Assembly (NCBI GenBank): GCA_036567965.1
Contig: DATCTN010000016.1
Coordinates: 62,001-126,000 of the forward strand
Reading direction: 5' to 3'
DNA length: 64,000 nucleotides
Origin: Candidatus Kryptoniota bacterium
Lineage (GTDB): Bacteria; Bacteroidota; Ignavibacteria; Kryptoniales; JAKASW01
The translations under genes and the position numbers were made by a program. Every line of letters starts with the position of its first letter. Within the stretch, counting starts at the first letter, position 1. Below, one piece after another: positions 1 through 64,000 of this stretch. A model generated the notes under the pieces. The model did no database searches and had not been told where the DNA came from. It worked only from the letters and a program-made list of their open reading frames with translations.

Positions 1-2
1 AT

Positions 3-599
3 TCGCCGTCAATCGTGCACGCGCGCCTCGGCTTTTACAAGGGGGACGTCTTTACGGAAGAACCCGAAATCGGGAGAGATGTCGTACCGGTCCTGGGCAT
101 TTTGCGTGAAGTCAAACCTGACATCGTGGGTGTTGCCCTTGATCCGGAGGCGAGCGGACCGGATACCCACTACAAAGTTCTTCAGGTCATGGCGGAAGCT
201 CTGAAGATGTATCAGAAAGAAACGGGAAAAGATAACATTAAGGTGATCGGGTATAGAAACATCTGGTACCGCTTCCATCCATCCGAGTCGAATGTATATG
301 TACCGGTATCTCTCAACATGCTTTCGGTTCTCAACGATTCCTTCATGAACGCGTTTGCGTCGCAGCGTGGCGCCTCATTTCCGAGCTACGAATATGACGG
401 ACCGTTCTCGGAGCTTGCACAGAAGATTCAGGTTGAGCAATACAGGATTTTGAAAACCTGTCTGGGCCGCGAATACTTCAACGAACATGTAAGTCCGTTG
501 ATTCGTGCTACAAGAGGGTTCGTATTCGTGAAAGCGATGACTCTGAACGAGTTTTACGAAACCTGCATGGCACTGAGGAAATCGACGGAGAATATCTAA
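3..599 (+). CDS. Glucosamine-6-phosphate deaminase-like / PIG-L domain protein, C-terminal part (5' end cut)
   Basis: The frame is open to the left edge, so the gene begins outside the window; the GTG at 15 is only the first internal start. The visible ~195 residues include a segment reading 'ILREVKPDIVGVALDPEASG' followed by 'PDTHYKVLQ', then 'GYRNIWYRFHPSES' and a C-terminal 'ATRGFVFVKAMTLNEF'. From memory, this matches the C-terminal PIG-L/LmbE-like half of the long (~640-residue) NagB-type glucosamine-6-phosphate deaminase proteins of Bacteroidota and spirochaetes; no search was possible. The catalytic NagB half is not visible. Such proteins act on amino-sugar phosphates in the cytoplasm, which fits the chitin genes that follow. 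A free-standing LmbE-type deacetylase cannot be excluded. Confidence 0.6.
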   Translation, partial: SPSIVHARLGFYKGDVFTEEPEIGRDVVPVLGILREVKPDIVGVALDPEASGPDTHYKVLQVMAEALKMYQKETGKDNIKVIGYRNIWYRFHPSESNVYVPVSLNMLSVLNDSFMNAFASQRGASFPSYEYDGPFSELAQKIQVEQYRILKTCLGREYFNEHVSPLIRATRGFVFVKAMTLNEFYETCMALRKSTENI

Positions 600-972
600 G
601 CAGAAAGTTCCGCCCAGGTAAGCCGCTTCGAATCTGTAAAAGAAATCCTCCTATCCAATCGGTTGAATCCAATCGTAGAGGAGATGAGGGGAGAACAAAA
701 TCTTTTCTCCACGCCTCTGTGCCTCTCGTCGATTAATTCGGGCGTCGAAGGCAAGCGGGAAGTGCAAGCCTGAGAGTGACCCTTACCCGGCGACGATCAG
801 GTCCGTCAGCCTGGACTCGATTTTGCGAATGTCGACATGAGGCCTTCCGTGTCCCTAGCTTCAGAATTTAATTTCTTCAGAAAAAAAATCAACAAACCTA
901 TCCGCTTGAAAACAAGGGTGCGCGCAACGGTGAAACCGGCCTAAATTGTCCCCATTCCAGCCAAGGCGGCAC
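600..972. other. Intergenic region, no gene recognised
   Basis: No reading frame here has a credible start, ribosome site and protein-like composition. Two short copies of TCCAATCG lie near 654-675, and a weak GGAGAA/TTCTCC inverted repeat lies at about 690-710. The region ends at the promoter of the first TonB receptor gene. Confidence 0.5.
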
Positions 973-1030
973 TTGACAATCAACCCATGATTGTCTAATA
1001 TTGTTTGGTTTGTTCGTGCTCCCGACAAAC
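973..1030 (+). promoter_or_regulatory. Promoter plus palindromic operator-like site of first TonB receptor
   Basis: TTGACA at 973-978 is followed after 17 bp by TAATAT at 996-1001, a good sigma70-type pair. Six bases further on is a 23-bp imperfect palindrome (1008-1030) with halves GTTTGTTCG and CCGACAAAC separated by 5 bp. The same promoter, 6-bp gap and GTTTGTTCG palindrome recur before the second receptor gene (6697-6754). The palindrome would lie on or just after the transcription start, where a repressor could bind. The leader to the start codon is about 230 nt. Confidence 0.65.
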
Positions 1031-1247
1031 AGGCGGTCGTTTCGAAGACTGCGGGAGCGGGAAGTCACATCGCCTTTCACACCGGTCAAGGCGAAATCCC
1101 GTACCACGATTTTGGGCGCACGATGACCTTGGCAAAGGATTAAAGCGCGGGAGCGAGGAACTAGTGACAAGGCAGATCCGTCCGATGCGAATCTAAGAAG
1201 TTGCGTACATGCATTTTCCAATCTTGAGTTTTCGAAGGGAAGGAAGT

Positions 1248-4200
1248 ATGCCAATCCAAATTAGAGCTGTAAGCCACAGACTTTTCGCGGGAGTCGCCGT
1301 TCCCTCACCGCTAGGAATCATCATTTCAATCAGCGTGCTCGTCACTGGTTTGCTCTTTCAGGTTTCCGCTTATGGCGCGGGGGTTCTGACAAATTCGAGT
1401 ATAAAGGGTAGTGTTAAGGATTCGCAAACAGGCGACGCACTTCCTGGAGCAACTATCCTTCTGAAGGGGACTAGCCTGGGGTCGTCGTCCGACCTGGCTG
1501 GCGACTTCATTATCAGGAATGTCCCGCCCGGCTCTTACACTCTTCGTGCTACCTATGTCGGCTATAGATCTGTTGAGGTTCCGATCACAGTGAATGAAGG
1601 CCAGGACCTGACCGAGAACCTGAAACTCGAAGCGGTTGCCATTCAAGGGCAGAGTGTATTGGTGACGGCGCAGGCTAGCGGACAAAATGCGGCGATAAAC
1701 CAACAACTGTCCTCCATGCAGATTACGAATGTCGTATCCGCCGCGAAGATTCAGGAGCTCCCTGATGCGAACGCGGCGGAATCGGTCGGCAGGCTGCCCG
1801 GAGTATCCTTGATCAGAGAGGGCGGCGAGGCCTCTCAAGTGGTCATCCGCGGACTCGCACCGCAATACAATCAGATAACGATTGACGGCGTCCAGATGGG
1901 TGGGAATGTCACTCCCAATACCTCCTATAATTTGCTGCCGGATACCCGCTCCCCGGGGATCAACGATCAAACAGCGCTGGCGAACCTCTCCAACTTTGGT
2001 GATCGATCAGTGGACCTGAGCATGGTTTCTTCGAACAGCCTTGGAGGAATAGAGGTCACCAAGGCGATAACTCCGGACATGGACGCTGCGGTGCTGGGTG
2101 GTGTCGTGAACTTTGATTTGAGGGAGGCTCAAACCGGCGTGTCGGCGTTCCATCTTCTGGCCCAGGGCGGTTACAACAACCTGAAGGACGACTATGGCGA
2201 TTACAGGCTTGGCACCAGCGGCGAGAAGAGATTCTTCGATGAACGCCTTGGTGTCTACGCAGATGTGGAGGTGGAGCGCAGAAATTTATCCGCAAACCAG
2301 CTCGGTGCGGACTACAATATAAAGACAAAAAACTTTGGCGTGACCAACAGAACCTACCTCTATGATGTCACGCTGACAGACATCCCCCGCGAGAGACAAC
2401 GATATGATGGCACGATCACCATGGATTACAAACTAAACGACGGCAAGATTGATCTGATGACGTTCTACAGCTACGGGGACACGAAAGAGCAGGATCGGGC
2501 TGAAACGTTCAAGCTGCTTGATCAGGGCAACAGCCACGTATATTCGCTGACAGACCAGGAAACACAATTGACTCAATTGACTAACATCCTTGATTTCAAG
2601 AAAGAAATATCGAGCTTCGACATAGACGCAAAGGTCTCGCACTCTTATTCAGAGAATTATCTGCCTTACAACAACGATTACCAGTTCCAGCAGTTGTCTG
2701 CAGGATACTCAAATGTAAATGATGAGAACCTGAGCCCTCAACAGATACCGGCCCTCGCAAACGACAGTCTTCCGATCACACAAATGTTCAGTGTCGCGGA
2801 CGCAAACAGTATGACCAAACAGAGAAACATATCAGCGTCACTGGATCTAAAGACCAATCTTGACTTTTCGAACTGGCTTACAAGCACGATAAAATTCGGT
2901 GGGCAATTTCAGTATGTGACAAGGTCCTACAACTACGAACAGTCCGACGGAAATATCTGGTATAGTGGTGGTAATGTAATTCAAGGTATTGAAAATACAT
3001 TTCCCTGGATGATACCGACGATTCAGAAGTATGGTATGATAATCCCCCTGGTAACCGACAGCGGTTACAGTTATAAGCACTTCTTCGACGGCAGCTATAA
3101 TATGGGGCCTGCGATGAACGTGGGGCTTTTGAACCAGATGCTCCAGGTGGCAAAGAAATATGGCACCCTGGAATCTTGGTCTTATAATGCTGTTGCTTCG
3201 GGTACGTCGGATTACTCTGGAAAAGAATACAGAAGTGCCGGATATGGAATGGCAACGGTCAATTTTGGTCCCGACCTTACTCTTCTCCCGGGTATCCGGT
3301 ACCAAGTTCTCGAGACAGACTACACGGCACCACGCGCCCTGAGTCAACTCGGGCCGATCTCGAGATACACATACATCCATAAAGATACGACTGTCGATGT
3401 AGCTCATGGTTTTTGGTTGCCGATGGTGCACCTGCGATATAACCCGCTTTCATGGATGCAGATTCATCTAGCATACACCAATTCGATTACTTATCCCGAC
3501 GTCAGTGCCATAACGCCTGAACTGCAGGTCGGTACATCTTCGGTTGATTACCACAACTATCTGTTGAAACCGGCGCACTCATCGAACTACGATGCGATCT
3601 TGTCGATTTACGACAACACAATCGGTTTGTTATCCATTGATGGATTTTACAAGCATATCAACGACCTGATATTTTCTACCGGCACCACTTATGTTCTCAA
3701 CGCGTCTCAATTTCCGGGCGTGCCGACTTATGCTCTCGGGTACTCGATCAACACGAGCGTCAATGACCCCTATGCGGTTGAAGTATACGGTGCTGAGGTT
3801 GACTGGGAGACGCATTTTTGGTACTTGCCGGGCCCCCTGTCCGGATTGGTTCTGAGTGCGAACTACTCTCGAATATTTTCACAGGCTAAATATCCCTATA
3901 CCTACATACATGTAATAAGCCAATATCCCTTCAAGGCTGACACGATAAGCACTTACTTCACTGATCGTCTTATCAACCAGCCGAGCTTTGTGGCAAATCT
4001 TGCGATTGGATACGACTACAGGGATTTTTCCGCACGCGTCTCGATGCTCTACCAGAGTAATGTCTTCGAGGCATATAACTTCTGGCCCGAACTTAGATCC
4101 AATACCGACAAGTATCTCAGATGGGATGCTTCTGTTAAACAGGGACTACCCTGGCTCGGGGTTCAGGTATTTTTCGACCTTTACAATATCAACGGTGCTC

Positions 4201-4292
4201 GTGATATAACTCTCAACAATGGATCGAATTTCCCGAGCGCCGAGGATCATTATGGTATGACCGCTGACCTGGGAATTCGTCTGCAGCTGTGA
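1248..4292 (+). CDS. TonB-dependent outer-membrane receptor (non-SusC type), copy 1
   Basis: Outer-membrane beta-barrel for TonB-driven uptake, here probably of chitin oligosaccharides. The order is a signal/anchor segment, a carboxypeptidase-regulatory-like domain (about residues 50-130, 'GDALPGATILLKGTSLG'), a plug with 'LPDANAAESVGRLPGVSLI' and 'VVIRGLAPQYNQITIDGVQM', and a barrel of roughly 750 residues ending '...LGIRLQL'. The plug signature resembles the Xanthomonas/Caulobacter receptor subfamily (TIGR01782) rather than SusC, and no SusD gene is nearby. I prefer the ATG at 1248 because AAGGAAG lies just before it; an upstream ATG at 1209 would add 13 residues. It pairs with the beta-helix gene 87 bp downstream, and the pair is repeated at 7014-11897. 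Confidence 0.9.
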   Translation: MPIQIRAVSHRLFAGVAVPSPLGIIISISVLVTGLLFQVSAYGAGVLTNSSIKGSVKDSQTGDALPGATILLKGTSLGSSSDLAGDFIIRNVPPGSYTLRATYVGYRSVEVPITVNEGQDLTENLKLEAVAIQGQSVLVTAQASGQNAAINQQLSSMQITNVVSAAKIQELPDANAAESVGRLPGVSLIREGGEASQVVIRGLAPQYNQITIDGVQMGGNVTPNTSYNLLPDTRSPGINDQTALANLSNFGDRSVDLSMVSSNSLGGIEVTKAITPDMDAAVLGGVVNFDLREAQTGVSAFHLLAQGGYNNLKDDYGDYRLGTSGEKRFFDERLGVYADVEVERRNLSANQLGADYNIKTKNFGVTNRTYLYDVTLTDIPRERQRYDGTITMDYKLNDGKIDLMTFYSYGDTKEQDRAETFKLLDQGNSHVYSLTDQETQLTQLTNILDFKKEISSFDIDAKVSHSYSENYLPYNNDYQFQQLSAGYSNVNDENLSPQQIPALANDSLPITQMFSVADANSMTKQRNISASLDLKTNLDFSNWLTSTIKFGGQFQYVTRSYNYEQSDGNIWYSGGNVIQGIENTFPWMIPTIQKYGMIIPLVTDSGYSYKHFFDGSYNMGPAMNVGLLNQMLQVAKKYGTLESWSYNAVASGTSDYSGKEYRSAGYGMATVNFGPDLTLLPGIRYQVLETDYTAPRALSQLGPISRYTYIHKDTTVDVAHGFWLPMVHLRYNPLSWMQIHLAYTNSITYPDVSAITPELQVGTSSVDYHNYLLKPAHSSNYDAILSIYDNTIGLLSIDGFYKHINDLIFSTGTTYVLNASQFPGVPTYALGYSINTSVNDPYAVEVYGAEVDWETHFWYLPGPLSGLVLSANYSRIFSQAKYPYTYIHVISQYPFKADTISTYFTDRLINQPSFVANLAIGYDYRDFSARVSMLYQSNVFEAYNFWPELRSNTDKYLRWDASVKQGLPWLGVQVFFDLYNINGARDITLNNGSNFPSAEDHYGMTADLGIRLQL

Positions 4293-4379
4293 CTATGGCT
4301 GAAGGCGCCGAGCGAAAGCGGAGGAAGGCATCATTTGTACGAAACGTCAAGAATCAAACCAAACCAAAGGAGACTTATC

Positions 4380-6164
4380 ATGAAAACGATTTTCACTGCC
4401 CTTGTTCTATGCGCAGTGGCATTACTGGCTGCATCGCCCGGACAGCTGTTCGCCCAATCCGACACGATTTGGGTCGCAGCATCCCCGGCTGGTAACATTA
4501 ACGATTTCATAGGCGGTGACACACTCGCGGACGGGAGCCGAGCTCATGCGAATGCGATCTACGCTCTTTACAGAGATTCCCTGTATTTCTATACTGCGAC
4601 ACTCGAGTCGAAGGGTCCTCTCACAATCGTTGCTCCCGATGGTGCAGGAGCGCCTCCAGTAATAGCGTCGGCTGTTTTGCCAGATGGCTCGACTGTGTGG
4701 ACATTCCTTAACTCAGACAAAGGAAATCTCACGCTGAAAAACCTTTACTTGCTTGGTGTTGGACCGAACAACCAATGGCTAGGCTGGGGCAGCGCAGTCA
4801 ACATCAACGGCGACAGCAGTAAGGTCGTTGTTGATGGCTGCGTATTCGACGAATGGAGCGATGGCGCCGTCGACCAGAACGGAAGCTGGGACAGTTTCTG
4901 GTTCACAAACAATTACTTCATCAACGACATTCACTCCTCGTCATACTTTGGTGGCCACGATTGGGAGTCGCATGGAGTGCCGACTGATACTATCATCATG
5001 GTCAACAATACTATGTTCAACGACAATTCGTATTCCTACTGTCCGACGGGCTACGTTAGATTTAATCGCTTTGAGCATAACACCGTCTGTTTGAACATGG
5101 TTAACCCGCAGAATGATTTCTTCGGGACCAATGAGATCGTCAGCAATAACATTTTCTATTCTACTTTGATGATCGGTCAGCAGATCGATGAAGCCTACGG
5201 CGCGTGGTACGACACTGTTCCCTACAAGTCATTCGCATGGAGCGGCTCGTCCACTATCAGTCTTGATACTCTCGGGTTGCTAAACTGGATTGCCCAATAC
5301 CCTGCGGAGCACTTATCCGATGCTACTAGGAAAGTCCTCATCCACAACAATGCGTATTTCTGGCCCTCACAAGTTGTGAACTTCTGGACCGCCTATAACG
5401 ACACGGTTACAAAGAAGGTAGCTGTGAGCTATTCCGATTCATCTTTCAACCCGAGCCATGGTCCTCACGACACGCTGCTCGTCAACGATACGATAAAAGC
5501 GATCCTGGTGCCGCCGGCTGGATGGATGAACGGCAGGACTCAAGGCATGTTCAGCAACAAAACTATGTTCCCTGGACTGAGCGCATGGGCAAACGACAGC
5601 GTTGACCCAGGATTTCCTTCGTTTGTTTCGAACCAGATTGATAGTGCTTTGAAATATGTTGTTGCGATCAGAGCCGGCCTGTACCCGGGCTTCATGTGGG
5701 ACTACACTGCCGGTCAACCGATGTTCAGTTGGCTGTGGCCACTGCCGAATCTCGCGTACTCGAACGTCTCACTTCAAACCGCCGGTAGCGACGGGTACGC
5801 GCTTGGAGACCTGAACCAGTTCCCGACTCAGAAGGCGGCATGGCTGGCAGCAGGTGGACTTGGACTCGGAGTTAAACCTCAGGTTGTCTCCGTTCCCGGC
5901 AAGTTCGAGCTCAGGAACAATTATCCGAACCCGTTTAACCCGACCACTACAATCAGCTTCACGCTTAACGCAACCGGCCCGGCAAGCCTGAAGATCTATA
6001 ATGTCCTCGGTCAGCTGGTGATGACTGTGGACGAAGGCGTAAGGAATGCGGGTCAGCTTTATACCTTCAATGTCAACATGGACAGATTCTCCAGCGGAGT
6101 ATACTTCTACACGCTCCAGCAGGCGACTAATTCAATTACTAAAAAGATGCTCCTTCTGAAGTAG
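4380..6164 (+). CDS. Secreted beta-helix-like T9SS protein, partner of receptor 1
   Basis: About 594 residues starting at the ATG at 4380, which has a GGAG site 10 bp upstream; an in-frame ATG at 4335 lacks one. The signal peptide is 'MKTIFTALVLCAVALLAA...LFAQ'. The middle has repeated short strands such as 'LTLKNLYLLGVG' and 'KVVVDGCVFDEWSDGAV', with Asn-rich turns, which suggests a right-handed parallel beta-helix. The C-terminus (last ~80 residues) is a T9SS type A sorting domain: 'NNYPNPFNPTTTISF', 'YNVLGQLVMTV', 'SSGVYFYTL', 'KKMLLLK'. I see no catalytic motif. Position directly after a TonB receptor, and again in the second pair, suggests a surface glycan-binding partner replacing SusD. 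A polysaccharide lyase is possible but unsupported. Confidence 0.75.
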   Translation: MKTIFTALVLCAVALLAASPGQLFAQSDTIWVAASPAGNINDFIGGDTLADGSRAHANAIYALYRDSLYFYTATLESKGPLTIVAPDGAGAPPVIASAVLPDGSTVWTFLNSDKGNLTLKNLYLLGVGPNNQWLGWGSAVNINGDSSKVVVDGCVFDEWSDGAVDQNGSWDSFWFTNNYFINDIHSSSYFGGHDWESHGVPTDTIIMVNNTMFNDNSYSYCPTGYVRFNRFEHNTVCLNMVNPQNDFFGTNEIVSNNIFYSTLMIGQQIDEAYGAWYDTVPYKSFAWSGSSTISLDTLGLLNWIAQYPAEHLSDATRKVLIHNNAYFWPSQVVNFWTAYNDTVTKKVAVSYSDSSFNPSHGPHDTLLVNDTIKAILVPPAGWMNGRTQGMFSNKTMFPGLSAWANDSVDPGFPSFVSNQIDSALKYVVAIRAGLYPGFMWDYTAGQPMFSWLWPLPNLAYSNVSLQTAGSDGYALGDLNQFPTQKAAWLAAGGLGLGVKPQVVSVPGKFELRNNYPNPFNPTTTISFTLNATGPASLKIYNVLGQLVMTVDEGVRNAGQLYTFNVNMDRFSSGVYFYTLQQATNSITKKMLLLK

Positions 6165-6179
6165 ATCGCCATCGGCGAA

Positions 6180-6206
6180 GGGCTGTCAGTCCAAAGCTGA
6201 CAGCCC
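6180..6206 (+). terminator. Hairpin terminator after the first receptor pair
   Basis: A perfect 10-bp stem, GGGCTGTCAG / CTGACAGCCC (6180-6189 and 6197-6206) with a 7-nt loop, lies 15 bp after the stop codon. The T-run after it is weak (GAATTTTC), so termination may be partial. Confidence 0.7.
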
Positions 6207-6547
6207 CGCCGAATTTTCATCCACGGTGTCAATTATTCTTGATCGTCTCTTGAGTTGCCCGAAAGAAAAAATGTCCGTTGAGTATTCGGGTTAGGTAACT
6301 CCCTCCGTCGAAGATAAAACAGCGATGCGCGTTCCTCGCATCTCCATTCCACTCATCATCCTTTCGCTTCAACAATCCCGTCTCGAGTGAGTCGTCATGC
6401 TATTTGAGTGTGTGGTCACTGATCTGCCGTGCACAAACTCCGGTCCATGCTTGCAGAACAGGACCCAGGCATTCGCAAGGTTATCCCACCGGGTTCTCCA
6501 GCGGGGCACTTCCAATCTCTGTTGCTGGCAGACCTTGCGACCGTCGA

Positions 6548-6561
6548 TGTTTGCGCTAACA
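6548..6561. promoter_or_regulatory. LacI-family operator upstream of second receptor
   Basis: TGTTTGCGCTAACA, one base different from the perfect palindrome TGTTAGCGCTAACA found at 20306-20319. The central CpG and flanking arms are typical of LacI-family operators, and a LacI-family gene is in the window (18907-19953). The site lies about 135 bp upstream of the -35 box at 6697, so it may act at a distance or serve an upstream start I cannot identify. Confidence 0.6.
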
Positions 6562-6696
6562 TGGATTTTGCCCGAAAATCACGTTGGTGCATTAATTTAT
6601 TCATCGACAAAATCAACTCGCGTGGGACAGGAGACCTCCGGTTAAGTCGACAGGCCAAAATGGTCGTAATTCCGCCTTTTGCTCGAAACAAAACAC

Positions 6697-6754
6697 TTGA
6701 CATTGCAGACTGGGTTCAGTAACATATCTTAGTTTGTTCGAGCAACCAATAAAC
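6697..6754 (+). promoter_or_regulatory. Promoter plus palindromic operator-like site of second receptor
   Basis: TTGACA (6697-6702), a 17-bp spacer, then TAACAT (6720-6725). After 6 bp comes a 23-bp imperfect palindrome (6732-6754) with halves GTTTGTTCG and CCAATAAAC. Layout and spacing are the same as at 973-1030, so the two receptor operons appear to share a regulator. The leader to the start codon is about 260 nt; I recognise no riboswitch in it. Confidence 0.65.
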
Positions 6755-7013
6755 TAAACCGCATAAGGCTGTTATTTGACCGGAATACGTTCTCAGGAAG
6801 TAAACTATGTCGACCGAACGCAGTCACGATTGGATGAAAAACGATACTCCCGCGTGTTTGCGGGCAATCTGGCTTGCGGAAACAGCTCTGAAAAGAAGAT
6901 TTCTGATGCGAACTCGTCTTTTGCATCTTCGCCGATCAATCGGCAGAAAAATGGTGCTCGTCTTTTCAATCCGTCCCTAAGGCTGGCTCATGAAAACATG
7001 ACAGGGAGACAAA

Positions 7014-9947
7014 ATGAATAGAGCCTTACTACGATTACTGACTTCTATTTCCATTCTCGTTTTTTCAATCTGCGGTGCAGCAAGTGCTTCAGTTAGTCCG
7101 AGCGTGCAAGGAACTGTAAAGGACGCTCAAACAGGCGAGCCGCTTCCGGGCGCAAGCGTTCTCCTTCTCGGCACGAGTCTCGGCGGCTCGACTGACCTGA
7201 ATGGAAAGTACACGATCAAGAACGTCCCCCCGGGAAAGTACACCGCACGTGCGACTTACATCGGCTACAAATCTTCGACTGCAGATATTGAAGTGAAAGA
7301 AGGAACAATCCTCACTCAGGATTTCTCGCTCGAAGCTGTCGGCATCCAGGGCCAGGCTGTTATTGTAACAGCTCAGGCGAGCGGTCAGAACCAGGCGATC
7401 AACCAGCAGCTTTCATCGATGCAAATCACGAACGTAGTTTCTGCCGCCCGGATACAGGAGCTTCCCGATGCAAACGCTGCTGAATCCGTTGCCAGGCTTC
7501 CGGGTATATCGGTCCTCAGAACCGGAGGAGAAGCGGATAAAGTGGTCATCCGCGGACTCGATCCGAAGTATAATGAAGTCACCATAAATGGAGTTCAGAT
7601 GGCCGGCTCGGATGCGAGTGACCGAAGCGTGGACCTGAGCATGATATCCTCGAACATGTTGGAGGGGATCGATGTCACCAAAACAGTTACCCCTGACATG
7701 GATGCGAACGTGATTGGAGGAGTTGTAAACTACGATCTTCGGGAGGCAAGCATGGAGAACCCCGGCGTTCCGAAATTCAGCCTCCTTGCCCAGGGAGCAT
7801 ACAACGGTCTGTCAGATGCCTATAACAAATTCAATAACTATAAATATGCTGCGTCCATCGAGAACAGATTTTTCAACAGCAGGTTTGGTGTTTTTGCGCA
7901 AGCATCACTCGAGAGACGAAATCTTTCCGACAATGAACTCAACGCGGGCTACTTTGCTAACCTGCAGGATCCAGTTAATTCGTACTCTGTTCAAAACGTT
8001 CAGATAGACGATATCGCCAGAGACAGGCTGAGAGGAAACGGAGTCGTTGCTCTCGACTACAAGCTGCCCGATGGAAGAATCCTTTTGTCCAACTTCTTCA
8101 GCAGCGGCAGTACAAAGACCGACGATCGACAGCAGTTCTATAATATTGCGGCGGGTGATGTCCAGGATTTTAATGCGATTAGAACCAATGGAACTTTGAA
8201 TACGGTTACAAATCTCCTTAGCTACGAACAGCAGGCATGGATATTCAACGTCAAAGCAGGTTTGTCACATTCATATTCAGAGACCAGGGACCCGGCGGAC
8301 TGGACGGTCAGCTTTATAAATGGCTCGGCCGGCATACCGAGCTCACTGCGCCTCGGTACTAATGTGGATCCCAAAGACATAGTGAAATCCGCGAACAACA
8401 ATGTCAACACCAGTCTTCTCTATACAGTGCAGACTCAGTACACATTTACTCGCGAGCGGGACTTTGGAGGGTCCTTGGATCTCGATACGCACTTGAACCT
8501 GTCGGATGAAATCACCTCCGTAATCAAGTTTGGCGGAAAGTATCAGCATCAAACGCGATCATACAATACGGATTTCATCGATGGAGAATCATTTACTTAC
8601 GCGAGCGGAGCAGGGATCATAAAAGAGTTGGCCCATGCTTTCCCCTGGGTTCAGACAAGCGCGGATAGTACTACCATCCTGATGGCTTCGGTTTCAGATC
8701 CGAACTTCAGCTACGGAAAATTTCTCGGTGGAGACTACACGATGGTTCATCCGCTGGACTTCTCTCGCCTGCAGTCGATGGTGGACTACATGAATGCCCA
8801 TCAGATAAATCAAAACATAAATTATAATTACGACATCGGCAATTCCGGACAAAGCGATTATTCCGGCCAGGAAGATATAAGCGCCGCTTATGTGATGGCA
8901 ACTGTCCATATCGGCCCGATGGTCACAATCATCCCGGGTGTCCGGTATCAACAGCTCAGGACCGATTATCTCGCGCTTCAGGGCGAACGCGGTCCCAATC
9001 CATACAGTCAGTACGTTGCCCAGACGGACACGGCAATAACTTATCATCATTACTGGCTCCCCGATGTCCTCGTTCGCATCAAGCCGACAGATTGGTTCGA
9101 TGTGCGCCTCGCCTACACAAATACTTTGTCCTACCCGGACTACGCGTCCCTGGCTCCAATCGTCGTAGTCAACCTGACTGCCAACCAGATTCAGTGGAAC
9201 GGTTTTGAATTGAATCCGATGAGGTCCACGAATTACGACGCATATTTTTCTTTTTACGATAACACAATCGGTCTCTTCACGGTCGGAGCTTTCTTAAAAC
9301 AAATTACAGATTTGATTTACCAGTACACGTTCACTCCGACTGCCGCAGAACTGGTTAATTATTGGCCCCAATGGATGACCCCGCCTACAGGACTCAGGAA
9401 GGGACCCACAGTCGCCGAGTACATAAACAATCCATATAAGATCAACGATTATGGAATGGAACTCGATTGGCAGACGCACTTCTGGTATCTGCCTGGACCT
9501 CTCACGGGTTTAGTGCTGAACGTGAATTACACACATATTTTTTCAAAGGCGCAATACCTGGTACCGCTCGTGACTAACCAACGAACCGGTGAGAGTGTCC
9601 CGTCGGGATACTATGATCCGCTTCTTTATCAGCCCGACAATATTGTAAACCTGACAATCGGTTATGACTACAGAGGATTCTCAGTCCGGGTATCTTCAAT
9701 TTATTCGGCCAAGATTTTCACGACTCCGAGTCAATACCCTGTAATTCGTGCTTCAACTTCAGCATACAATCGGTGGGATGTCGCGCTGAAACAGGAATTG
9801 CCGGTGCAAGGACTCGCGGTCTACTGTAATCTGAATAATATCAATGGAGCCAACGATATCAGCGTGATATCATCACCAAATGCAGTGCCGAGAAGCGAAC
9901 AAAGTTATGATTTCATGGTTGAACTTGGGCTTCGTTATCAACTGTAG
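7014..9947 (+). CDS. TonB-dependent outer-membrane receptor (non-SusC type), copy 2
   Basis: Paralogue of the receptor at 1248-4292 with the same architecture: signal peptide (residues 1-25), carboxypeptidase-regulatory-like domain (about 30-110), plug (about 125-245, with 'LPDANAAESVARLPGISVL' and 'VVIRGLDPKYNEVTINGVQM') and a barrel ending 'LGLRYQL'. The first ~230 residues are very close to copy 1 apart from a shorter plug loop after 'GVQM'; the barrel loops differ more, as expected if the two import different ligands. The ATG at 7014 follows GGGAGA. The beta-helix partner gene begins 201 bp downstream. Confidence 0.9.
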   Translation: MNRALLRLLTSISILVFSICGAASASVSPSVQGTVKDAQTGEPLPGASVLLLGTSLGGSTDLNGKYTIKNVPPGKYTARATYIGYKSSTADIEVKEGTILTQDFSLEAVGIQGQAVIVTAQASGQNQAINQQLSSMQITNVVSAARIQELPDANAAESVARLPGISVLRTGGEADKVVIRGLDPKYNEVTINGVQMAGSDASDRSVDLSMISSNMLEGIDVTKTVTPDMDANVIGGVVNYDLREASMENPGVPKFSLLAQGAYNGLSDAYNKFNNYKYAASIENRFFNSRFGVFAQASLERRNLSDNELNAGYFANLQDPVNSYSVQNVQIDDIARDRLRGNGVVALDYKLPDGRILLSNFFSSGSTKTDDRQQFYNIAAGDVQDFNAIRTNGTLNTVTNLLSYEQQAWIFNVKAGLSHSYSETRDPADWTVSFINGSAGIPSSLRLGTNVDPKDIVKSANNNVNTSLLYTVQTQYTFTRERDFGGSLDLDTHLNLSDEITSVIKFGGKYQHQTRSYNTDFIDGESFTYASGAGIIKELAHAFPWVQTSADSTTILMASVSDPNFSYGKFLGGDYTMVHPLDFSRLQSMVDYMNAHQINQNINYNYDIGNSGQSDYSGQEDISAAYVMATVHIGPMVTIIPGVRYQQLRTDYLALQGERGPNPYSQYVAQTDTAITYHHYWLPDVLVRIKPTDWFDVRLAYTNTLSYPDYASLAPIVVVNLTANQIQWNGFELNPMRSTNYDAYFSFYDNTIGLFTVGAFLKQITDLIYQYTFTPTAAELVNYWPQWMTPPTGLRKGPTVAEYINNPYKINDYGMELDWQTHFWYLPGPLTGLVLNVNYTHIFSKAQYLVPLVTNQRTGESVPSGYYDPLLYQPDNIVNLTIGYDYRGFSVRVSSIYSAKIFTTPSQYPVIRASTSAYNRWDVALKQELPVQGLAVYCNLNNINGANDISVISSPNAVPRSEQSYDFMVELGLRYQL

Positions 9948-10148
9948 ACAGACATTTATCAGTGGAAAGCAACATTCAAGAATGAGCTTTCTTGGTTTAA
10001 CTAAATACAAATTCACATTAGTGCCTGGATGTGAAAGGAGGCGGTGCGAAGACACGAGCGAATTTCTTTATGGAGCTGAATCCATTTTCAAAAATGAACG
10101 AAGATGGAAAATCATGAACAGGTCTAAAAAATCAAAAGGAGAATCAGG

Positions 10149-11897
10149 ATGAAGCGATTCAATTACTTGACGTTTCTCCTTGCAATGGTAGCGTTTCTTG
10201 CCTTGCGAGGTCAGGTGTTTGCTTACGGTGCAGATACACTTGTCGTATACGCAACACCTATAAACGTCACGCTTGACAGCGTTGTAAGTCATGATCAGGC
10301 CACAGCACACCATCATGTGTATGTATTGGCCTCAGTCGATACGCCTTACACCTTCCTCAATACCGTTTTGGTGAATGACAACGTAACGTTCCTCGGTGTA
10401 TTGGGAGCGAACGGAAGGCCGCCTTGTATTGAACCCGATCCGTCGACCTCAGCCTCGACCGCTCACCAATATTTATTCACCTTTACAAAAAATGGCTCGA
10501 CTGTAAAACTAATGAACCTTTACCTCCTCGGGATCGCAACGGATGGTTCAATCAATGAAGGTGATGGATTTGGAGTTACAGTAAACGGAGACAGCATACA
10601 CCTCATTGTTAATAACGTCGTGTTCGAACAGTGGAGTCAGTTCGCAATTAATTATTCCGGGAACTGGGACAAACTTACCATTCTGAACACCGAATTTAGG
10701 AATTTGGTCAACCCGGGAAGCGATTACACTGGTGAAGCGATAAGGTTCAGAAACGATATCAACCGTGATCCGCAAGATTCCGTTGTCATTAAAGATTGTA
10801 CATTCCTTGGCTTGAACGGATACGTGGCGTGCGTGGGGGTGACGGGTTTTCTAACGTACTTTGACTTCGAACACAATAGTGTGGTAGGCGTATACAAGAA
10901 TCCGTTCTTTGCTATGAATACCACAAATTGGGTATGCCAGCACAATATTTTCTACGCTGCTTATGCGGGCGGAATGGCCAACGGTGAATACCCGTGGTGG
11001 GATCGGATTTGGGCGCCCGGCGCAGGTTCAGTCATCGATCTTGATACACTTAACAAGCCGATAGCTGGACAGCTTGGCATTGACACGTCCGCGTCCACCT
11101 GGATAACGGCTGCCGAGGCAGCACGTAACATTCAGATAAACGATAACGTGTACTTCATGCCGACATCAATCTCGGACTTTGTGACGGCCTGGGATGACAC
11201 AGCGCACGGAGTTGACAGCATTTACACTTGCGGCTGGATGAACGCTTACACCGAGGCAATGTTTGCGAACCATTCTAACTTCAAGGCGACCGGCAACCTG
11301 GTCGGAACAGACCCAGGATTTGGTTCTGGAATCGCAGCCATGATTGGTGCTGCGGGGACTACAGTCCCGGCTGCTGACGGAATTGGCATGCTACCGTGGC
11401 TCACCGAATCAAGAACCCACGGTGATGTAGCCACACATTTCTGGGGATACCAGCAGGCGTTGCCGGACTTCAGCAGCGGAAATTGGGAACCCACATGGCC
11501 GCTTCCGGAAGCAACTTCGAATGATCTGAAATACTCTGCTTCGATGAAAGCCACCGACGGACAGTACTACGGCGATACGAGATGGTTCGGTGTGGCGTTG
11601 GCAGTGAAGCCCCAGACTCAATCCGTTCCGGCGAAGTTCAGCCTGAGCGACAATTATCCAAATCCGTTCAACCCGACCACGACAATCGATTTCACGGTCG
11701 CGAGAAACGGAAGTACAAGTCTCAAGATCTACAACATTCTCGGCCAGCAGGTCATGACTGTGTTTCAAGGAAACGCGGTTGCCGGCCAGAACTACAGCTT
11801 TAACGTCAATATGGACAGATTGGCCAGCGGACTCTATTTCTATACGCTGGACCAAATTGGTAATTCAATTACCAAAAAGATGCTCCTTCTGAAATAG
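10149..11897 (+). CDS. Secreted beta-helix-like T9SS protein, partner of receptor 2
   Basis: A 582-residue paralogue of the protein at 4380-6164. The ATG at 10149 follows AAAGGAG. The signal peptide ends near 'GQVFAYG'. The middle repeats the beta-helix pattern ('VKLMNLYLLGIATDGS', 'HLIVNNVVFEQWSQFAI', 'WDKLTILNTEFRNL'). The C-terminus is a T9SS type A domain ('NYPNPFNPTTTIDF', 'YNILGQQVMTV', 'SGLYFYTL', 'KKMLLLK'). The 'VNGDS...VFxxWS' block is shared with copy 1, marking a common fold. Function unknown; by position a surface partner of the receptor. It is followed by a strong hairpin, closing the second transcription unit. Confidence 0.75.
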   Translation: MKRFNYLTFLLAMVAFLALRGQVFAYGADTLVVYATPINVTLDSVVSHDQATAHHHVYVLASVDTPYTFLNTVLVNDNVTFLGVLGANGRPPCIEPDPSTSASTAHQYLFTFTKNGSTVKLMNLYLLGIATDGSINEGDGFGVTVNGDSIHLIVNNVVFEQWSQFAINYSGNWDKLTILNTEFRNLVNPGSDYTGEAIRFRNDINRDPQDSVVIKDCTFLGLNGYVACVGVTGFLTYFDFEHNSVVGVYKNPFFAMNTTNWVCQHNIFYAAYAGGMANGEYPWWDRIWAPGAGSVIDLDTLNKPIAGQLGIDTSASTWITAAEAARNIQINDNVYFMPTSISDFVTAWDDTAHGVDSIYTCGWMNAYTEAMFANHSNFKATGNLVGTDPGFGSGIAAMIGAAGTTVPAADGIGMLPWLTESRTHGDVATHFWGYQQALPDFSSGNWEPTWPLPEATSNDLKYSASMKATDGQYYGDTRWFGVALAVKPQTQSVPAKFSLSDNYPNPFNPTTTIDFTVARNGSTSLKIYNILGQQVMTVFQGNAVAGQNYSFNVNMDRLASGLYFYTLDQIGNSITKKMLLLK

Positions 11898-11911
11898 CGG
11901 AATCCCGGATC

Positions 11912-11940
11912 GGGGGCTGCTTCGAGACCTTGCAGCCCCC
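11912..11940 (+). terminator. Hairpin terminator after the second receptor pair
   Basis: A perfect 9-bp GC-rich stem, GGGGGCTGC (11912-11920) and GCAGCCCCC (11932-11940) with an 11-nt loop, begins 14 bp after the stop codon. It lacks a long T-run. Confidence 0.65.
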
Positions 11941-11988
11941 GCCGGGCTATTTCAGTCCAGAAAAATTCCAAACGGGAGAAATTTACTA

Positions 11989-13386
11989 TTGTTCAGACTT
12001 TTTGTTCATAGGGAGGCGCACGCTCAGCTCTCGATCATTCTTCTCTGCGGAGCGATCTTCTGTGGACAAGCTGCTGCACAGAACCGCATCGTCGGCTACT
12101 ATGCCGCATACAATTCGGGTCTTCTTCCCTATGATCAGGTAGAGTATTCAAACCTTACAGATGTTATCGTCGCGTTCGCGATTCCCAATTCGGATGGAAG
12201 CATAAGCTTCATTGATCCATCCATGCCTTTCCCCGGCCTCGTCAGCGCTGCACACGCCGCAGGGACTAAAGTTCTGATTTCGTTAGGTGGAGCGTCGGGT
12301 GGTACGGCATTCCCTCTCGTGACGGCCGACTCAACGTCGAGGGCTCGCTTTATAAACAGTATCATCGCCTTTCTGACCACGAACAGCTACGACGGGGTCG
12401 ATCTAGATTGGGAGACACCCGCGGATTCACAGGAGACCGACCAGTTGACAGCGCTCGTCCGGGATATGAGGGCTCGCTTCGCCCAAACTGATTCGTCGTT
12501 CTTGATCACCATGGCAATACCGCCGGGCCCATGGGGCGGACAACATTTCGATATCCGCAACCTTGTTGCAAATGTCGATTGGTTCAACGTGATGTGCTAT
12601 GATTTTGTCGGGTCATGGTCCACCTACGCCGGCCATAATTCACCGTTATACCAGGCGGTCGACGATTCCAACCAGGCGGGATCCGATTCGCTAGCCGTCG
12701 CATACTGGATCGGTAGAGGGTCACGATCGGTAGCCATACCAAAAGACAAACTGGTACTCGGTGTACCATTTTACTCTGTGCAATTCGATGCACCCGGACT
12801 CTACAGGATGTTATCGAATTCTACCACGACGAATCCATATTATCCTGAGGTCATGAGCGATCTTGCCGCGGGATGGGTATATCATTGGGATAATGTCTCG
12901 AAGGTGCCGTACCTTATGAACTCATCAGGTACCGAGTTCATTACGTTTGAAGACACGAACTCCATCGCGATTAAGGTCGAGTTCTGCAGCCGTCAGCAGC
13001 TCGGCGGACTAATGATCTGGGAGCTCAGCCAGGATCTGTATAATGGGCACCAACCGCTTCTCGAGACCCTTGCCGGGAAGATGAAGACAACTACGGCGGT
13101 CGTGGCACATCCGGTTGCTGCGTCTCAATTCAAGCTTCTTCAGAATTATCCCAATCCGTTCAACCCGACAACCGTAATCAGCTACAAGTTGTCGACATCC
13201 AGCTACGTCACGCTCAGGGTCTATGATGCACTTGGCAGGGAAGTGCGTACACTGCAGAACGGGTGGACAAATCCGGGAACGCATGAAATTGTGTTCGACG
13301 CGTCCGGTTTCGCGAGCGGAATTTATCTCTGCACCATCACTTCAGGAAGTTTCATGCAGACGGAAAAAATGATTCTGATTAGATAG
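11989..13386 (+). CDS. GH18 chitinase with T9SS sorting domain
   Basis: Extracellular chitinase (or related GH18 enzyme) cleaving beta-1,4 GlcNAc linkages with retention. The barrel begins 'RIVGYYAAYN' and holds the family signature DGxDxDxE as 'YDGVDLDWE', with E142 as the predicted acid. It also has 'KVLISLGGASGG' (strand 3), 'WFNVMCYDF' and 'GLMIWELSQD' (strand 8 Trp). The C-terminal ~85 residues are a T9SS domain ('NYPNPFNPTTVISY' ... 'TEKMILIR'). The start is TTG at 11989 with GGGAG about 11 bp upstream; the signal peptide ends near 'GQAAAQN'. It precedes the permease and chitobiose phosphorylase genes with short gaps, which supports a role in chitin use. Confidence 0.88.
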   Translation: MFRLFVHREAHAQLSIILLCGAIFCGQAAAQNRIVGYYAAYNSGLLPYDQVEYSNLTDVIVAFAIPNSDGSISFIDPSMPFPGLVSAAHAAGTKVLISLGGASGGTAFPLVTADSTSRARFINSIIAFLTTNSYDGVDLDWETPADSQETDQLTALVRDMRARFAQTDSSFLITMAIPPGPWGGQHFDIRNLVANVDWFNVMCYDFVGSWSTYAGHNSPLYQAVDDSNQAGSDSLAVAYWIGRGSRSVAIPKDKLVLGVPFYSVQFDAPGLYRMLSNSTTTNPYYPEVMSDLAAGWVYHWDNVSKVPYLMNSSGTEFITFEDTNSIAIKVEFCSRQQLGGLMIWELSQDLYNGHQPLLETLAGKMKTTTAVVAHPVAASQFKLLQNYPNPFNPTTVISYKLSTSSYVTLRVYDALGREVRTLQNGWTNPGTHEIVFDASGFASGIYLCTITSGSFMQTEKMILIR

Positions 13387-13473
13387 GGTGTAAATTGAAA
13401 TCAGTGGTCCCGGATAATATTCTCCCGATCATGCGATCGTTGCGAATTTCTAACGACGAAGCTCGAGACAAGA

Positions 13474-14808
13474 ATGGCTGAAAGCGGCAGAAAAAGGATC
13501 AGCCCGGCCTTTTGGGTCCCCACACTGTACACAGCTGAAGGACTGCCGTTCGTTATCGTCAATGTAGTTTCGGTCCTGATGTACAAGAGCTTCAGCCTCA
13601 ATTTGAAAAGCAAAGGGCTTCCCGATATTCCTGACAGCCAGATCGCGCTGTTTACCACTCTCGCCGCGTGGCCATGGATGCTCAAGCCGCTGTGGGGTCC
13701 TTTCCTCGAGATGTTCAAGACGAAGAAATACTTTGCCGTCGCCACACAGTTTTTCGGCGGGATCTGTTTCGGCCTTCTCGCTTTCAGCCTTCAGCTGCCG
13801 GATTTCTTCAAATGGTCGATCGTGCTGTTTGCCGTGATCGCTTTCAATTTCGCGACACACGATATCGCGGCCGACGGAGTCTACATCAATTCACTTTCAG
13901 TAAAAGAGCAGTCCGCCTTCATCGGTTGGCAGGGCGCATTCTACAACGTGGGGAAGATCCTTTCGCAGGGAGTCTTTGTCATACTTGCAGGCTATCTCGA
14001 AGTAAGCATCGGGGTTGTGAAAGCGTGGATGGTCGTCATGATTTTGTTCGGCGTCCTTCTTCTCCTCATAAGTTTTTATCATATGAAGATGCTTCCGACC
14101 GGCGGAGCTGCCGGAAGCGTGAAAAACTTCAGAGAGACCGTTGACACATTCTGGGACGTTGTCAAAACCTTCTTCGAGAAGAAATACATCTGGTGGGGAG
14201 TTATGTTCCTGGTCCTTTATCGCTTTGCCGAGGGACAGGCGATCAAGATTTTTCCACTCTTCATGCGTGCCACCAGAGATCAAGGCGGCCTCGGACTTCC
14301 AACCGAACAAATCGGGCTTCTCTACGGGATATTCCCGCCGCTCGCGTTCATTCTCGGCTCCGTCCTCTCCGGATATTTCACTGCAAAACGTGGACTGAAA
14401 CGATCTCTCTTCACTCTTTGTTGCTTTTTCAATATTCCTTTCGTTGCTTATGCGTTTCTCGCAATTGTTCAGCCGACAAATATGTTTGTGATCGGCGCGG
14501 CTGTCGTTTTGGAATATTTTGGATACGGATTTGGGTTTGTCGGATTGACATTATATATGATGCAGCAGATCGCACCAGGAAAGTACAGGATGGCGCATTA
14601 CGCGTTCGCAACGGCTCTCATGGCGCTTGGGTATAACATCCCGTCCATGCTCAGTGGATACCTGAGCGATTTCCTGGGTTATAAGAACTTCTTCATCTGG
14701 GTACTCGTTGCGACTATCCCTTCGTTCCTTGCGTCGCGGTTTGTGCCGTTCAGGGTGACGGAGGATGCTTCGAACAACGCAATTCAATTTGCGGAAAAAT
14801 CGGAATAA
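13474..14808 (+). CDS. AmpG-like MFS permease, probable chitooligosaccharide importer
   Basis: A 444-residue major-facilitator protein with about 12 hydrophobic segments. The N-terminal 'PTLYTAEGLPFVIVNVVSV' and 'WPWMLKPLWGPFLEM' are close to the AmpG muropeptide-permease branch. Known AmpG proteins carry GlcNAc-anhMurNAc compounds across the inner membrane; Bacteroidota relatives are common in glycan loci. Its place between a GH18 chitinase and a chitobiose phosphorylase (15 bp before the latter) argues that it imports N,N'-diacetylchitobiose. The substrate is inferred from context only. Confidence 0.8.
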   Translation: MAESGRKRISPAFWVPTLYTAEGLPFVIVNVVSVLMYKSFSLNLKSKGLPDIPDSQIALFTTLAAWPWMLKPLWGPFLEMFKTKKYFAVATQFFGGICFGLLAFSLQLPDFFKWSIVLFAVIAFNFATHDIAADGVYINSLSVKEQSAFIGWQGAFYNVGKILSQGVFVILAGYLEVSIGVVKAWMVVMILFGVLLLLISFYHMKMLPTGGAAGSVKNFRETVDTFWDVVKTFFEKKYIWWGVMFLVLYRFAEGQAIKIFPLFMRATRDQGGLGLPTEQIGLLYGIFPPLAFILGSVLSGYFTAKRGLKRSLFTLCCFFNIPFVAYAFLAIVQPTNMFVIGAAVVLEYFGYGFGFVGLTLYMMQQIAPGKYRMAHYAFATALMALGYNIPSMLSGYLSDFLGYKNFFIWVLVATIPSFLASRFVPFRVTEDASNNAIQFAEKSE

Positions 14809-14823
14809 ATCGGGAATAAGTAA

Positions 14824-17271
14824 ATGAAATACGGTTTTTTTGATGAACAAAAAAAAGAATATGTAATAGAACGGCCGGACGTGCCTGTCTCCTGGACGAA
14901 TTACCTCGGCGTCAAAGACCTGTGTACCATTATATCACATAACGCCGGGGGATACTCCTTCTTCAAGTCAACCGAGCATCATCGCGTGACGAGGTTCCGG
15001 CAGAACGGAGTTCCGCTCGACCGGCCCGGACATTATGTCTACATTCGGGACGACGAGACAGGAGAATACTGGTCGCTGTCCTGGCAGCCGGTTGGGAAGG
15101 ATTTTACAAAAGCCCGATATACATGTCGCCATGGATTGTCGTATTCGAAATTCCAGTGTGAATACAATGGAATAGAAGCCGAACAGCTGGTATTCATCCC
15201 GGTCGACGACGATGTCGAATTGTGGGACGTCAGAATATCGAACAAGGGCGGCGCGCCGCGAAACCTTAGCGTCTTCAGTTACGTGGAATTCTCGTTCCAT
15301 CATGTCGAGATCGACAATCAGAATCTGCAGATGAGTCTTTATGCTGCCGGTTCCAATTACGCAGACGGCATCATCGAATATGACTTTTTCTATGAACCGT
15401 GGATGTACCACTTCTTCGCTTCTAACTTCGAGCCGGACAGCTATGATTGCGTGAGAGACTCTTTTATCGGCAGCTACCGGACGGAGTCCAACCCGATCGC
15501 TGTGGAGCAAGGCACGTGCAGCAACAGCAGCGAGCTCGGCGGTAATCATTGCGGCTCGCTTCATAAGAAAATATATCTCAAGCCGGGTGAAGGAACGCGC
15601 ATCGTGTTCATGCTCGGCGTCGGTCCGAGGGACGGTGACGGCAGATCGATGAAGAAGAAGTATTCTGATCTGAATAATGTCGACGCGGCCTTCGGCAATC
15701 TGAAGAAATATTGGGAAGCAAAAACTTCAGTCTTCAAATGCGATACGCCTAACGACGGTCTTAATGCTATGGTGAACACATGGACTTTATACCAGGCGGA
15801 GACTTGCGTCGTATGGTCGCGGTTTGCATCGTTTGTCGAGGTGGGCGGAAGAGTAGGTCTCGGCTACCGCGACACGTCGCAGGATGTAATGGCCGTCCCG
15901 CACACGAATCCGGAAAGGGTGAAAGAACGAATTGTCGAGCTCCTGCACGGGCAGGTCAGCGCCGGATACGGGCTGCATCTCTTCGATCCTGATGTGTTCA
16001 AGCCCCAGTCCGAGAGACTTCCGGGGGTGAAGTTGCCGACGGTGGTCCCCACTCCGTCGCCGGATTCCATCATTCACGGGATCGAGGACGTGTGTTCGGA
16101 CGACGCACTCTGGGTCGTCGGGTCGATATGCGAATACGTGATGGAGACAGGCGACACCGGATTTTTCGATCTCGTCGTTCCGTTCGCAGATGGAGGCAAG
16201 GGAAGCGTATATGATCATCTTAAGCGGTCACTGGATTTTACTGCCGGACAAACTGCGGCTAACGGTATCGCGCTCGGATTGCGCGCCGACTGGAACGACT
16301 GTCTCAACCTTGGCGGCGGGCAAAGTGCTATGGTTTCGTTCATGCATTTCTGGGCGCTGACATATTTTATAGAAGCGGCAGAACATCTCGGACGGAGAGA
16401 CGATGTGAAGAAGTATTCCCGTCTTGCCGAGAAAGTGCGCTCAGCAATCGAGAGAGAATTGTGGGACGGCGAATGGTACGCGCGCGGCGTGACCCGCACG
16501 GGAATCAAGATAGGCGTGAACGAAAATGAAGAGGGGAAGATATTCCTTGAGAGCAATGCGTGGGCCGGTTTGTCGGGCGCGGCATCGAAAGAACGGGCGC
16601 GCAAGGCAATGGATTCCGTGCACAAACACCTCGGATCGAGCTACGGCATTCATCTCAATTGGCCTTCTTACACAAAACCAAACGACGAGATCGGATACGT
16701 GACGCGCGTTTATCGAGGCATAAAGGAGAACGGCGCTATCTTCAGCCACCCGAACCCGTGGGCCGTCATTGCCGAGTGCAAGCTGGGTCGCGGGAACCGG
16801 GCGATGGAATACTACGACGCGATCCTCCCTTATAACCAGAACGATTCGATCGAAGTCAGGCAGTCCGAACCGTACGTGTACTGCCAATTCATCATGGGAA
16901 AAGATCATACTGCATACGGCAGAGCAAGACATCCCTGGCTCACCGGTTCGGCTGGATGGTCCTACACGGCCGCTACGAAATATATTCTTGGCGTGCGACC
17001 ATCTTATAAAGGTCTGATAATCGATCCTTGTATCCCGTCGGACTGGGATGGTTTTCATGTTGAACGAAAGTGGAGAGGTGCCACATACCGGATCTCGGTC
17101 GAGAATCCCGAAGGCGTCGAGAAAGGAGTAGTCTCCATCGAACTGAACGGCAAGCCGATAAGCGGCGCGATCCCGGTTCAACCGAAGGGCTCCGTTAATG
17201 AGGTGAGAGCAGTCATGGGGAGTGTCAAGATCCCCCAGGAATCGTACGCAGTCGGGAAAGAAGCCAAATGA
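14824..17271 (+). CDS. chbP: GH94 N,N'-diacetylchitobiose phosphorylase
   Basis: Cytoplasmic enzyme splitting GlcNAc2 with phosphate into GlcNAc-1-phosphate and GlcNAc. The length (815 residues) matches the ~800-residue Vibrio enzyme. Long stretches agree with my memory of that protein: 'RPDVPVSWTNYLG', 'SHNAGGYSFFKS', 'AETCVVWSRFASF', 'PTVVPTPSPD', 'GIKENGAIFSHPNPW', 'HPWLTGSAGWSY'. In 'RADWNDCLNL' the last Asp is D492, the same number as the catalytic acid of Vibrio ChBP. It starts 15 bp after the permease, and its stop overlaps the start of the next GH18 gene by ATGA, so the genes form one operon. Among GH94 specificities this is the best supported in the window. Confidence 0.92.
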   Translation: MKYGFFDEQKKEYVIERPDVPVSWTNYLGVKDLCTIISHNAGGYSFFKSTEHHRVTRFRQNGVPLDRPGHYVYIRDDETGEYWSLSWQPVGKDFTKARYTCRHGLSYSKFQCEYNGIEAEQLVFIPVDDDVELWDVRISNKGGAPRNLSVFSYVEFSFHHVEIDNQNLQMSLYAAGSNYADGIIEYDFFYEPWMYHFFASNFEPDSYDCVRDSFIGSYRTESNPIAVEQGTCSNSSELGGNHCGSLHKKIYLKPGEGTRIVFMLGVGPRDGDGRSMKKKYSDLNNVDAAFGNLKKYWEAKTSVFKCDTPNDGLNAMVNTWTLYQAETCVVWSRFASFVEVGGRVGLGYRDTSQDVMAVPHTNPERVKERIVELLHGQVSAGYGLHLFDPDVFKPQSERLPGVKLPTVVPTPSPDSIIHGIEDVCSDDALWVVGSICEYVMETGDTGFFDLVVPFADGGKGSVYDHLKRSLDFTAGQTAANGIALGLRADWNDCLNLGGGQSAMVSFMHFWALTYFIEAAEHLGRRDDVKKYSRLAEKVRSAIERELWDGEWYARGVTRTGIKIGVNENEEGKIFLESNAWAGLSGAASKERARKAMDSVHKHLGSSYGIHLNWPSYTKPNDEIGYVTRVYRGIKENGAIFSHPNPWAVIAECKLGRGNRAMEYYDAILPYNQNDSIEVRQSEPYVYCQFIMGKDHTAYGRARHPWLTGSAGWSYTAATKYILGVRPSYKGLIIDPCIPSDWDGFHVERKWRGATYRISVENPEGVEKGVVSIELNGKPISGAIPVQPKGSVNEVRAVMGSVKIPQESYAVGKEAK

Positions 17272-18866
17272 AGGGCAGAAATCTGCTAGTCGGACTTTTC
17301 ATCCTTTGTTCGTTCCTCCTGATATCCGCGGCGTTCGCACAGGAGAAACAGGTCGCGGTGTATTATCCCGAATGGCGAATCGCTGACAACGGTTACTCCG
17401 TCAAGGATTTTGAAAAGAGTGGCGCGGCAAAAAAGGCGACCGTCATTATATATGCGTTCTGTGAACCTTCCCCGGACTCAACAGGGAACATCGAACCCAA
17501 ATTCATGAATTCATATTCCGCATATCAGCAACCGTACACAAGTCAGATGAGCATCGACGGTGCAGCTGACGACTCGACACAACCGCTCAGGGGTCAGTTC
17601 AATCAGCTGTTGAAAATGAAAAAGCGGCATCCGAATATAAAGATCCTCATTTCCATCGGCGGGTGGACCGGATCGGAGTTTATCTCCGATGCTCTTCTCA
17701 CGGAGGAATCGAGAGAGAGATTTGCGGACGAGATAATAGACAGATACATAAAAGGAAATCTGCCCGTTGCGCGGAACGCGGGGGGAATGGGGGTCGCCGC
17801 TGGAATTTTCGATGGTGTCGATTTCGATTGGGAATACCCGCTTGCAGGTGGAAACGAAGGGATTCACCATAACGACAAAGACAATGACCATCTTACGGAG
17901 TTTTACAAGCTGCTTCGAGACAAACTGAATTCTATAAACCCTGCCTTCCTCCTCACGGCAGCAATTCCGGGAGGTGAAACTTACGCGGTGAACTACAATC
18001 TTCATGCGGACCAGAAATACCTGAACTGGTACAATCTGATGACGTATGACTTTGCGGGGGGATGGTCAGCCAGAACTGTGCACCATACAAACCTCCTGAC
18101 ATCACTGTCCGCTCCTCCCGGGATGCAATGGTCATTCGATCAGTCAATTCAGATGATCGAAAAGAAATTTGGCGTAGCGCCGGAAAAGATCGTACCCGGA
18201 GTTGCTTTCTACGGAAGAGGGTGGAAAGACGTCGACTCAACAAACTTTGGGCTGTACCAGGCCGCCGGCGGGCCTGCTCCTGCGGTAGGAGAAGATGGAT
18301 TTGCGTATTACCCGGATCTCATTCGGAACTTTTCATCTCCCTCTGACTGTCACTGGGACAAGGACGCCATGGCGCCCTGGATATATGATGCGGCCGGAAG
18401 AGTATTCTGGTCCTTCGACGATCCGAAATCGATTTCCCTGAAAGTCCATTATGTCGAAGCGTACGGACTCGGAGGCATAATGTGCTGGGAGGTCAGTGGA
18501 GACGATTCGATTGGAACGCTTCTCAGTGACGTGGTCACAGGAGCCATGCCGTACCGCACGTTCAACGCATCGGGAAGCGGTAAGAGTCGACCACACGTTG
18601 AGATTGCCGTTCCCGGCCCGACAGACACTCTGCGCGCCGGTACGTGCCTAATTATAAACACTGATGTTTCAGACTCGAACGGAGCGATCCAGAAAGTGGA
18701 ATTCTTCGTCGACGGAAATTCAATCGGCTATGACGCGTGCTATCCGTTTGACTGGGTCTGGTTCAATTTGCCGGCCGGCAAACATGAGGTAGTCGCAGTA
18801 GCAACCGACAATCTTGGGAACTCGTCTCGTTCAAGATTACTGACTTTAACCGTCAACGACAAATAA
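17268..18866 (+). CDS. GH18 chitinase with C-terminal Ig-like domain
   Basis: A 532-residue secreted chitinase. The signal peptide is 'MKGRNLLVGLFILCSFLLISAAFAQ'. The barrel (about 27-430) has 'ILISIGGWTGS', the catalytic 'FDGVDFDWEYP' with E189, 'NLMTYDFAGGW' and 'LGGIMCWEVSGD'. After a linker, about residues 445-532 form a bacterial Ig-like module ('VEFFVDGNSIGYD') that may bind chitin or act as a spacer. Unlike the first GH18 it has no T9SS tail, so it may stay in the periplasm. Its ATG overlaps the TGA of the phosphorylase gene (ATGA), implying translational coupling and a role in the same pathway, perhaps trimming imported oligomers. Confidence 0.9.
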   Translation: MKGRNLLVGLFILCSFLLISAAFAQEKQVAVYYPEWRIADNGYSVKDFEKSGAAKKATVIIYAFCEPSPDSTGNIEPKFMNSYSAYQQPYTSQMSIDGAADDSTQPLRGQFNQLLKMKKRHPNIKILISIGGWTGSEFISDALLTEESRERFADEIIDRYIKGNLPVARNAGGMGVAAGIFDGVDFDWEYPLAGGNEGIHHNDKDNDHLTEFYKLLRDKLNSINPAFLLTAAIPGGETYAVNYNLHADQKYLNWYNLMTYDFAGGWSARTVHHTNLLTSLSAPPGMQWSFDQSIQMIEKKFGVAPEKIVPGVAFYGRGWKDVDSTNFGLYQAAGGPAPAVGEDGFAYYPDLIRNFSSPSDCHWDKDAMAPWIYDAAGRVFWSFDDPKSISLKVHYVEAYGLGGIMCWEVSGDDSIGTLLSDVVTGAMPYRTFNASGSGKSRPHVEIAVPGPTDTLRAGTCLIINTDVSDSNGAIQKVEFFVDGNSIGYDACYPFDWVWFNLPAGKHEVVAVATDNLGNSSRSRLLTLTVNDK

Positions 18867-18906
18867 AGCTGCGGTTGAAATTTTCCACGACTTAATTTGT
18901 GATGCC

Positions 18907-19953
18907 TCAGACGCATCCGCAGGATTTCCTCACCGCAAGTTCAGCATGCACGATGATACGTTTCCCTGGTTTGGACTTGCCTTCAATTTCTGAAATCAAA
19001 GTCTCGGCAGCGGTCTTGCCTATTTCGTAAGCCGGCTGACGAATTGTTGTCAGCGGGCTGAAGACAAGTTCCGCGCGAACGTCGTCTGTCATTCCCACGA
19101 TTGCGATATCCTGAGGTATCCTTAATTTATGTTCCTGGACTGCCTTCATCGCGCCAAAGGCGGCCGGATCGTTTACCGCGACGACCGCATCAGGCCTGCT
19201 TCTCACCGGCAACTGGAGCAGACTCTCCATCGCTTCATACCCGCCTTTTTCGTGGAAACCGGATTCGACAACAAGTTCCGGCCTGAACTTCAGGCCGTTG
19301 CGCTCGAGCGCCTTACGGTATCCGTTGAGTCTTCCTCTTCCGATAGAAACGCTCGACGGCCCGCCGAGATGCGCAATTGATTTGTAACCGTGCCCTATCA
19401 AGTGCTCCGTGAGCCTTATGGAGCATTCCTCATCGTCGATACTTACACAGCTTGCACCGATATTCTGAACAATCCTGTCGAAGAACACGATGGGTAGTCC
19501 TCGCCTTATCGCATCACGGTACACAGAGTGTCCCTTCACAGTCTGGGCCGTCGAGATGAGAAGACCGTCCACCCTCTTGGACTCGAGTGTGCTTATCGCA
19601 TCCTTTTCACGTGTCTCGTTTTCAGCGGAGTGAGCAAGTATCAAGTGGTATCCTGCAGAATAAGCCGCATCCTCGATTCCTCTTATGACTTCCGGGAAAA
19701 AGGAATGCGATATTTCAGGAACGACAACTCCCAAAGTTTCTGTTCTCCGAAGTGCAAGACTCCTGGCGATATGGTTCGGCGAATAACCGAACTTCTTCGC
19801 CGCTTTCAAAATCCGTTCGCGTGTTTTCTTGTCGACGTTCGGACGTTTGTTCAATGCTCTGGAGACGGTCATTGCCGAGACTCCCACTTGAGCAGCGATA
19901 GATTCCGCCGTCACCCGCCTCGTCGATCTTCCTCTTGTTCTTCTTTTCGCCAT
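18907..19953 (-). CDS. LacI-family transcriptional regulator
   Basis: DNA-binding repressor/activator with an N-terminal helix-turn-helix ('TAESIAAQVGVSAMTVSRAL'), the LacI hinge ('NHIARSLALRRTETLGVVV') and a periplasmic-binding-protein-like sugar-sensing domain to the end ('VRKSCGCV'). I place the start at the ATG at 19953 ('MAKRRT'), with AGGGG ~14 bp upstream. A longer frame from ATG 19992 adds 13 residues, but its start lies inside a conserved 26-bp motif (19982-20007) that looks like promoter DNA. It converges on the GH18 operon. Two LacI-type palindromes in the window (6548, 20306) are candidate targets, so it may control the second receptor operon and the GH2-galK unit. The effector sugar is unknown. 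Confidence 0.85.
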   Translation of the reverse strand: MAKRRTRGRSTRRVTAESIAAQVGVSAMTVSRALNKRPNVDKKTRERILKAAKKFGYSPNHIARSLALRRTETLGVVVPEISHSFFPEVIRGIEDAAYSAGYHLILAHSAENETREKDAISTLESKRVDGLLISTAQTVKGHSVYRDAIRRGLPIVFFDRIVQNIGASCVSIDDEECSIRLTEHLIGHGYKSIAHLGGPSSVSIGRGRLNGYRKALERNGLKFRPELVVESGFHEKGGYEAMESLLQLPVRSRPDAVVAVNDPAAFGAMKAVQEHKLRIPQDIAIVGMTDDVRAELVFSPLTTIRQPAYEIGKTAAETLISEIEGKSKPGKRIIVHAELAVRKSCGCV

Positions 19954-19981
19954 TTGTTTTCTGCTAGCCCCTTGCTGCTGA

Positions 19982-20007
19982 CGACTTATCATGTATGAAA
20001 GTTAACG
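19982..20007 (-). promoter_or_regulatory. Conserved 26-bp motif upstream of LacI gene
   Basis: Shares 22 of 26 positions with 35171-35196, which lies upstream of the minus-strand GH5-like gene. The shared core on the plus strand is ATGTATGAA, followed after two variable bases by TTAACG; CGACT lies at the left end. Read on the minus strand it gives GTTAAC near the -35 region and a GTCG block about 16 bp later, reminiscent of an ECF-sigma promoter. That assignment is inference. Confidence 0.5.
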
Positions 20008-20271
20008 CATCTTTGGCAAAAATCTTCTTTACGAAAATCGACTTCTTGATGAATCGTTGCCGGCGCGAGGGAAACAATTAGCCTGGCAAAAGCGGACCCG
20101 GACAACTCCCATATTCAACCTGAAGCGAGCAAGAAAATCATTCGAATCGATTACAAGAACGCTGCGTGCGGGCTGATCTGTTCTGAATGTCCGGGCAGAT
20201 TCAGTTTGTGCCGCTTGTTTCTCGCGAAGGGAAACACCGCTATTACGGGTCCTTGCGGGACTGAAATCCCC

Positions 20272-20319
20272 TTGAAATTGGCGAAATGGTGGGTTACATT
20301 TGAGTTGTTAGCGCTAACA
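20272..20319 (+). promoter_or_regulatory. Sigma70-like promoter with perfect LacI operator at its start site
   Basis: TTGAAA (20272-20277), 17-bp spacer, TACATT (20295-20300), then the perfect 14-bp palindrome TGTTAGCGCTAACA at 20306-20319, which would cover the transcription start. This is the textbook layout for LacI-type repression. It points toward the GH2-galK genes, but 528 bp of mostly decayed sequence separates it from the GH2 start, so the gene first served by it may have been lost. Confidence 0.72.
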
Positions 20320-20635
20320 TTTCGTGGCCTCGATCCGGTGTGTCGCAGCGCGATACCGAAGATGCACGCCTTGGAATACGGTTGGTGATGAGACTGCCTC
20401 GCAAACTTGCCGGGAAAAAAGTCGCGACGATCCGGGAGGTCGCCTCTGGACCGACCGAGGGCATAAGTGCTTAGTATGGATTCCAAATCGAAAGTGTTTT
20501 GGACAAAATCAGTTGATGAAGTGCGTTGATTCGGCCCGGGAAAATGCTGCCCTCTTTGATTCCGGCAGACACGCGCTCAGTTCTAAGGCGGCAGTCGGAT
20601 TTCAGCCGACAGAAATGAGCGTAAAGTGGAATGCA

Positions 20636-20799
20636 GTTTCCGGACTTTCACTCTACCCTAATCATCTGAATCCGTCTAACCCCTCAATGATAACCCAATT
20701 CGCGCTGGGGCTTACTGCAAATGCCATTATCGAAATCTACAACATCGTGGGCAAGGGCTTCACTGTAATTCCGGCCAGCCCATGACGCTTCTGAAATAA
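20636..20799 (+). pseudogene. Decayed T9SS sorting-domain remnant
   Basis: Conceptual translation gives 'GLSLYPNHLNPSNPSMITQF', then 'ANAIIEIYNIVGKGF', which is a damaged copy of the sorting-domain core 'YPNPFNPS...YNILG'. The frame then breaks, and a different frame supplies 'TLLK' and a stop at 20797-20799, like the usual 'KMLLLK' end. No matching N-terminal gene survives upstream. It is probably the tail of a deleted secreted enzyme between the LacI-controlled promoter and the GH2 gene. Confidence 0.65.
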
Positions 20800-20847
20800 A
20801 TAGTTGGGATCGCAACTGTTAATAGTTGAAATGAAAGGAGCAAGAAA

Positions 20848-23334
20848 TTGAAACCGTTTCTATTCTTTGCGGCTCTTCTTTTTGTGGCATCATCAAGTGC
20901 GTTTTGCGCCCGGCAAGATCGTGGACAAGATTACAATCTCACCGCGAGGACGCCGCGCGAAAAACTCCTTCTCGATCCCGGATGGAAGTTTCATCTCGGC
21001 AATGCTGCCGATCTTGAAAAAGATTTCGGATTCGGGATGACTGCTACTTTTTCTAAAGCAGGATGGGCAAGTGGTCCGGCAAGACCGGAGTTTAGCGACT
21101 CGACCTGGCGCACTGTGGATCTTCCGCATGACTGGGCAGTGGAGATTCCCATCGTATATATGGATGACGACAATCTAAACAGTCACGGCTACAAGCCCGT
21201 CGGAAGACGGTTTCCTGAAACCTCTATAGGATGGTACAGGCGTTCAATATCTATCCCGAAGTCCGATTCGGGTAATCGAGTCCTGATCAAATTCGACGGC
21301 GTCTTCCGCGACTGTATGGTATGGCTGAACGGCTTCTACCTCGGAAGAAATGAAAGCGGATACGGGGAGTTTAACTTCGATGTGACCGATTATGTGGAAT
21401 TCGGGGAAAAGAATGTCCTGGTCGTTCGCGTCGATGCAACAGAAGCCGAAGGTTGGTTCTATGAGGGCGCTGGAATTTATCGTCACGTTTGGCTGATCGA
21501 ATATTCACCCCTGCATATCCCGCTATACGGCACATACGCAGTTTCGGATGTCCGTGAAAATGTCGCCAACTTTAAGATCAATACCGAGGTAGCTAACCAG
21601 ACCGGAGCGGCGGCTCGAGTTCGCCTGGTTTCCGTCCTATTGGATTCAAAGGGCAACCAGGTCGGGTCGAACTCATCGGCTCCGTCGATTGTCGAAGCAT
21701 ACGCAAAGAAAACTGTTGACCAGCAGATCAAGATTCCCAATCCCCATCTGTGGTCACTTGAGGATCCTTACTTGTATAAACTGGTACAGCTGGTTGAATC
21801 AGACGGGAAAGTGGCCGATCGGACGGAGACATCTGTGGGAATTCGCACGGTGAGATTCGATAAGGACAACGGTTTTTTTCTAAACGGCAAGCACGTGGAA
21901 ATACAGGGAGTCTGCTGCCACCAGGATCATGCAGGTGTAGGTTCTGCACTCCCCGACGGTCTGCAGATTTTCAGGATAAAGAAACTCAAAGAGATGGGGG
22001 TGAACGCATACCGGACAAGTCACAACCCACCGACGCCCGAATTGCTTGATGCCTGCGATAGTCTTGGTATGCTGGTCCTCGACGAGAACAGGCTCCTGGG
22101 AAGCACACCGATCGAAACAGACCAGCTGAAGTGTCTAATCCTTCGCGACAGGAACCATCCATCCGTCATCGCGTGGTCAATCGGTAATGAAGAGTGGAGA
22201 GTCGAGAGTTATCCGATCGGCGCTTTGATTGCCCGGACTATGAAGCGGGTGCAGGAAAAGTACGATCCGTCGAGGGTCTGCACATTCGCAGCAGATAACG
22301 GGCCGGACTATATCGGGGTGAACAGCGTCGTTGACGTCCGTGGCGTCAATTATATCGAGAGGTGGCTCGAGGGAATCGACAGGTACCATCGCGAGCACCC
22401 CGATCAGCCGATGTGGGGAAGCGAGGAGTCGAGTGCTTATACCACGCGCGGAGTCTACCGGACCGACACGGTAAATGGTTACGTAAGCGATTACGACGTC
22501 AATTTCCCGTACTGGGGAGGGCTTGCTGAGAAGTGGTGGAACATTTACAAGGCGCGCCCGTGGCTTGCGGGTGGATTTGTCTGGACCGGCTTCGACTATC
22601 GCGGGGAACCGACCCCCTATGGATGGCCGGATATTAATTCGAACTTTGGAATCCTGGACATGTGCGGGTTTCCGAAGAACGCATTTTACTACTACGAATC
22701 GCAATGGACGGACAAAGACGTGCTCCATATTTTCCCGCATTGGAACTGGGCTGGAAAGGAAGGCAAGCCGATCGATGTCTGGTGTTACAGCAACTGCGAC
22801 AGCGTCGAGCTCTTCTTGAATGGCGCAAGTCTCGGAAGAAAGATAATGCCGCCGGGACTTCATCTCGACTGGAGCGTTCTGTATTCGCCGGGGACTCTCG
22901 AAGCTTTTGCATGGAGAAATGGACGGACGTTGACGACAAAACTCGAGACAACCGGTGCACCCGTCGCGATTCGGCTCACACCTGACAGGTCCTCGATCCG
23001 GGCCGACGGTGAAGACGTGTCAGTAGTTACTGTCACCTTGGTTGATTCACTCGGCCGGGAAGTTCCGGACGCGGATAACCTGGTACACTTTGAATCTACA
23101 GGTGCGGGCCAGATCATTGGAGTCGGAAACGGTAACCCGAGCAGTCATGAAGCCGACAAATATCTGGATGGCGGGTATCAACGGAGGCTATTTAGCGGAA
23201 AATGCGAAGTTATTCTTGAATCGACGCGCAATCCGGGGACGATCTTGCTCAAGGCAACCGGAGATGGAATTCGCGCGGCCGCGATCAACGTGAACACGTT
23301 GTCGGCCCCGCTCGAGCCTGTCGCTGCGGAATGA
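20848..23334 (+). CDS. GH2 beta-galactosidase-type glycosidase (secreted)
   Basis: An 828-residue GH2 enzyme: signal peptide (residues 1-20, ending 'SSSAFCA'), sugar-binding jelly-roll ('WRTVDLPHDWAVE', 'WYRRSISIP'), Ig-like domain, TIM barrel ('EIQGVCCHQDHAG', 'NAYRTSHNPPTPELLDACD') and C-terminal Ig-like modules. The acid/base is E448 in 'SIGNEEW' and the likely nucleophile E526 in 'WGSEESSAY'. The start is TTG at 20848 after AAAGGAG. The layout fits the Bacteroidota beta-galactosidase branch; beta-mannosidase or beta-glucuronidase activity is less likely. The galactokinase 48 bp downstream supports galactose release, for example from xyloglucan or galactomannan side chains. Confidence 0.85.
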   Translation: MKPFLFFAALLFVASSSAFCARQDRGQDYNLTARTPREKLLLDPGWKFHLGNAADLEKDFGFGMTATFSKAGWASGPARPEFSDSTWRTVDLPHDWAVEIPIVYMDDDNLNSHGYKPVGRRFPETSIGWYRRSISIPKSDSGNRVLIKFDGVFRDCMVWLNGFYLGRNESGYGEFNFDVTDYVEFGEKNVLVVRVDATEAEGWFYEGAGIYRHVWLIEYSPLHIPLYGTYAVSDVRENVANFKINTEVANQTGAAARVRLVSVLLDSKGNQVGSNSSAPSIVEAYAKKTVDQQIKIPNPHLWSLEDPYLYKLVQLVESDGKVADRTETSVGIRTVRFDKDNGFFLNGKHVEIQGVCCHQDHAGVGSALPDGLQIFRIKKLKEMGVNAYRTSHNPPTPELLDACDSLGMLVLDENRLLGSTPIETDQLKCLILRDRNHPSVIAWSIGNEEWRVESYPIGALIARTMKRVQEKYDPSRVCTFAADNGPDYIGVNSVVDVRGVNYIERWLEGIDRYHREHPDQPMWGSEESSAYTTRGVYRTDTVNGYVSDYDVNFPYWGGLAEKWWNIYKARPWLAGGFVWTGFDYRGEPTPYGWPDINSNFGILDMCGFPKNAFYYYESQWTDKDVLHIFPHWNWAGKEGKPIDVWCYSNCDSVELFLNGASLGRKIMPPGLHLDWSVLYSPGTLEAFAWRNGRTLTTKLETTGAPVAIRLTPDRSSIRADGEDVSVVTVTLVDSLGREVPDADNLVHFESTGAGQIIGVGNGNPSSHEADKYLDGGYQRRLFSGKCEVILESTRNPGTILLKATGDGIRAAAINVNTLSAPLEPVAAE

Positions 23335-23382
23335 CGATTTGAGATTCAATTGTCGGAAACGATTTGCTGGAGTTATGAATAA

Positions 23383-24558
23383 ATGAAATCAGAATTAAGT
23401 CATGCCGGGAGAGTCGGTAGGGAATTAAAAAGATCTTTCGGTGAAAATGACGAAATGATTATTGTCAGATCCCCGGGAAGAATCAATCTCATCGGGGAGC
23501 ACACAGATTATAATGAGGGGTTCGTGCTCCCCTCGGCGATCGATCGGGCGATCTACCTCGCACTTGCGCCGGGGAGAAATCATGAAACGAGAATCAAGTC
23601 GCTGAACTTTGACGAGGTGATCAGCTTCGATGTCTCGCGCCCGGTCAGGATGAACCGGAGTTGGGCCAATTACCTCGTGGGAATTGTCGACCAGATCGCT
23701 AAAGCCGGAAAGCAGCTCTCTGGGTTCGACTGCGTGTTCACCGGCGATATCCCGATCGGCGCAGGAATGTCGTCCTCTGCAGCAATAGAAGCTGGACTTG
23801 CATTCGCGCTCAACACACTCTTCGATTTAAAAATTGATCTTGTGAAGCTGGCAAGGCTTGCCCAGCGCGCGGAAAATGAATTTGTCGGCGTCAGATGCGG
23901 CATAATGGATCAGTTCGCGAATCTGATGAGCAAAGGAGATTCGGCCATTCAACTAGATTGCAGGAGTCTCGAGTACAGGTATATCCCGTTCTCCCGGGAC
24001 AATCTAAAGTTTGTCTTATGCGATACCGGAGTGAAGCACGATCTCGCCTCATCCGAATACAATGTACGACGGCTCCAATGTGAGTCGGGCGTTGAAAAAA
24101 TTCGCTCTCACGTTCCGGCAGTTCACAGCCTTCGCGATGTGAACATTGCAATGCTCGAGGAATTTAAGTCTGAAATGGACGAGACCGTCTATAAGAGATG
24201 CAGTTTCGTACTCGAAGAGAACGCCCGCCTCCAAGCTGCTTGCACATTTCCGCAAAACGGGGACTTCGTCCGCTTCGGCGAACAGCTTTACAAATCCCAT
24301 GAAGGGCTGCGCGACAAATACGAGGTTACATGCAGGGAGCTCGACATCCTGGTCGAAGCGGCTTCCGAAATAAGCGGCGTGCTCGGAGCACGCATGATGG
24401 GCGGAGGATTCGGAGGCTGCACGCTGAATCTCGTCGTCGAAAGTTCAGTTCGGGAATTCGAATCGAGAATAAGTGAGGAGTATCTTAAGGACACAGGAAT
24501 AAATCTGAGGATGTTCGAGTGCAATCTCGTGCCGGGCACGAGTATCGTGCACGATTGA
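23383..24558 (+). CDS. galK: Galactokinase
   Basis: Cytoplasmic GHMP-family kinase making galactose-1-phosphate (Leloir pathway). The 391 residues contain all signature motifs: the galactokinase block 'SPGRINLIGEHTDYNEGF', the ATP loop 'PIGAGMSSSAAIEAGL', 'GVRCGIMDQFANL' with the catalytic Asp, and 'GARMMGGGFGGC'. Length is normal for GalK. It follows the GH2 gene by 48 bp and is probably co-transcribed, so galactose freed outside the cytoplasm would be phosphorylated after import. No galT or galE is visible here. Confidence 0.93.
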   Translation: MKSELSHAGRVGRELKRSFGENDEMIIVRSPGRINLIGEHTDYNEGFVLPSAIDRAIYLALAPGRNHETRIKSLNFDEVISFDVSRPVRMNRSWANYLVGIVDQIAKAGKQLSGFDCVFTGDIPIGAGMSSSAAIEAGLAFALNTLFDLKIDLVKLARLAQRAENEFVGVRCGIMDQFANLMSKGDSAIQLDCRSLEYRYIPFSRDNLKFVLCDTGVKHDLASSEYNVRRLQCESGVEKIRSHVPAVHSLRDVNIAMLEEFKSEMDETVYKRCSFVLEENARLQAACTFPQNGDFVRFGEQLYKSHEGLRDKYEVTCRELDILVEAASEISGVLGARMMGGGFGGCTLNLVVESSVREFESRISEEYLKDTGINLRMFECNLVPGTSIVHD

Positions 24559-24701
24559 GATCGCCGCCTCTTCGGATCAACTCGTGAGATCTTGCGGGCT
24601 GTCGGGCACGTCGGTGAATGCGGCGCGTTGTTCTTGCTTGAACCGGTGAACGGTCGGCGATAAAATACACATTTTCCCCTTTATGATGAACCTCTGTGCA
24701 A

Positions 24702-25991
24702 TCAGAGTGGAAGCGGAACATTCCTCTTGGATTTGAACCACTCGTAGAGGAACACGCCGACTACCGGGATGTATTCCAGTATGAGGACCGGGATGTACTC
24801 TTTCCAAACACCGGTCAGTTGGTAGTTGACTACAGTAATTGAAGTGAGACTCACCAGCGACACGAAAAGGATTCCGCTCCATCGTGGCACGATCGGAATC
24901 AAGACTGCAAGCCACATTAAGTACCACGGATGAACGACGGGTGAAAAGATGAGAAGTGTAAAAATTGACAAATAGATCTTTGTCATCAAATCCTTCCTGC
25001 TGAAAACAATCGCTGCGTACGGGATCAGGAACAGGATCCCGCATATCAGTCTTGTCCGCTGGTTATCGCGAATGAACCTGTCGAGTATATCGAAAACGAT
25101 CCCGTTGAAAGTCCAATTCTCCGCGAATGTTGTCAGGGCCTGAAAAGGACTTCCGGAAAACACAAAGGGAAGGTATATGCCGATACATACAAGCACAGGT
25201 ATTAAGATTGTCTTCACCTTTTGCGCAAAGCCCCTTTCCTCGAGAAAGAAGATCGGTATTACGATTAGCGCCAGAGGTTTGACGCAAATGGATAGTGCGA
25301 GGAAGAAATAGCTCGCATTCTTTTTTCCATCCATGAAGAAATATATCGAGAAGATGAGAAGGGCCGTTCCGAATCCGTCGATATGACCGTCGACAAGTAT
25401 CTCGTAAAGCGGAAGGGGACACAACGTGAACAGAAAAACATTGGACCAAGTTGTTTTCAACTTCCCGATGATGAGCAGTAGTCCAATGATCGTCGCCAGG
25501 TGAGAGATGAGAAGGAGAGTCTTGAGGCCGACAAGACTATCTCCGCCAATCTTATATGCAAGGTAGAAAAAGATTTCGCCTGCTGGCGGGTATACTGTCT
25601 TCATGTCCGGAAAATTTATCCTGGAGGGGAGTGTGGCTGTACGCAGAGCGCTCAACGCAACATCGGACGGAGCATACCCGTATGGATTCATTCCGTTTGC
25701 CATCACTTTGCCGTCCCAGATATATCGGTAGTAATCGTCCGATCCGACTGGATGTGCGAAGGTCATCGCGACCGCAAATGCAGCGGAAGCGGCTATGATA
25801 ATTTTCGTGACTTGTTCGCCGTACCCGTTGCCTGAAAGTAAAACACGGAGCAAAATGAAAAGGATCGACGCCGAGATGAACGAAACTGCGTATGCGAGGA
25901 TATGACTGCCTTTTATTAGAAAGAATGCCGCGTAAGCTGAAGCAAAAGCAATCAGAAGAACGACAATCAGGATTTCCGCGCGCTTTTTCAT
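24702..25991 (-). CDS. Polytopic GT-C membrane glycosyltransferase (GT87/DUF2029-like)
   Basis: A 429-residue membrane protein with about 10-12 hydrophobic segments. A loop after the third segment has an acidic motif, 'GSDDYYRYIWDGKVM' followed by 'NGMNPYGYAP', typical of GT-C enzymes that use polyprenyl-phosphate sugars and resembling the GT87/DUF2029 mannosyltransferase group. It would act at the inner membrane on the periplasmic side. The start is ATG 25991; I see no clear ribosome site. The gene converges with galK and shows no functional link to glycan breakdown; it may be housekeeping envelope synthesis. Confidence 0.65.
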   Translation of the reverse strand: MKKRAEILIVVLLIAFASAYAAFFLIKGSHILAYAVSFISASILFILLRVLLSGNGYGEQVTKIIIAASAAFAVAMTFAHPVGSDDYYRYIWDGKVMANGMNPYGYAPSDVALSALRTATLPSRINFPDMKTVYPPAGEIFFYLAYKIGGDSLVGLKTLLLISHLATIIGLLLIIGKLKTTWSNVFLFTLCPLPLYEILVDGHIDGFGTALLIFSIYFFMDGKKNASYFFLALSICVKPLALIVIPIFFLEERGFAQKVKTILIPVLVCIGIYLPFVFSGSPFQALTTFAENWTFNGIVFDILDRFIRDNQRTRLICGILFLIPYAAIVFSRKDLMTKIYLSIFTLLIFSPVVHPWYLMWLAVLIPIVPRWSGILFVSLVSLTSITVVNYQLTGVWKEYIPVLILEYIPVVGVFLYEWFKSKRNVPLPL

Positions 25992-26000
25992 TTAGACTTA

Positions 26001-26026
26001 GTCTTAGTGTGCGATGAAAGTTAATG
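26001..26026 (-). promoter_or_regulatory. Partial copy of the LacI-upstream motif before the GT-C gene
   Basis: The right half ATGAAAGTTAA (26014-26024) matches the motif at 19982-20007, while the left half is diverged. It lies 10 bp upstream of the minus-strand start at 25991. It may be a promoter element; support is weak with half the motif missing. Confidence 0.3.
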
Positions 26027-26291
26027 CAGCAGTTCATGGCCCTCAAGCTTGTGGCTTGCCCCTCCTCACCGCCTTAATTTCGAGCCCGAAACGGCATTCC
26101 ATGACAGGTAAAGATTTTCACGCGTATGACGAAGTATTAGGATAGGGCGAGAAGTGTGAGATGCATGCCGTCCGGATTTCACCAGCAATGCTTTTTCCGA
26201 ACCTCTTCGTTAACTTATCATCCATAGCCGGGTCATAATTGTCGGGACCTGCGGTTGAAAATTCAAATTTGTTTGCGGTGATGTATTAATC

Positions 26292-29200
26292 ATGCGCTAT
26301 TCAACGGAGCAGCCTATGCATAAGAAACCGGACGATTCTGTTCTGAAAAACGCCAGAGAGATTACCTACTCTACCCTGGCGGACGAGAAACTTTCCAGAG
26401 GACGACTCGATTACATAAGTCCGAATGTCGAAGCACTCCTCGGCTACAAGCCGGGCGACTTCTCAGCTAATCGGAATCTCTGGTCGTCAATAATCCATCG
26501 GGAGGATATCGCGAAAGTCGAAGCGCAGTCGAAGAAATATTCCGGCAACATCTCTATTAAGCTCGAATACCGTGTGCGTCACAGGAGAACTGGCAAGTAC
26601 CGAACTGTCGAAGATGTGATCAATCCGCGATTAGATAGAAAAGGGAAACGTATAGGTGTTGTAGGATCGATTATCGATATTACGGACCGCGAGGCAATGA
26701 AGCCTCGTCGTCGACGGGAACGGTTCATGGACAACGAATTCTGGCTCAATGAATCGCAACGTGTGGCGAAGGTCGGCTCATACGTGTACGATTTTTCCAC
26801 GGGAGAGTGGTCGGGATCGCCGACCCTCGACGGAATACTCGGCCTGGACAGATCCTTCAGGAAAGATGTGGAGAGCTGGCTGCAACTGATTCACCCTGAA
26901 GACAGAAAGTCAGTTTACACTCAAGTCAGGAAGGCATATTCGTCAAGCACCAAGTCGAGTGTCGAGTTCAGAATTGTCCGGTGGAAAGATAAGAAGATAC
27001 GCTGGATCTGGGGAACAGGGGAGATCTTGAGAGATTCAAGAGGACGACCGGTTAAAATGTTCGGAACTGTTCAGGACATAACTGAAAGGAAAAAAGCGGA
27101 AGACGCTCTCCAGCAGAACGAGATACTCTTTCATAACTCGTTCGAGCAGTCCGCCGGTGGAATGGCACTTGTCGGGATCGATGGAAAGTTCCGGCTGGTG
27201 AACAATAGATTTGCCGAGATGCTTGGCTTCTCGAAGGAGGAGCTGCTAAGGAAGACCATTGTTAGCGTCGCGCATCCGGAAGAACGAGAGCAAGCGAAAA
27301 AATCTATCCCTGCGATACTCGCAAGCGGGGTGAAGAATCAAATCATCGAGAAGAGATTAATCAGGAAGGACGGAAGCATAATCTGGGCGAGTATTTCCGT
27401 CGCGCTCATCCAGGACCTGGAGGGGAAACCGGAATATCTGGTGGCGAATTTCCAGGACATGACCGAGCGAAACAAGTTCGAGGAGACTCTCCGAAACGAG
27501 CGAATAATCCTCAGGACACTCATCGATAGTTTGCCGAGCGCAGTGTACGTCAAAGATAGAGAATGCCGGGCGAGAGTAGTAAATCTTGCTGCCGTGAGAA
27601 ATGGCGGAATGAAATCGGAATCGGAAATCATCGGCAAGACGGACTTCGACTTCTTCCCGAGAGAAATCGCGGAAGGTTTCTTCGCCGACGACCAGAAGGT
27701 GATAAAAGAAGGAAAACCGGTGCTCGACAGAGAGGAATATTTTTTCGATAACGAGGGCAAGAAACACTGGCAGCTTACGTCGAAGGTTCCGCTCTGCGAT
27801 GAGACAGGGAAAGTCGTAGGTTTGGTTGGTGTCGGCACCGACATAACGGAAAGAAAACTTGAGGAGGAGCAACACCAGCGGGAGCGCATTCTCCTCAGAA
27901 CGCTGGTCGATAATCTTCCCAACGCCGTGTTCGTGAAAGACAAAGAGTACAGGAAGGTCATCGCGAATCCTGCCCACATTCGACGTGTGGGATTGTCCAC
28001 CGGACACGACATAACTTCGGAAAGCGAAATCCTGGGGAAAACTGATTTCGAAGTCTATCCAAAACATCTGGCTGAGGAATTCTTTATTGACGATCAGAAA
28101 GTCATACGAGACGGCCAATCGGTCATCAACCGCGAACAATTCGGTGTCGATCCGAGCGGCTATAAACGATGGGAGTTGATTTCTAAACTCCCACTGAGAG
28201 ATGAGAAAGGTGAAATCATCGGGCTGGTGGGAATCACCTCCGAAATTACAAAGCAGAAGAGCGTAGAGGAAGCGCTCGAGCGTGAGCGGATTCTGTTGAA
28301 AACACTCATCGACAATCTTCCAAGCGCAATCTTCGCAAAGGACCGGGAATACAGGAAAATAATCGTTAACCCTGCACATGTGAAGCGAGTCGGCCTGAGC
28401 GTCGGACCCAAAGCAGAAGCTGAAATCCTTGGCAAGACAGATTTTGATATATATCCGATAGATCTGGCCGAAGGGTATTTCAATGAAGACCTGGAGATCG
28501 TCGAAGAAGGCCGACAGGTGCTTAATCGCGAAAGCCTGAACATCGACAAGAACGGTGAACGACACTGGGATCTGATCTCGAAAATCCCATTCCGTAACAG
28601 TGAAGGGAAGATAGCAGGGATGGTCGGGATCACGACAGACATAACTTCTCTGAAGGCAGCGGAGGAATCTCTCCTTCGTGAACGAACTCTGCTGAGAACA
28701 CTTATCGACAACCTCCCCAGCGCTGTTTTCGTCAAAGACCGATCATATCGAAAAACGGTCGTGAACCCTGTTCATGTCAAAGACGTAAGAGCGCATCTCG
28801 AAAGCATCGGAGTCGAATCGTCGATAGATATTGTCGGGAAAACCGACTTTGATGTCTACCCGGCTGAACTGGCAGAGAAATTTATGATTGACGACAGGAT
28901 GGTCCTGGAAGAAGGCGTCCCGGTGGTAAACAAGGAAGAGACCGCCTTCGACAGCCGCGGCGAGCAAAATTGGACCCTCGTTTCCAAAATTCCATTGAGA
29001 GACGATCAAGGCAACATTTCCGGACTGCTCGGAATTACAACGGACATCACCGCGTTCAAGCGGGCGCAGGAATCCCAGCAGCGCGAGCGCACGCTGATGA
29101 GAACACTTATCGATCATTTACCTAATGCGATCTTTGCGAAAGATAAAAACCTGCGCAAGATTCTTGTGAATCCTGCTCATGTGAAACGGATGGCCGCGCA

Positions 29201-32200
29201 CATTGGCCCGATTACCGAGGAGCAGCTTCTCGGAAAGACGGATTTTGAAGTATGTCCTCCAGACATTGCGGACGCATACTTCAAAGATGACCAGAGAATG
29301 ATGCGCGATGGCATAGCGGACCTGAACAGGGAACTCTACGAAACAGACGCCAACGGCCAGAAGCATTGGGAATTAATTTCCAAGATCCCGATCAGAGATT
29401 CGAACCGCGAGATCGTCGGGATAGTCGGCATCTCCACAGATATCACCGCATTAAGAGAGGCCGAGGAGGCGCTCAGGAAATCGGAAGCTGAGCTCCGAAC
29501 TCTTTTCGCGTCCATGAAGGATGTGGTGTTCGTGGTGGATGGCGAAGGCAGATACCTTGAAGTTGCGCCCACCGATCCCACTCTTCTGTACAGACCTCCG
29601 CACGTACTACTAGGGAGGACCCTATATGAAATTTTCCCTAAAGACCAGGCAGATTCATTTCTTGCCGTCATCCGGGAAGCATTGAGATCTGGAGATCTGC
29701 AGAGCACAGAATACAGCCTGGAGCTAAGCGGTTCGACGGTCTGGTTCGATGCGAGCGTATCTCGAATGGCAGACAACCGCGTACTCTGGGTTGCGAGGGA
29801 TATTACTCGCCGACGAACCGCAGAAGATGCCCTCAGGAGATCTGAAGAGACTCTCGCGCGCATTGCTTCGTCGATCGACGATGTAATTTACAGCCTGGAC
29901 GGGAAAACCGGTGAATTCGCCTATATCAGCCCCGCGTTTGAAAGGAAGTTCGGATATTCGCTGTCCGATGTTCTGAAGATGGGAGGGAGATGGGCCTTTA
30001 TTTCAAATGTAATAATGAGAGAAGATGTTCCCCTGATCGACCCGGTTGTCACCGTGATGCAGGAACAAGTGCTCGATGATGTCCCTGTATGGGAAAACTG
30101 GTGGCGCTGTAAAGACGGCACGCTTCTTTTCATCGAGGATCACTCGGTACCGACATACGAGAACGGCAAGCTGGTGCGTGTCGACGGAGTGTTGCGGGAC
30201 GTGACGGAGAAAAAGAGCGCTGAAGACGCTAAACAGCGGGAGCGGATCCTGTTGCGAACACTCATCGATAATTTCCCTCACGCGATTTACGTGAAGGATT
30301 CGAACTACAAAACCATAATCGCCAACCCGGCGAGCCTGAAGTATACCGGACTTCCTTCCGAAGCCGATGTAATCGGAAAGACAGACTTCGACGTCTATCC
30401 GCTCGAAGAGGCGGAAAAGTTCTTTACCGACGACCAGAAAGTGATCAGGGACGGGCAACCCGTGCTGAACAGGGAGGAGTCCCTCATCGACGTCGAGGGA
30501 AAGAAGCATTGGCTCCTAACCTCGAAGATTCCCCTGCGCGATCAGAACGGAGCAATTACCGGTCTGGTGGGAGTCGGCATGGACGTCACTGAACGCAAAA
30601 TGATAGACGAGGCGCTTCGCCAATCGGAAGCGGAACTTCGGGCACTCTTTAATTCGATGAACGATGTTATACTCGTGCTCGGCAGGGATGGAAAATTTCT
30701 GAAAGCTGCGCCAGCCAAGGATACGCTGCTGTACAGGCCGGCTGCGGAGATAGTTGGTAAAACGAATCGCGAGATCTTTCCCAAGGAACAATCCGATTTC
30801 TTTATGTCGATCATTGAAAAGACTCTCGCGACTAATACTGCGCAGAATGTCGAGTACGCCATCAATATCAGAGGAAAGGAAAAGTGGCGCGCCGCTGCCG
30901 TGTCGCCGATGTCCGAAGACTCTGTCCTGTGGGTCGCCCGCGACATTACCGAGCGCAAACAGATGGAGAGAGAAATAACCGAGTCGGAGCGAAAATACCG
31001 GGAACTCGTCGAGAACGCGCTGGTAGGTGTATACAAAACAACCGTCGATGGAGAATTCATTTACGCGAACAAAGCGATGGCTGACATTCTCGAATATGAT
31101 TCTCCACAAATGATGATGTCTGCAAGTCTGCCGAAGCTTTACAAAAGCGTGCGCGAATGGGAATCGTTCACGGAAGATCTCAAGAAGGACGGCAAAACCG
31201 GGAAGAGCAAAGAATTCGAGTTCATTACCAGGACTGGCAAAATAAGAAACGTGCTTCTGAGCGCTTCCTTCGACGGCGACGTCGTCTCCGGAATGGTCAA
31301 GGACATCACAGAGATCAGAACGCTCGAACGGCAATTCATACAGACTCAGAAACTTGAAGGGCTCGGAAACATCGCCGCCGGAATCGCGCACGACTTCAAC
31401 AATATTCTCGGTGTGATCCTGGGTTATTCCGAACTCCTTGGGCAGGGAACCTACGAAATCCAGAAATTCGACCGGGGCATAAAGGCTATTACCAAGGCTG
31501 CCGATCGAGGGAAGTCACTCGTTCAACAACTCCTGACATTTGCCAGGAAAACCGAAACTACGTTTGAGTCCATCAACCTGAACGAGATCATTGGTGAGAC
31601 CGAACGACTAATCGAAGAGACGTTCCCGAAGACAATTGAAATAACTACAGACTGCAGAAGCGATATACCTTTGGTTATGGCAGACTCCACGCAAATCCAA
31701 CAGGTACTTCTCAATCTCTGCGTCAATTCACGGGATGCAATGTCAAAGGGCGGTACTCTCACAATTGGCACGAGAACGGTGCACGGGAAAACTCTCGAGG
31801 AACGGCATTTTGCCGCTGCGGACAAAGAGTACGTGGAAGTCAGGATCTCCGACACCGGCTCAGGCATGGACAAGATGACGAGACAGCACATCTTCGAGCC
31901 TTTCTTTACCACGAAAGATGTAGGTAAGGGAACGGGCCTCGGTCTTTCTGTCGTCTACGGGATCGTCGAGAGCCACAGAGGTTTCATCGATGTTGCCAGC
32001 GAACTTGGAAAAGGGACCGATGTCTTCGTGTACTTTCCTGCCCAGCGAGAAGGCGCCTCCGGGAGTGAGCTGGTAAAGGAAATGGCCGAAGACTTCCCGA
32101 CCGGAAAAGGTACCGTGCTCGTCATCGAAGACGAGGAGATGTTGAGAGACTTGTTGACGACGATTCTAACTTCGAAGGGCTACGAAGTTATCCTCTCGCA

Positions 32201-32492
32201 CGATGGAGAGGAGGGAATTGAAACATTCAGGCGCGAGAAAGATCGGATCGCGGTGGTCATCTCAGATCTTGGTCTTCCGAAGATGAGCGGTGAATCGGTG
32301 GTGAGCGCGGTTAAGGAGATTAATCCGCACGCCAGGGTCGTAATCGCAAGCGGGTTCATCGATCCGGAAGTCAAAGCGTCTCTTGAGAAAATTGGCGTGG
32401 ATCAATTTATCCAGAAGCCGTACAAGGCTGCTGAAGTCTTCAGGGCGGTGCGAGATGCGATTGCTGATTCGGGGTTCAAAGGGGAGCATTAG
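26292..32492 (+). CDS. Giant multi-PAS hybrid sensor histidine kinase
   Basis: A 2066-residue soluble signalling protein with no signal peptide or membrane span. I count about 13 PAS modules before the kinase, at roughly 20-130, 155-268, 275-400, 407, 535, 670, 800, 936, 1069, 1190, 1321, 1450 and 1567. Modules 4-8 and 11 are near-copies built on 'LIDNLP.A.F.KD', 'NPAHV' and 'GKTDFDVYP'. The kinase has the phospho-acceptor H1700 in 'IAAGIAHDFNNILG', a HATPase ('DTGSGMDKM', 'GKGTGLGLSVVYG') and a C-terminal receiver with D1992 in 'VVISDLGLPKMSG'. It may sense redox, light or small ligands. The ATG at 26316, with GGAG upstream, is an alternative start. No partner regulator is adjacent. Confidence 0.9.
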   Translation: MRYSTEQPMHKKPDDSVLKNAREITYSTLADEKLSRGRLDYISPNVEALLGYKPGDFSANRNLWSSIIHREDIAKVEAQSKKYSGNISIKLEYRVRHRRTGKYRTVEDVINPRLDRKGKRIGVVGSIIDITDREAMKPRRRRERFMDNEFWLNESQRVAKVGSYVYDFSTGEWSGSPTLDGILGLDRSFRKDVESWLQLIHPEDRKSVYTQVRKAYSSSTKSSVEFRIVRWKDKKIRWIWGTGEILRDSRGRPVKMFGTVQDITERKKAEDALQQNEILFHNSFEQSAGGMALVGIDGKFRLVNNRFAEMLGFSKEELLRKTIVSVAHPEEREQAKKSIPAILASGVKNQIIEKRLIRKDGSIIWASISVALIQDLEGKPEYLVANFQDMTERNKFEETLRNERIILRTLIDSLPSAVYVKDRECRARVVNLAAVRNGGMKSESEIIGKTDFDFFPREIAEGFFADDQKVIKEGKPVLDREEYFFDNEGKKHWQLTSKVPLCDETGKVVGLVGVGTDITERKLEEEQHQRERILLRTLVDNLPNAVFVKDKEYRKVIANPAHIRRVGLSTGHDITSESEILGKTDFEVYPKHLAEEFFIDDQKVIRDGQSVINREQFGVDPSGYKRWELISKLPLRDEKGEIIGLVGITSEITKQKSVEEALERERILLKTLIDNLPSAIFAKDREYRKIIVNPAHVKRVGLSVGPKAEAEILGKTDFDIYPIDLAEGYFNEDLEIVEEGRQVLNRESLNIDKNGERHWDLISKIPFRNSEGKIAGMVGITTDITSLKAAEESLLRERTLLRTLIDNLPSAVFVKDRSYRKTVVNPVHVKDVRAHLESIGVESSIDIVGKTDFDVYPAELAEKFMIDDRMVLEEGVPVVNKEETAFDSRGEQNWTLVSKIPLRDDQGNISGLLGITTDITAFKRAQESQQRERTLMRTLIDHLPNAIFAKDKNLRKILVNPAHVKRMAAHIGPITEEQLLGKTDFEVCPPDIADAYFKDDQRMMRDGIADLNRELYETDANGQKHWELISKIPIRDSNREIVGIVGISTDITALREAEEALRKSEAELRTLFASMKDVVFVVDGEGRYLEVAPTDPTLLYRPPHVLLGRTLYEIFPKDQADSFLAVIREALRSGDLQSTEYSLELSGSTVWFDASVSRMADNRVLWVARDITRRRTAEDALRRSEETLARIASSIDDVIYSLDGKTGEFAYISPAFERKFGYSLSDVLKMGGRWAFISNVIMREDVPLIDPVVTVMQEQVLDDVPVWENWWRCKDGTLLFIEDHSVPTYENGKLVRVDGVLRDVTEKKSAEDAKQRERILLRTLIDNFPHAIYVKDSNYKTIIANPASLKYTGLPSEADVIGKTDFDVYPLEEAEKFFTDDQKVIRDGQPVLNREESLIDVEGKKHWLLTSKIPLRDQNGAITGLVGVGMDVTERKMIDEALRQSEAELRALFNSMNDVILVLGRDGKFLKAAPAKDTLLYRPAAEIVGKTNREIFPKEQSDFFMSIIEKTLATNTAQNVEYAINIRGKEKWRAAAVSPMSEDSVLWVARDITERKQMEREITESERKYRELVENALVGVYKTTVDGEFIYANKAMADILEYDSPQMMMSASLPKLYKSVREWESFTEDLKKDGKTGKSKEFEFITRTGKIRNVLLSASFDGDVVSGMVKDITEIRTLERQFIQTQKLEGLGNIAAGIAHDFNNILGVILGYSELLGQGTYEIQKFDRGIKAITKAADRGKSLVQQLLTFARKTETTFESINLNEIIGETERLIEETFPKTIEITTDCRSDIPLVMADSTQIQQVLLNLCVNSRDAMSKGGTLTIGTRTVHGKTLEERHFAAADKEYVEVRISDTGSGMDKMTRQHIFEPFFTTKDVGKGTGLGLSVVYGIVESHRGFIDVASELGKGTDVFVYFPAQREGASGSELVKEMAEDFPTGKGTVLVIEDEEMLRDLLTTILTSKGYEVILSHDGEEGIETFRREKDRIAVVISDLGLPKMSGESVVSAVKEINPHARVVIASGFIDPEVKASLEKIGVDQFIQKPYKAAEVFRAVRDAIADSGFKGEH

Positions 32493-32598
32493 ATCGTCAC
32501 ACTCGCCACGAGCACGCATGCCTCTTGAGCCGGTCAGGGATGGGGATTCATCTGACTCGGGAAGCGCCCCGTTTGGTAAATGGATGCTTTGTAAATGA

Positions 32599-32628
32599 CG
32601 GTCCTCCTCAGTTAATCCAGGAGGACCG
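32599..32628. terminator. Bidirectional terminator between convergent genes
   Basis: A perfect 10-bp stem, CGGTCCTCCT / AGGAGGACCG (32599-32608 and 32619-32628) with a 10-nt loop, lies between the kinase (+) and the GH5-like gene (-). CAAAAT follows on the plus side. Being symmetric, it could end both transcripts. Confidence 0.7.
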
Positions 32629-32651
32629 CAAAATCACTCGGGATGTCCGGT

Positions 32652-35078
32652 CTACTTCAAAAGCAACATCTTCTTAGTCACAAAATAACTCCCGGCTCTT
32701 AACGAATAGAAGTAAACACCGCTGCTGAGTCGCGAAGCATCGAAATCCAATTCGTAATTTCCCGGCGACATTCGCTGGTGAAGAAGCGTTTCTACTTCCC
32801 GGCCCAATACATCGTACACGGTCAGTGTCACGTCTCCCGCATTCGGCAGCGCGAATCTTATACGGGTCGACGGGTTGAATGGGTTCGGGAAATTCTGAGA
32901 CAGTGAATATGTTTTTGGAAGCAAATCATTTGTAGATCGCACACCCGTAGCAAGCGTCCCCTGAACCATTATTTCTGCAATCGAGTAAGCTCCGTTGGTC
33001 CCCTGGCTTAGTAACAAGAGTGCGAGGTATCTCGCCGTGTCCTGCAATCCAGAAACCGTCTCGACGTAGTTTGTACCGCCGGTTCCGTTTGACTGTGACT
33101 TTACCACGATCCAATTCACGTTGTCAGGAGCGAGCTGTAGAGAGTAAGATTTCGCGTATGCATGGTTTCCCCACCGGATGGTAACCTGGGTGACGGCAAA
33201 CAAATTTCCCATGTCAATCCTAACCCATTGAGCCGTCGGGGAGGCGGAAGCCTGCCAACGCGTGAAGTTGTTGCCATCGACAATATTCTGAGGATTGCTG
33301 AAGGTGTATGTTACGGTATCGTTCGACGAAGCAGTCACCGTTCCTTGGTATGCCCTGTCTACTTGATCCGGCGGGAGAACCTGTATCGAGATCGTCGTCG
33401 AATCGTGCTCGTCTCCCTCGGTGAGAAGCGTGTAAGTATTGTTGACCACATCCGGATAAACCACGATGGAATCTACGACCGGCACAGTCGCATTGTTAAG
33501 TGTGGCCGTAGAATTTTTGACCACCTGCCAGACAAGCGAAGTGCTCTCTCCTGTACCGATTTGAAGGGGAGTTGCCTTAAAGCTCATGATTCTTCCCGTC
33601 GGCAGGACTGTGACCGTCAGCCTCGACGTATCGTTCACCATGCCAGAGGCGGTTAAGGTGTAAGAGGTGGTTACGAGAGGCGAGACTATCACGCTGTCCT
33701 TAACCGATGACTCGCTCAAGCCGTTAAATGTGACCGTCGAGCCGGGCTCCGCATCCCATCTAATTACTGTGCTGTCTGTTTTCTGAATCGTGCCCGGTGT
33801 CGCACTGAATACATATATGCTTCCGGTCTTCGGGAACACGATGATATCGTTCCTGTAATTTGCAAACATGTACTGCAGTGCACTCCATGTATCCGTCAAC
33901 GACGTCTTGGTCTGATCCTCTGCCCAGGCCCACATGAGCGCGCCTGCATATCCGTTATTGTATAACCTGGGATATAAGACCCCGTCGGCAAGCCCGTCGG
34001 TCGGCGCCATAAAGAATTCTCCGATGACAAGGGGCTTGTCAAGCATGTATGCGCTGCAATTATGCAGGAAAGGACTGTATGACGTTCCCGCTCCGCTGTA
34101 GTAGTCGACGGTGTAGAAATCGAGCGTACCGTCGCTATCTCCGCCTGCTGCCTTGAGGCGCGCGTCGGTGTAGTAGTTTGTATTTCCCGCCAGCGAGATC
34201 TTTTGCATGTACGCGACCCAGTCGGCGGTGGTCATGTTAGTCCGGTGGAGAATGTTGAATTCATTTGTGTACTGACTTACTTGCTGCGGAGAAAGACTGC
34301 TCACGTTGAACTGACCCTGGATGGTGCCGGCAGGCGATTGCACGTCAGTGTTTGACTGCATCGTGTTCGCGTCCAGCGTAACAAGTGCGCTCGTGTCTGT
34401 GCGGTGGATTGCGCCGGCGATCAGGTTCACGAATCTTTGAATGTCGGCAATCGGCACATGCACGCGATTGCCCCAGCCGAGCACGTCGCTGAACCCTTCC
34501 GGCTCGATCACGATGTTCCACGACTGGATTGCCGGGTTGCCTTTCAAGGAGTCGACCATCGGAATCAAAGCGTTTCTTATGTACGCCATGGTGTACGCAG
34601 TGTCGGTGAATAGTTTCGCGTTCCGGTATAATTGGGCCGAGTCCAGCTCATCTGTGCTCAGCAGGTCGTGCGACCATAAAGTCATCATAATCCCGACGCT
34701 ATATTGACTCGCAAGCGAGAGGATCTGCTTGAGGTCCTGGATCATGTACTGCCCGGGCCCGGTCACCAATCCGGTGTCGTTGTACACAGGCGTTTGTACA
34801 CCGTCGACATGCATCCAGAATTTCAAAACGTTCCCACCATTGTCGTGAACAGTCTTGAACTCGGTGGCGAATTGTGTGAGGTCGGGACTTGCACCCAGGT
34901 CGTTAGCGTAATTTACCCACGCGATATTGATCCCGCTCAAGAAAATTTCCTTGTTCGCGTAGTGAGTCCTGGATTGAGAACGAACGGGTTCAGATGTAAA
35001 TCCGATCATTATCGGCAACGCCAATAACAAGATCGCCGGATTCATCTTTATGAATAACCTCGTAAAGATTGCGTTCAT
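32652..35078 (-). CDS. Multidomain secreted GH5-like glycanase with F5/8C (CBM32-like) and T9SS domains
   Basis: An 808-residue secreted enzyme, likely acting on beta-mannan or a related glucan. After the signal peptide a clan-A barrel (about 40-415) opens 'IFLSGINIAWVNYAND' and includes 'NVLKFWMHVDG', the acid/base E192 in 'WNIVIEPEG' and the nucleophile E354 in 'LVIGEFFMAP'. Two Ig-like modules follow (about 420-580), then a discoidin-type module (about 595-715, 'WQASASPTAQWVRIDMG'), which often binds sugars, and a T9SS tail ('NFPNPFNPSTRIRF' ... 'KKMLLLK'). The start ATG 35078 has GGAGGT 5 bp upstream. The family is GH5-like by motif order; the subfamily is not resolved. The 35171-35196 motif lies about 95 bp upstream. 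Confidence 0.8.
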   Translation of the reverse strand: MNAIFTRLFIKMNPAILLLALPIMIGFTSEPVRSQSRTHYANKEIFLSGINIAWVNYANDLGASPDLTQFATEFKTVHDNGGNVLKFWMHVDGVQTPVYNDTGLVTGPGQYMIQDLKQILSLASQYSVGIMMTLWSHDLLSTDELDSAQLYRNAKLFTDTAYTMAYIRNALIPMVDSLKGNPAIQSWNIVIEPEGFSDVLGWGNRVHVPIADIQRFVNLIAGAIHRTDTSALVTLDANTMQSNTDVQSPAGTIQGQFNVSSLSPQQVSQYTNEFNILHRTNMTTADWVAYMQKISLAGNTNYYTDARLKAAGGDSDGTLDFYTVDYYSGAGTSYSPFLHNCSAYMLDKPLVIGEFFMAPTDGLADGVLYPRLYNNGYAGALMWAWAEDQTKTSLTDTWSALQYMFANYRNDIIVFPKTGSIYVFSATPGTIQKTDSTVIRWDAEPGSTVTFNGLSESSVKDSVIVSPLVTTSYTLTASGMVNDTSRLTVTVLPTGRIMSFKATPLQIGTGESTSLVWQVVKNSTATLNNATVPVVDSIVVYPDVVNNTYTLLTEGDEHDSTTISIQVLPPDQVDRAYQGTVTASSNDTVTYTFSNPQNIVDGNNFTRWQASASPTAQWVRIDMGNLFAVTQVTIRWGNHAYAKSYSLQLAPDNVNWIVVKSQSNGTGGTNYVETVSGLQDTARYLALLLLSQGTNGAYSIAEIMVQGTLATGVRSTNDLLPKTYSLSQNFPNPFNPSTRIRFALPNAGDVTLTVYDVLGREVETLLHQRMSPGNYELDFDASRLSSGVYFYSLRAGSYFVTKKMLLLK

Positions 35079-35170
35079 CTTACCTCCAGTTTTAATAATG
35101 ATTCTGAAATGTCCGACGCTTTGATCCCTCGAAACGTTATCCTGACATTATTTCCCATCGAGTCCCTGAT

Positions 35171-35196
35171 CGACTGATTATGTATGAACTTTAACG
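35171..35196 (-). promoter_or_regulatory. Conserved 26-bp motif upstream of GH5-like gene
   Basis: Second full copy of the motif at 19982-20007 (22 of 26 positions identical), oriented toward the minus-strand glycanase and leaving a leader of about 90 nt. Shared spacing and sequence at two unrelated genes point to a common promoter or regulator. Confidence 0.5.
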
Positions 35197-35344
35197 AAAA
35201 TAATCAATATCAACCGTTGAAAACAGGCGAACTCCCTGATGCCGATTTTCCTGCACCTTAGCGTGACAAAACGAATTATCGTATGCAGATTCCGAAGAGA
35301 TGAAATACTTACGATAATCACATAGAAATGAACAGGGACCCATA

Positions 35345-35464
35345 AGGGATCAGGTAGTGGGCTATTTTGACGCTACTGAAATGTCCCATCGTTGAGTATT
35401 CTACGGCGTTCAAAAAAAACACAAATGTCATTTCACTTTGAAAGTAGCCCACTGCTAGGGATCA
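35345..35464. mobile_element. MITE-like element with 8-bp direct repeats
   Basis: A 104-bp segment (35353-35456) has imperfect terminal inverted repeats: left GGTAGTGGGCTATTTTGA, right end matching 14 of 18 positions when reversed, with a shared AGTGGGCTA core. It is flanked by identical AGGGATCA copies at 35345-35352 and 35457-35464, as expected of a target-site duplication. It has no coding capacity. It sits in the divergent promoter region, ending 16 bp before the -35 box of the mannanase gene, where it could affect expression. Confidence 0.65.
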
Positions 35465-35479
35465 CAGATTCTCCCTTTA

Positions 35480-35507
35480 TTGTCAGATTGTTTATATCTT
35501 TTATAAA
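35480..35507 (+). promoter_or_regulatory. Promoter of the GH5_7 mannanase gene
   Basis: TTGTCA (35480-35485), 16-bp spacer, TATAAA (35502-35507). Predicted transcription start is near 35514, which makes the ATG at 35514 unlikely as start codon and favours 35544. Confidence 0.65.
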
Positions 35508-35543
35508 TGTTTCATGACTGCAATCTCTTCTGAGGAAAAAGTG

Positions 35544-36902
35544 ATGCAAAAAATTCTCATCCTGCTGTGTTCGGTTCTTATGGCGTCCTTCCTGGAGGCG
35601 TGCTCAAGTTTTCTTTTCTGGGGTAAACCTGATTACGTGCGAGTCGACGGGATGCAATTTGAATTCGATGGCAAACCGTTCTACTATACCGGAACAAACA
35701 TGTGGGACGGCTGTTACCTCGGCTCGACGGGCAATACAGGCGATAGGCCGAGACTCCTCAGAGAACTCGACGATCTGAAATCGCTTGGCATCACTAACCT
35801 GCGCGTCCTCGGTGCTTCTGAGGAATCATATATAGAGAACTCTCTCAAACCTGCGATCCAGATTAAGCCGGGAGTCTACGACGAGAATTTACTGGACGGA
35901 CTGGATTTCCTTCTTTCAGAATTGGACAAGAGGGGCATGCACGCAGTGATTTTCCTGAACAATTACTGGGAGTGGTCGGGCGGCATGGCGCAATACGTCG
36001 ACTGGGCGAATGGCGGTGGCGGTGTCGATGCCGCAAATGGAAATTATGCGGCCTTCATGGACTACTCCGCTTCATTCTACGTGAATCAAAAAGCACAATC
36101 CCTCTTCTACAATTTTGTTACGGATCTCGTGACGAGAAGAAACCAGTATGACGGCCGTTATTATTATGAAGAGCCCTCAATAATGGCGTGGGAACTCGCG
36201 AACGAACCTCGTCCAGGTCGGGATGATAGGTATCTTCAACAGTATTACCAATGGATAGATTCTACAGCGCACTTCATCCACGCCCTCGATCCGAATCACC
36301 TTGTGACAACAGGTAGCGAAGGACTAATCGGCAACCTGCAAGACTCCACGATCTTCGTGACTTGCAACCGGTCGAAGTATATAGACTATCTGACATTTCA
36401 TCTCTGGCCGAAAAACTGGGGATGGTTCGACGCAAAGAACATCGACAAGACCTATTCGAGGACTGAATCGAATGCAATCGGTTACATCGACAAACATATC
36501 GCACTGGCGCGTGTGCTGGACAAACCGATTGTCATGGAGGAATTCGGAATGCCGCGCGACAGCGAGCTCTGCAAGCCCGGCACTCCGACGACCGCGAGAG
36601 ACAGGTATTTCAGGAAGATCCTCAGGATTATCTACGACAGCGCCGCCACCGGCGCGCCTATTGCCGGCACAAATGTCTGGGGCTGGGGCGGAGAAGGGAG
36701 AGGACTCCACCCGGACGACAGATGGCAGCCGGGTGACCCTTTTACAGGAGACCCGCCTCAGGAAGCTCAGGGTCTCAACTCGATTTACGATGTGGACACT
36801 ACAACCCTTGCCATTTTCAATCGGAACGCAATGGAGATGATTGCGCTCCGGAAAAGTGAAAGTCTTCTGGAACAGAAAAAGCTTGCTGAATTGAGGAAGT
36901 GA
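35544..36902 (+). CDS. GH5_7-type endo-beta-1,4-mannanase, likely lipoprotein
   Basis: A ~452-residue enzyme. The start is ATG 35544 ('MQKILILLCSVLMASFLEAC'), with GAGG 8 bp upstream and the predicted mRNA start near 35514; a longer frame adds 10 residues. A Cys follows the hydrophobic segment, so it is probably lipid-anchored, although the lipobox (LEAC) is imperfect. The barrel follows the mannanase pattern: 'FYYTGTNMWDGCYLG', 'NNYWEWSGGMAQY', the acid/base E221 in 'WELANEPRPG', the catalytic-site 'TFHLWPKNWGW' and the nucleophile E333 in 'VMEEFGMPRD'. It cuts mannan, glucomannan or galactomannan at the cell surface, feeding the epimerase and GH130 enzymes encoded further on. Confidence 0.88.
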   Translation: MQKILILLCSVLMASFLEACSSFLFWGKPDYVRVDGMQFEFDGKPFYYTGTNMWDGCYLGSTGNTGDRPRLLRELDDLKSLGITNLRVLGASEESYIENSLKPAIQIKPGVYDENLLDGLDFLLSELDKRGMHAVIFLNNYWEWSGGMAQYVDWANGGGGVDAANGNYAAFMDYSASFYVNQKAQSLFYNFVTDLVTRRNQYDGRYYYEEPSIMAWELANEPRPGRDDRYLQQYYQWIDSTAHFIHALDPNHLVTTGSEGLIGNLQDSTIFVTCNRSKYIDYLTFHLWPKNWGWFDAKNIDKTYSRTESNAIGYIDKHIALARVLDKPIVMEEFGMPRDSELCKPGTPTTARDRYFRKILRIIYDSAATGAPIAGTNVWGWGGEGRGLHPDDRWQPGDPFTGDPPQEAQGLNSIYDVDTTTLAIFNRNAMEMIALRKSESLLEQKKLAELRK

Positions 36903-37090
36903 TCTCACAAATTCGCGTCATTTCCCTCAAGAATTGAATCGGTCACGAAATTGGGCGCCTGGTTTTCTTCCTTTCCTCTTATGGAATTTAGATCGCCGCC
37001 GTAAAATGCCCCCCGCACACTCAGAGCCTTGATTATTTCGCATATCAACAAATAACTTCTTCTAAGTCAGCGGGACTTAATATCAGTTAA

Positions 37091-37285
37091 TATTCGGGTG
37101 GTTCAGTGCAGTGCGTTCAGTGTAATATCGAGTCGAGGGAAACGCGAACTCTGGTTGATGAAAATAAGATACCAGGCAAGTACCAGTCAACATTTGAGGG
37201 AACGGGTTTACCAAGCGGAATTTACACTTGCAGGCTCACTGCAGGTGCATTCACTTCGACAAAGAAAATGTTGATGCTCAAGTGA
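37091..37285 (+). pseudogene. Decayed T9SS sorting-domain remnant
   Basis: An open frame without a usable ATG translates as '...RETRTLVDENKIPGKYQ', 'GLPSGIYTCRLTAGAF' and 'KKMLMLK' plus TGA at 37283-37285. This is the second half of a T9SS type A domain; the 'YPNPFNP' half and the passenger enzyme are gone, with a stop at 37088-37090. It marks the end of a deleted secreted gene downstream of the mannanase. Confidence 0.7.
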
Positions 37286-37513
37286 TTTGATTGTATCGAC
37301 AGAGTTACAATTCTGTTCGTGCCGAGTTCTTCTCAAAATGGCCTCGTTGCAACAACTCTCAAGTCCATTCATCAAGAATGCTCGTCGTGCATTAAAGTTT
37401 CGGTTGGAAAATTCCTGAATTAATCTTACTCTAATGACGCCATTTTGTCAGGGAGGGCAGATCCGAGAAATCCGATTGAATCTAAACCCTGAGCCTGTAG
37501 CCGACAGAGTTCG

Positions 37514-37735
37514 ATGATGAACAAAACGATCAAACAAATCCGCAGACTTATGATAGCCGTCGTGGGCTTCACACTCCTAATCAGTGGAGTCGTGATGTTC
37601 GTTCTCCCTGCACCCGGCCTCCTCGTCGTTCTTCTCGCGCTCGCGATACTCGGGACAGAGTTTCTCTGGGCTAGAAACCTTCTCCATCACGTCAGGAAAC
37701 GCTTTCAAAAGAAAAACAATGGCGATCAATCGTAA
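37514..37735 (+). CDS. Small PGPGW-family membrane protein
   Basis: 73 residues with two hydrophobic helices: 'LMIAVVGFTLLISGVVMFVL' and 'GLLVVLLALAILGTEF'. The turn between them reads 'LPAPGLLVV', and 'TEFLWARNLL' follows, both hallmarks of the PGPGW putative transmembrane family (PF09656). It has a basic tail. Role unknown in any organism. The ribosome site is weak and the gene stands alone between a gene remnant and the convergent Lnt-like gene. Confidence 0.72.
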   Translation: MMNKTIKQIRRLMIAVVGFTLLISGVVMFVLPAPGLLVVLLALAILGTEFLWARNLLHHVRKRFQKKNNGDQS

Positions 37736-37780
37736 AGAATCAAATCGCGCAGCGTTGCCGGCTCAACAGGGAAATGCTGG

Positions 37781-39232
37781 TCAGTCTTTTCGTGTGCCCG
37801 GCAACATTGTAAGTATGAGCGCGGCCGTTGCCGCGACACTCAACCACCCGAACCAGTCCCCGATTGTCGAATAGAAAGTTCTTCCCGGACCGGGCGAAAC
37901 GAGACTCAACAGAAGTACTTCCGGCGATTTCGAGCTCGGTTCTTCCGCGATTATTTTTCCCCTGAAGTCGCTGACGGTGAGAAGCCCCTGCTGCGCGCAG
38001 CGGACGATCGAAAATCCGTTCTCTACTCCGCGCAGTATTGCCATCCTCATATGAAGTTCTCCGTCTACCGTGAAGTCCCACGCCGGCACGAAGAGAATCG
38101 TCGCCCCGCGTGCCGCGTATTCTCTCGACCATTCAGGGAAATCCATGTCCTTGCAGATCTCAACGCCGGCGGTTCTTTCGCCGACAGAGAAAGTGAGCGG
38201 GGTGTTCCCGGAGTAGTATTTCGATTCGAACCCGGGAACGAGATACTTCTTCCTATAGTTCAGTATTTTTCCGTCGGGAAAGTACACCGTCGCCGCATTT
38301 GTATCGCGGTCGGTTCCGATCACATTCAGTCCCGCGACGATCACGATACTGTCACGCATGGAAGTCCGTGAGAAAATGGTTCTCACGATTGAGTCGGACT
38401 TAACTGTTACCGCGGCGAACTTCTCGGGGAGGACTACCACTCTCGCACCGAATCCGGAAAGATCCGCTGCCCGATCCGCGTACGCTCTGATGACCGGAAG
38501 CGATTCCGCTGGATTTTCAGATTGGAAATACTTTATTGTCGTATCTGTGACCGCAAGCCCGACAGGCATCGCCTGCGGCCTCCAGTCACGCGTCATTCGA
38601 ACGTAGCCGAACACCAGAACAAACGCAGCAATCAAAGCGGGAATAGCGAGCGCGCCCATAATTTGTTTCATAGACGACTTTACACTCCACGCTACTGCGA
38701 GCACGGCTGGAATCAGCGTAACAATGAAGACAATTCCCCACATGCCGGTCAGCGAAGACACCTGGATGAGGGCGAGAAAATTCGTCTGTGTGTAAGCGAT
38801 GCTTCCGCCCGTTCCGTTCGGCGATGCGATCGAACGAAGGAATTCGAACGCTGTCCATGTCGATGGAAAAACAAAGGGTGAAAGGAGCGGTGCCAATCTG
38901 ATTTGCGCTGCACGGTGCGCAAGAATCGTCAGCCCGAAGACTCCCGAAAATAAAACGAGCGTGGAAATCAGGAGCGGAGGCGGCATGAATACCGCGAGAT
39001 AGACTGCAAAGTTCATCGTGCCAATCGCCGACGCCAGGAAAGAAACGACAAATGTTTTTCCAGCCGAGAGCCGGCGGGAGACAACGAGGACGGGAAGCGG
39101 TGCGATGAAAAGGAGCGCACCCACCGGATTGAGTCCCGTGGAGAAAAAGTAGAGGACTCCCGATACACCCGCGGCGATTAATCCTGTTATCCATGGCCGG
39201 CGATATGTTCTGATGCTTTCAGACGTTGTCAT
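37781..39232 (-). CDS. Apolipoprotein N-acyltransferase-like protein (Lnt family)
   Basis: A 483-residue inner-membrane protein: about six N-terminal helices (1-215), a nitrilase-fold domain (220-455) and a last C-terminal helix. The nitrilase triad is present: E270 in 'VVLPEKFA', K328 or K329 in 'YRKKYLVPG' and C360 in 'GVEICKDMDFPE'. Lnt adds the third acyl chain to bacterial lipoproteins, which fits a genome that anchors mannanases as lipoproteins. The overall fold and order fit Lnt; I cannot exclude a paralogue with another amide substrate, since the extracellular loop region is short. It is separated from the GH44 gene upstream by 151 bp. Confidence 0.78.
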   Translation of the reverse strand: MTTSESIRTYRRPWITGLIAAGVSGVLYFFSTGLNPVGALLFIAPLPVLVVSRRLSAGKTFVVSFLASAIGTMNFAVYLAVFMPPPLLISTLVLFSGVFGLTILAHRAAQIRLAPLLSPFVFPSTWTAFEFLRSIASPNGTGGSIAYTQTNFLALIQVSSLTGMWGIVFIVTLIPAVLAVAWSVKSSMKQIMGALAIPALIAAFVLVFGYVRMTRDWRPQAMPVGLAVTDTTIKYFQSENPAESLPVIRAYADRAADLSGFGARVVVLPEKFAAVTVKSDSIVRTIFSRTSMRDSIVIVAGLNVIGTDRDTNAATVYFPDGKILNYRKKYLVPGFESKYYSGNTPLTFSVGERTAGVEICKDMDFPEWSREYAARGATILFVPAWDFTVDGELHMRMAILRGVENGFSIVRCAQQGLLTVSDFRGKIIAEEPSSKSPEVLLLSLVSPGPGRTFYSTIGDWFGWLSVAATAALILTMLPGTRKD

Positions 39233-39383
39233 GTTTTCGAGGAATATATCAGTAGAGATGAGGAATTCAAAGTGGCGAGACGTGATATCCCGGTCCTAAT
39301 CCTCGTTTTGATCCTGACTGAGACGCACCAATGTAGTGTCTTGGGCAACCTCTGCGCTCGCGGTCTGCTTGTGGGGCGCGCTC

Positions 39384-41288
39384 TCACTTCAGCAAAAGAA
39401 GCTTCTGAGTCGCGAAAAGATGCGACTGGTTTCGGAGTATCGCGAAGTAAACTCCCGACGCAACACGGACGTTATTTGTGTTTGTCCCGTCCCATGAGAG
39501 CAATCCCGAATGCGACAGCCGCTCGAAAGACTTTATCAGTACTCCCTGCACCGAATAAATGTCGAGCTCCGAGCTCGAGTTGTCTGGAATATTGTACTCA
39601 ATCCGGCACGAAGGATTGAATGGGTTTGGAAATGCGGCGAGATCGTACTTGGTCGGCACGCTGCGCGATGCGATCGCGTTAATCGTCCCTGACGTTGTGA
39701 GAACTATGTGCAGGATCGATGGACCGGGAATGGAGTATGAGAAAGAATTATTTGATATCGTTGTCAATGTGTCGAGCTGGTGAATCTGTGAGTTGAACCT
39801 GTTTATCTCCCAAACTGTGCCACCGGATATGGTCGAGGGACAGGAGATGGTGAAGTTCCCGGCGATGGGTTCGTTGTAGTTCCTATTTATCACTATGAGA
39901 TGAATTTCATTTGCTCCATCGTCGACGGACCCATAAATCGAACAATCGGCTGTGTCGCTTGTCTGAGACGGCATGTAATAATCGCCGAACGAAGAATTAT
40001 TTCCGTCGTAATTCGTGTAAATCCGGTACGCCGACGATATGTAAGGTGATGTTGAGTTCAAGGGCCAGACGCTTGAAAGATATATTCCAAACCTCGCGAA
40101 TACTCCGAGCACGTCAGCCATTGCCAGCGCGCCTGAAATATCCTGCTCACCGCCATAGTTGAATTCTGTGAACGCTAATTTCGTCCCCGGATAATATTTA
40201 TTTATGGAGGAAATTATTTTGGGAAGGAGCGGAAGGTACGAGGAAAAGTATTGTTCGATCCAGCTATCCTCTTTGTATGTCTTGTCCCACAGGGTACGTG
40301 GCGCCTGGACTCGCGCGAGAACATCGTTTGTCGTGGCGGCTGTCGGATCCGTTATCCTGTCGTCTCCCTGTGCTTCGGAATACCAGTGAAGATCGAGGAC
40401 ATCGAGAAGTCTCTTGCCGGCAGTGTCGCTTGCTTTCTTCATCTGGTCGAGATAGTAGTCGAGGAACCATGAATAGCCCTTTCCTGAACTTACCGTGTTC
40501 CAATCGGGAGCGCCCTGGAAACTGAGATAGCCGTTGAATCCGTATGAAACCGGTCCGAACACTTCTGCTGTCGGGTCGATGTTCTTTATAGTCTGCGCGA
40601 GCGCGACGGACCTTTGAATTATTTCCTGGCAAGTCGGCTGGGCCGGATGGAGAAGAGGATGAGTCGAATTCCACAGGTCCGGTTCGTTGTCAAGCTCATA
40701 TCCTTTTATACCTGTCTGCGAGCTTGCCGGTCCGTATTTGTCCACGAGGAAATTCACATATTCGTCCATGTAGACTGTGTCGTCGCTCGTATCGGGTGAA
40801 AGAGAAAGCGGACTTCCTTTTGAGAATTTTACAAAGGCCCACCGCGGTGACGGTGCTTTTTGACTTGTGTCCACAATACCATTCTTGTCTTTCGCCACGA
40901 ATCCCGCCATCTGGAGAGTGACGAGGGGATACGCATTGAATTGTGCGGCCTGCCTGTAAAAAACTTCAGTAACAATTCCGGGAACGTTCGCGCTGTCGGG
41001 GGGAACTCCGAAAACTGATGTCAGATAATCATCGCTCTCCTGGAGATAATCGCTCCCAGCGTTCGAGGCATTGTTCTCCCAGTTGTATCCAGTGAGGCGG
41101 TTCCCGCCGATTCTCATTGCTTTCCAGTTCTCGCCGCCCGTTAACAGTTGGTTTGTGCCGAATATGTACGGACTGATCCTGATTGCCGAATCTCTGTTCA
41201 CACTAACGCTGAAGTTTACCGTCTGTGAATAAGAATCCGCGAGTGCAGCGATAAGGCTTACTGAAATGGCCAGTACTTCTCTCATCAT
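39384..41288 (-). CDS. GH44 endoglucanase/xyloglucanase with T9SS domain
   Basis: A 634-residue secreted enzyme. The barrel begins 'RISPYIFGTN' and has the family block 'MRIGGNRLTGYNWENNASN', the acid/base E202 in 'YELDNEPDLW', 'LDLHWYSEAQGDDR' and the nucleophile E375 in 'LAFTEFNYGGEQD'. Known GH44 members cut cellulose, xyloglucan and some mannans. A C-terminal beta-domain and a T9SS tail follow ('FPNPFNPSCRIEY' ... 'QKLLLLK'). It starts 18 bp after the GH31 gene and belongs to its operon; with an alpha-xylosidase as neighbour, xyloglucan is the likeliest substrate. GGGGGTAAGG precedes the double ATG start. Confidence 0.85.
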   Translation of the reverse strand: MMREVLAISVSLIAALADSYSQTVNFSVSVNRDSAIRISPYIFGTNQLLTGGENWKAMRIGGNRLTGYNWENNASNAGSDYLQESDDYLTSVFGVPPDSANVPGIVTEVFYRQAAQFNAYPLVTLQMAGFVAKDKNGIVDTSQKAPSPRWAFVKFSKGSPLSLSPDTSDDTVYMDEYVNFLVDKYGPASSQTGIKGYELDNEPDLWNSTHPLLHPAQPTCQEIIQRSVALAQTIKNIDPTAEVFGPVSYGFNGYLSFQGAPDWNTVSSGKGYSWFLDYYLDQMKKASDTAGKRLLDVLDLHWYSEAQGDDRITDPTAATTNDVLARVQAPRTLWDKTYKEDSWIEQYFSSYLPLLPKIISSINKYYPGTKLAFTEFNYGGEQDISGALAMADVLGVFARFGIYLSSVWPLNSTSPYISSAYRIYTNYDGNNSSFGDYYMPSQTSDTADCSIYGSVDDGANEIHLIVINRNYNEPIAGNFTISCPSTISGGTVWEINRFNSQIHQLDTLTTISNNSFSYSIPGPSILHIVLTTSGTINAIASRSVPTKYDLAAFPNPFNPSCRIEYNIPDNSSSELDIYSVQGVLIKSFERLSHSGLLSWDGTNTNNVRVASGVYFAILRNQSHLFATQKLLLLK

Positions 41289-41306
41289 TTTCCTTACCCC
41301 CTACTT

Positions 41307-44111
41307 CTAAAATTTTATCTTCAATTCTTTTCCGTCGTATGTTACCGTCTTGTCAGGCACGGGTGTCGGATCGATTCCAACTCCGTGATCTTCGTGGACG
41401 ATTACGATGTTGAATTTCCGCTCCACCGGCATGCCCGGGAATTCTCCCTTCCTTTCACCGATTGTCAGTATCTTCGACTTATTGTCCCATTGAAATAGAA
41501 TTGTCGCGTACAATCCTTCTTCATAATCGTAATTGTCATTCTCGTCTTCGTACAGCTGAAAGCTGGCATTTCTCCCCGGATAGACTCTGATCTCGATTGG
41601 CGAATCGGGTTTCTCGGATGCGTATTGCACCTCCGGACCGATCGGGATAATGGAACCGGCCGGTACGTAAACCGGGATCATGTCGATAGGCGTCTCGATC
41701 AGAATATTTTGTCCGGCTTTGAGATCCCGTCCGCTCCAGAAATCGTACCATGACCCGGAAGAATCTTCAGGGAGATAGACATCTGTCTCGTTCGGATGAC
41801 TGTCTGTCGAAGGCACGATCCAGTTGATTTTTAAATTTGCTGTGTTCTGCCTGAACTGTCTGTGGAATAATACGAAATCATATTTCTTGTTCGAATCGAG
41901 AAGAATGTCTCCTTCAAACTTCGCGCTTTCTTTATTGTCCCATTTGTCGACGAGTAATTTCCCGTTCACCCACAACTGCACACCCGCGTCAGCAAGAACG
42001 AAGAACCTGTAGTTCCCCTTGACTTCGGACATGATCTTTCCCGTGATCTTCAGGCTGTAGCATGTGTCGAGCCCGACAGGAAGACAGCCGATCCATCCTA
42101 CCTGGCTTGCGTCGAATTTCCTGGACAGGACTAGCTGATTGAAATCGGTGCCGCGGTAAACTTCGAGTTGTGCCCCATGTTCTTTTCCATCCGCGGAATA
42201 GAAATGATCGGGGGTAATGTCTATGCCGTTGTAGGCGGCCGGGTGAAACATCGGCTTCGTTACCGGGCGGACAAGGAGCGAAGGGCCAAACATGATTTCA
42301 TTTCCGATCGAAAATGTCCGCCTGTCGCCGGTGAAATCCATCGGCAGTGCGCGCATCATTGTATATCCGTTGTTCGTCACTCTCCAAGCAGTTGAATAAA
42401 TGTATGGCATGAGCCGATATCGCAGCCTGTCGAATTTTACAAGCGCATCGTACGCCCAATCTCCATTCGATCCGAACTGCCAGACTTCTCTCGGAGTGTT
42501 GGTCCCGTGTGATCTGAATATCGGATTGAACGCACCGAATTCGAACCACCTCACGTAAAGCTCTTTGTACGCGTCGTCCTTCACGCCGTCAGGGTAATTG
42601 AAGAACGTTATGAACCCGCCGATGTCGTTCGTCCAGTAGGGTATGCCGGACACACAGAAATTTATTCCGGCGGCGATCTGTGTCTTCAGAGCGTCCCAGC
42701 TGGCGAATGTATCTCCCGACCATGTCGCAGCCGCAAATCTCTGCTGACCGGTAAACGTGGATCGTGTAAGTATGAACACTCTCTTCTTATCCGTCGTCTC
42801 TCTTTCGTGTTCGTAGATCCCGCGGGTGTCTTCGAGGGAGTACGAGTTCAAGTATCTTGCATTCGTCCCGAGGTAATTCCGTCCAGCGTCCTCAAGCGAG
42901 AGCGCCGTGATATACCTGTCGTCGGTGCACCTGAACTCGGGTTCCGTGGCGTCCATCCAAAACGCGTCGACACCCGCTGCGAGCAGCCCCTTATTTATGT
43001 ATTTCCAGTAAAGATCTCTCGCCGCAGGATTCCATGCGTCATAGACATTCCCACCGCACCAGTGTACCGGATTGAAAAGGAAACCGTCTTTTTTCATTTC
43101 ATTATGAATGTCCGACTTTATCCCGAATGCCGGCCAGATGGTGACCATGAGGTGCGAATGCAGATCATGGAGCGAATCGATTATCGATTTCGGATTCTTA
43201 TAGCGTACGGAGTCCCAGACCATTCCGCTGAACTGGTCCATGTCTCCCCAGTATTGCCAGTCCTGGACGATGTTGTCTATCGGAATTTGTCTTTCACGAT
43301 ATTCTTTTACGATGCCGATCAACTCACTTGAAGTCTGATAACGCTCCTTCGATTGCCAGTAGCCGTATGCCCATCTGCCGAACATCGGGGCTTTACCCGT
43401 GAGCTTTCGATATCCTGCGATCACTTCGTCCATCGTCGGGCCGTACACGAAATAATATTGGATTTGATCGCCGACTTCCGACCAGAAGTAAGTTCCGTCG
43501 CTGCTGTCGTGGAATTTCGATTCCGATGGATTGTCCCAGAGGATACCGTATCCCTTTGTCGAAACGAGAAACGGATTCACGGCGGTCCTGTTTGCCTGCG
43601 CGATCAGAATGTCTTTTCCCCTGTAGTTCATGATCGGATCTTCGAATTGGCCAAGACCGTAAAGCCCCTCCGTTTTCGAGAGAACGAAAGTTTGTCGGAC
43701 GTGGTAAGTGCCCTCACCCTCCACAATCGCCGGAACGAAGCAGGAATTCCCCGCACCTGCGGAAGCTAAAATCTTTTCGTGTTTTAAATTGTAAAATGTT
43801 ATGGCGCCTGTCGACTTCGAGATCACGATTTCAATCCTGCCTGTGAATATTGAAATCGAATTCTTGTCTTCTTCCTTTCTGCAATTCACATCTTCATCTA
43901 CAGGGACTGTGGATAATGATTTTCTTGTCGAAAGCGAATCTCCGGGTGCAAGTGTGACTCTGACAACGACAGGTGTCAGGACTTCGACACGAAGCTTCAC
44001 GCCTGCGAGGTTTAGCATCGTGGTACAGTTTGCTCCTCCGCCTATCGCATTGCCTGCAAGAGCCAGGATGGCGAGTGACAGGAGACTGAGAATCTTAAGA
44101 GAGTTCTTCAT
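41307..44111 (-). CDS. GH31 glycosidase with PA14-like segment, probable alpha-xylosidase
   Basis: A 934-residue secreted enzyme with a signal peptide and GH31 N-terminal beta-sandwich. The barrel has 'GRWAYGYWQSKERYQ', 'DNIVQDWQYWG' and the nucleophile D387 in 'DAFWMDATEPEF'. Known GH31 alpha-xylosidases from saprophytic bacteria share 'WQSKERY' and carry a PA14 domain. Here a PA14-like segment ('NYRFFVLADAGVQLWVNGKL', about residues 640-765) lies after the barrel, whereas from memory Cellvibrio and Bacteroides enzymes have it inserted near the N-terminus. It would remove alpha-1,6-xylose from xyloglucan oligosaccharides. It is first gene of the GH31-GH44 operon and divergent from the symporter gene. 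Confidence 0.82.
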   Translation of the reverse strand: MKNSLKILSLLSLAILALAGNAIGGGANCTTMLNLAGVKLRVEVLTPVVVRVTLAPGDSLSTRKSLSTVPVDEDVNCRKEEDKNSISIFTGRIEIVISKSTGAITFYNLKHEKILASAGAGNSCFVPAIVEGEGTYHVRQTFVLSKTEGLYGLGQFEDPIMNYRGKDILIAQANRTAVNPFLVSTKGYGILWDNPSESKFHDSSDGTYFWSEVGDQIQYYFVYGPTMDEVIAGYRKLTGKAPMFGRWAYGYWQSKERYQTSSELIGIVKEYRERQIPIDNIVQDWQYWGDMDQFSGMVWDSVRYKNPKSIIDSLHDLHSHLMVTIWPAFGIKSDIHNEMKKDGFLFNPVHWCGGNVYDAWNPAARDLYWKYINKGLLAAGVDAFWMDATEPEFRCTDDRYITALSLEDAGRNYLGTNARYLNSYSLEDTRGIYEHERETTDKKRVFILTRSTFTGQQRFAAATWSGDTFASWDALKTQIAAGINFCVSGIPYWTNDIGGFITFFNYPDGVKDDAYKELYVRWFEFGAFNPIFRSHGTNTPREVWQFGSNGDWAYDALVKFDRLRYRLMPYIYSTAWRVTNNGYTMMRALPMDFTGDRRTFSIGNEIMFGPSLLVRPVTKPMFHPAAYNGIDITPDHFYSADGKEHGAQLEVYRGTDFNQLVLSRKFDASQVGWIGCLPVGLDTCYSLKITGKIMSEVKGNYRFFVLADAGVQLWVNGKLLVDKWDNKESAKFEGDILLDSNKKYDFVLFHRQFRQNTANLKINWIVPSTDSHPNETDVYLPEDSSGSWYDFWSGRDLKAGQNILIETPIDMIPVYVPAGSIIPIGPEVQYASEKPDSPIEIRVYPGRNASFQLYEDENDNYDYEEGLYATILFQWDNKSKILTIGERKGEFPGMPVERKFNIVIVHEDHGVGIDPTPVPDKTVTYDGKELKIKF

Positions 44112-44569
44112 GTCAAGTTTGCTCTTCTTCGTTTATCCGGGGCCCGAGCCAGCCCTCAAGTTCGCGCGATCCGTGCAGATTCCAGGATCTTAGCCCGACC
44201 GATCGGCTTTGTGGTAGAGATTAGTTCGTTCCTCTTTCCCATGGGATTTAATATCGCAATATATCGAGGGATAATGAAACGCAGCGAAGGCAAATCCGCT
44301 CCCGGTTTGCGGGTGCCGCTGAACTATTGAGTATTAGAATGCAGCATGGGGACCGAATGAGTTTAACGGGGGTAACAAAAGTTTTGGTTCGGCCAGTGCC
44401 AAAGGCAAAACCAGTAGAAGATTTCCGCGAGATTTACTAATATGAACGAACGTGGAAAAATGTAATTCTTTCAGGCTGGTTTGCGTGCGTAATGTTCAGA
44501 AAATCTTATCGGTTCCCACGTGACTTTGCTCATGTCCTCTTTATCTCAAAGAAAGGATGAATTAGGCAA
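44112..44569. other. Divergent intergenic region
   Basis: A 458-bp region between the GH31 (-) and symporter (+) genes. It must hold both promoters, but I cannot assign boxes with confidence. AAAGGA near 44550 is the probable ribosome site of the symporter gene. No gene, LacI-type palindrome or GTTTGTTCG motif is seen. Confidence 0.4.
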
Positions 44570-46531
44570 ATGCATTTGAGTGTGGTGGATCTCAGTATCA
44601 TAGTCATATACTTGATAATAGTTGTCGTTCTCGGTGTGCTCGTGACAAAGAGAGCTGCGAAGAATATACACAACTATTTTCTCGGCGGGAACGTGATGCC
44701 GTGGTGGGTGCTTGGTGTTTCCAACGCATCCGGTATGTTCGATATAGCTGGCACGATGCTTCTCGTGTACTGGCTTGCAGTGTACGGTATGAAAAGCGTG
44801 TGGCTCCCGTGGTTGTGGCCGGTGTTCAATCAGATATTTTTAATGGTTTACCTCTCCGCCTGGCTCCGAAGATCGAACGTCATGACGGGGGCGGAATGGA
44901 TCAAAACGAGATTCGGCAGCGGGACGGGCTCGACCTTATCACATATAATTGTCGTCATCTTTGCGCTTATCGGGGTGATCGGATTCCTGTCGTACGGATT
45001 CAAGGGAATCGGGAAATTTGCGGTGGCGTTTCTTCCGCCACTCGTGACCAACTCACAGACTCTATTGGCACATCCGGACATAAATGCTAACCTTTACGCG
45101 CTAATATTGATGGGAATAACCACCATTTACGTCGTGAAAGGCGGGATGATAAGCGTCGTGCTTACCGAGGTGATCCAGTATGCGACACTTACGATCGCAT
45201 CGATCGCGATAGGGATCATCGCCATGGTACACGTTTCGCCTGGCATGGTGAACGCCGTTCTACCTGAAGGATGGAAGAGCCTGTTCTTCGGGTGGAACCT
45301 CAATCTTGACTGGTCGACTGTGAATTCGGTAGTCTCCTCGAAGGTGACTGCGTTCAACGAATGGATCAGAACCGACGGCTACTCGATGTTCGGACTCTTT
45401 TTCGGTATGGTGTTGTTTAAAGGAATTTTCACTGCTGCCGCGGGTCCGGCTCCGAACTACGACATGCAGCGCGTGCTCTCGACCAAGAACCCGAAGGAAG
45501 CCGCGAAGATGAGTTCTCTGGTCAACGTCGTGCTGAATCCTGCAAGATACTTCATGGTGGCCGGACTGACTATCCTTGCGCTCACGAATTTCAATGCGCT
45601 GTACGCCGGGTCTATATCGACACCGGACTTTGAAACGATCCTTCCAGAAGTGCTTGCACACTACATACCGGTCGGGTTGCTCGGATTCCTCATGGCAGGA
45701 CTGATCGCGGCCTTCATGAGTAACTTTGCTGCGACCGTCAACGCCGCGCCGGCTTATCTCGTGAACGACATTTATAAGAAGTACATAAATCCGAACGCTT
45801 CTCCAAAGAGATACGTAGAGATGAGCTACATAACTTCGATACTCGTCGTCGTCGTCGGCGTGTCGATCGGATTTTTCGTCGAGTCGATCAACCAGGTCAT
45901 GGTCTGGATCACGGCATCTCTATATGGCGGTTACGTCGCGGCGAACGTTTTCAAGTGGTACTGGTGGAGGTTCAACGGGCACGGATACTTCTGGGGAATG
46001 CTCGGCGGCATTTTGGGCTCGCTGGTGCTTCTCGCGATGAACAGCTTCAACCTCCTTCCGTTCCTTCACGACTGGCCGCTGTCGAACAACCCGAGCATGA
46101 ATGCGTTCCCAATTATTTTCTTTCTCTCGATAGCGGGATGCATCATTGCGACGCTCGTGACACCCGCTGAGAGTGATGAGATCCTCATGGACTTCTACAA
46201 GAAAGTTCGCCCGTGGGGATTCTGGAAGCCGATAAGAGAAAAGGTCATGAACGCCAACCCGTCGTTCGTGCCGAACAGAGATTTTAAGCGGGACATGTTC
46301 AACGTAATCGTCGGCATCGTGTGGCAGATAACGCTCATGGCCGCACCGGTTTTTCTCGTAATCGGAGACTACACGTCGCTGATAGTTTCGGTAGCGGTGA
46401 TGATAGGCACGTCGCTGGTACTGAAATTCAACTGGTGGGACAAACTCGAAGCTACTTTCGGTGAGCGTTCACTCGATGACAAACAAGTCTCCGGGAATTC
46501 AAAAGTAGAACTTGCGGGAGAAATAAAATGA
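44570..46531 (+). CDS. Sodium:solute symporter (SSS family), probable beta-mannoside importer
   Basis: A 653-residue inner-membrane transporter with about 14 hydrophobic segments. The start '[18 protein letters not shown]' and '[20 protein letters not shown]' are standard SSS features, as is the Na+-site region '[20 protein letters not shown]'. The extended C-terminus fits the sugar-transporting SGLT-like members. Its stop codon overlaps the start of the mannosylglucose phosphorylase gene by ATGA (46528-46531). Such tight coupling argues that the carried sugar is the phosphorylase's substrate or precursor, namely mannobiose or mannosyl-glucose. Confidence 0.87.
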
Positions 46532-47724
46532 CCAAGAAGCAGTTTGGTGAAAGACTTAGGCGGCTGAATTCCGAACATAAGAAACTCATTTCGAGGAAGA
46601 ACAAGCCGTTGAAGGATGGGAATGGAATTTACACGAGGTACGAGCATCCCGTTCTAACCGCGGAGCACGCGCCGATCCACTGGCGTTACGATTTAAATTT
46701 TAAAACAAACCCGTTCCTTCTTGAAAGAATTGGAGTGAACGCGACATTCAACTCCGGCGCGATGGAATTCAACAGGAAGATAGTTCTTGCGGTCAGAGTC
46801 GAGGGCACAGACAGGAAATCCTTCTTTGCAATAGCCGAGTCACCTAACGGAGTGGATAACTTCAAGTTCTGGGATTACCCGATCACTATGCCTGAGCTTA
46901 TAGGTAATCCCGACACGAACGTCTATGACATGCGGCTCGTAAAGCATGAAGACGGATGGATCTACGGCCTGTTCTGCACCGAGCGCAAAGACCCGAAGGC
47001 ACCGGCGAGTGATACTTCTTCCGCCATTGCGACATGCGGCATAGCCCGGACGAAAGATCTGAAATCCTGGGAAAGGCTTCCCGATCTAAAAACAAAATCG
47101 CCTCAACAGCGAAATGTCGTCCTTCATCCTGAATTCGTGGACCGCCAGTACGCTTTCTACACCCGTCCGCAAGACGGGTTCATCGACGCCGGTACGGGAG
47201 GCGGCATTGGGTGGGGACTTTCTCCGACGATTGTCGGTGCGGAGATAGGCAAGGAGACCATTATCGATGACAGACAGTATCACACGATTAAGGAAGCGAA
47301 GAACGGTCTGGGTCCCGCTCCGATCAAGACCGAGAAGGGCTGGCTGCAGTTAGCGCACGGCGTAAGGAACACCGCCGCGGGTCTCAGATACGTTTTATAT
47401 ATGTTCCTCACCGACCTTAAAGAACCAAACAGGGTAATTGCTGAGCCGGCCGGGTATTTCTTGGCCCCGCAAGGCGAGGAGAGAGTGGGTGACGTATCGA
47501 ACGTCGTCTTCAGTAATGGCTGGGTTAAGAGAGCGAATGGCGATGTGCTGATCTATTACGGTTCATCGGACACGAGGATGCATGTCGCGGTTTCTACGGT
47601 GAATAAACTTCTCGATTATGTTTTGAACACTTCACCGGACGGACTCAGGAGTGCCGAAAGTGTCAACGAACGTATAAAACTCATCGAGAAGAACCTCAAA
47701 CCAACGAAGAAGAAGAAAAGATAG
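46528..47724 (+). CDS. GH130 4-O-beta-D-mannosyl-D-glucose phosphorylase
   Basis: Cytoplasmic enzyme converting mannosyl-glucose plus phosphate into mannose-1-phosphate and glucose. The 398 residues follow Bacteroides MGP (as remembered) closely: '[19 protein letters not shown]', '[16 protein letters not shown]', '[16 protein letters not shown]'-type text, the catalytic D134 in 'TNVYDMRLV', '[17 protein letters not shown]', '[15 protein letters not shown]' and '[11 protein letters not shown]'. The C-terminal extension is Lys-rich. It is coupled to the symporter by an ATGA overlap and followed by a terminator, so the two form an operon. The mannobiose-to-mannosylglucose step is supplied by the epimerase at 51476-52891. 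Confidence 0.93.
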
Positions 47725-47750
47725 GCGTCCTAAAATATTTCCATTGTGCG

Positions 47751-47785
47751 AATGCCGTCCGACTCTTGTCCCACGGCATTTTTTT
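47751..47785 (+). terminator. Rho-independent terminator after phosphorylase gene
   Basis: Stem AATGCCGT / ACGGCATT (47751-47758 and 47773-47780) with a 14-nt loop, running straight into seven T residues (47779-47785). It closes the symporter-phosphorylase operon 26 bp after the stop. Confidence 0.88.
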
Positions 47786-48108
47786 ATTCGTGTGTCAGTC
47801 TTGGCGCGTCCCCGAGTTTGCTCTATATTTTTATCGATCCTTGCGGGTGCACCGAGAGAGGGCGGGGAATTTCCTAAAAGGAATCGAGAGAATTGATTCG
47901 CTAAACTTTGTCAGGAGTAAGGGCGAGCATTCGTTTCGAGATGCGCATATTTCTGTCCGAAGACGGGAAGATTCGAGGGATTCAAACAACTCACCGGTTT
48001 ATCAAGAATGTTTTTTCCTTTTCTTGAATTGGCCGCTTTCCTTTGGGTGATATTCAGAGTGGCGACGAAGCCAAGCCGCCTGACATATATCCCTGTGTTA
48101 GAGCGGCG

Positions 48109-49914
48109 ATGCCGATCGCATCGGGTTTCGTGGGCGAGTTGATCGTTCTCGCCGGAGCGGGGCTCGCGTATCTAAGATCGAAGAAATCGATCGTTAGCTC
48201 GCCCGCGCTCTATGCTGGAGCATTCTTTGTCCTCGGCATCGGGGGATCGCTGTGGGTAAACGATATCACTAACAGCTCGCGGAATGTACACTATCCGGAT
48301 ATCGTTCTGGATGCGAATGATCCTGCCGGCGTTGCAAAAGGAATTTTCCCCGGTCGGGTGGTTTGGGTCCATGACTCCACCGCCACGAATCAGAAGTGCG
48401 TTCTAAATTCTTACGGCCATGGCTGGTTCATGCCGGAAAACAATAACCAGCCAGTTGTTGACGCGATGGTTTCCGCTGCTATCAGGCAGCTGACGGGGAC
48501 CACGAATGACTCCACGGCGTGGGATTCTATTTTTGTTTACTTCAACAGGAATCATGGTAAGGGGTGAGTCGGATACTCGGCCGGTGAAAAACTCTTCATA
48601 AAGACCAACGCGACCAGTTCTTGGAGTGGAAATTTCAATACATACGATCTCAGTGCGGCTAACAATAGCTACTACGGAGTCTCGGAGACTTCACCGGCCA
48701 TTGTTCTTGCAATTCTGAAGCAGCTTGTCAATGTCGTGGGCGTGTCCCAGTCGAACATCTACGTTGGAGACCCGCTGAAACATGTATACAAGCATTGCTA
48801 TGACCTCTGGCACGGACAATTCCCGGGTGTCCACTATCTCGATCACGACGGTTACACGAACCTCGGCAGGGAGAAAGTGGTTGCAAGCACAACGGCAAAA
48901 ATACATTACTCGGATAACGATACGGTGCTCACTGTCGGTTCTACTCCGGTCCATAGCGATTTTGTGTATACGGTTTTTCAAAATGTCGATTACGTCCTGG
49001 ACGTCCCGATGTTGAAAGGGCATCTGCGCGCCGGCGTTACGATGTTCGCGAAGAATCATTTCGGCTCCCAGACCAGGGGAGATGCGTCTCACCTTCACAA
49101 CGGCCTTCTCGCGCCGGATGAAGTCAATGCGACGAGAACGGGTTATGGGCGGTATCGCGTGCAAGTGGATCTCATGGGAAGTAGCGTGGTGAGCGGTAAG
49201 AATCTGTTCTATCTCATGGACGCGCTTTGGGCGACGGACTACGAGCTCGATACTCCTCTCAAGTGGAAACTTCCGCCGTTCAACAATACTTACATGTCAT
49301 CGGTTTTCGCATCGTTCGATCCTGTTGCGATCGAATGTGTCGGGTACGATTTTGTGAGATCCGAGTTCACAGAAGCGCGCTGCCTTGCGGAGGGAACATC
49401 CGACCATGTGCAGATGCCGGGAGTCGACGACTATCTGAAGCAGGCAGCGGACTCGACTGCATGGCCCGCAGGTATCAAGTACGATCCCGACAGCAGCGGT
49501 GTCCATCTCGGTAGTCTCGGAGTCTATGAGCACTGGAATGATTCGCTGGACAGAGAGTACTCGCGCAACCTCGGCACAGGAGATGGAATAGAGCTGGTAA
49601 AGGTGGAGACGATCACTTCTGTGAAAAACGTGAATCCTTCGGTGCCGAACGAGTTTGTGCTTTACCCGAACTATCCCAACCCTTTCAACCCTTCCACAAC
49701 GGTGAGGTTTATTCTTAATAAGTCCGAACGTGTTAGTCTGTCGGTTTACGACATGTCCGGACGTTTGGTAAGAACGATCATTGAGGGCGATCTGAAGCAA
49801 CCCGGGACATATTCAGTGCGTTTCAATGCAGATAGGTTATCGAGTGGTACGTACCTCTTGAGATTGCGAGCCGGCGGATTTGTCCAGACGCAAAAAATTG
49901 TTTTGCTGAAGTAA
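48109..49914 (+). pseudogene. DUF362 T9SS protein gene with in-frame TGA at 48565
   Basis: One continuous frame encodes a membrane-anchored N-terminus (two hydrophobic stretches), a DUF362-type domain ('GRVVWVHDSTATN', 'FNRNHGKG', then after the stop 'VGYSAGEKLFIKTNATS', 'LDVPMLKGHLRAGVTMFAKN') and a T9SS tail ('NYPNPFNPSTTVRF' ... 'QKIVLLK'). A single TGA at 48565-48567 interrupts it with no frame change and no loss of homology on either side. It could be a young nonsense mutation, a sequencing error or recoding; I see no convincing SECIS hairpin. ATG 48109 is the best start, though the frame is open from 48028. DUF362 proteins have no settled function. Confidence 0.7.
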
Positions 49915-49937
49915 TGCTCTGATTTGCAGCTGAGATA

Positions 49938-50552
49938 TTCGGCTAAAGCCGAAAATCATTGTTAATTCATTGCCGCAGGCTAAAGCTCGCGGCAATGTCA
50001 ATGAACTTTTCCACACACGCGTTTGTCCGCAAAGGTTCTTCTGCGCGGGTGCTGTTGTTCACGCAGGCTCATCTCCTCAAACGCTATTTGCCATTCAAGT
50101 CATCGTTCGCAGAAGCTTTCCACGACCCGAGCCGCTGTGCGCACGGGCCAACGCTTTCTCACGTCATTTCCCTCTCGAGATGATTTCGGCTCACGCCTTT
50201 CTCGATGCGGGCTATCGTCCCCGGGTGTCGTTGTCTGTACTGCCCATTGTCCGCTGGGGCATCGCCTGCATAGAACACTGCTCCGACCGGGAAGCCCACT
50301 TCCAGCGTAGTCCACTGCCTTGAGCAGACAGACCACCGCCTGCAGAGGTCACTCTCCCGACCGGGAGAGAAGCACTTCCTGCGTAGACCACTACGCCCAC
50401 CGAGCAGAGCACTGCCCGCATTGCCCACTGCCCCGACCAAATTGGTCACCGCCCCGATCAAATTGGTCATTGCCCCGACCCCAAATTGGTCATTGCCCCG
50501 ACCTTCAGGTCGGGGCAATGAGAACAAAACCCAGCCGGGCTTTAGCCCAATC
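49938..50552. repeat. Hairpin-bounded repeat array, copy 1 (left of transposase)
   Basis: The left end has two hairpins: TTCGGCTAAAGCCGAA (49938-49953) and a 30-bp one at 49968-49997 with outer stem CATTGCC/GGCAATG and inner GCTAAAGC (two mismatches). The right end is a perfect 30-bp palindrome (50491-50520; same outer stem, inner CCGACCT TC AGGTCGG) followed by GGGCTTTAGCCC. Between them are degenerate units of ~20-25 bp that become regular toward the right end, where the last three repeat CCCCGA(C/T)C with AAATTGGT. The last 62 bp (50491-50552) are identical to 51425-51486. No real gene lies inside. Confidence 0.8.
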
Positions 50553-50977
50553 TACTCTTTCAATCCCTGTTCTTCGAGGATTTCTTCGAACTCCTCGCTA
50601 AATGACTTCATACGATGGTGTGCTTCCTGGTTCTTAATATACTCTCGAACATTGTACACAGCCCCGTCACTGACCGAGAACGCAGCGAAATCGTCCTGCC
50701 ATTCAAACCTGCCCCTCAAGAGGCGCGTCGCGTTCACCCAGTGAGACGACTCTCCCTTGAGCAGTTGCGCGATTGCGCTGACGCTTTGAGTCGCGCCAAG
50801 AGAAACAAGAACATGGACATGATCTTCAACGCAGTTGATTGCATCGATGTAGATGCCCTTGTCGCGGGCATTCTCGATGATGTGATTTATCAGTTTCCCT
50901 TTCAGCTCGTGAGCTATTGTCTTCTCCCGGTACTTTGTCGACCAAACAAAATGAATCCACAATTTCAGGTAAGACAT
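50552..50977 (-). CDS. IS200-type Y1 transposase, RAYT-like
   Basis: A 141-residue single-strand DNA transposase of the HUH/Y1 superfamily. It starts 'MSYLKLWIHFVWSTKYR', has the HUH motif in 'CVEDHVHVLVSL' and the catalytic Tyr probably in 'NVREYIKNQEAHH'. The ribosome site GGAAGGAGG before ATG 50977 is very strong. It lies between two copies of a hairpin array, its stop codon touching the right module of copy 1, as in REP-associated tyrosine transposases whose substrates are short palindromic repeats. It appears intact, so it could still act on the arrays. Confidence 0.88.
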   Translation of the reverse strand: MSYLKLWIHFVWSTKYREKTIAHELKGKLINHIIENARDKGIYIDAINCVEDHVHVLVSLGATQSVSAIAQLLKGESSHWVNATRLLRGRFEWQDDFAAFSVSDGAVYNVREYIKNQEAHHRMKSFSEEFEEILEEQGLKE

Positions 50978-51011
50978 GTCCCCCTCCTTCCTATCCTTTT
51001 CTGAATTCGTA

Positions 51012-51486
51012 TTCGGCTGAAGCCGAATAACTATGTTAATTCATTGCCGCGAGCTAAAGCTCGCGGCAATGTTCCTATGACCACTTTCCAGACAGAACGA
51101 ACTACTGCCCTGACGGGCGTACAACTGCTCAGACAGGATGACGAACCACTTTCCAGACAGAACGAACCACTGCCCTGACGGGCGAACCACTGTCCAGACA
51201 GGACGAACCATTGTCCTGACAGAACGACGAACCACTGCCGAGTCAGGACGAACCATTGTCCTGACAGGACGACGAACCACTGCCGGGTCAGGACGAACCA
51301 TTGTCCTGACAGCCTTGCCACTGCCCCAACAGCCTTGGCCTCTGCCCCGACAGCCTTGCCACCGCCCCGACGCCTTGGCTATTGCCCCGACACAGCCTTG
51401 CCATTGGCCCCGACACAGCCTTGCCATTGCCCCGACCTTCAGGTCGGGGCAATGAGAACAAAACCCAGCCGGGCTTTAGCCCAATC
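51012..51486. repeat. Hairpin-bounded repeat array, copy 2 (right of transposase)
   Basis: Left hairpins are TTCGGCTGAAGCCGAA (51012-51027) and a perfect 30-bp palindrome at 51042-51071 (outer CATTGCC/GGCAATG, inner GCGAGCT AA AGCTCGC). The interior (51072-51424) is about 15-17 tandem units of ~20-24 bp of type CCAYTGYCCNGACNG. Units near the right end keep CCATTGCCCCGAC exactly, those at the left are the most diverged. The right module (51425-51486) is identical over 62 bp to that of copy 1 and ends with GGGCTTTAGCCC, which contains the stop codon of the epimerase gene. Confidence 0.8.
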
Positions 51487-52891
51487 CCTCAGCGATTTTT
51501 CTCCAGTGTTCGATAAACTCACTCATCTCCTTCGCTGCCTTTGCAAACCCTGGATTCTTCGGACTCTTCGCCGGGAAATCGCCTGCCAGCATCTTCGCGC
51601 AATTCATCAGCGCTCTACCGGTGTGGTATGCTGCTTTCCAGATGTGACCCTTAGGACCATTTTTGAAATGTGGCTCCCTGTCCAATCCGCCCTCATACCA
51701 GTCGCCGTGTTTGTGATCGAGAAGATAATTCTTGATGTAACTCCACTGCTTCAGGAAATGTTCGTGGTACGTCGCCTCATTTGGAAATATCTTCGACATC
51801 ATAAGGAGCACATTCAGCCCTTCCGCCTGCGCCCACCAGTTCTTCGTGTTCTTGATGACAGTGCATTTCTTTTCACCGGCGAAATAATATGCCTCATCGA
51901 CAAACCCGCCGTTCTCCTTGTCCCATCCGTTCGCGAGAGCGTGATCCAGCATCTTCTTCGCCACAGTTAGAGTTTTCTTGTCGTCTTTCGATCCAAGAAT
52001 GTTCGACGCCTCGAGCATCAGGAATCCCGTCTCATAATTGTGCCCGAATGAAACGTGATCGAGTCTGTAATTCTTTTCCCTGATCTCCTTCGGGGTATTC
52101 TTGAATGACAGCGGATTCCAATCGTTGTCAAAAAATAAGTTCATATACCCTTCCGGGGCAGTGATCGTGTCTCTGATTAGTAATAAGAGATCGTTCAGCC
52201 TGTTCTTCAGCGTTTTATCCGGCCATACGCCGTAAAGTTCGGTATAGGCTTCCAGAAGATGAATTGACGAATTTTGGTCCTTGTAACCCGCCTCAACTTC
52301 GTCGTATGCTTTTGTCTTATATGGAGCGTTCTTGCCGTACGGTTTTCCTTCCGCAGTCATGAATTGGAAATAACCTCTGCCATTCGGATCATGTGCGTGT
52401 TCTTCGATCCATGCGAATCCCTCTTTCGCCAGATCGAGCACTTTCGGATCTTTCGTGAGTTCGTATAACGCCGCGAGTCCGTAGACCGCGAACGCACAAC
52501 CGTATGTCCGCTTCTCGTCAAAGAACCCGAGGTAATCGCAGACTTCGCCGTCGCCGCCCCTCATCTGAAAGAAGCCGCCGTTTTTCTGGTCCCACATTTT
52601 CTTTCTGAAAAATTCGTACCCGTGCTTCGCCGCCTCGGCATAAGTCGTACTGTCGAACAGCATCGCCGCCTTCGCCGTCGTCCACACATGACGTCCCTGC
52701 GTCACGACCATCTTATGCTGGATCGGCTCGAGTTTGAAATCAAATGAAATATCTGTGAAGTATCCGCCATACTTTTTATCAACGGCAAGCGGATACCATT
52801 TCTCGAGAAGATTCTCCCCAAGTGAATTCAGGATCTCTCGAAATATCGTCTCATCCTTTGATGGCTGATTTGAAGTCTGACCTTTTGGCAT
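51476..52891 (-). CDS. Cellobiose 2-epimerase (AGE family)
   Basis: A 471-residue cytoplasmic (alpha/alpha)6-barrel enzyme that epimerises C2 of the reducing-end sugar, here most usefully mannobiose to mannosyl-glucose. It shows the family motifs in order: 'VVTQGRHVWTTAKA', 'RTYGCAFAVYGLAALYEL', 'YKDQNSSIHLLEAYTEL', 'VSFGHNYETGFLMLEA', 'NWWAQAEGLNVLL' and 'GHIWKAAYHTGRALM', containing the expected catalytic His and Glu residues. It is longer than the usual ~400, with a short N-terminal extension and a C-terminal helix. AAAGGTGAG precedes ATG 52891. The stop codon (51476-51478) lies inside a GGGCTAAAGCCC hairpin of the repeat array. With the GH130 enzyme at 46528 it completes the mannobiose route. 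Confidence 0.87.
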   Translation of the reverse strand: MPKGQTSNQPSKDETIFREILNSLGENLLEKWYPLAVDKKYGGYFTDISFDFKLEPIQHKMVVTQGRHVWTTAKAAMLFDSTTYAEAAKHGYEFFRKKMWDQKNGGFFQMRGGDGEVCDYLGFFDEKRTYGCAFAVYGLAALYELTKDPKVLDLAKEGFAWIEEHAHDPNGRGYFQFMTAEGKPYGKNAPYKTKAYDEVEAGYKDQNSSIHLLEAYTELYGVWPDKTLKNRLNDLLLLIRDTITAPEGYMNLFFDNDWNPLSFKNTPKEIREKNYRLDHVSFGHNYETGFLMLEASNILGSKDDKKTLTVAKKMLDHALANGWDKENGGFVDEAYYFAGEKKCTVIKNTKNWWAQAEGLNVLLMMSKIFPNEATYHEHFLKQWSYIKNYLLDHKHGDWYEGGLDREPHFKNGPKGHIWKAAYHTGRALMNCAKMLAGDFPAKSPKNPGFAKAAKEMSEFIEHWRKIAEGLG

Positions 52892-53272
52892 TTCAACTCA
52901 CCTTTGTTATTTAATAGAGACTGTCTTATTTGAATCCTGTCTTTTTGCCGGCCGAACGATGGAGGACAAATCCTGACATTGCAGCAGGATGATAACATTT
53001 CTGACGGTCGGGTTCAAGAATTCCTCCGAAAGCCTCCTCCCATAAGTTCATTGATTTGATTGTCAATATCTGCCCTGAGATTTAGGGAAATATTGGAATT
53101 TATCTTATATATTCATTGGCACATTTACTTGGGTGAACGTCGGATGTCTTGCCATAGCTGGTATCGGTTCAGCCTGTTCGCCCTTTCAAGGCTCTTTGAT
53201 CAGAATGATTAGGCCGCACGAAAATGGTATTTGCATACGTGAGTAAATTCCTGAACCATTGGAGAGAATAAA
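52892..53272. other. Divergent intergenic region
   Basis: A 381-bp region between the epimerase (-) and the GH5-like lipoprotein gene (+). It is AT-rich around 53085-53115 (TTGGAATTTATCTTATATATTC), a likely promoter zone, but I find no well-spaced -35/-10 pair. GGAGAG at 53261-53266 is the ribosome site for the TTG start at 53273. No gene seen. Confidence 0.4.
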
Positions 53273-55126
53273 TTGAAGAGATACCACATTTACTTCCTAT
53301 TAATGTCAACTCTTTGGCTTTGTGGTTGTGCTGCCTCCAGCGAGTTCAATGATTTTGTCACGACCAAGAGCGACAAGCTCATGGACGGCAATAAAGAGCT
53401 GAGGTTCGTGTCGTACGATATTCCAAACCTGGCTTACGTTGAAGATTATATGCCGTTCGGTGCGTCGAGTCCATTCAGGCTCCCCGATGAGTTCGAGATA
53501 AGAGACGCACTGAAGGCTATCAAGATGGCTGGGGGGAAGGTCGCGAGAATATATACGTTATCTGTGAGAAGGGTCGGCGAATCTCCGAATATCATCCGTC
53601 ACGTGGAGGGACCCGGGAGGTTCGACGAGCGGGCGTTCCGATCTCTGGATAAAGTCCTCCAGGTAGCTAACGAAGAAGGAGTGAGGTTAATCATTCCATT
53701 CGTCGACAATTGGTGGTGGTGGGGCGGAAAAGCGGAGTATGCAGCGTTCAGAGGTAAACAGCCGAATGATTTTTGGACCGACCCGCAATTGATATCCGAT
53801 TTTGAAAAGACGATCAGCTTTGTGCTGAACAGGAAAAACACATACACCGGTGTCATGTACAAAGACGACAAAGCCGTCCTTGGATGGGAAACGGGCAACG
53901 AACTTGAGGCACCCTTTTCCTGGCAAAACACGATCGCTGCTTACATAAAGAGCATCGACAAGAATCATCTCGTGCTTGAAGGGACTTACGTCCAGGTGTT
54001 GAGCCCGCAGGAAGTCGCGGATTCCAACTTCGACGTGCTCTCGACTCACTATTATTCTCCAATCAACCAGGCGCTCCATGATGTTATCGCAAACAGAGAT
54101 CTGACAAAAGGTCGCAAACCATATTTCGTCGGCGAATTCGGATACAGGAATCCTGGTGAAGCGATGTCGCTTGTGGACACGGTCATCAACAGCGGCGTTT
54201 CAGGAATAATGATCTGGAGCATGAGATTTCACGCGCGTGAAGGCGGATTCTACCAGCACGGGGAGAACTACGCAGTCGGATCGTACAGATTCCCCGGCTT
54301 CGCATCCGGCAGCATATATAATGAAAAGAAAATAATTGATTTCCTGAGACAGTCCGCATACGCGATAGACGGACTACCCGAGCCGCCGCTTCAGGTTCCT
54401 GATCCGCCAGTTCTACTGAGTATCAACGACGTGTACGACATTTCCTGGCAAGGCTCCACAGGCGCATCGAGCTATATGGTTCAAAGAAAGGAATTGGGTG
54501 CCGAGTCGTGGACCACGATTGCAGACAGTGCGAGCGATGCAGGTCAAACTTTCCGGCCGTTGTACGACGATACTTCTGCCGAGTTGGGTAAGAGCTACTC
54601 ATACCGGGTGATCGCCGAAAACTCATCCGGCTCGTCGGTGCCATCCAACGAAGTCGGACCCGTCGAGGTAACATTCAAGAAACTTACCGACGAGCTCGCT
54701 GACTCAAGCATGATGTACCAGAAGTCGGACAGTCTGCAATTCGTAACTTATCAATTCGGATACCAGGCAAAGAACGACTTCAGCAGACTCCGGGGATCGA
54801 ACGATTCTTATCTGATTTATCATGTTCCCGGAAACATCGATTCAATTCGAGTAGAAGTTTTCCAGACGAGCACGCAATGCGGATTGGATCTATCGGCTTC
54901 CGATTCGTTGACCACTCTCAGGCCGCTTGGCGCGAAACTCGAAACATTTCCGCCGTACAGGAATTTTTACAGGTTCTTCACACCGGCGTTGTACACTTGT
55001 GCCGAATTCCCTCCGAATAGCAGCTATTTGAAAATAAAGTTTAATGATATCTCGCAGCTGAGCCGAGTCGAAATTATTTATTCTAAGATTCACAAACCGA
55101 ATCCGAATATTATTACTATCCAATGA
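53273..55126 (+). CDS. GH5-like surface lipoprotein glycosidase with fibronectin-type domain
   Basis: 617 residues starting at TTG 53273 (GGAGAG upstream). The lipoprotein signal ends in the lipobox 'LCGC' (C19). A clan-A barrel (about 40-365) has 'KVARIYTLSVRR', 'IPFVDNWWWWGG', the acid/base E210 in 'GWETGNELEAPF' and the nucleophile E288 in 'PYFVGEFGYRNPG'. A fibronectin III-like module follows (about 385-475, 'SYMVQRKELGAESW') and then a C-terminal beta-sandwich of unknown type. The motif order fits GH5-related mannan or glucan enzymes, but I cannot fix the subfamily. It leads a co-directional cluster with esterase, alpha-galactosidase and GH130/GH94 phosphorylases, so a role on decorated mannan is likely. 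Confidence 0.75.
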   Translation: MKRYHIYFLLMSTLWLCGCAASSEFNDFVTTKSDKLMDGNKELRFVSYDIPNLAYVEDYMPFGASSPFRLPDEFEIRDALKAIKMAGGKVARIYTLSVRRVGESPNIIRHVEGPGRFDERAFRSLDKVLQVANEEGVRLIIPFVDNWWWWGGKAEYAAFRGKQPNDFWTDPQLISDFEKTISFVLNRKNTYTGVMYKDDKAVLGWETGNELEAPFSWQNTIAAYIKSIDKNHLVLEGTYVQVLSPQEVADSNFDVLSTHYYSPINQALHDVIANRDLTKGRKPYFVGEFGYRNPGEAMSLVDTVINSGVSGIMIWSMRFHAREGGFYQHGENYAVGSYRFPGFASGSIYNEKKIIDFLRQSAYAIDGLPEPPLQVPDPPVLLSINDVYDISWQGSTGASSYMVQRKELGAESWTTIADSASDAGQTFRPLYDDTSAELGKSYSYRVIAENSSGSSVPSNEVGPVEVTFKKLTDELADSSMMYQKSDSLQFVTYQFGYQAKNDFSRLRGSNDSYLIYHVPGNIDSIRVEVFQTSTQCGLDLSASDSLTTLRPLGAKLETFPPYRNFYRFFTPALYTCAEFPPNSSYLKIKFNDISQLSRVEIIYSKIHKPNPNIITIQ

Positions 55127-55178
55127 GTCACGTTCGGTATCTTTCTAATTTTCTTCCAACCAATCTTCGGGTACGCTC

Positions 55179-57215
55179 ATGAAAACTCTTACAATGCTTC
55201 TCGCGTTTGTCGCGCTCGCAAATGCCGGGCCGCAGGCCGGTTATCCAGTGATGCCTTCGATTCTCACAGACAATATGGTGCTCCAACAGAAAGCGAAAGT
55301 CCCGTTCTGGGGAAGGGCGCTCCCGGGAACTGAAATTGCCGTTAAACCCGGCTGGGGAAAAGTATCGAAGACTAAGGTCAGGGCCGACAGCACATGGCTG
55401 CTGAAGATTCAGACGACGAAGGCAGGCGGACCTTATGAGGTCACGGTGACTGTCGGCGATTCGACAATCATCTATAAGAACGTCATGCTCGGAGAAGTAT
55501 GGGTATGCTCCGGACAATCGAACATGGAAATGCCGCTCGCAGGTTGGCCGCCGGAAAATCTCATTCAGAACTCCGCACAAGAAATTCAGAACGCGAATTA
55601 CCCCAACATCAGGCTGTTCACTGTCACGAGAGCCGTGTCGAACGCACCGGAATTCAACTGCGGCGGCACGTGGAGCCAATGCGACTCCCAGACGGCGGCC
55701 AAGTTCAGCGCTGCGGGATATTTCTTCGGAAGGAAATTGTACCAGGAACTCAAAGTTCCAATCGGACTCGTGTTCACGAGCTGGGGAGGAACAAAAGTTC
55801 AATCCTGGATAAGCGGGAAATATCTCGGACAGGTAGACCGCTACAAAGGTCTCGTCGACTCCATCGGTTCGGTGGGCGGCGAAGTGAAAAAACTGGACGA
55901 CTGGATCCACTCTCACCCAGCAGTTGAGATCAACACCAAAGCTCCTGATCATCAGTGGGAAGGTCTGGAATTCGGCGACAGCAGCTGTTCGCAGCGCGAT
56001 TTTCCCGACAGCACATGGCGTACCATGAAACTCCCGCGATATTGGGAAACGACAGAGGTCGGTGATTTCGACGGAGTTGTCTGGTTCAGAAAGAAAATAG
56101 AAATCCCTGACGCATGGATCGGGAGAAGTCTTGTGATTGAGCTTGGACCCATTGACGACATGGACAGGACTTTCGTGAATGGCGTGCGAGTCGGCGGATT
56201 TGAGGGCGCCGGTTATTGGCAAACGCCTCGCGTTTATTCCGTCCCGCAAAATATCGTGACGGATTCGATCCTGACTATCGCGGTGAGGGTCCTCGACAAC
56301 GGCGGCGGCGGCGGAATCTGGGGAAATGGTGTTAAGATGCAGATCCATCCTGCAAACGGTCCGGACAGTCTTCAGGCCGTTCCTCTTTCCGGAGATTGGA
56401 AATATCTCCCGGTCGCGGAATATATTGCCAACAAATTTTATGTCTATGGGATCAAAGACGAAGAATTTTATTCCCGGCCGAAAACGACTCTGACAATCGG
56501 ACCTAATACACTGACCATGTTGTACAACGGCATGATCGCGCCGATTGTGCCCTATGGAATTAAGGGCGTGATCTGGTATCAGGGAGAATCAAATTCAGAT
56601 CTACCTGAGGAGTATGACAATTACGGTTCTTTGTTTGCCCTGATGATCAAGAATTGGAGAGCCGAATGGGGCGAGGGGAACTTCCCGTTCTATTTTGTAC
56701 AGATCGCTCCGTTCACGTACGGTCCTAATTCGAAATCATATGTCGTGCGTGACGCACAGAGACGGACACTTTCGGTGGCGAACACAGGTATGGCGGTCAC
56801 ACTCGACATCGCCAGCATCACCACGATTCATCCTTCAGATAAGCAGGATGTCGGGCTAAGACTCGCTTATTGGGCGCTTGCCAAAGATTATCACAAAAAG
56901 ATCCTCTGCTCCGGACCGCTTTACAAATCTATGAAAATTCAAAAGGGAAGAGCGATCCTTTCTTTTGACTATGCCGGAAAAGGACTCGTCATGAAAGACA
57001 GCACCGGCGAAACCAATTTCCTGATCGCCGGCAAAGACAGCGTATTCGTCAAAGCAAACGTGAAGGTGGACGGACAAAGACTGATTGTCTACAGTGATTC
57101 TGTGAAAAACCCGATAGCGGTTAGATACGCATGGACAAATACCGATGTCGCCACACTCTTCAATAAGGAAGGTCTTCCTGCGTCGACATTCAGAACAGAC
57201 AATTGGAAACAGTAG
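55179..57215 (+). CDS. SGNH carbohydrate acetylesterase (sialate O-acetylesterase-like)
   Basis: A 678-residue secreted esterase. After the signal peptide comes a beta-domain ('ILTDNMVLQQKAKVPFWGRA'), then the SGNH core with the catalytic Ser114 in 'CSGQSNMEMPL', 'GVIWYQGESNS' and the Asp-His region 'TTIHPSDKQDVGLRLAYWAL'. A jelly-roll like that of GH2 is inserted in the middle (about 255-395, 'STWRTMKLPRYWET', 'FRKKIEIPD'). Sialate O-acetylesterase-like proteins with such inserts include plant-polysaccharide deacetylases. Here the probable job is removing acetyl groups from acetylated mannan or xyloglucan. It lies 52 bp after the lipoprotein gene and 12 bp before the GH36 gene, consistent with one operon. 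Confidence 0.82.
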   Translation: MKTLTMLLAFVALANAGPQAGYPVMPSILTDNMVLQQKAKVPFWGRALPGTEIAVKPGWGKVSKTKVRADSTWLLKIQTTKAGGPYEVTVTVGDSTIIYKNVMLGEVWVCSGQSNMEMPLAGWPPENLIQNSAQEIQNANYPNIRLFTVTRAVSNAPEFNCGGTWSQCDSQTAAKFSAAGYFFGRKLYQELKVPIGLVFTSWGGTKVQSWISGKYLGQVDRYKGLVDSIGSVGGEVKKLDDWIHSHPAVEINTKAPDHQWEGLEFGDSSCSQRDFPDSTWRTMKLPRYWETTEVGDFDGVVWFRKKIEIPDAWIGRSLVIELGPIDDMDRTFVNGVRVGGFEGAGYWQTPRVYSVPQNIVTDSILTIAVRVLDNGGGGGIWGNGVKMQIHPANGPDSLQAVPLSGDWKYLPVAEYIANKFYVYGIKDEEFYSRPKTTLTIGPNTLTMLYNGMIAPIVPYGIKGVIWYQGESNSDLPEEYDNYGSLFALMIKNWRAEWGEGNFPFYFVQIAPFTYGPNSKSYVVRDAQRRTLSVANTGMAVTLDIASITTIHPSDKQDVGLRLAYWALAKDYHKKILCSGPLYKSMKIQKGRAILSFDYAGKGLVMKDSTGETNFLIAGKDSVFVKANVKVDGQRLIVYSDSVKNPIAVRYAWTNTDVATLFNKEGLPASTFRTDNWKQ

Positions 57216-57227
57216 GCAATAGCTGAG

Positions 57228-59489
57228 ATGCGTCCTTCAACCGTTCGCCCGCTTCGTTTGATCGCTTGCTTCGTTGTGACACTAGGATTTGTTGTAAGTC
57301 TCTGGCATTCAGTTGAGGCTCTGCCCACATCGGGTGGAAGCAAATCGAAAATCCAACTCGAGGCCACCGGCAACAAGTTCGACGTTTATTATGCGGGCAA
57401 AGTCAGACTTGTCGGCGGAAACTTCATGTTTGAGTCGAAGGATATTTCGACTCGCGTGCTGACCTTGACGAGAAGTAAGTTTACATTCCGGACTTCAGGG
57501 AAAGATGTCGGAATTACGTCGACGTCTGCGGGCGACGTTGTCTCTTTCTTCCTATCGCCCGGCGGAAATCAGTCGGACAGTGGCGAAGATTTTGTCGGGA
57601 TGTTTTTCGACTCCATTCCGGGATATGCAAGAGGAGTGTCGCTCTGGCGCTACGGACCCTGGAATTCCTGGACGAAGCCCGTCAAGATCGATAGCGTAAG
57701 CGGCCTCGAGAGCTCGGACGTGCAATTCTTTTACTGGCAATATTCCGACGGACTTTACGGCGCCGCGATTCCTCTATCGGGCCAGGGCTACCGGACAACC
57801 CTCGGAGAAGAAAATGGGATGTTCGGGTCCAAATCCGTGAGCTATTTTTCAGGAATGAACCGCGGGAAAATTCCACAAATGGCGGTCGGGTTCGGAAATG
57901 ATCCGTATAAATTGTTCGCAGAGTTATACAAGCAAGGATTGAAAGCCATCGGGAAGAGCAACGATCTCGTATCGGGAAAAGTTTATCCTGAAGTGTTGAA
58001 AGGCATAGGTTGGTGTTCATGGAACGCGTCGGTCTATGGAACGCGGTTAAATGAAAATCTGCTTGTGAGTTCGGCCGCCGATTTTAAACATGCCGGACTC
58101 CCGATGAGGTGGATCCTTATCGACGACGGGTGGTTCGATAACACTGACGGCAAGGTCAACTCGTTTCGGCCGGACAGCACAAAATTTCCTGATGAATTCA
58201 AACCGGTCATCCAGAAGCTGAAGAATGAATACGGCATAAAAGACGTAGGGATATGGCACGCATTCGATGGATACTGGTCGGGCATCAATCCCGATTCCAG
58301 GCTCGGGAAAGAATTTAAGAAAGACCTCTTCTCGTGGAAGGAAAAGACCAGACCGGATATCGATTCATCTGCGATTAAGAACTGCTATTTCGTTTCTCCC
58401 TTTTCCAAATCAGTTTGGAAATTCTATAACCAGTTTCACAAGTATCTTTCGGACCAGGGATTCACTTTCGTGAAAGTCGACAATCAATTGATTACCGAGA
58501 GAATGTCGCCCGGCAATTTCCCGATCTTTGATGGAGCGGAAATTTATCACGAGGCGCTCAATTTGTCAGTGGCAAGATATTTCGGCAACTCGATAATCAA
58601 CTGCATGGACATGACGCCGGAAGCTTACTTAAATTTCGGTTCAACCTCCGTCGCGCGTGCAGAAGACGATTACTGGCCCGAGTACGATACGCTCCACCCC
58701 ACTAATTACTGGATGAGCAGAGCGGGCGAACACGTTATCCAGGAAGTCTACAATTCATTATACTTCTCGCAGATGGTTTATCCGGATTACGACATGTTCG
58801 AGTCTACAAATCCCGCCGCTGCAGAATATGCGGTGGCGCATGCGTTGAGTAATGGACCTACATATATTACAGATAAAGTCGGGCGGCATAATTTCGGCGT
58901 GCTGTGGCCTTTGATTTTTTCAGACGGCACTCTTCTACGCGCTAACCGATCGCTTCTCCCGACTGAAGACTGCCTGTTCCAGGTTAATGGGCCCAAACTA
59001 TTCAAAGCATATTCTATGGATGGTCAAGCAGGGCTCATCGGAATCTGGAATTGTGCGGACTCGAACGGTATCGACGGGGAGTTTAAACCGTCGGACGTCC
59101 ATGGAATAGAAGGCGACTCGTTTGCCGTTTACGGATACTTCGAAAGATCGCTGAGGAATTCCGGTCGGGAGGAGAGATTACCTGTCTCGCTGCCCTCCTA
59201 CGGGTGCAAGCTCTATTACGTGGTACCCGAGAAATACGGGAACGCGGTGATCGGCCTGGTTGACAAATACAATGCGCCCGCCGCGATTGTTAGTCAGAGA
59301 GTGACTCCATCAGGAATTTCAGTCACGCTTTATAACGGCGGCCGGTTTGCCGCGGCGGTCAAGTCCAGGCCCCGGAGCGTCACCATCAATGGAATCCATT
59401 CGGGGTTCAGTTATGAAAACGGACTCTTGATCGTAAATATTCCTGTGACACCTGAACGCGCCCGAGTGAATGTGGAAATAAAACTGTAG
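57228..59489 (+). CDS. GH36 alpha-galactosidase of the raffinose-synthase/Sip1 type
   Basis: A 753-residue secreted protein. The signal peptide covers about residues 1-30. The barrel has 'IGWCSWNASVYG', 'WILIDDGWFDNTDGK', the predicted nucleophile D418 in 'FTFVKVDNQL' and the acid/base region 'ARAEDDYWPEY'. These match the seed-imbibition/raffinose-synthase branch of GH36 rather than bacterial MelA types. In a mannan cluster it would remove alpha-1,6-galactose from galactomannan; the galactokinase at 23383 could then use the sugar. Transglycosylase (raffinose synthase) activity is unlikely in a bacterium but cannot be ruled out from sequence. It starts 12 bp after the esterase gene. Confidence 0.82.
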   Translation: MRPSTVRPLRLIACFVVTLGFVVSLWHSVEALPTSGGSKSKIQLEATGNKFDVYYAGKVRLVGGNFMFESKDISTRVLTLTRSKFTFRTSGKDVGITSTSAGDVVSFFLSPGGNQSDSGEDFVGMFFDSIPGYARGVSLWRYGPWNSWTKPVKIDSVSGLESSDVQFFYWQYSDGLYGAAIPLSGQGYRTTLGEENGMFGSKSVSYFSGMNRGKIPQMAVGFGNDPYKLFAELYKQGLKAIGKSNDLVSGKVYPEVLKGIGWCSWNASVYGTRLNENLLVSSAADFKHAGLPMRWILIDDGWFDNTDGKVNSFRPDSTKFPDEFKPVIQKLKNEYGIKDVGIWHAFDGYWSGINPDSRLGKEFKKDLFSWKEKTRPDIDSSAIKNCYFVSPFSKSVWKFYNQFHKYLSDQGFTFVKVDNQLITERMSPGNFPIFDGAEIYHEALNLSVARYFGNSIINCMDMTPEAYLNFGSTSVARAEDDYWPEYDTLHPTNYWMSRAGEHVIQEVYNSLYFSQMVYPDYDMFESTNPAAAEYAVAHALSNGPTYITDKVGRHNFGVLWPLIFSDGTLLRANRSLLPTEDCLFQVNGPKLFKAYSMDGQAGLIGIWNCADSNGIDGEFKPSDVHGIEGDSFAVYGYFERSLRNSGREERLPVSLPSYGCKLYYVVPEKYGNAVIGLVDKYNAPAAIVSQRVTPSGISVTLYNGGRFAAAVKSRPRSVTINGIHSGFSYENGLLIVNIPVTPERARVNVEIKL

Positions 59490-59638
59490 TGGATCTCCTG
59501 TCCATGACGGAGACCGTGTCGGGGCTGAGAGTTCTGTGAAATAAGATTCAGCGATCAGACATCTGAGTTACTTTTCCAAGATTTTTCTTACAATGTTTCT
59601 TCAGCATCTCCTGGAATTTCTAAATCAACGAGGAAAAT

Positions 59639-60631
59639 ATGACCACAGTGAAAATTATCAATCAGAAGCCAATACCAAACCTCCCGTGGGAAGACAAACC
59701 GGTCGGACACAACAAACCAGTCTGGCGATATTCAAAAAATCCGGTCATTCCGCGGGATCTACTTCCCACGTCGAACAGTATATTCAACAGCGCAGTGGTT
59801 ACTTACAAGAATGAATTCGCAGGCGTATTCCGGTGCGACAATTGGGCGAGACAAATGAGGCTGCATCGTGGTTTCAGCAAAGACGGCCTGAAGTGGGAGC
59901 TCGATCCGGAGCCGCTCAAGTTCCAATGCGACGATCCGGAAGTGGGGAATTTCATTTACGGTTACGATCCAAGAGTAGTGTGGATCGAAGACAGGTACTA
60001 TGTCTCCTGGTGCAATTATTATCACGGCCCCACGATCGGAGTCGCTTGGACAAAAGACTTCGAAAGCTTTCATCAATTTGAGAACGCGTTCCTTCCATTC
60101 AACCGGAACGGCGTGCTTTTTCCGCGGAAGATAAACGGAAACTTCTATATGCTCTCGCGTCCTTCCGACAGCGGGCACACTCCGTTCGGAGACATTTACC
60201 TCAGTCAGAGTCCGGATCTCTGCTACTGGGGCAAACATCGACATGTGATGGGTCCGATTGGAGACTCCTGGCAGTACACCAAGATCGGTGCCGGCCCGAT
60301 TCCGATCGAGACATCTGAAGGCTGGCTCCTTATCTATCATGGCGTGCTGCAATCCTGCAACGGGTTTGTTTACAGCGCCGGTGCTGTGCTGCTCGATCTC
60401 GAAAAACCGTGGAAGGTCATCACACGGGGCGAGCCTTACCTCTGGTCGCCTCAAACATTGTATGAGTGCGTCGGCGATGTGCCGAACGTTGTCTTTCCAT
60501 GCGCGATGCTATGCGATGCGGCGACAGGACGGCTCGCGATTTACTACGGTGCGGCCGATTCCGTGACCGGTCTCGTGTTTTCAACTGTCGACGAGATAGT
60601 GAACTTTGTAAAACGACATCCGCAAAGCTGA
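59639..60631 (+). CDS. GH130 beta-mannoside phosphorylase (GH130_2 type)
   Basis: A 330-residue cytoplasmic five-bladed propeller enzyme. It has the GH130_2 blocks '[20 protein letters not shown]', the catalytic D110 in '[20 protein letters not shown]', '[12 protein letters not shown]', '[15 protein letters not shown]' and '[17 protein letters not shown]'. Known members phosphorolyse beta-1,4-mannooligosaccharides or mannosyl-GlcNAc; the mannanase setting favours mannooligosaccharides, although the chitin locus keeps the second option open. It complements the mannosylglucose phosphorylase at 46528, the two together covering chain trimming and the final disaccharide. The upstream gap from the GH36 gene is 149 bp. 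Confidence 0.88.
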
Positions 60632-60667
60632 GATCGACTCCGGGTGTCGAGGGTCAATTCGTGTTGG

Positions 60668-60719
60668 TATAATTGGATATTCGTTTCTATTTTAGAAACG
60701 TCATTGCTGTTTGCTAACA
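60668..60719 (+). promoter_or_regulatory. Putative promoter and two operator-like repeats before second GH94 gene
   Basis: TATAAT at 60668-60673 is a perfect -10 box, but no good -35 is seen (TGTCGA at 60645). Nine bases later is a perfect inverted repeat, CGTTTCTA TTT TAGAAACG (60682-60700), and then TGTTTGCTAACA (60708-60719), which resembles the LacI-type site with two central bases missing. The GH94 gene may therefore have its own regulated start within the cluster. Confidence 0.45.
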
Positions 60720-60735
60720 TGTAAGGGCTGGACGA

Positions 60736-63150
60736 TTGCGATTCGGACATTTTGACGATAGACGGAAAGAGTACGTAATCACAAGACCTGACACGCCGAG
60801 GTCGTGGAGCAATTATCTCGGCTCCACCGAATACGGGGCGATAATTACGAACAATGCAGGCGGCTACAGTTTCTTCCACTCCGCCGCCCAGGGCAGGTTC
60901 ACTCGATGGCGGCCGAACAATCTGCCGATGGACCAGCCGGGAAGGTATTTCTATCTCCGCGACCGCGACTCTGGAGATTTCTGGTCGTCATCGTGGCAGC
61001 CCGTCGGAAAATCTCTCGCATCAAAAATTCCGGGCCGGGAATTCAAATCGATCTGCCGCCATGGAACCGCGTACACGATCATCGAATCCGAATATGCCGG
61101 CATCTCGACTGAATCTACCTACTTCGTTCCTCTCGGCGAGTCGCTCGAATGCTGGCTTCTCAGGATCACGAACACCGACGCGAGGCAGAGACGACTGAAT
61201 GTGTTTCCGTTTGTGGAATATAGCAGCCACTGGCAATTATGGATGGATTGGGTCAACCTGCAGTACACGCAGTACATAATAGAGATGAAAGTTGTTGACG
61301 GAATAATCAATCACTGCACTAATCCTTATCTTCCCGTGGTGCGAGGCGATTTTGCCGCGGATCCCCAGTCGCGCCACACCTTCTTTGCACTCGTTGGCGC
61401 GCAGGTATCAGGATTTGATACTGACCGCGAGAAATTCATCGGGCCGTATCGCGGCTACTCAAATCCGTTGGTCGTCGAAAACGGGAAATGCAAGAATTCC
61501 ATTGCTGTCGGCGATAACGGGTGCGGAGTCTTCCAGGCAGATCTGGAGATCGAGGCCGGAGATTCTGCGGAGATTCTAGTGCTTATGGGAATCGGTGAGG
61601 CCGGCGTTGAAGGCAAGGCTGCGACTAAGAAATTCTCGTCTCCCGGGAAGGCGCGTGAAGCGCTCGAGGCCCTTAAGGCACACTGGCACTCGATGATCCA
61701 CGCAATGTCTGTGGAGACACCCGATCAGTCGTTCAACAGCATGATGAACGCATGGAGCCCCTACAATTGTCTCATCACCTATGCCTGGTCGCGTGCGGCA
61801 AGCACTGTGTATGCCGGAGAGCGGGACGGTCTCGGCTATCGCGACACGGTACAGGATCTACTCGGAGTCCTGCCGCTGATCCCGGATGAGGCGGGGAAAC
61901 GACTCGAGTTAATGATAACCGGACAGGTTTCTACCGGAGGAGCTATGCCGGTTGTCGGGCAATTTGACCACCACCCCGGTCGTGAGATGCCGCCGTCAGA
62001 AGACGAATACAGATCTGACGATGGTCTCTGGCTTTTCAATACTGTACCAGCTTACGTGAAAGAGACCGGTCGCTTAGAGTTTTATGACAAAGTCCTCCCC
62101 TATTCCGATGTCGGTGAGGCGACAGTCCTCGGCCATTTGCGTCGTGCGATCGAGTTCAGTTTGAGAAGATCGGGGACGCATGGATTGCCATGCGGCCTGA
62201 GGGCGGACTGGAACGATTGCATCCAGCTCGGCCAGAAGGGGGAATCCGTATTCGTAGCGTTCCAGTTGAGACATGCACTTCAGACCTATGTAGAAATTTC
62301 AAAGAGCCTCGGGAAAAGCGGCGAGTCCGAATGGGCGATGGAGAAACTCGAAACTCTCGACCTGAACATATCAAAGAACGCCTGGGATGGAGATTGGTTC
62401 CTTCGAGGTTATCGTGAAGACGGGCTGACCTTCGGCTCGCGCAGGAACGACGAAGGTCAGATATTCCTGAATCCCCAGACCTGGTCTGTGATAAGCGGCT
62501 ACTCGTCGGAGGAAAGAGCGAAACGCATCATGGATGTTGTTCGGGAACGTCTCTCGACCGCCTACGGCCTCGTCATATGTGCGCCTCCGTACGAAAAGAC
62601 CGACATTTCAGTGATGAAGGCGGCACTGTTCAACAAAGGCATGAAGGAGAACGGTTCGGTCTTCTGTCACACTCAGGGATGGGCAGTCATCGCTGAATCG
62701 CTTTTGAGAAGAGGAAATGAAGCATACGAAATTTTTAAGAACTACATGCCGGCATCGTACAATGATTGCGCCGAGGTCAGGGAAATTGAACCGTACGTTT
62801 ACTGCCAGTCAACCGAAGCGCCGCCCAGTCCGCGCGCCGGTGCGTCGAGGCTTCCATGGCTCTCCGGCTCAGCATCGTGGGCCTACTTCGCCGCAACTCA
62901 GTACATACTCGGGATCAAACCGGAGATCGACGGACTGGTGATCGATCCGTGTGTCCCATCGGATTGGAAGTCTTTCAAAGTGTCCAGAGTATTCAGGGGA
63001 AAGAAAATCAATATACAAATTACAAATCCGAACGGAGTGCAATCCGGCGTAGTCAAGATTGTCATGAATGGAAAAGAAATTTCCGGAAAAGTGATGCCAT
63101 TGGATCTCATGCGTGACATCAACGAAGTCCAGGTTTTGATGGGGACTTGA
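60736..63150 (+). CDS. GH94 glycoside phosphorylase, substrate unresolved
   Basis: An 804-residue cytoplasmic inverting phosphorylase starting at TTG 60736. It has the full GH94 plan: 'RPDTPRSWSNYLGS', 'NNAGGYSFFHSAAQG', 'GERDGLGYRDTVQDLLGV', 'GQVSTGGAMPVVGQFDHHPG', the catalytic acid D494 in 'GLRADWNDCIQLGQKGES', and 'HTQGWAVIAESLL'. It differs from the chitobiose phosphorylase at 14824 in the substrate loops and lacks cellobiose phosphorylase blocks I remember from Cellvibrio. A cellobiose- or gluco-oligosaccharide-type specificity is the simplest guess, serving glucomannan or xyloglucan breakdown. It lies between a GH130 gene and a symporter gene, 88 bp before the latter. Confidence 0.85.
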   Translation: MRFGHFDDRRKEYVITRPDTPRSWSNYLGSTEYGAIITNNAGGYSFFHSAAQGRFTRWRPNNLPMDQPGRYFYLRDRDSGDFWSSSWQPVGKSLASKIPGREFKSICRHGTAYTIIESEYAGISTESTYFVPLGESLECWLLRITNTDARQRRLNVFPFVEYSSHWQLWMDWVNLQYTQYIIEMKVVDGIINHCTNPYLPVVRGDFAADPQSRHTFFALVGAQVSGFDTDREKFIGPYRGYSNPLVVENGKCKNSIAVGDNGCGVFQADLEIEAGDSAEILVLMGIGEAGVEGKAATKKFSSPGKAREALEALKAHWHSMIHAMSVETPDQSFNSMMNAWSPYNCLITYAWSRAASTVYAGERDGLGYRDTVQDLLGVLPLIPDEAGKRLELMITGQVSTGGAMPVVGQFDHHPGREMPPSEDEYRSDDGLWLFNTVPAYVKETGRLEFYDKVLPYSDVGEATVLGHLRRAIEFSLRRSGTHGLPCGLRADWNDCIQLGQKGESVFVAFQLRHALQTYVEISKSLGKSGESEWAMEKLETLDLNISKNAWDGDWFLRGYREDGLTFGSRRNDEGQIFLNPQTWSVISGYSSEERAKRIMDVVRERLSTAYGLVICAPPYEKTDISVMKAALFNKGMKENGSVFCHTQGWAVIAESLLRRGNEAYEIFKNYMPASYNDCAEVREIEPYVYCQSTEAPPSPRAGASRLPWLSGSASWAYFAATQYILGIKPEIDGLVIDPCVPSDWKSFKVSRVFRGKKINIQITNPNGVQSGVVKIVMNGKEISGKVMPLDLMRDINEVQVLMGT

Positions 63151-63238
63151 ACTTTATAAACAGGGACGTCGCTGTCGCTGCCCGTCATATTGAAGTGGGC
63201 CGGCAGCTGAAGTCCGAATGCAAAAATAAGGAGTCGTC

Positions 63239-64000
63239 ATGAGCGCAGATGTTAAGAAGTTATCTTTCTGGGAAAAAGCGGGATACGGGTGCGGAGACTT
63301 TGCGTCTGTACTTTTCTGGCAGACGATCATGGTTTACCTTCTCTTTTTCTATACCGACGTATTCGGGCTCGCTGCCGCAGCGGCGGGCACAATGATTGCA
63401 ATCTCCAGGGCATTGGACGCGTTCTTCGATGTGGGAATCGGCATGACCGCGGACAGGACGCAAACCCGTTGGGGTAAGTTCAGGCCGTATCTTATCTGGA
63501 TGTCCCTTCCGCTTGCGATAGCGGCCGTGCTGGCATTCTCGACTCCGGGCTTCTCTCCTACCGGAAAACTGATCTACGCCTATGTCACGTTCATCGCATT
63601 CATGTTTTTTTATTCGGCTATAAATATTCCATACACCTCTCTTCTCGGAGTGATAAGCGGGGAACCCGACGAGCGTACGAGCGCATCTTCATTCAAATTT
63701 GTCGGCGCCTACTCTGCCGGCATAGTCGTCTCCGCTACTGCCTTGCCATTGTCGGGATATTTCGGCGGCGGAAACAACGCCAAAGGCTGGCAGTCCACGA
63801 TGGTACTCTATGCGGTCGTCGCTGTCGTTTTCTTCACGATAGTTTTTTTCTCGACGCACGAGCGCATACAACCGATGTCGAAGGAGAAGACATCTGTCAA
63901 GGGAGATCTTAAGGACATTTCCAGGAATACACCCTGGCTCGTGCTGTTCGGCGTGACGATCCTGCTGATCCTATTTGTTGCGATAAGGCTCAATGCGACA
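63239..64000 (+). CDS. GPH-family sugar:cation symporter, N-terminal part (runs off the end)
   Basis: An open frame from ATG 63239, with AAGGAG 5 bp upstream, continues to the last base (254 codons) with no stop. It begins 'MSADVKKLSFWEKAGYGCGD' and has family-typical 'YTDVFGLAAAAAGTMIAISR', 'DAFFDVGIGMTADRTQTRWG' and 'FYSAINIPYTSLLGVISGEP'. These mark the glycoside-pentoside-hexuronide:cation symporter family; six or seven membrane segments are visible. It likely imports the disaccharide handled by the preceding GH94 or GH130 phosphorylase. Confidence 0.88.
   Translation, partial: MSADVKKLSFWEKAGYGCGDFASVLFWQTIMVYLLFFYTDVFGLAAAAAGTMIAISRALDAFFDVGIGMTADRTQTRWGKFRPYLIWMSLPLAIAAVLAFSTPGFSPTGKLIYAYVTFIAFMFFYSAINIPYTSLLGVISGEPDERTSASSFKFVGAYSAGIVVSATALPLSGYFGGGNNAKGWQSTMVLYAVVAVVFFTIVFFSTHERIQPMSKEKTSVKGDLKDISRNTPWLVLFGVTILLILFVAIRLNAT

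What the first reader, a model, noticed from the sequence alone, without database searches (positions are those of the whole stretch)
35345..35464. MITE-like insertion with 8-bp target duplication next to the mannanase promoter
A 104-bp non-coding element with inverted ends (core AGTGGGCTA) sits between AGGGATCA direct repeats and stops 16 bp from the -35 box. The duplication is intact, implying a recent insertion that may rewire mannanase expression.
Basis: seen in the sequence. Interest (0 to 1): 0.55.

Follow-up and report, generated by a model that had tools for sequence, protein, structure and literature searches.

The report
Shortened MITE of IS1-like transposons
A small, gene-free jumping DNA element really did land beside a sugar-degrading enzyme gene, and its ends match a family of larger IS1-like jumping elements that can explain how it moved; it is a genuine but fairly ordinary find, and any effect on the gene is unproven.

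Summary
A 104-bp element (35353-35456) lies between perfect 8-bp repeats AGGGATCA. It is one of 16 related copies in this genome; 7 of the 15 copies with two ends have perfect 8-bp target duplications. No match was found in 60 relatives or in 394 sampled genomes of the phylum (overlapping sets). The 12 other copies read end to end are 156-381 bp. The window copy is a shortened form that lost a palindrome-rich core between short direct repeats.

The missing partner family was found. IS1-like DDE transposons on IMG/VR contigs have ends GGTAGTGGGCTACTTTGA and exact 8-bp duplications; the window element's ends match these at 17/18 and 15/18. This genome carries one related 3,539-bp transposon with a sibling end type (GGTAGTGTCCTAATTTG), but no transposon with exactly the MITE's ends was seen. 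Best reading: a MITE mobilised in trans by an IS1-like transposase.

'Recent' is supported only relatively (perfect duplication; left 78 bp identical to two other copies). 'Rewires mannanase expression' is not supported: no consensus promoter was found and no empty site could be aligned. New member of a known kind. A more interesting by-product is single-gene cassettes with the same ends on viral contigs.

The parts
35345..35352 (.). left copy of the 8-bp target-site duplication AGGGATCA
35353..35370 (+). left terminal inverted repeat GGTAGTGGGCTATTTTGA; 17 of 18 match GGTAGTGGGCTACTTTGA of the IS1-like transposons
35353..35430 (+). left arm of the MITE, 78/78 identical to the copies on contigs C8 (L002) and C7 (L003)
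35424..35433 (+). junction AATGTCATTT where the palindrome-rich core of the longer copies is missing; longer copies have AATGTCA-like repeats on both sides of the core
35439..35456 (-). right terminal inverted repeat, reads AGCAGTGGGCTACTTTCA on the minus strand; 15 of 18 match the same consensus
35457..35464 (.). right copy of the 8-bp target-site duplication AGGGATCA
32652..35078 (-). divergent neighbouring gene, F5/8 type C domain and Por secretion tail; the MITE lies in the 435-bp divergent intergenic region 35079-35513

Best explanation
The feature is a MITE: a transposase-free element that an IS1-like DDE transposase recognised in trans by its ends (consensus GGTAGTGGGCTACTTTGA) and inserted into AGGGATCA between two divergent genes, duplicating 8 bp. 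It belongs to a 16-copy family found only in this genome among those searched. The usual copy has a core of palindromes (ATTCCCG...CGGGAAT, dRS3-like as I recall). The window copy lost that core, most likely by replication slippage between AATGTCA direct repeats that flank the hairpin-forming core. Shown: copies, ends, duplications, and a transposon family with the same ends. Inferred: transposition in trans, slippage, and that the cognate transposase is lost or unassembled. Any effect on the GH5 gene is open.
For: Copies: 13 read end to end, two broken at contig ends whose flanking 8-mers match 8/8 and 7/8, one with its left end replaced (L014). Duplications: 8/8 in 7 of 15 two-ended copies, 7/8 in 3, 6/8 or less in 5. 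Partner family: with the transposase of a related resident transposon as query, 23 relatives came from IMG/VR; 8 of these 23 loci show a complete element with exact 8-bp duplication, and 4 of them (L089-L092) end in GGTAGTGGGCTACTTTGA. Counting also loci from the end-pattern scan, nine distinct transposases lie inside elements with exact 8-bp duplications: L089, L090, L092, L155 (GGGCTAC ends), L094 (GGCCTGA) and L079, L095, L096, L134 (TCCTAAT or TCTCA siblings). Transposase type: NF033558 (IS1) 6.9e-20 is the best NCBIfam match and PF03400 is over its cut-off; D66, D138, E202 are invariant in a 6-member alignment. External: IS1-family ISDge2 has the TIR GGTAGTGGCTGC (PMC7674623, passages seen); a composite transposon whose IS are 81% identical to IS1-family ISAba3 has GGTGGTGTTTC... 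TIRs and 8-bp duplications (PMC6382973, passages seen). Direction of the core change: the 12 other end-to-end copies all keep at least part of the core, including the most diverged; L014 shows the exact AATGTCA recombination product (by eye).
Against: No transposon with GGTAGTGGGCTAY ends was found in this assembly. The own-genome pattern scan (16 bases, up to 3 mismatches) gave 28 + 27 matches against 30 + 44 for the reversed control, so only the low-mismatch or paired hits carry weight; by eye its inverted pairs under 6 kb are 11 MITE copies and the C15 transposon (one search likewise 16 + 14 against 38 + 33). The best Pfam match of the C15 transposase is DDE_Tnp_IS240 (PF13610, 1.2e-6), ahead of IS1 (PF03400, 2e-5); NF033558 is below its curated cut-off (71.8 against 100), with weaker IS481 and IS6 matches. 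The own-genome PF03400 scan reported nothing at 0.001, so it missed this gene and does not exclude others. In 15 of 23 IMG/VR loci no paired ends with exact duplication were found. The MITE interior shows no likeness to the transposons beyond about 18 bp (by eye). The window junction differs from the perfect AATGTCA product by one base (T for C).
Confidence: 0.88

Rival explanations
1. The MITE is moved by the resident C15 transposon's own transposase (TIR GGTAGTGTCCTAATTTG), i.e. cross-mobilisation by a sibling enzyme rather than by a lost cognate.
For: It is the only transposon with paired ends of this kind seen in the assembly, with an exact 8-bp duplication GAATTTCA and an open 279-aa transposase; its ends agree with the MITE pattern at 13 of 16 positions.
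Against: End types tend to follow transposase groups: L089, L090 and L092 with GGGCTAC ends form one clade (100/99) apart from the C15 enzyme, to which they are 47-48% identical. Only 9 of 21 tree rows have known ends and 6 of 18 inner branches are open, so this is weak.
Confidence: 0.3
2. The short form is the original and the longer copies gained the palindromic core by later insertion.
For: The core is bounded by AATGTCA-like repeats that could also be a duplication; L014 also has the short junction.
Against: All 12 other end-to-end copies have at least part of the core, down to the most diverged one (54 of 79 aligned positions in the left arm), while the coreless window copy is identical over 78 bp to two core-bearing copies.
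Confidence: 0.08
3. The inverted ends are a regulatory palindrome or attenuator of the GH5 gene and the direct repeats are chance.
For: The + strand folds better than shuffles (z -3.54; - strand only -1.72), and the element lies upstream of the gene.
Against: Related sequence sits at 15 other sites with different flanks, many with their own 8-bp duplications; no same-genus genome has it.
Confidence: 0.02
4. Mobilised by another IS family with 8-bp duplications (IS21, ISL3, IS1595, IS256, IS6 or an IS4-type).
For: These families include members with 8-bp duplications (recalled); the C15 transposase also matches an IS240/IS6-type domain (PF13610).
Against: Own-genome Pfam searches gave no ISL3, DDE_Tnp_1, IS1595 or IS256 match; the 4 IstB matches are partial and weak (E 2.9e-8 to 3.1e-4, three over the cut-off), for a model that rings in 13 of 14 control genomes, and were not examined further. 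IS6 and IS66 models were not searched genome-wide. Identity of the ends is to the IS1-like transposons.
Confidence: 0.04

Closest known systems
IS1-family insertion sequences (ISDge2 of Deinococcus geothermalis; ISAba3-like IS of Moraxella)
   Same: GGTAGTG/GGTGGTG-type termini (PMC7674623 and PMC6382973, passages seen); 8-bp duplications round the ISAba3-like composite transposon; transposase similarity
   Different: The window element has no transposase. The related transposons found here have one 274-297 aa transposase ORF and several carry passengers; the one tested scores below NCBI's IS1 cut-off
MITEs in bacteria, e.g. MITEAba12
   Same: Small non-autonomous element with inverted ends and a related larger element as proposed parent (PMC6382973: start of abstract and passages seen)
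   Different: Different ends and parent; this family has a modular palindromic core and a core-deleted form, and its exact parent was not found
Mobile insertion cassettes
   Same: The viral-contig elements noticed in passing carry a main ORF between the same ends and no transposase
   Different: The window element carries no gene. The term comes from the listing; the definition is recalled

Membership tests
MITE | short, non-coding, terminal inverted repeats | tested here: met
   104 bp; ends 17/18 and 15/18 to the consensus; no ORF of at least 80 aa overlaps it
MITE | target-site duplication of constant length | tested here: met
   8 bp; 8/8 in 7 of 15 two-ended copies, 7/8 in 3, 6/8 or less in 5
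MITE | multiple copies in the genome | tested here: met
   16 copies, counting two broken at contig ends and one truncated
MITE | autonomous partner with the same ends | tested here: inconclusive
   Found on IMG/VR contigs; in the own assembly only a sibling with a different end type
MITE | transposition shown in trans | not testable with these tools
   needs an assay
IS1-family origin of the ends | termini and duplication length as in IS1-family elements | tested here: met
   Nine distinct transposases inside elements with GGTAGTG/GGTGGTG ends and exact 8-bp duplications; two IS1-family examples in print
IS1-family origin of the ends | transposase over the curated IS1 model cut-off | tested here: not met
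   Only the C15 transposase was tested: NF033558 71.8 bits against 100; PF03400 25.4 against 24.1 is over, but PF13610 scores higher. It is therefore called IS1-like, not a member of IS1 proper

The most novel reading that the evidence does not exclude
The IS1-like enzymes with GGTAGTG ends support a three-tier mobile system: transposons with antitoxin-type passengers (ImmA/IrrE-type, SocA/Panacea), transposase-free single-gene cassettes (C5 DNA methylase, PAPS-reductase-domain proteins) on viral contigs, and gene-free MITEs such as the window element. All tiers share ends and 8-bp duplications, so one enzyme type would shuttle defence- and counter-defence-like genes among phages and hosts.
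Probability: 0.3. Interest if true: 0.55.

Novelty: new member of a known kind. Interest (0 to 1): 0.33.

Why it matters
It ties an orphan MITE in a little-studied lineage to a transposase family, and shows a core-deleted form that slippage over a hairpin can explain. It corrects the likely size of the insertion event: probably a longer element. The shared ends also link the MITE to gene-carrying cassettes on viral contigs. For the GH5 gene it offers a testable but so far unsupported regulatory change.

Tried and rejected
IS21 was my first guess from the end sequence; the IstB matches in this genome are weak and partial. ISL3, IS4-type, IS1595 and IS256 gave no match; the IS1 model also gave none genome-wide, although it later matched the C15 transposase as a protein. 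The genome-contig scan with a pattern spanning an inner motif gave 5 hits, none with an exact inverted TAGCCCACT in its locus; I read ORFs for two of the five and took all five as chance. My chance estimate of about 6 was a rough one of my own, not a call. The viral scan with it gave 0. Phage and plasmid records gave no match to the 120 bp. The Rfam gathering scan of the window gave 0. The phylum search scored at most two candidates per genome in the rows shown, so it is less sensitive. Empty site: the flanks, alone and joined, matched only 17-18 bp in 2 of 8 loci (E 0.099 or more), while the gene aligned at 64-73% DNA identity. Literature: searches listed no paper that, from titles and abstract starts, describes this MITE family; open-licence PMC papers only. 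The dRS3 likeness of the core is recalled. GTCATTCCCG has 4 one-mismatch and no exact matches in the window; its genome-wide number was not measured.

Rows dropped: four rows (14-17 bp, E 2.8 to 5.2) taken as chance. In one search, two elements without family ends (L117, L125) were left aside as unrelated, L093's 12/20 pair likewise. Duplicate contigs (L089/L131, L090/L091/L143/L151, L092/L158, L096/L097) were counted once among the nine transposases.

Full report
What is there. Between AGGGATCA at 35345-35352 and AGGGATCA at 35457-35464 lie 104 bases with inverted ends. They sit in the 435-bp region between a GH5 gene on the + strand and a divergent gene with an F5/8 type C domain and a Por secretion tail. 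A window-wide scan for exact 8-bp repeats with inverted ends gave 3 hits against 0 in each of 20 shuffles. The element is the weakest of the three at 11/14; the other two lie in the repeats round a Y1_Tnp (RAYT-like) gene.

Copies. The window is C16:62001-126000 of a 4.15-Mb, 32-contig assembly. A DNA search of it gave 32 rows. From these I read 13 copies end to end, two broken at contig ends (C7 end with C22 end, C5 end with C18 start; flanking 8-mers match 8/8 and 7/8) and one whose left end is replaced (L014). Among the 15 two-ended copies the flanking 8-mers agree 8/8 in 7, 7/8 in 3 and 6/8 or less in 5. Pooled over 28 elements of all kinds, and read on both strands, the duplications lean weakly towards GAAATTTC (best position 33 of 56). 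No match was found in 60 relatives, 12 of the same genus, nor in 394 other sampled genomes of the phylum with a shallower search (the sets overlap), nor in plasmid and phage records.

Anatomy. The other 12 end-to-end copies are 156-381 bp. They share a left arm of about 80 bp and a short right arm; between them lies a core with ATTCCCG...CGGGAAT palindromes and, in some, further nested palindromes. The window copy has no core. Its left arm is 78/78 identical to L002 and L003, and even the most diverged copy keeps core sequence, so the core was more likely lost than gained. The longer copies have AATGTCA-like repeats round the core, and L014 shows the joint expected from recombination between them; the window joint differs by one base. 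I infer slippage over the hairpin; whether before or after insertion here is unknown.

Transposase. Own-genome searches with IS21, ISL3, DDE_Tnp_1, IS1595, IS1 and IS256 models gave only weak, partial IstB matches. A search for the ends with up to 3 mismatches gave 55 matches against 74 for the reversed control, so the total is not above background; its inverted pairs under 6 kb, by eye, are 11 MITE copies and C15:41721-45259. That stretch has GGTAGTGTCCTAATTT at both ends, an exact 8-bp duplication GAATTTCA, 3,539 bp, an open 279-aa transposase, and passengers that include an ImmA/IrrE-type peptidase and an HTH-like protein. The transposase matches NF033558 (IS1) at 6.9e-20 but below its cut-off; in Pfam, DDE_Tnp_IS240 (1.2e-6) ranks above DDE_Tnp_IS1 (2e-5), both over their cut-offs. 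In plasmid records 29 hold a relative, all under 60% identity, and 7 of the 15 listed are annotated as IS1 transposases. I call it IS1-like.

Relatives. With this protein as query, 23 relatives came from IMG/VR. Found by protein and not by end sequence, L089, L090/L091 and L092 proved to be complete transposons ending in GGTAGTGGGCTACTTTGA with exact 8-bp duplications; in all, 8 of the 23 loci show a complete element. A scan of IMG/VR with those ends brought 54 stretches; 16 elements in 15 of them have paired ends and a duplication of 7/8 or 8/8, 6 with a transposase (one shortened) and 10 without. Nine distinct transposases lie inside elements with exact duplications. In a 21-row tree, L089, L090 and L092 form a clade (100/99) apart from the resident C15 enzyme; several forks are unresolved. 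D66, D138 and E202 are invariant in a 6-member alignment; that these are the catalytic residues is inference. In print: ISDge2 of the IS1 family has the TIR GGTAGTGGCTGC (PMC7674623, passages), and IS with highest identity to IS1-family ISAba3 have GGTGGTGTTTC... ends with 8-bp duplications round the composite transposon that they form (PMC6382973, passages).

Mechanism. Best supported: an IS1-like transposase of the GGGCTAC end type moved the element in trans. That enzyme is not in the assembly as far as the end search shows, or lies in an unassembled part. Cross-mobilisation by the C15 enzyme remains possible.

The gene. No sigma-70-like site was found in 35000-35600, and no Bacteroidota-type promoter pattern lies there. 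The flanks do not align to 8 same-genus loci, whose proteins are 53-72% identical. Rewiring is conjecture.

Verdict. A real, well-explained MITE: a new member of a known kind, with a core-deleted form. The by-product, cassettes with the same ends on viral contigs, deserves a follow-up more than the finding itself.

Noticed in passing
L126:1210-1914, L129:7531-8434, L130:7791-8684, L140:1224-2192, L119:3596-4216, L149:1492-1891, L152:72-629: Transposase-free elements on IMG/VR contigs with the same GGTAGTGGGCTAY-type ends and 8-bp duplications (exact except L119, 7/8), each with a main ORF. Pfam finds PAPS reductase domains in L129 and L140 and a C-5 cytosine DNA methylase in L130, nothing in L126, L119 and L152; L149 was not tested.
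   Followed up: partly
L105:9512-10092 and 12257-13098; L136:9091-9612: Two more such elements with exact 8-bp duplications near each other on one viral contig, which has 8 exact end matches in 13.9 kb; and in L136 a 522-bp element for which no ORF of at least 40 aa was printed, so MITE-like.
   Followed up: partly
L079:2722-6260 (G000:C15:41721-45259) and L155:1673-4851: IS1-like transposons with antitoxin-like passengers: an ImmA/IrrE-type peptidase and an HTH-like protein in one, a SocA/Panacea domain in the other; a 217-aa and a 295-aa ORF look alike by eye.
   Followed up: partly
window 49936-51493: Y1_Tnp gene (PF01797, 5.4e-27) at 50552-50977 on the minus strand, flanked by inverted palindromic repeats and degenerate short repeats: a RAYT/REP-like locus.
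   Followed up: partly
L002, L012, L014 flanks: Another palindromic repeat (CCTTGCGAAGGT...ACCTTCGCAAGG) lies next to MITE copies L002 and L012, and stands where the left part of L014 should be.
   Followed up: no
G000 contig ends C7/C22 and C5/C18: The assembly breaks inside two MITE copies; flanking 8-mers that match 8/8 and 7/8 suggest that these contigs adjoin.
   Followed up: partly
window 35337-35351, minus strand: One terminator-like site overlaps the left duplication (1 found, shuffle mean 0.3).
   Followed up: no
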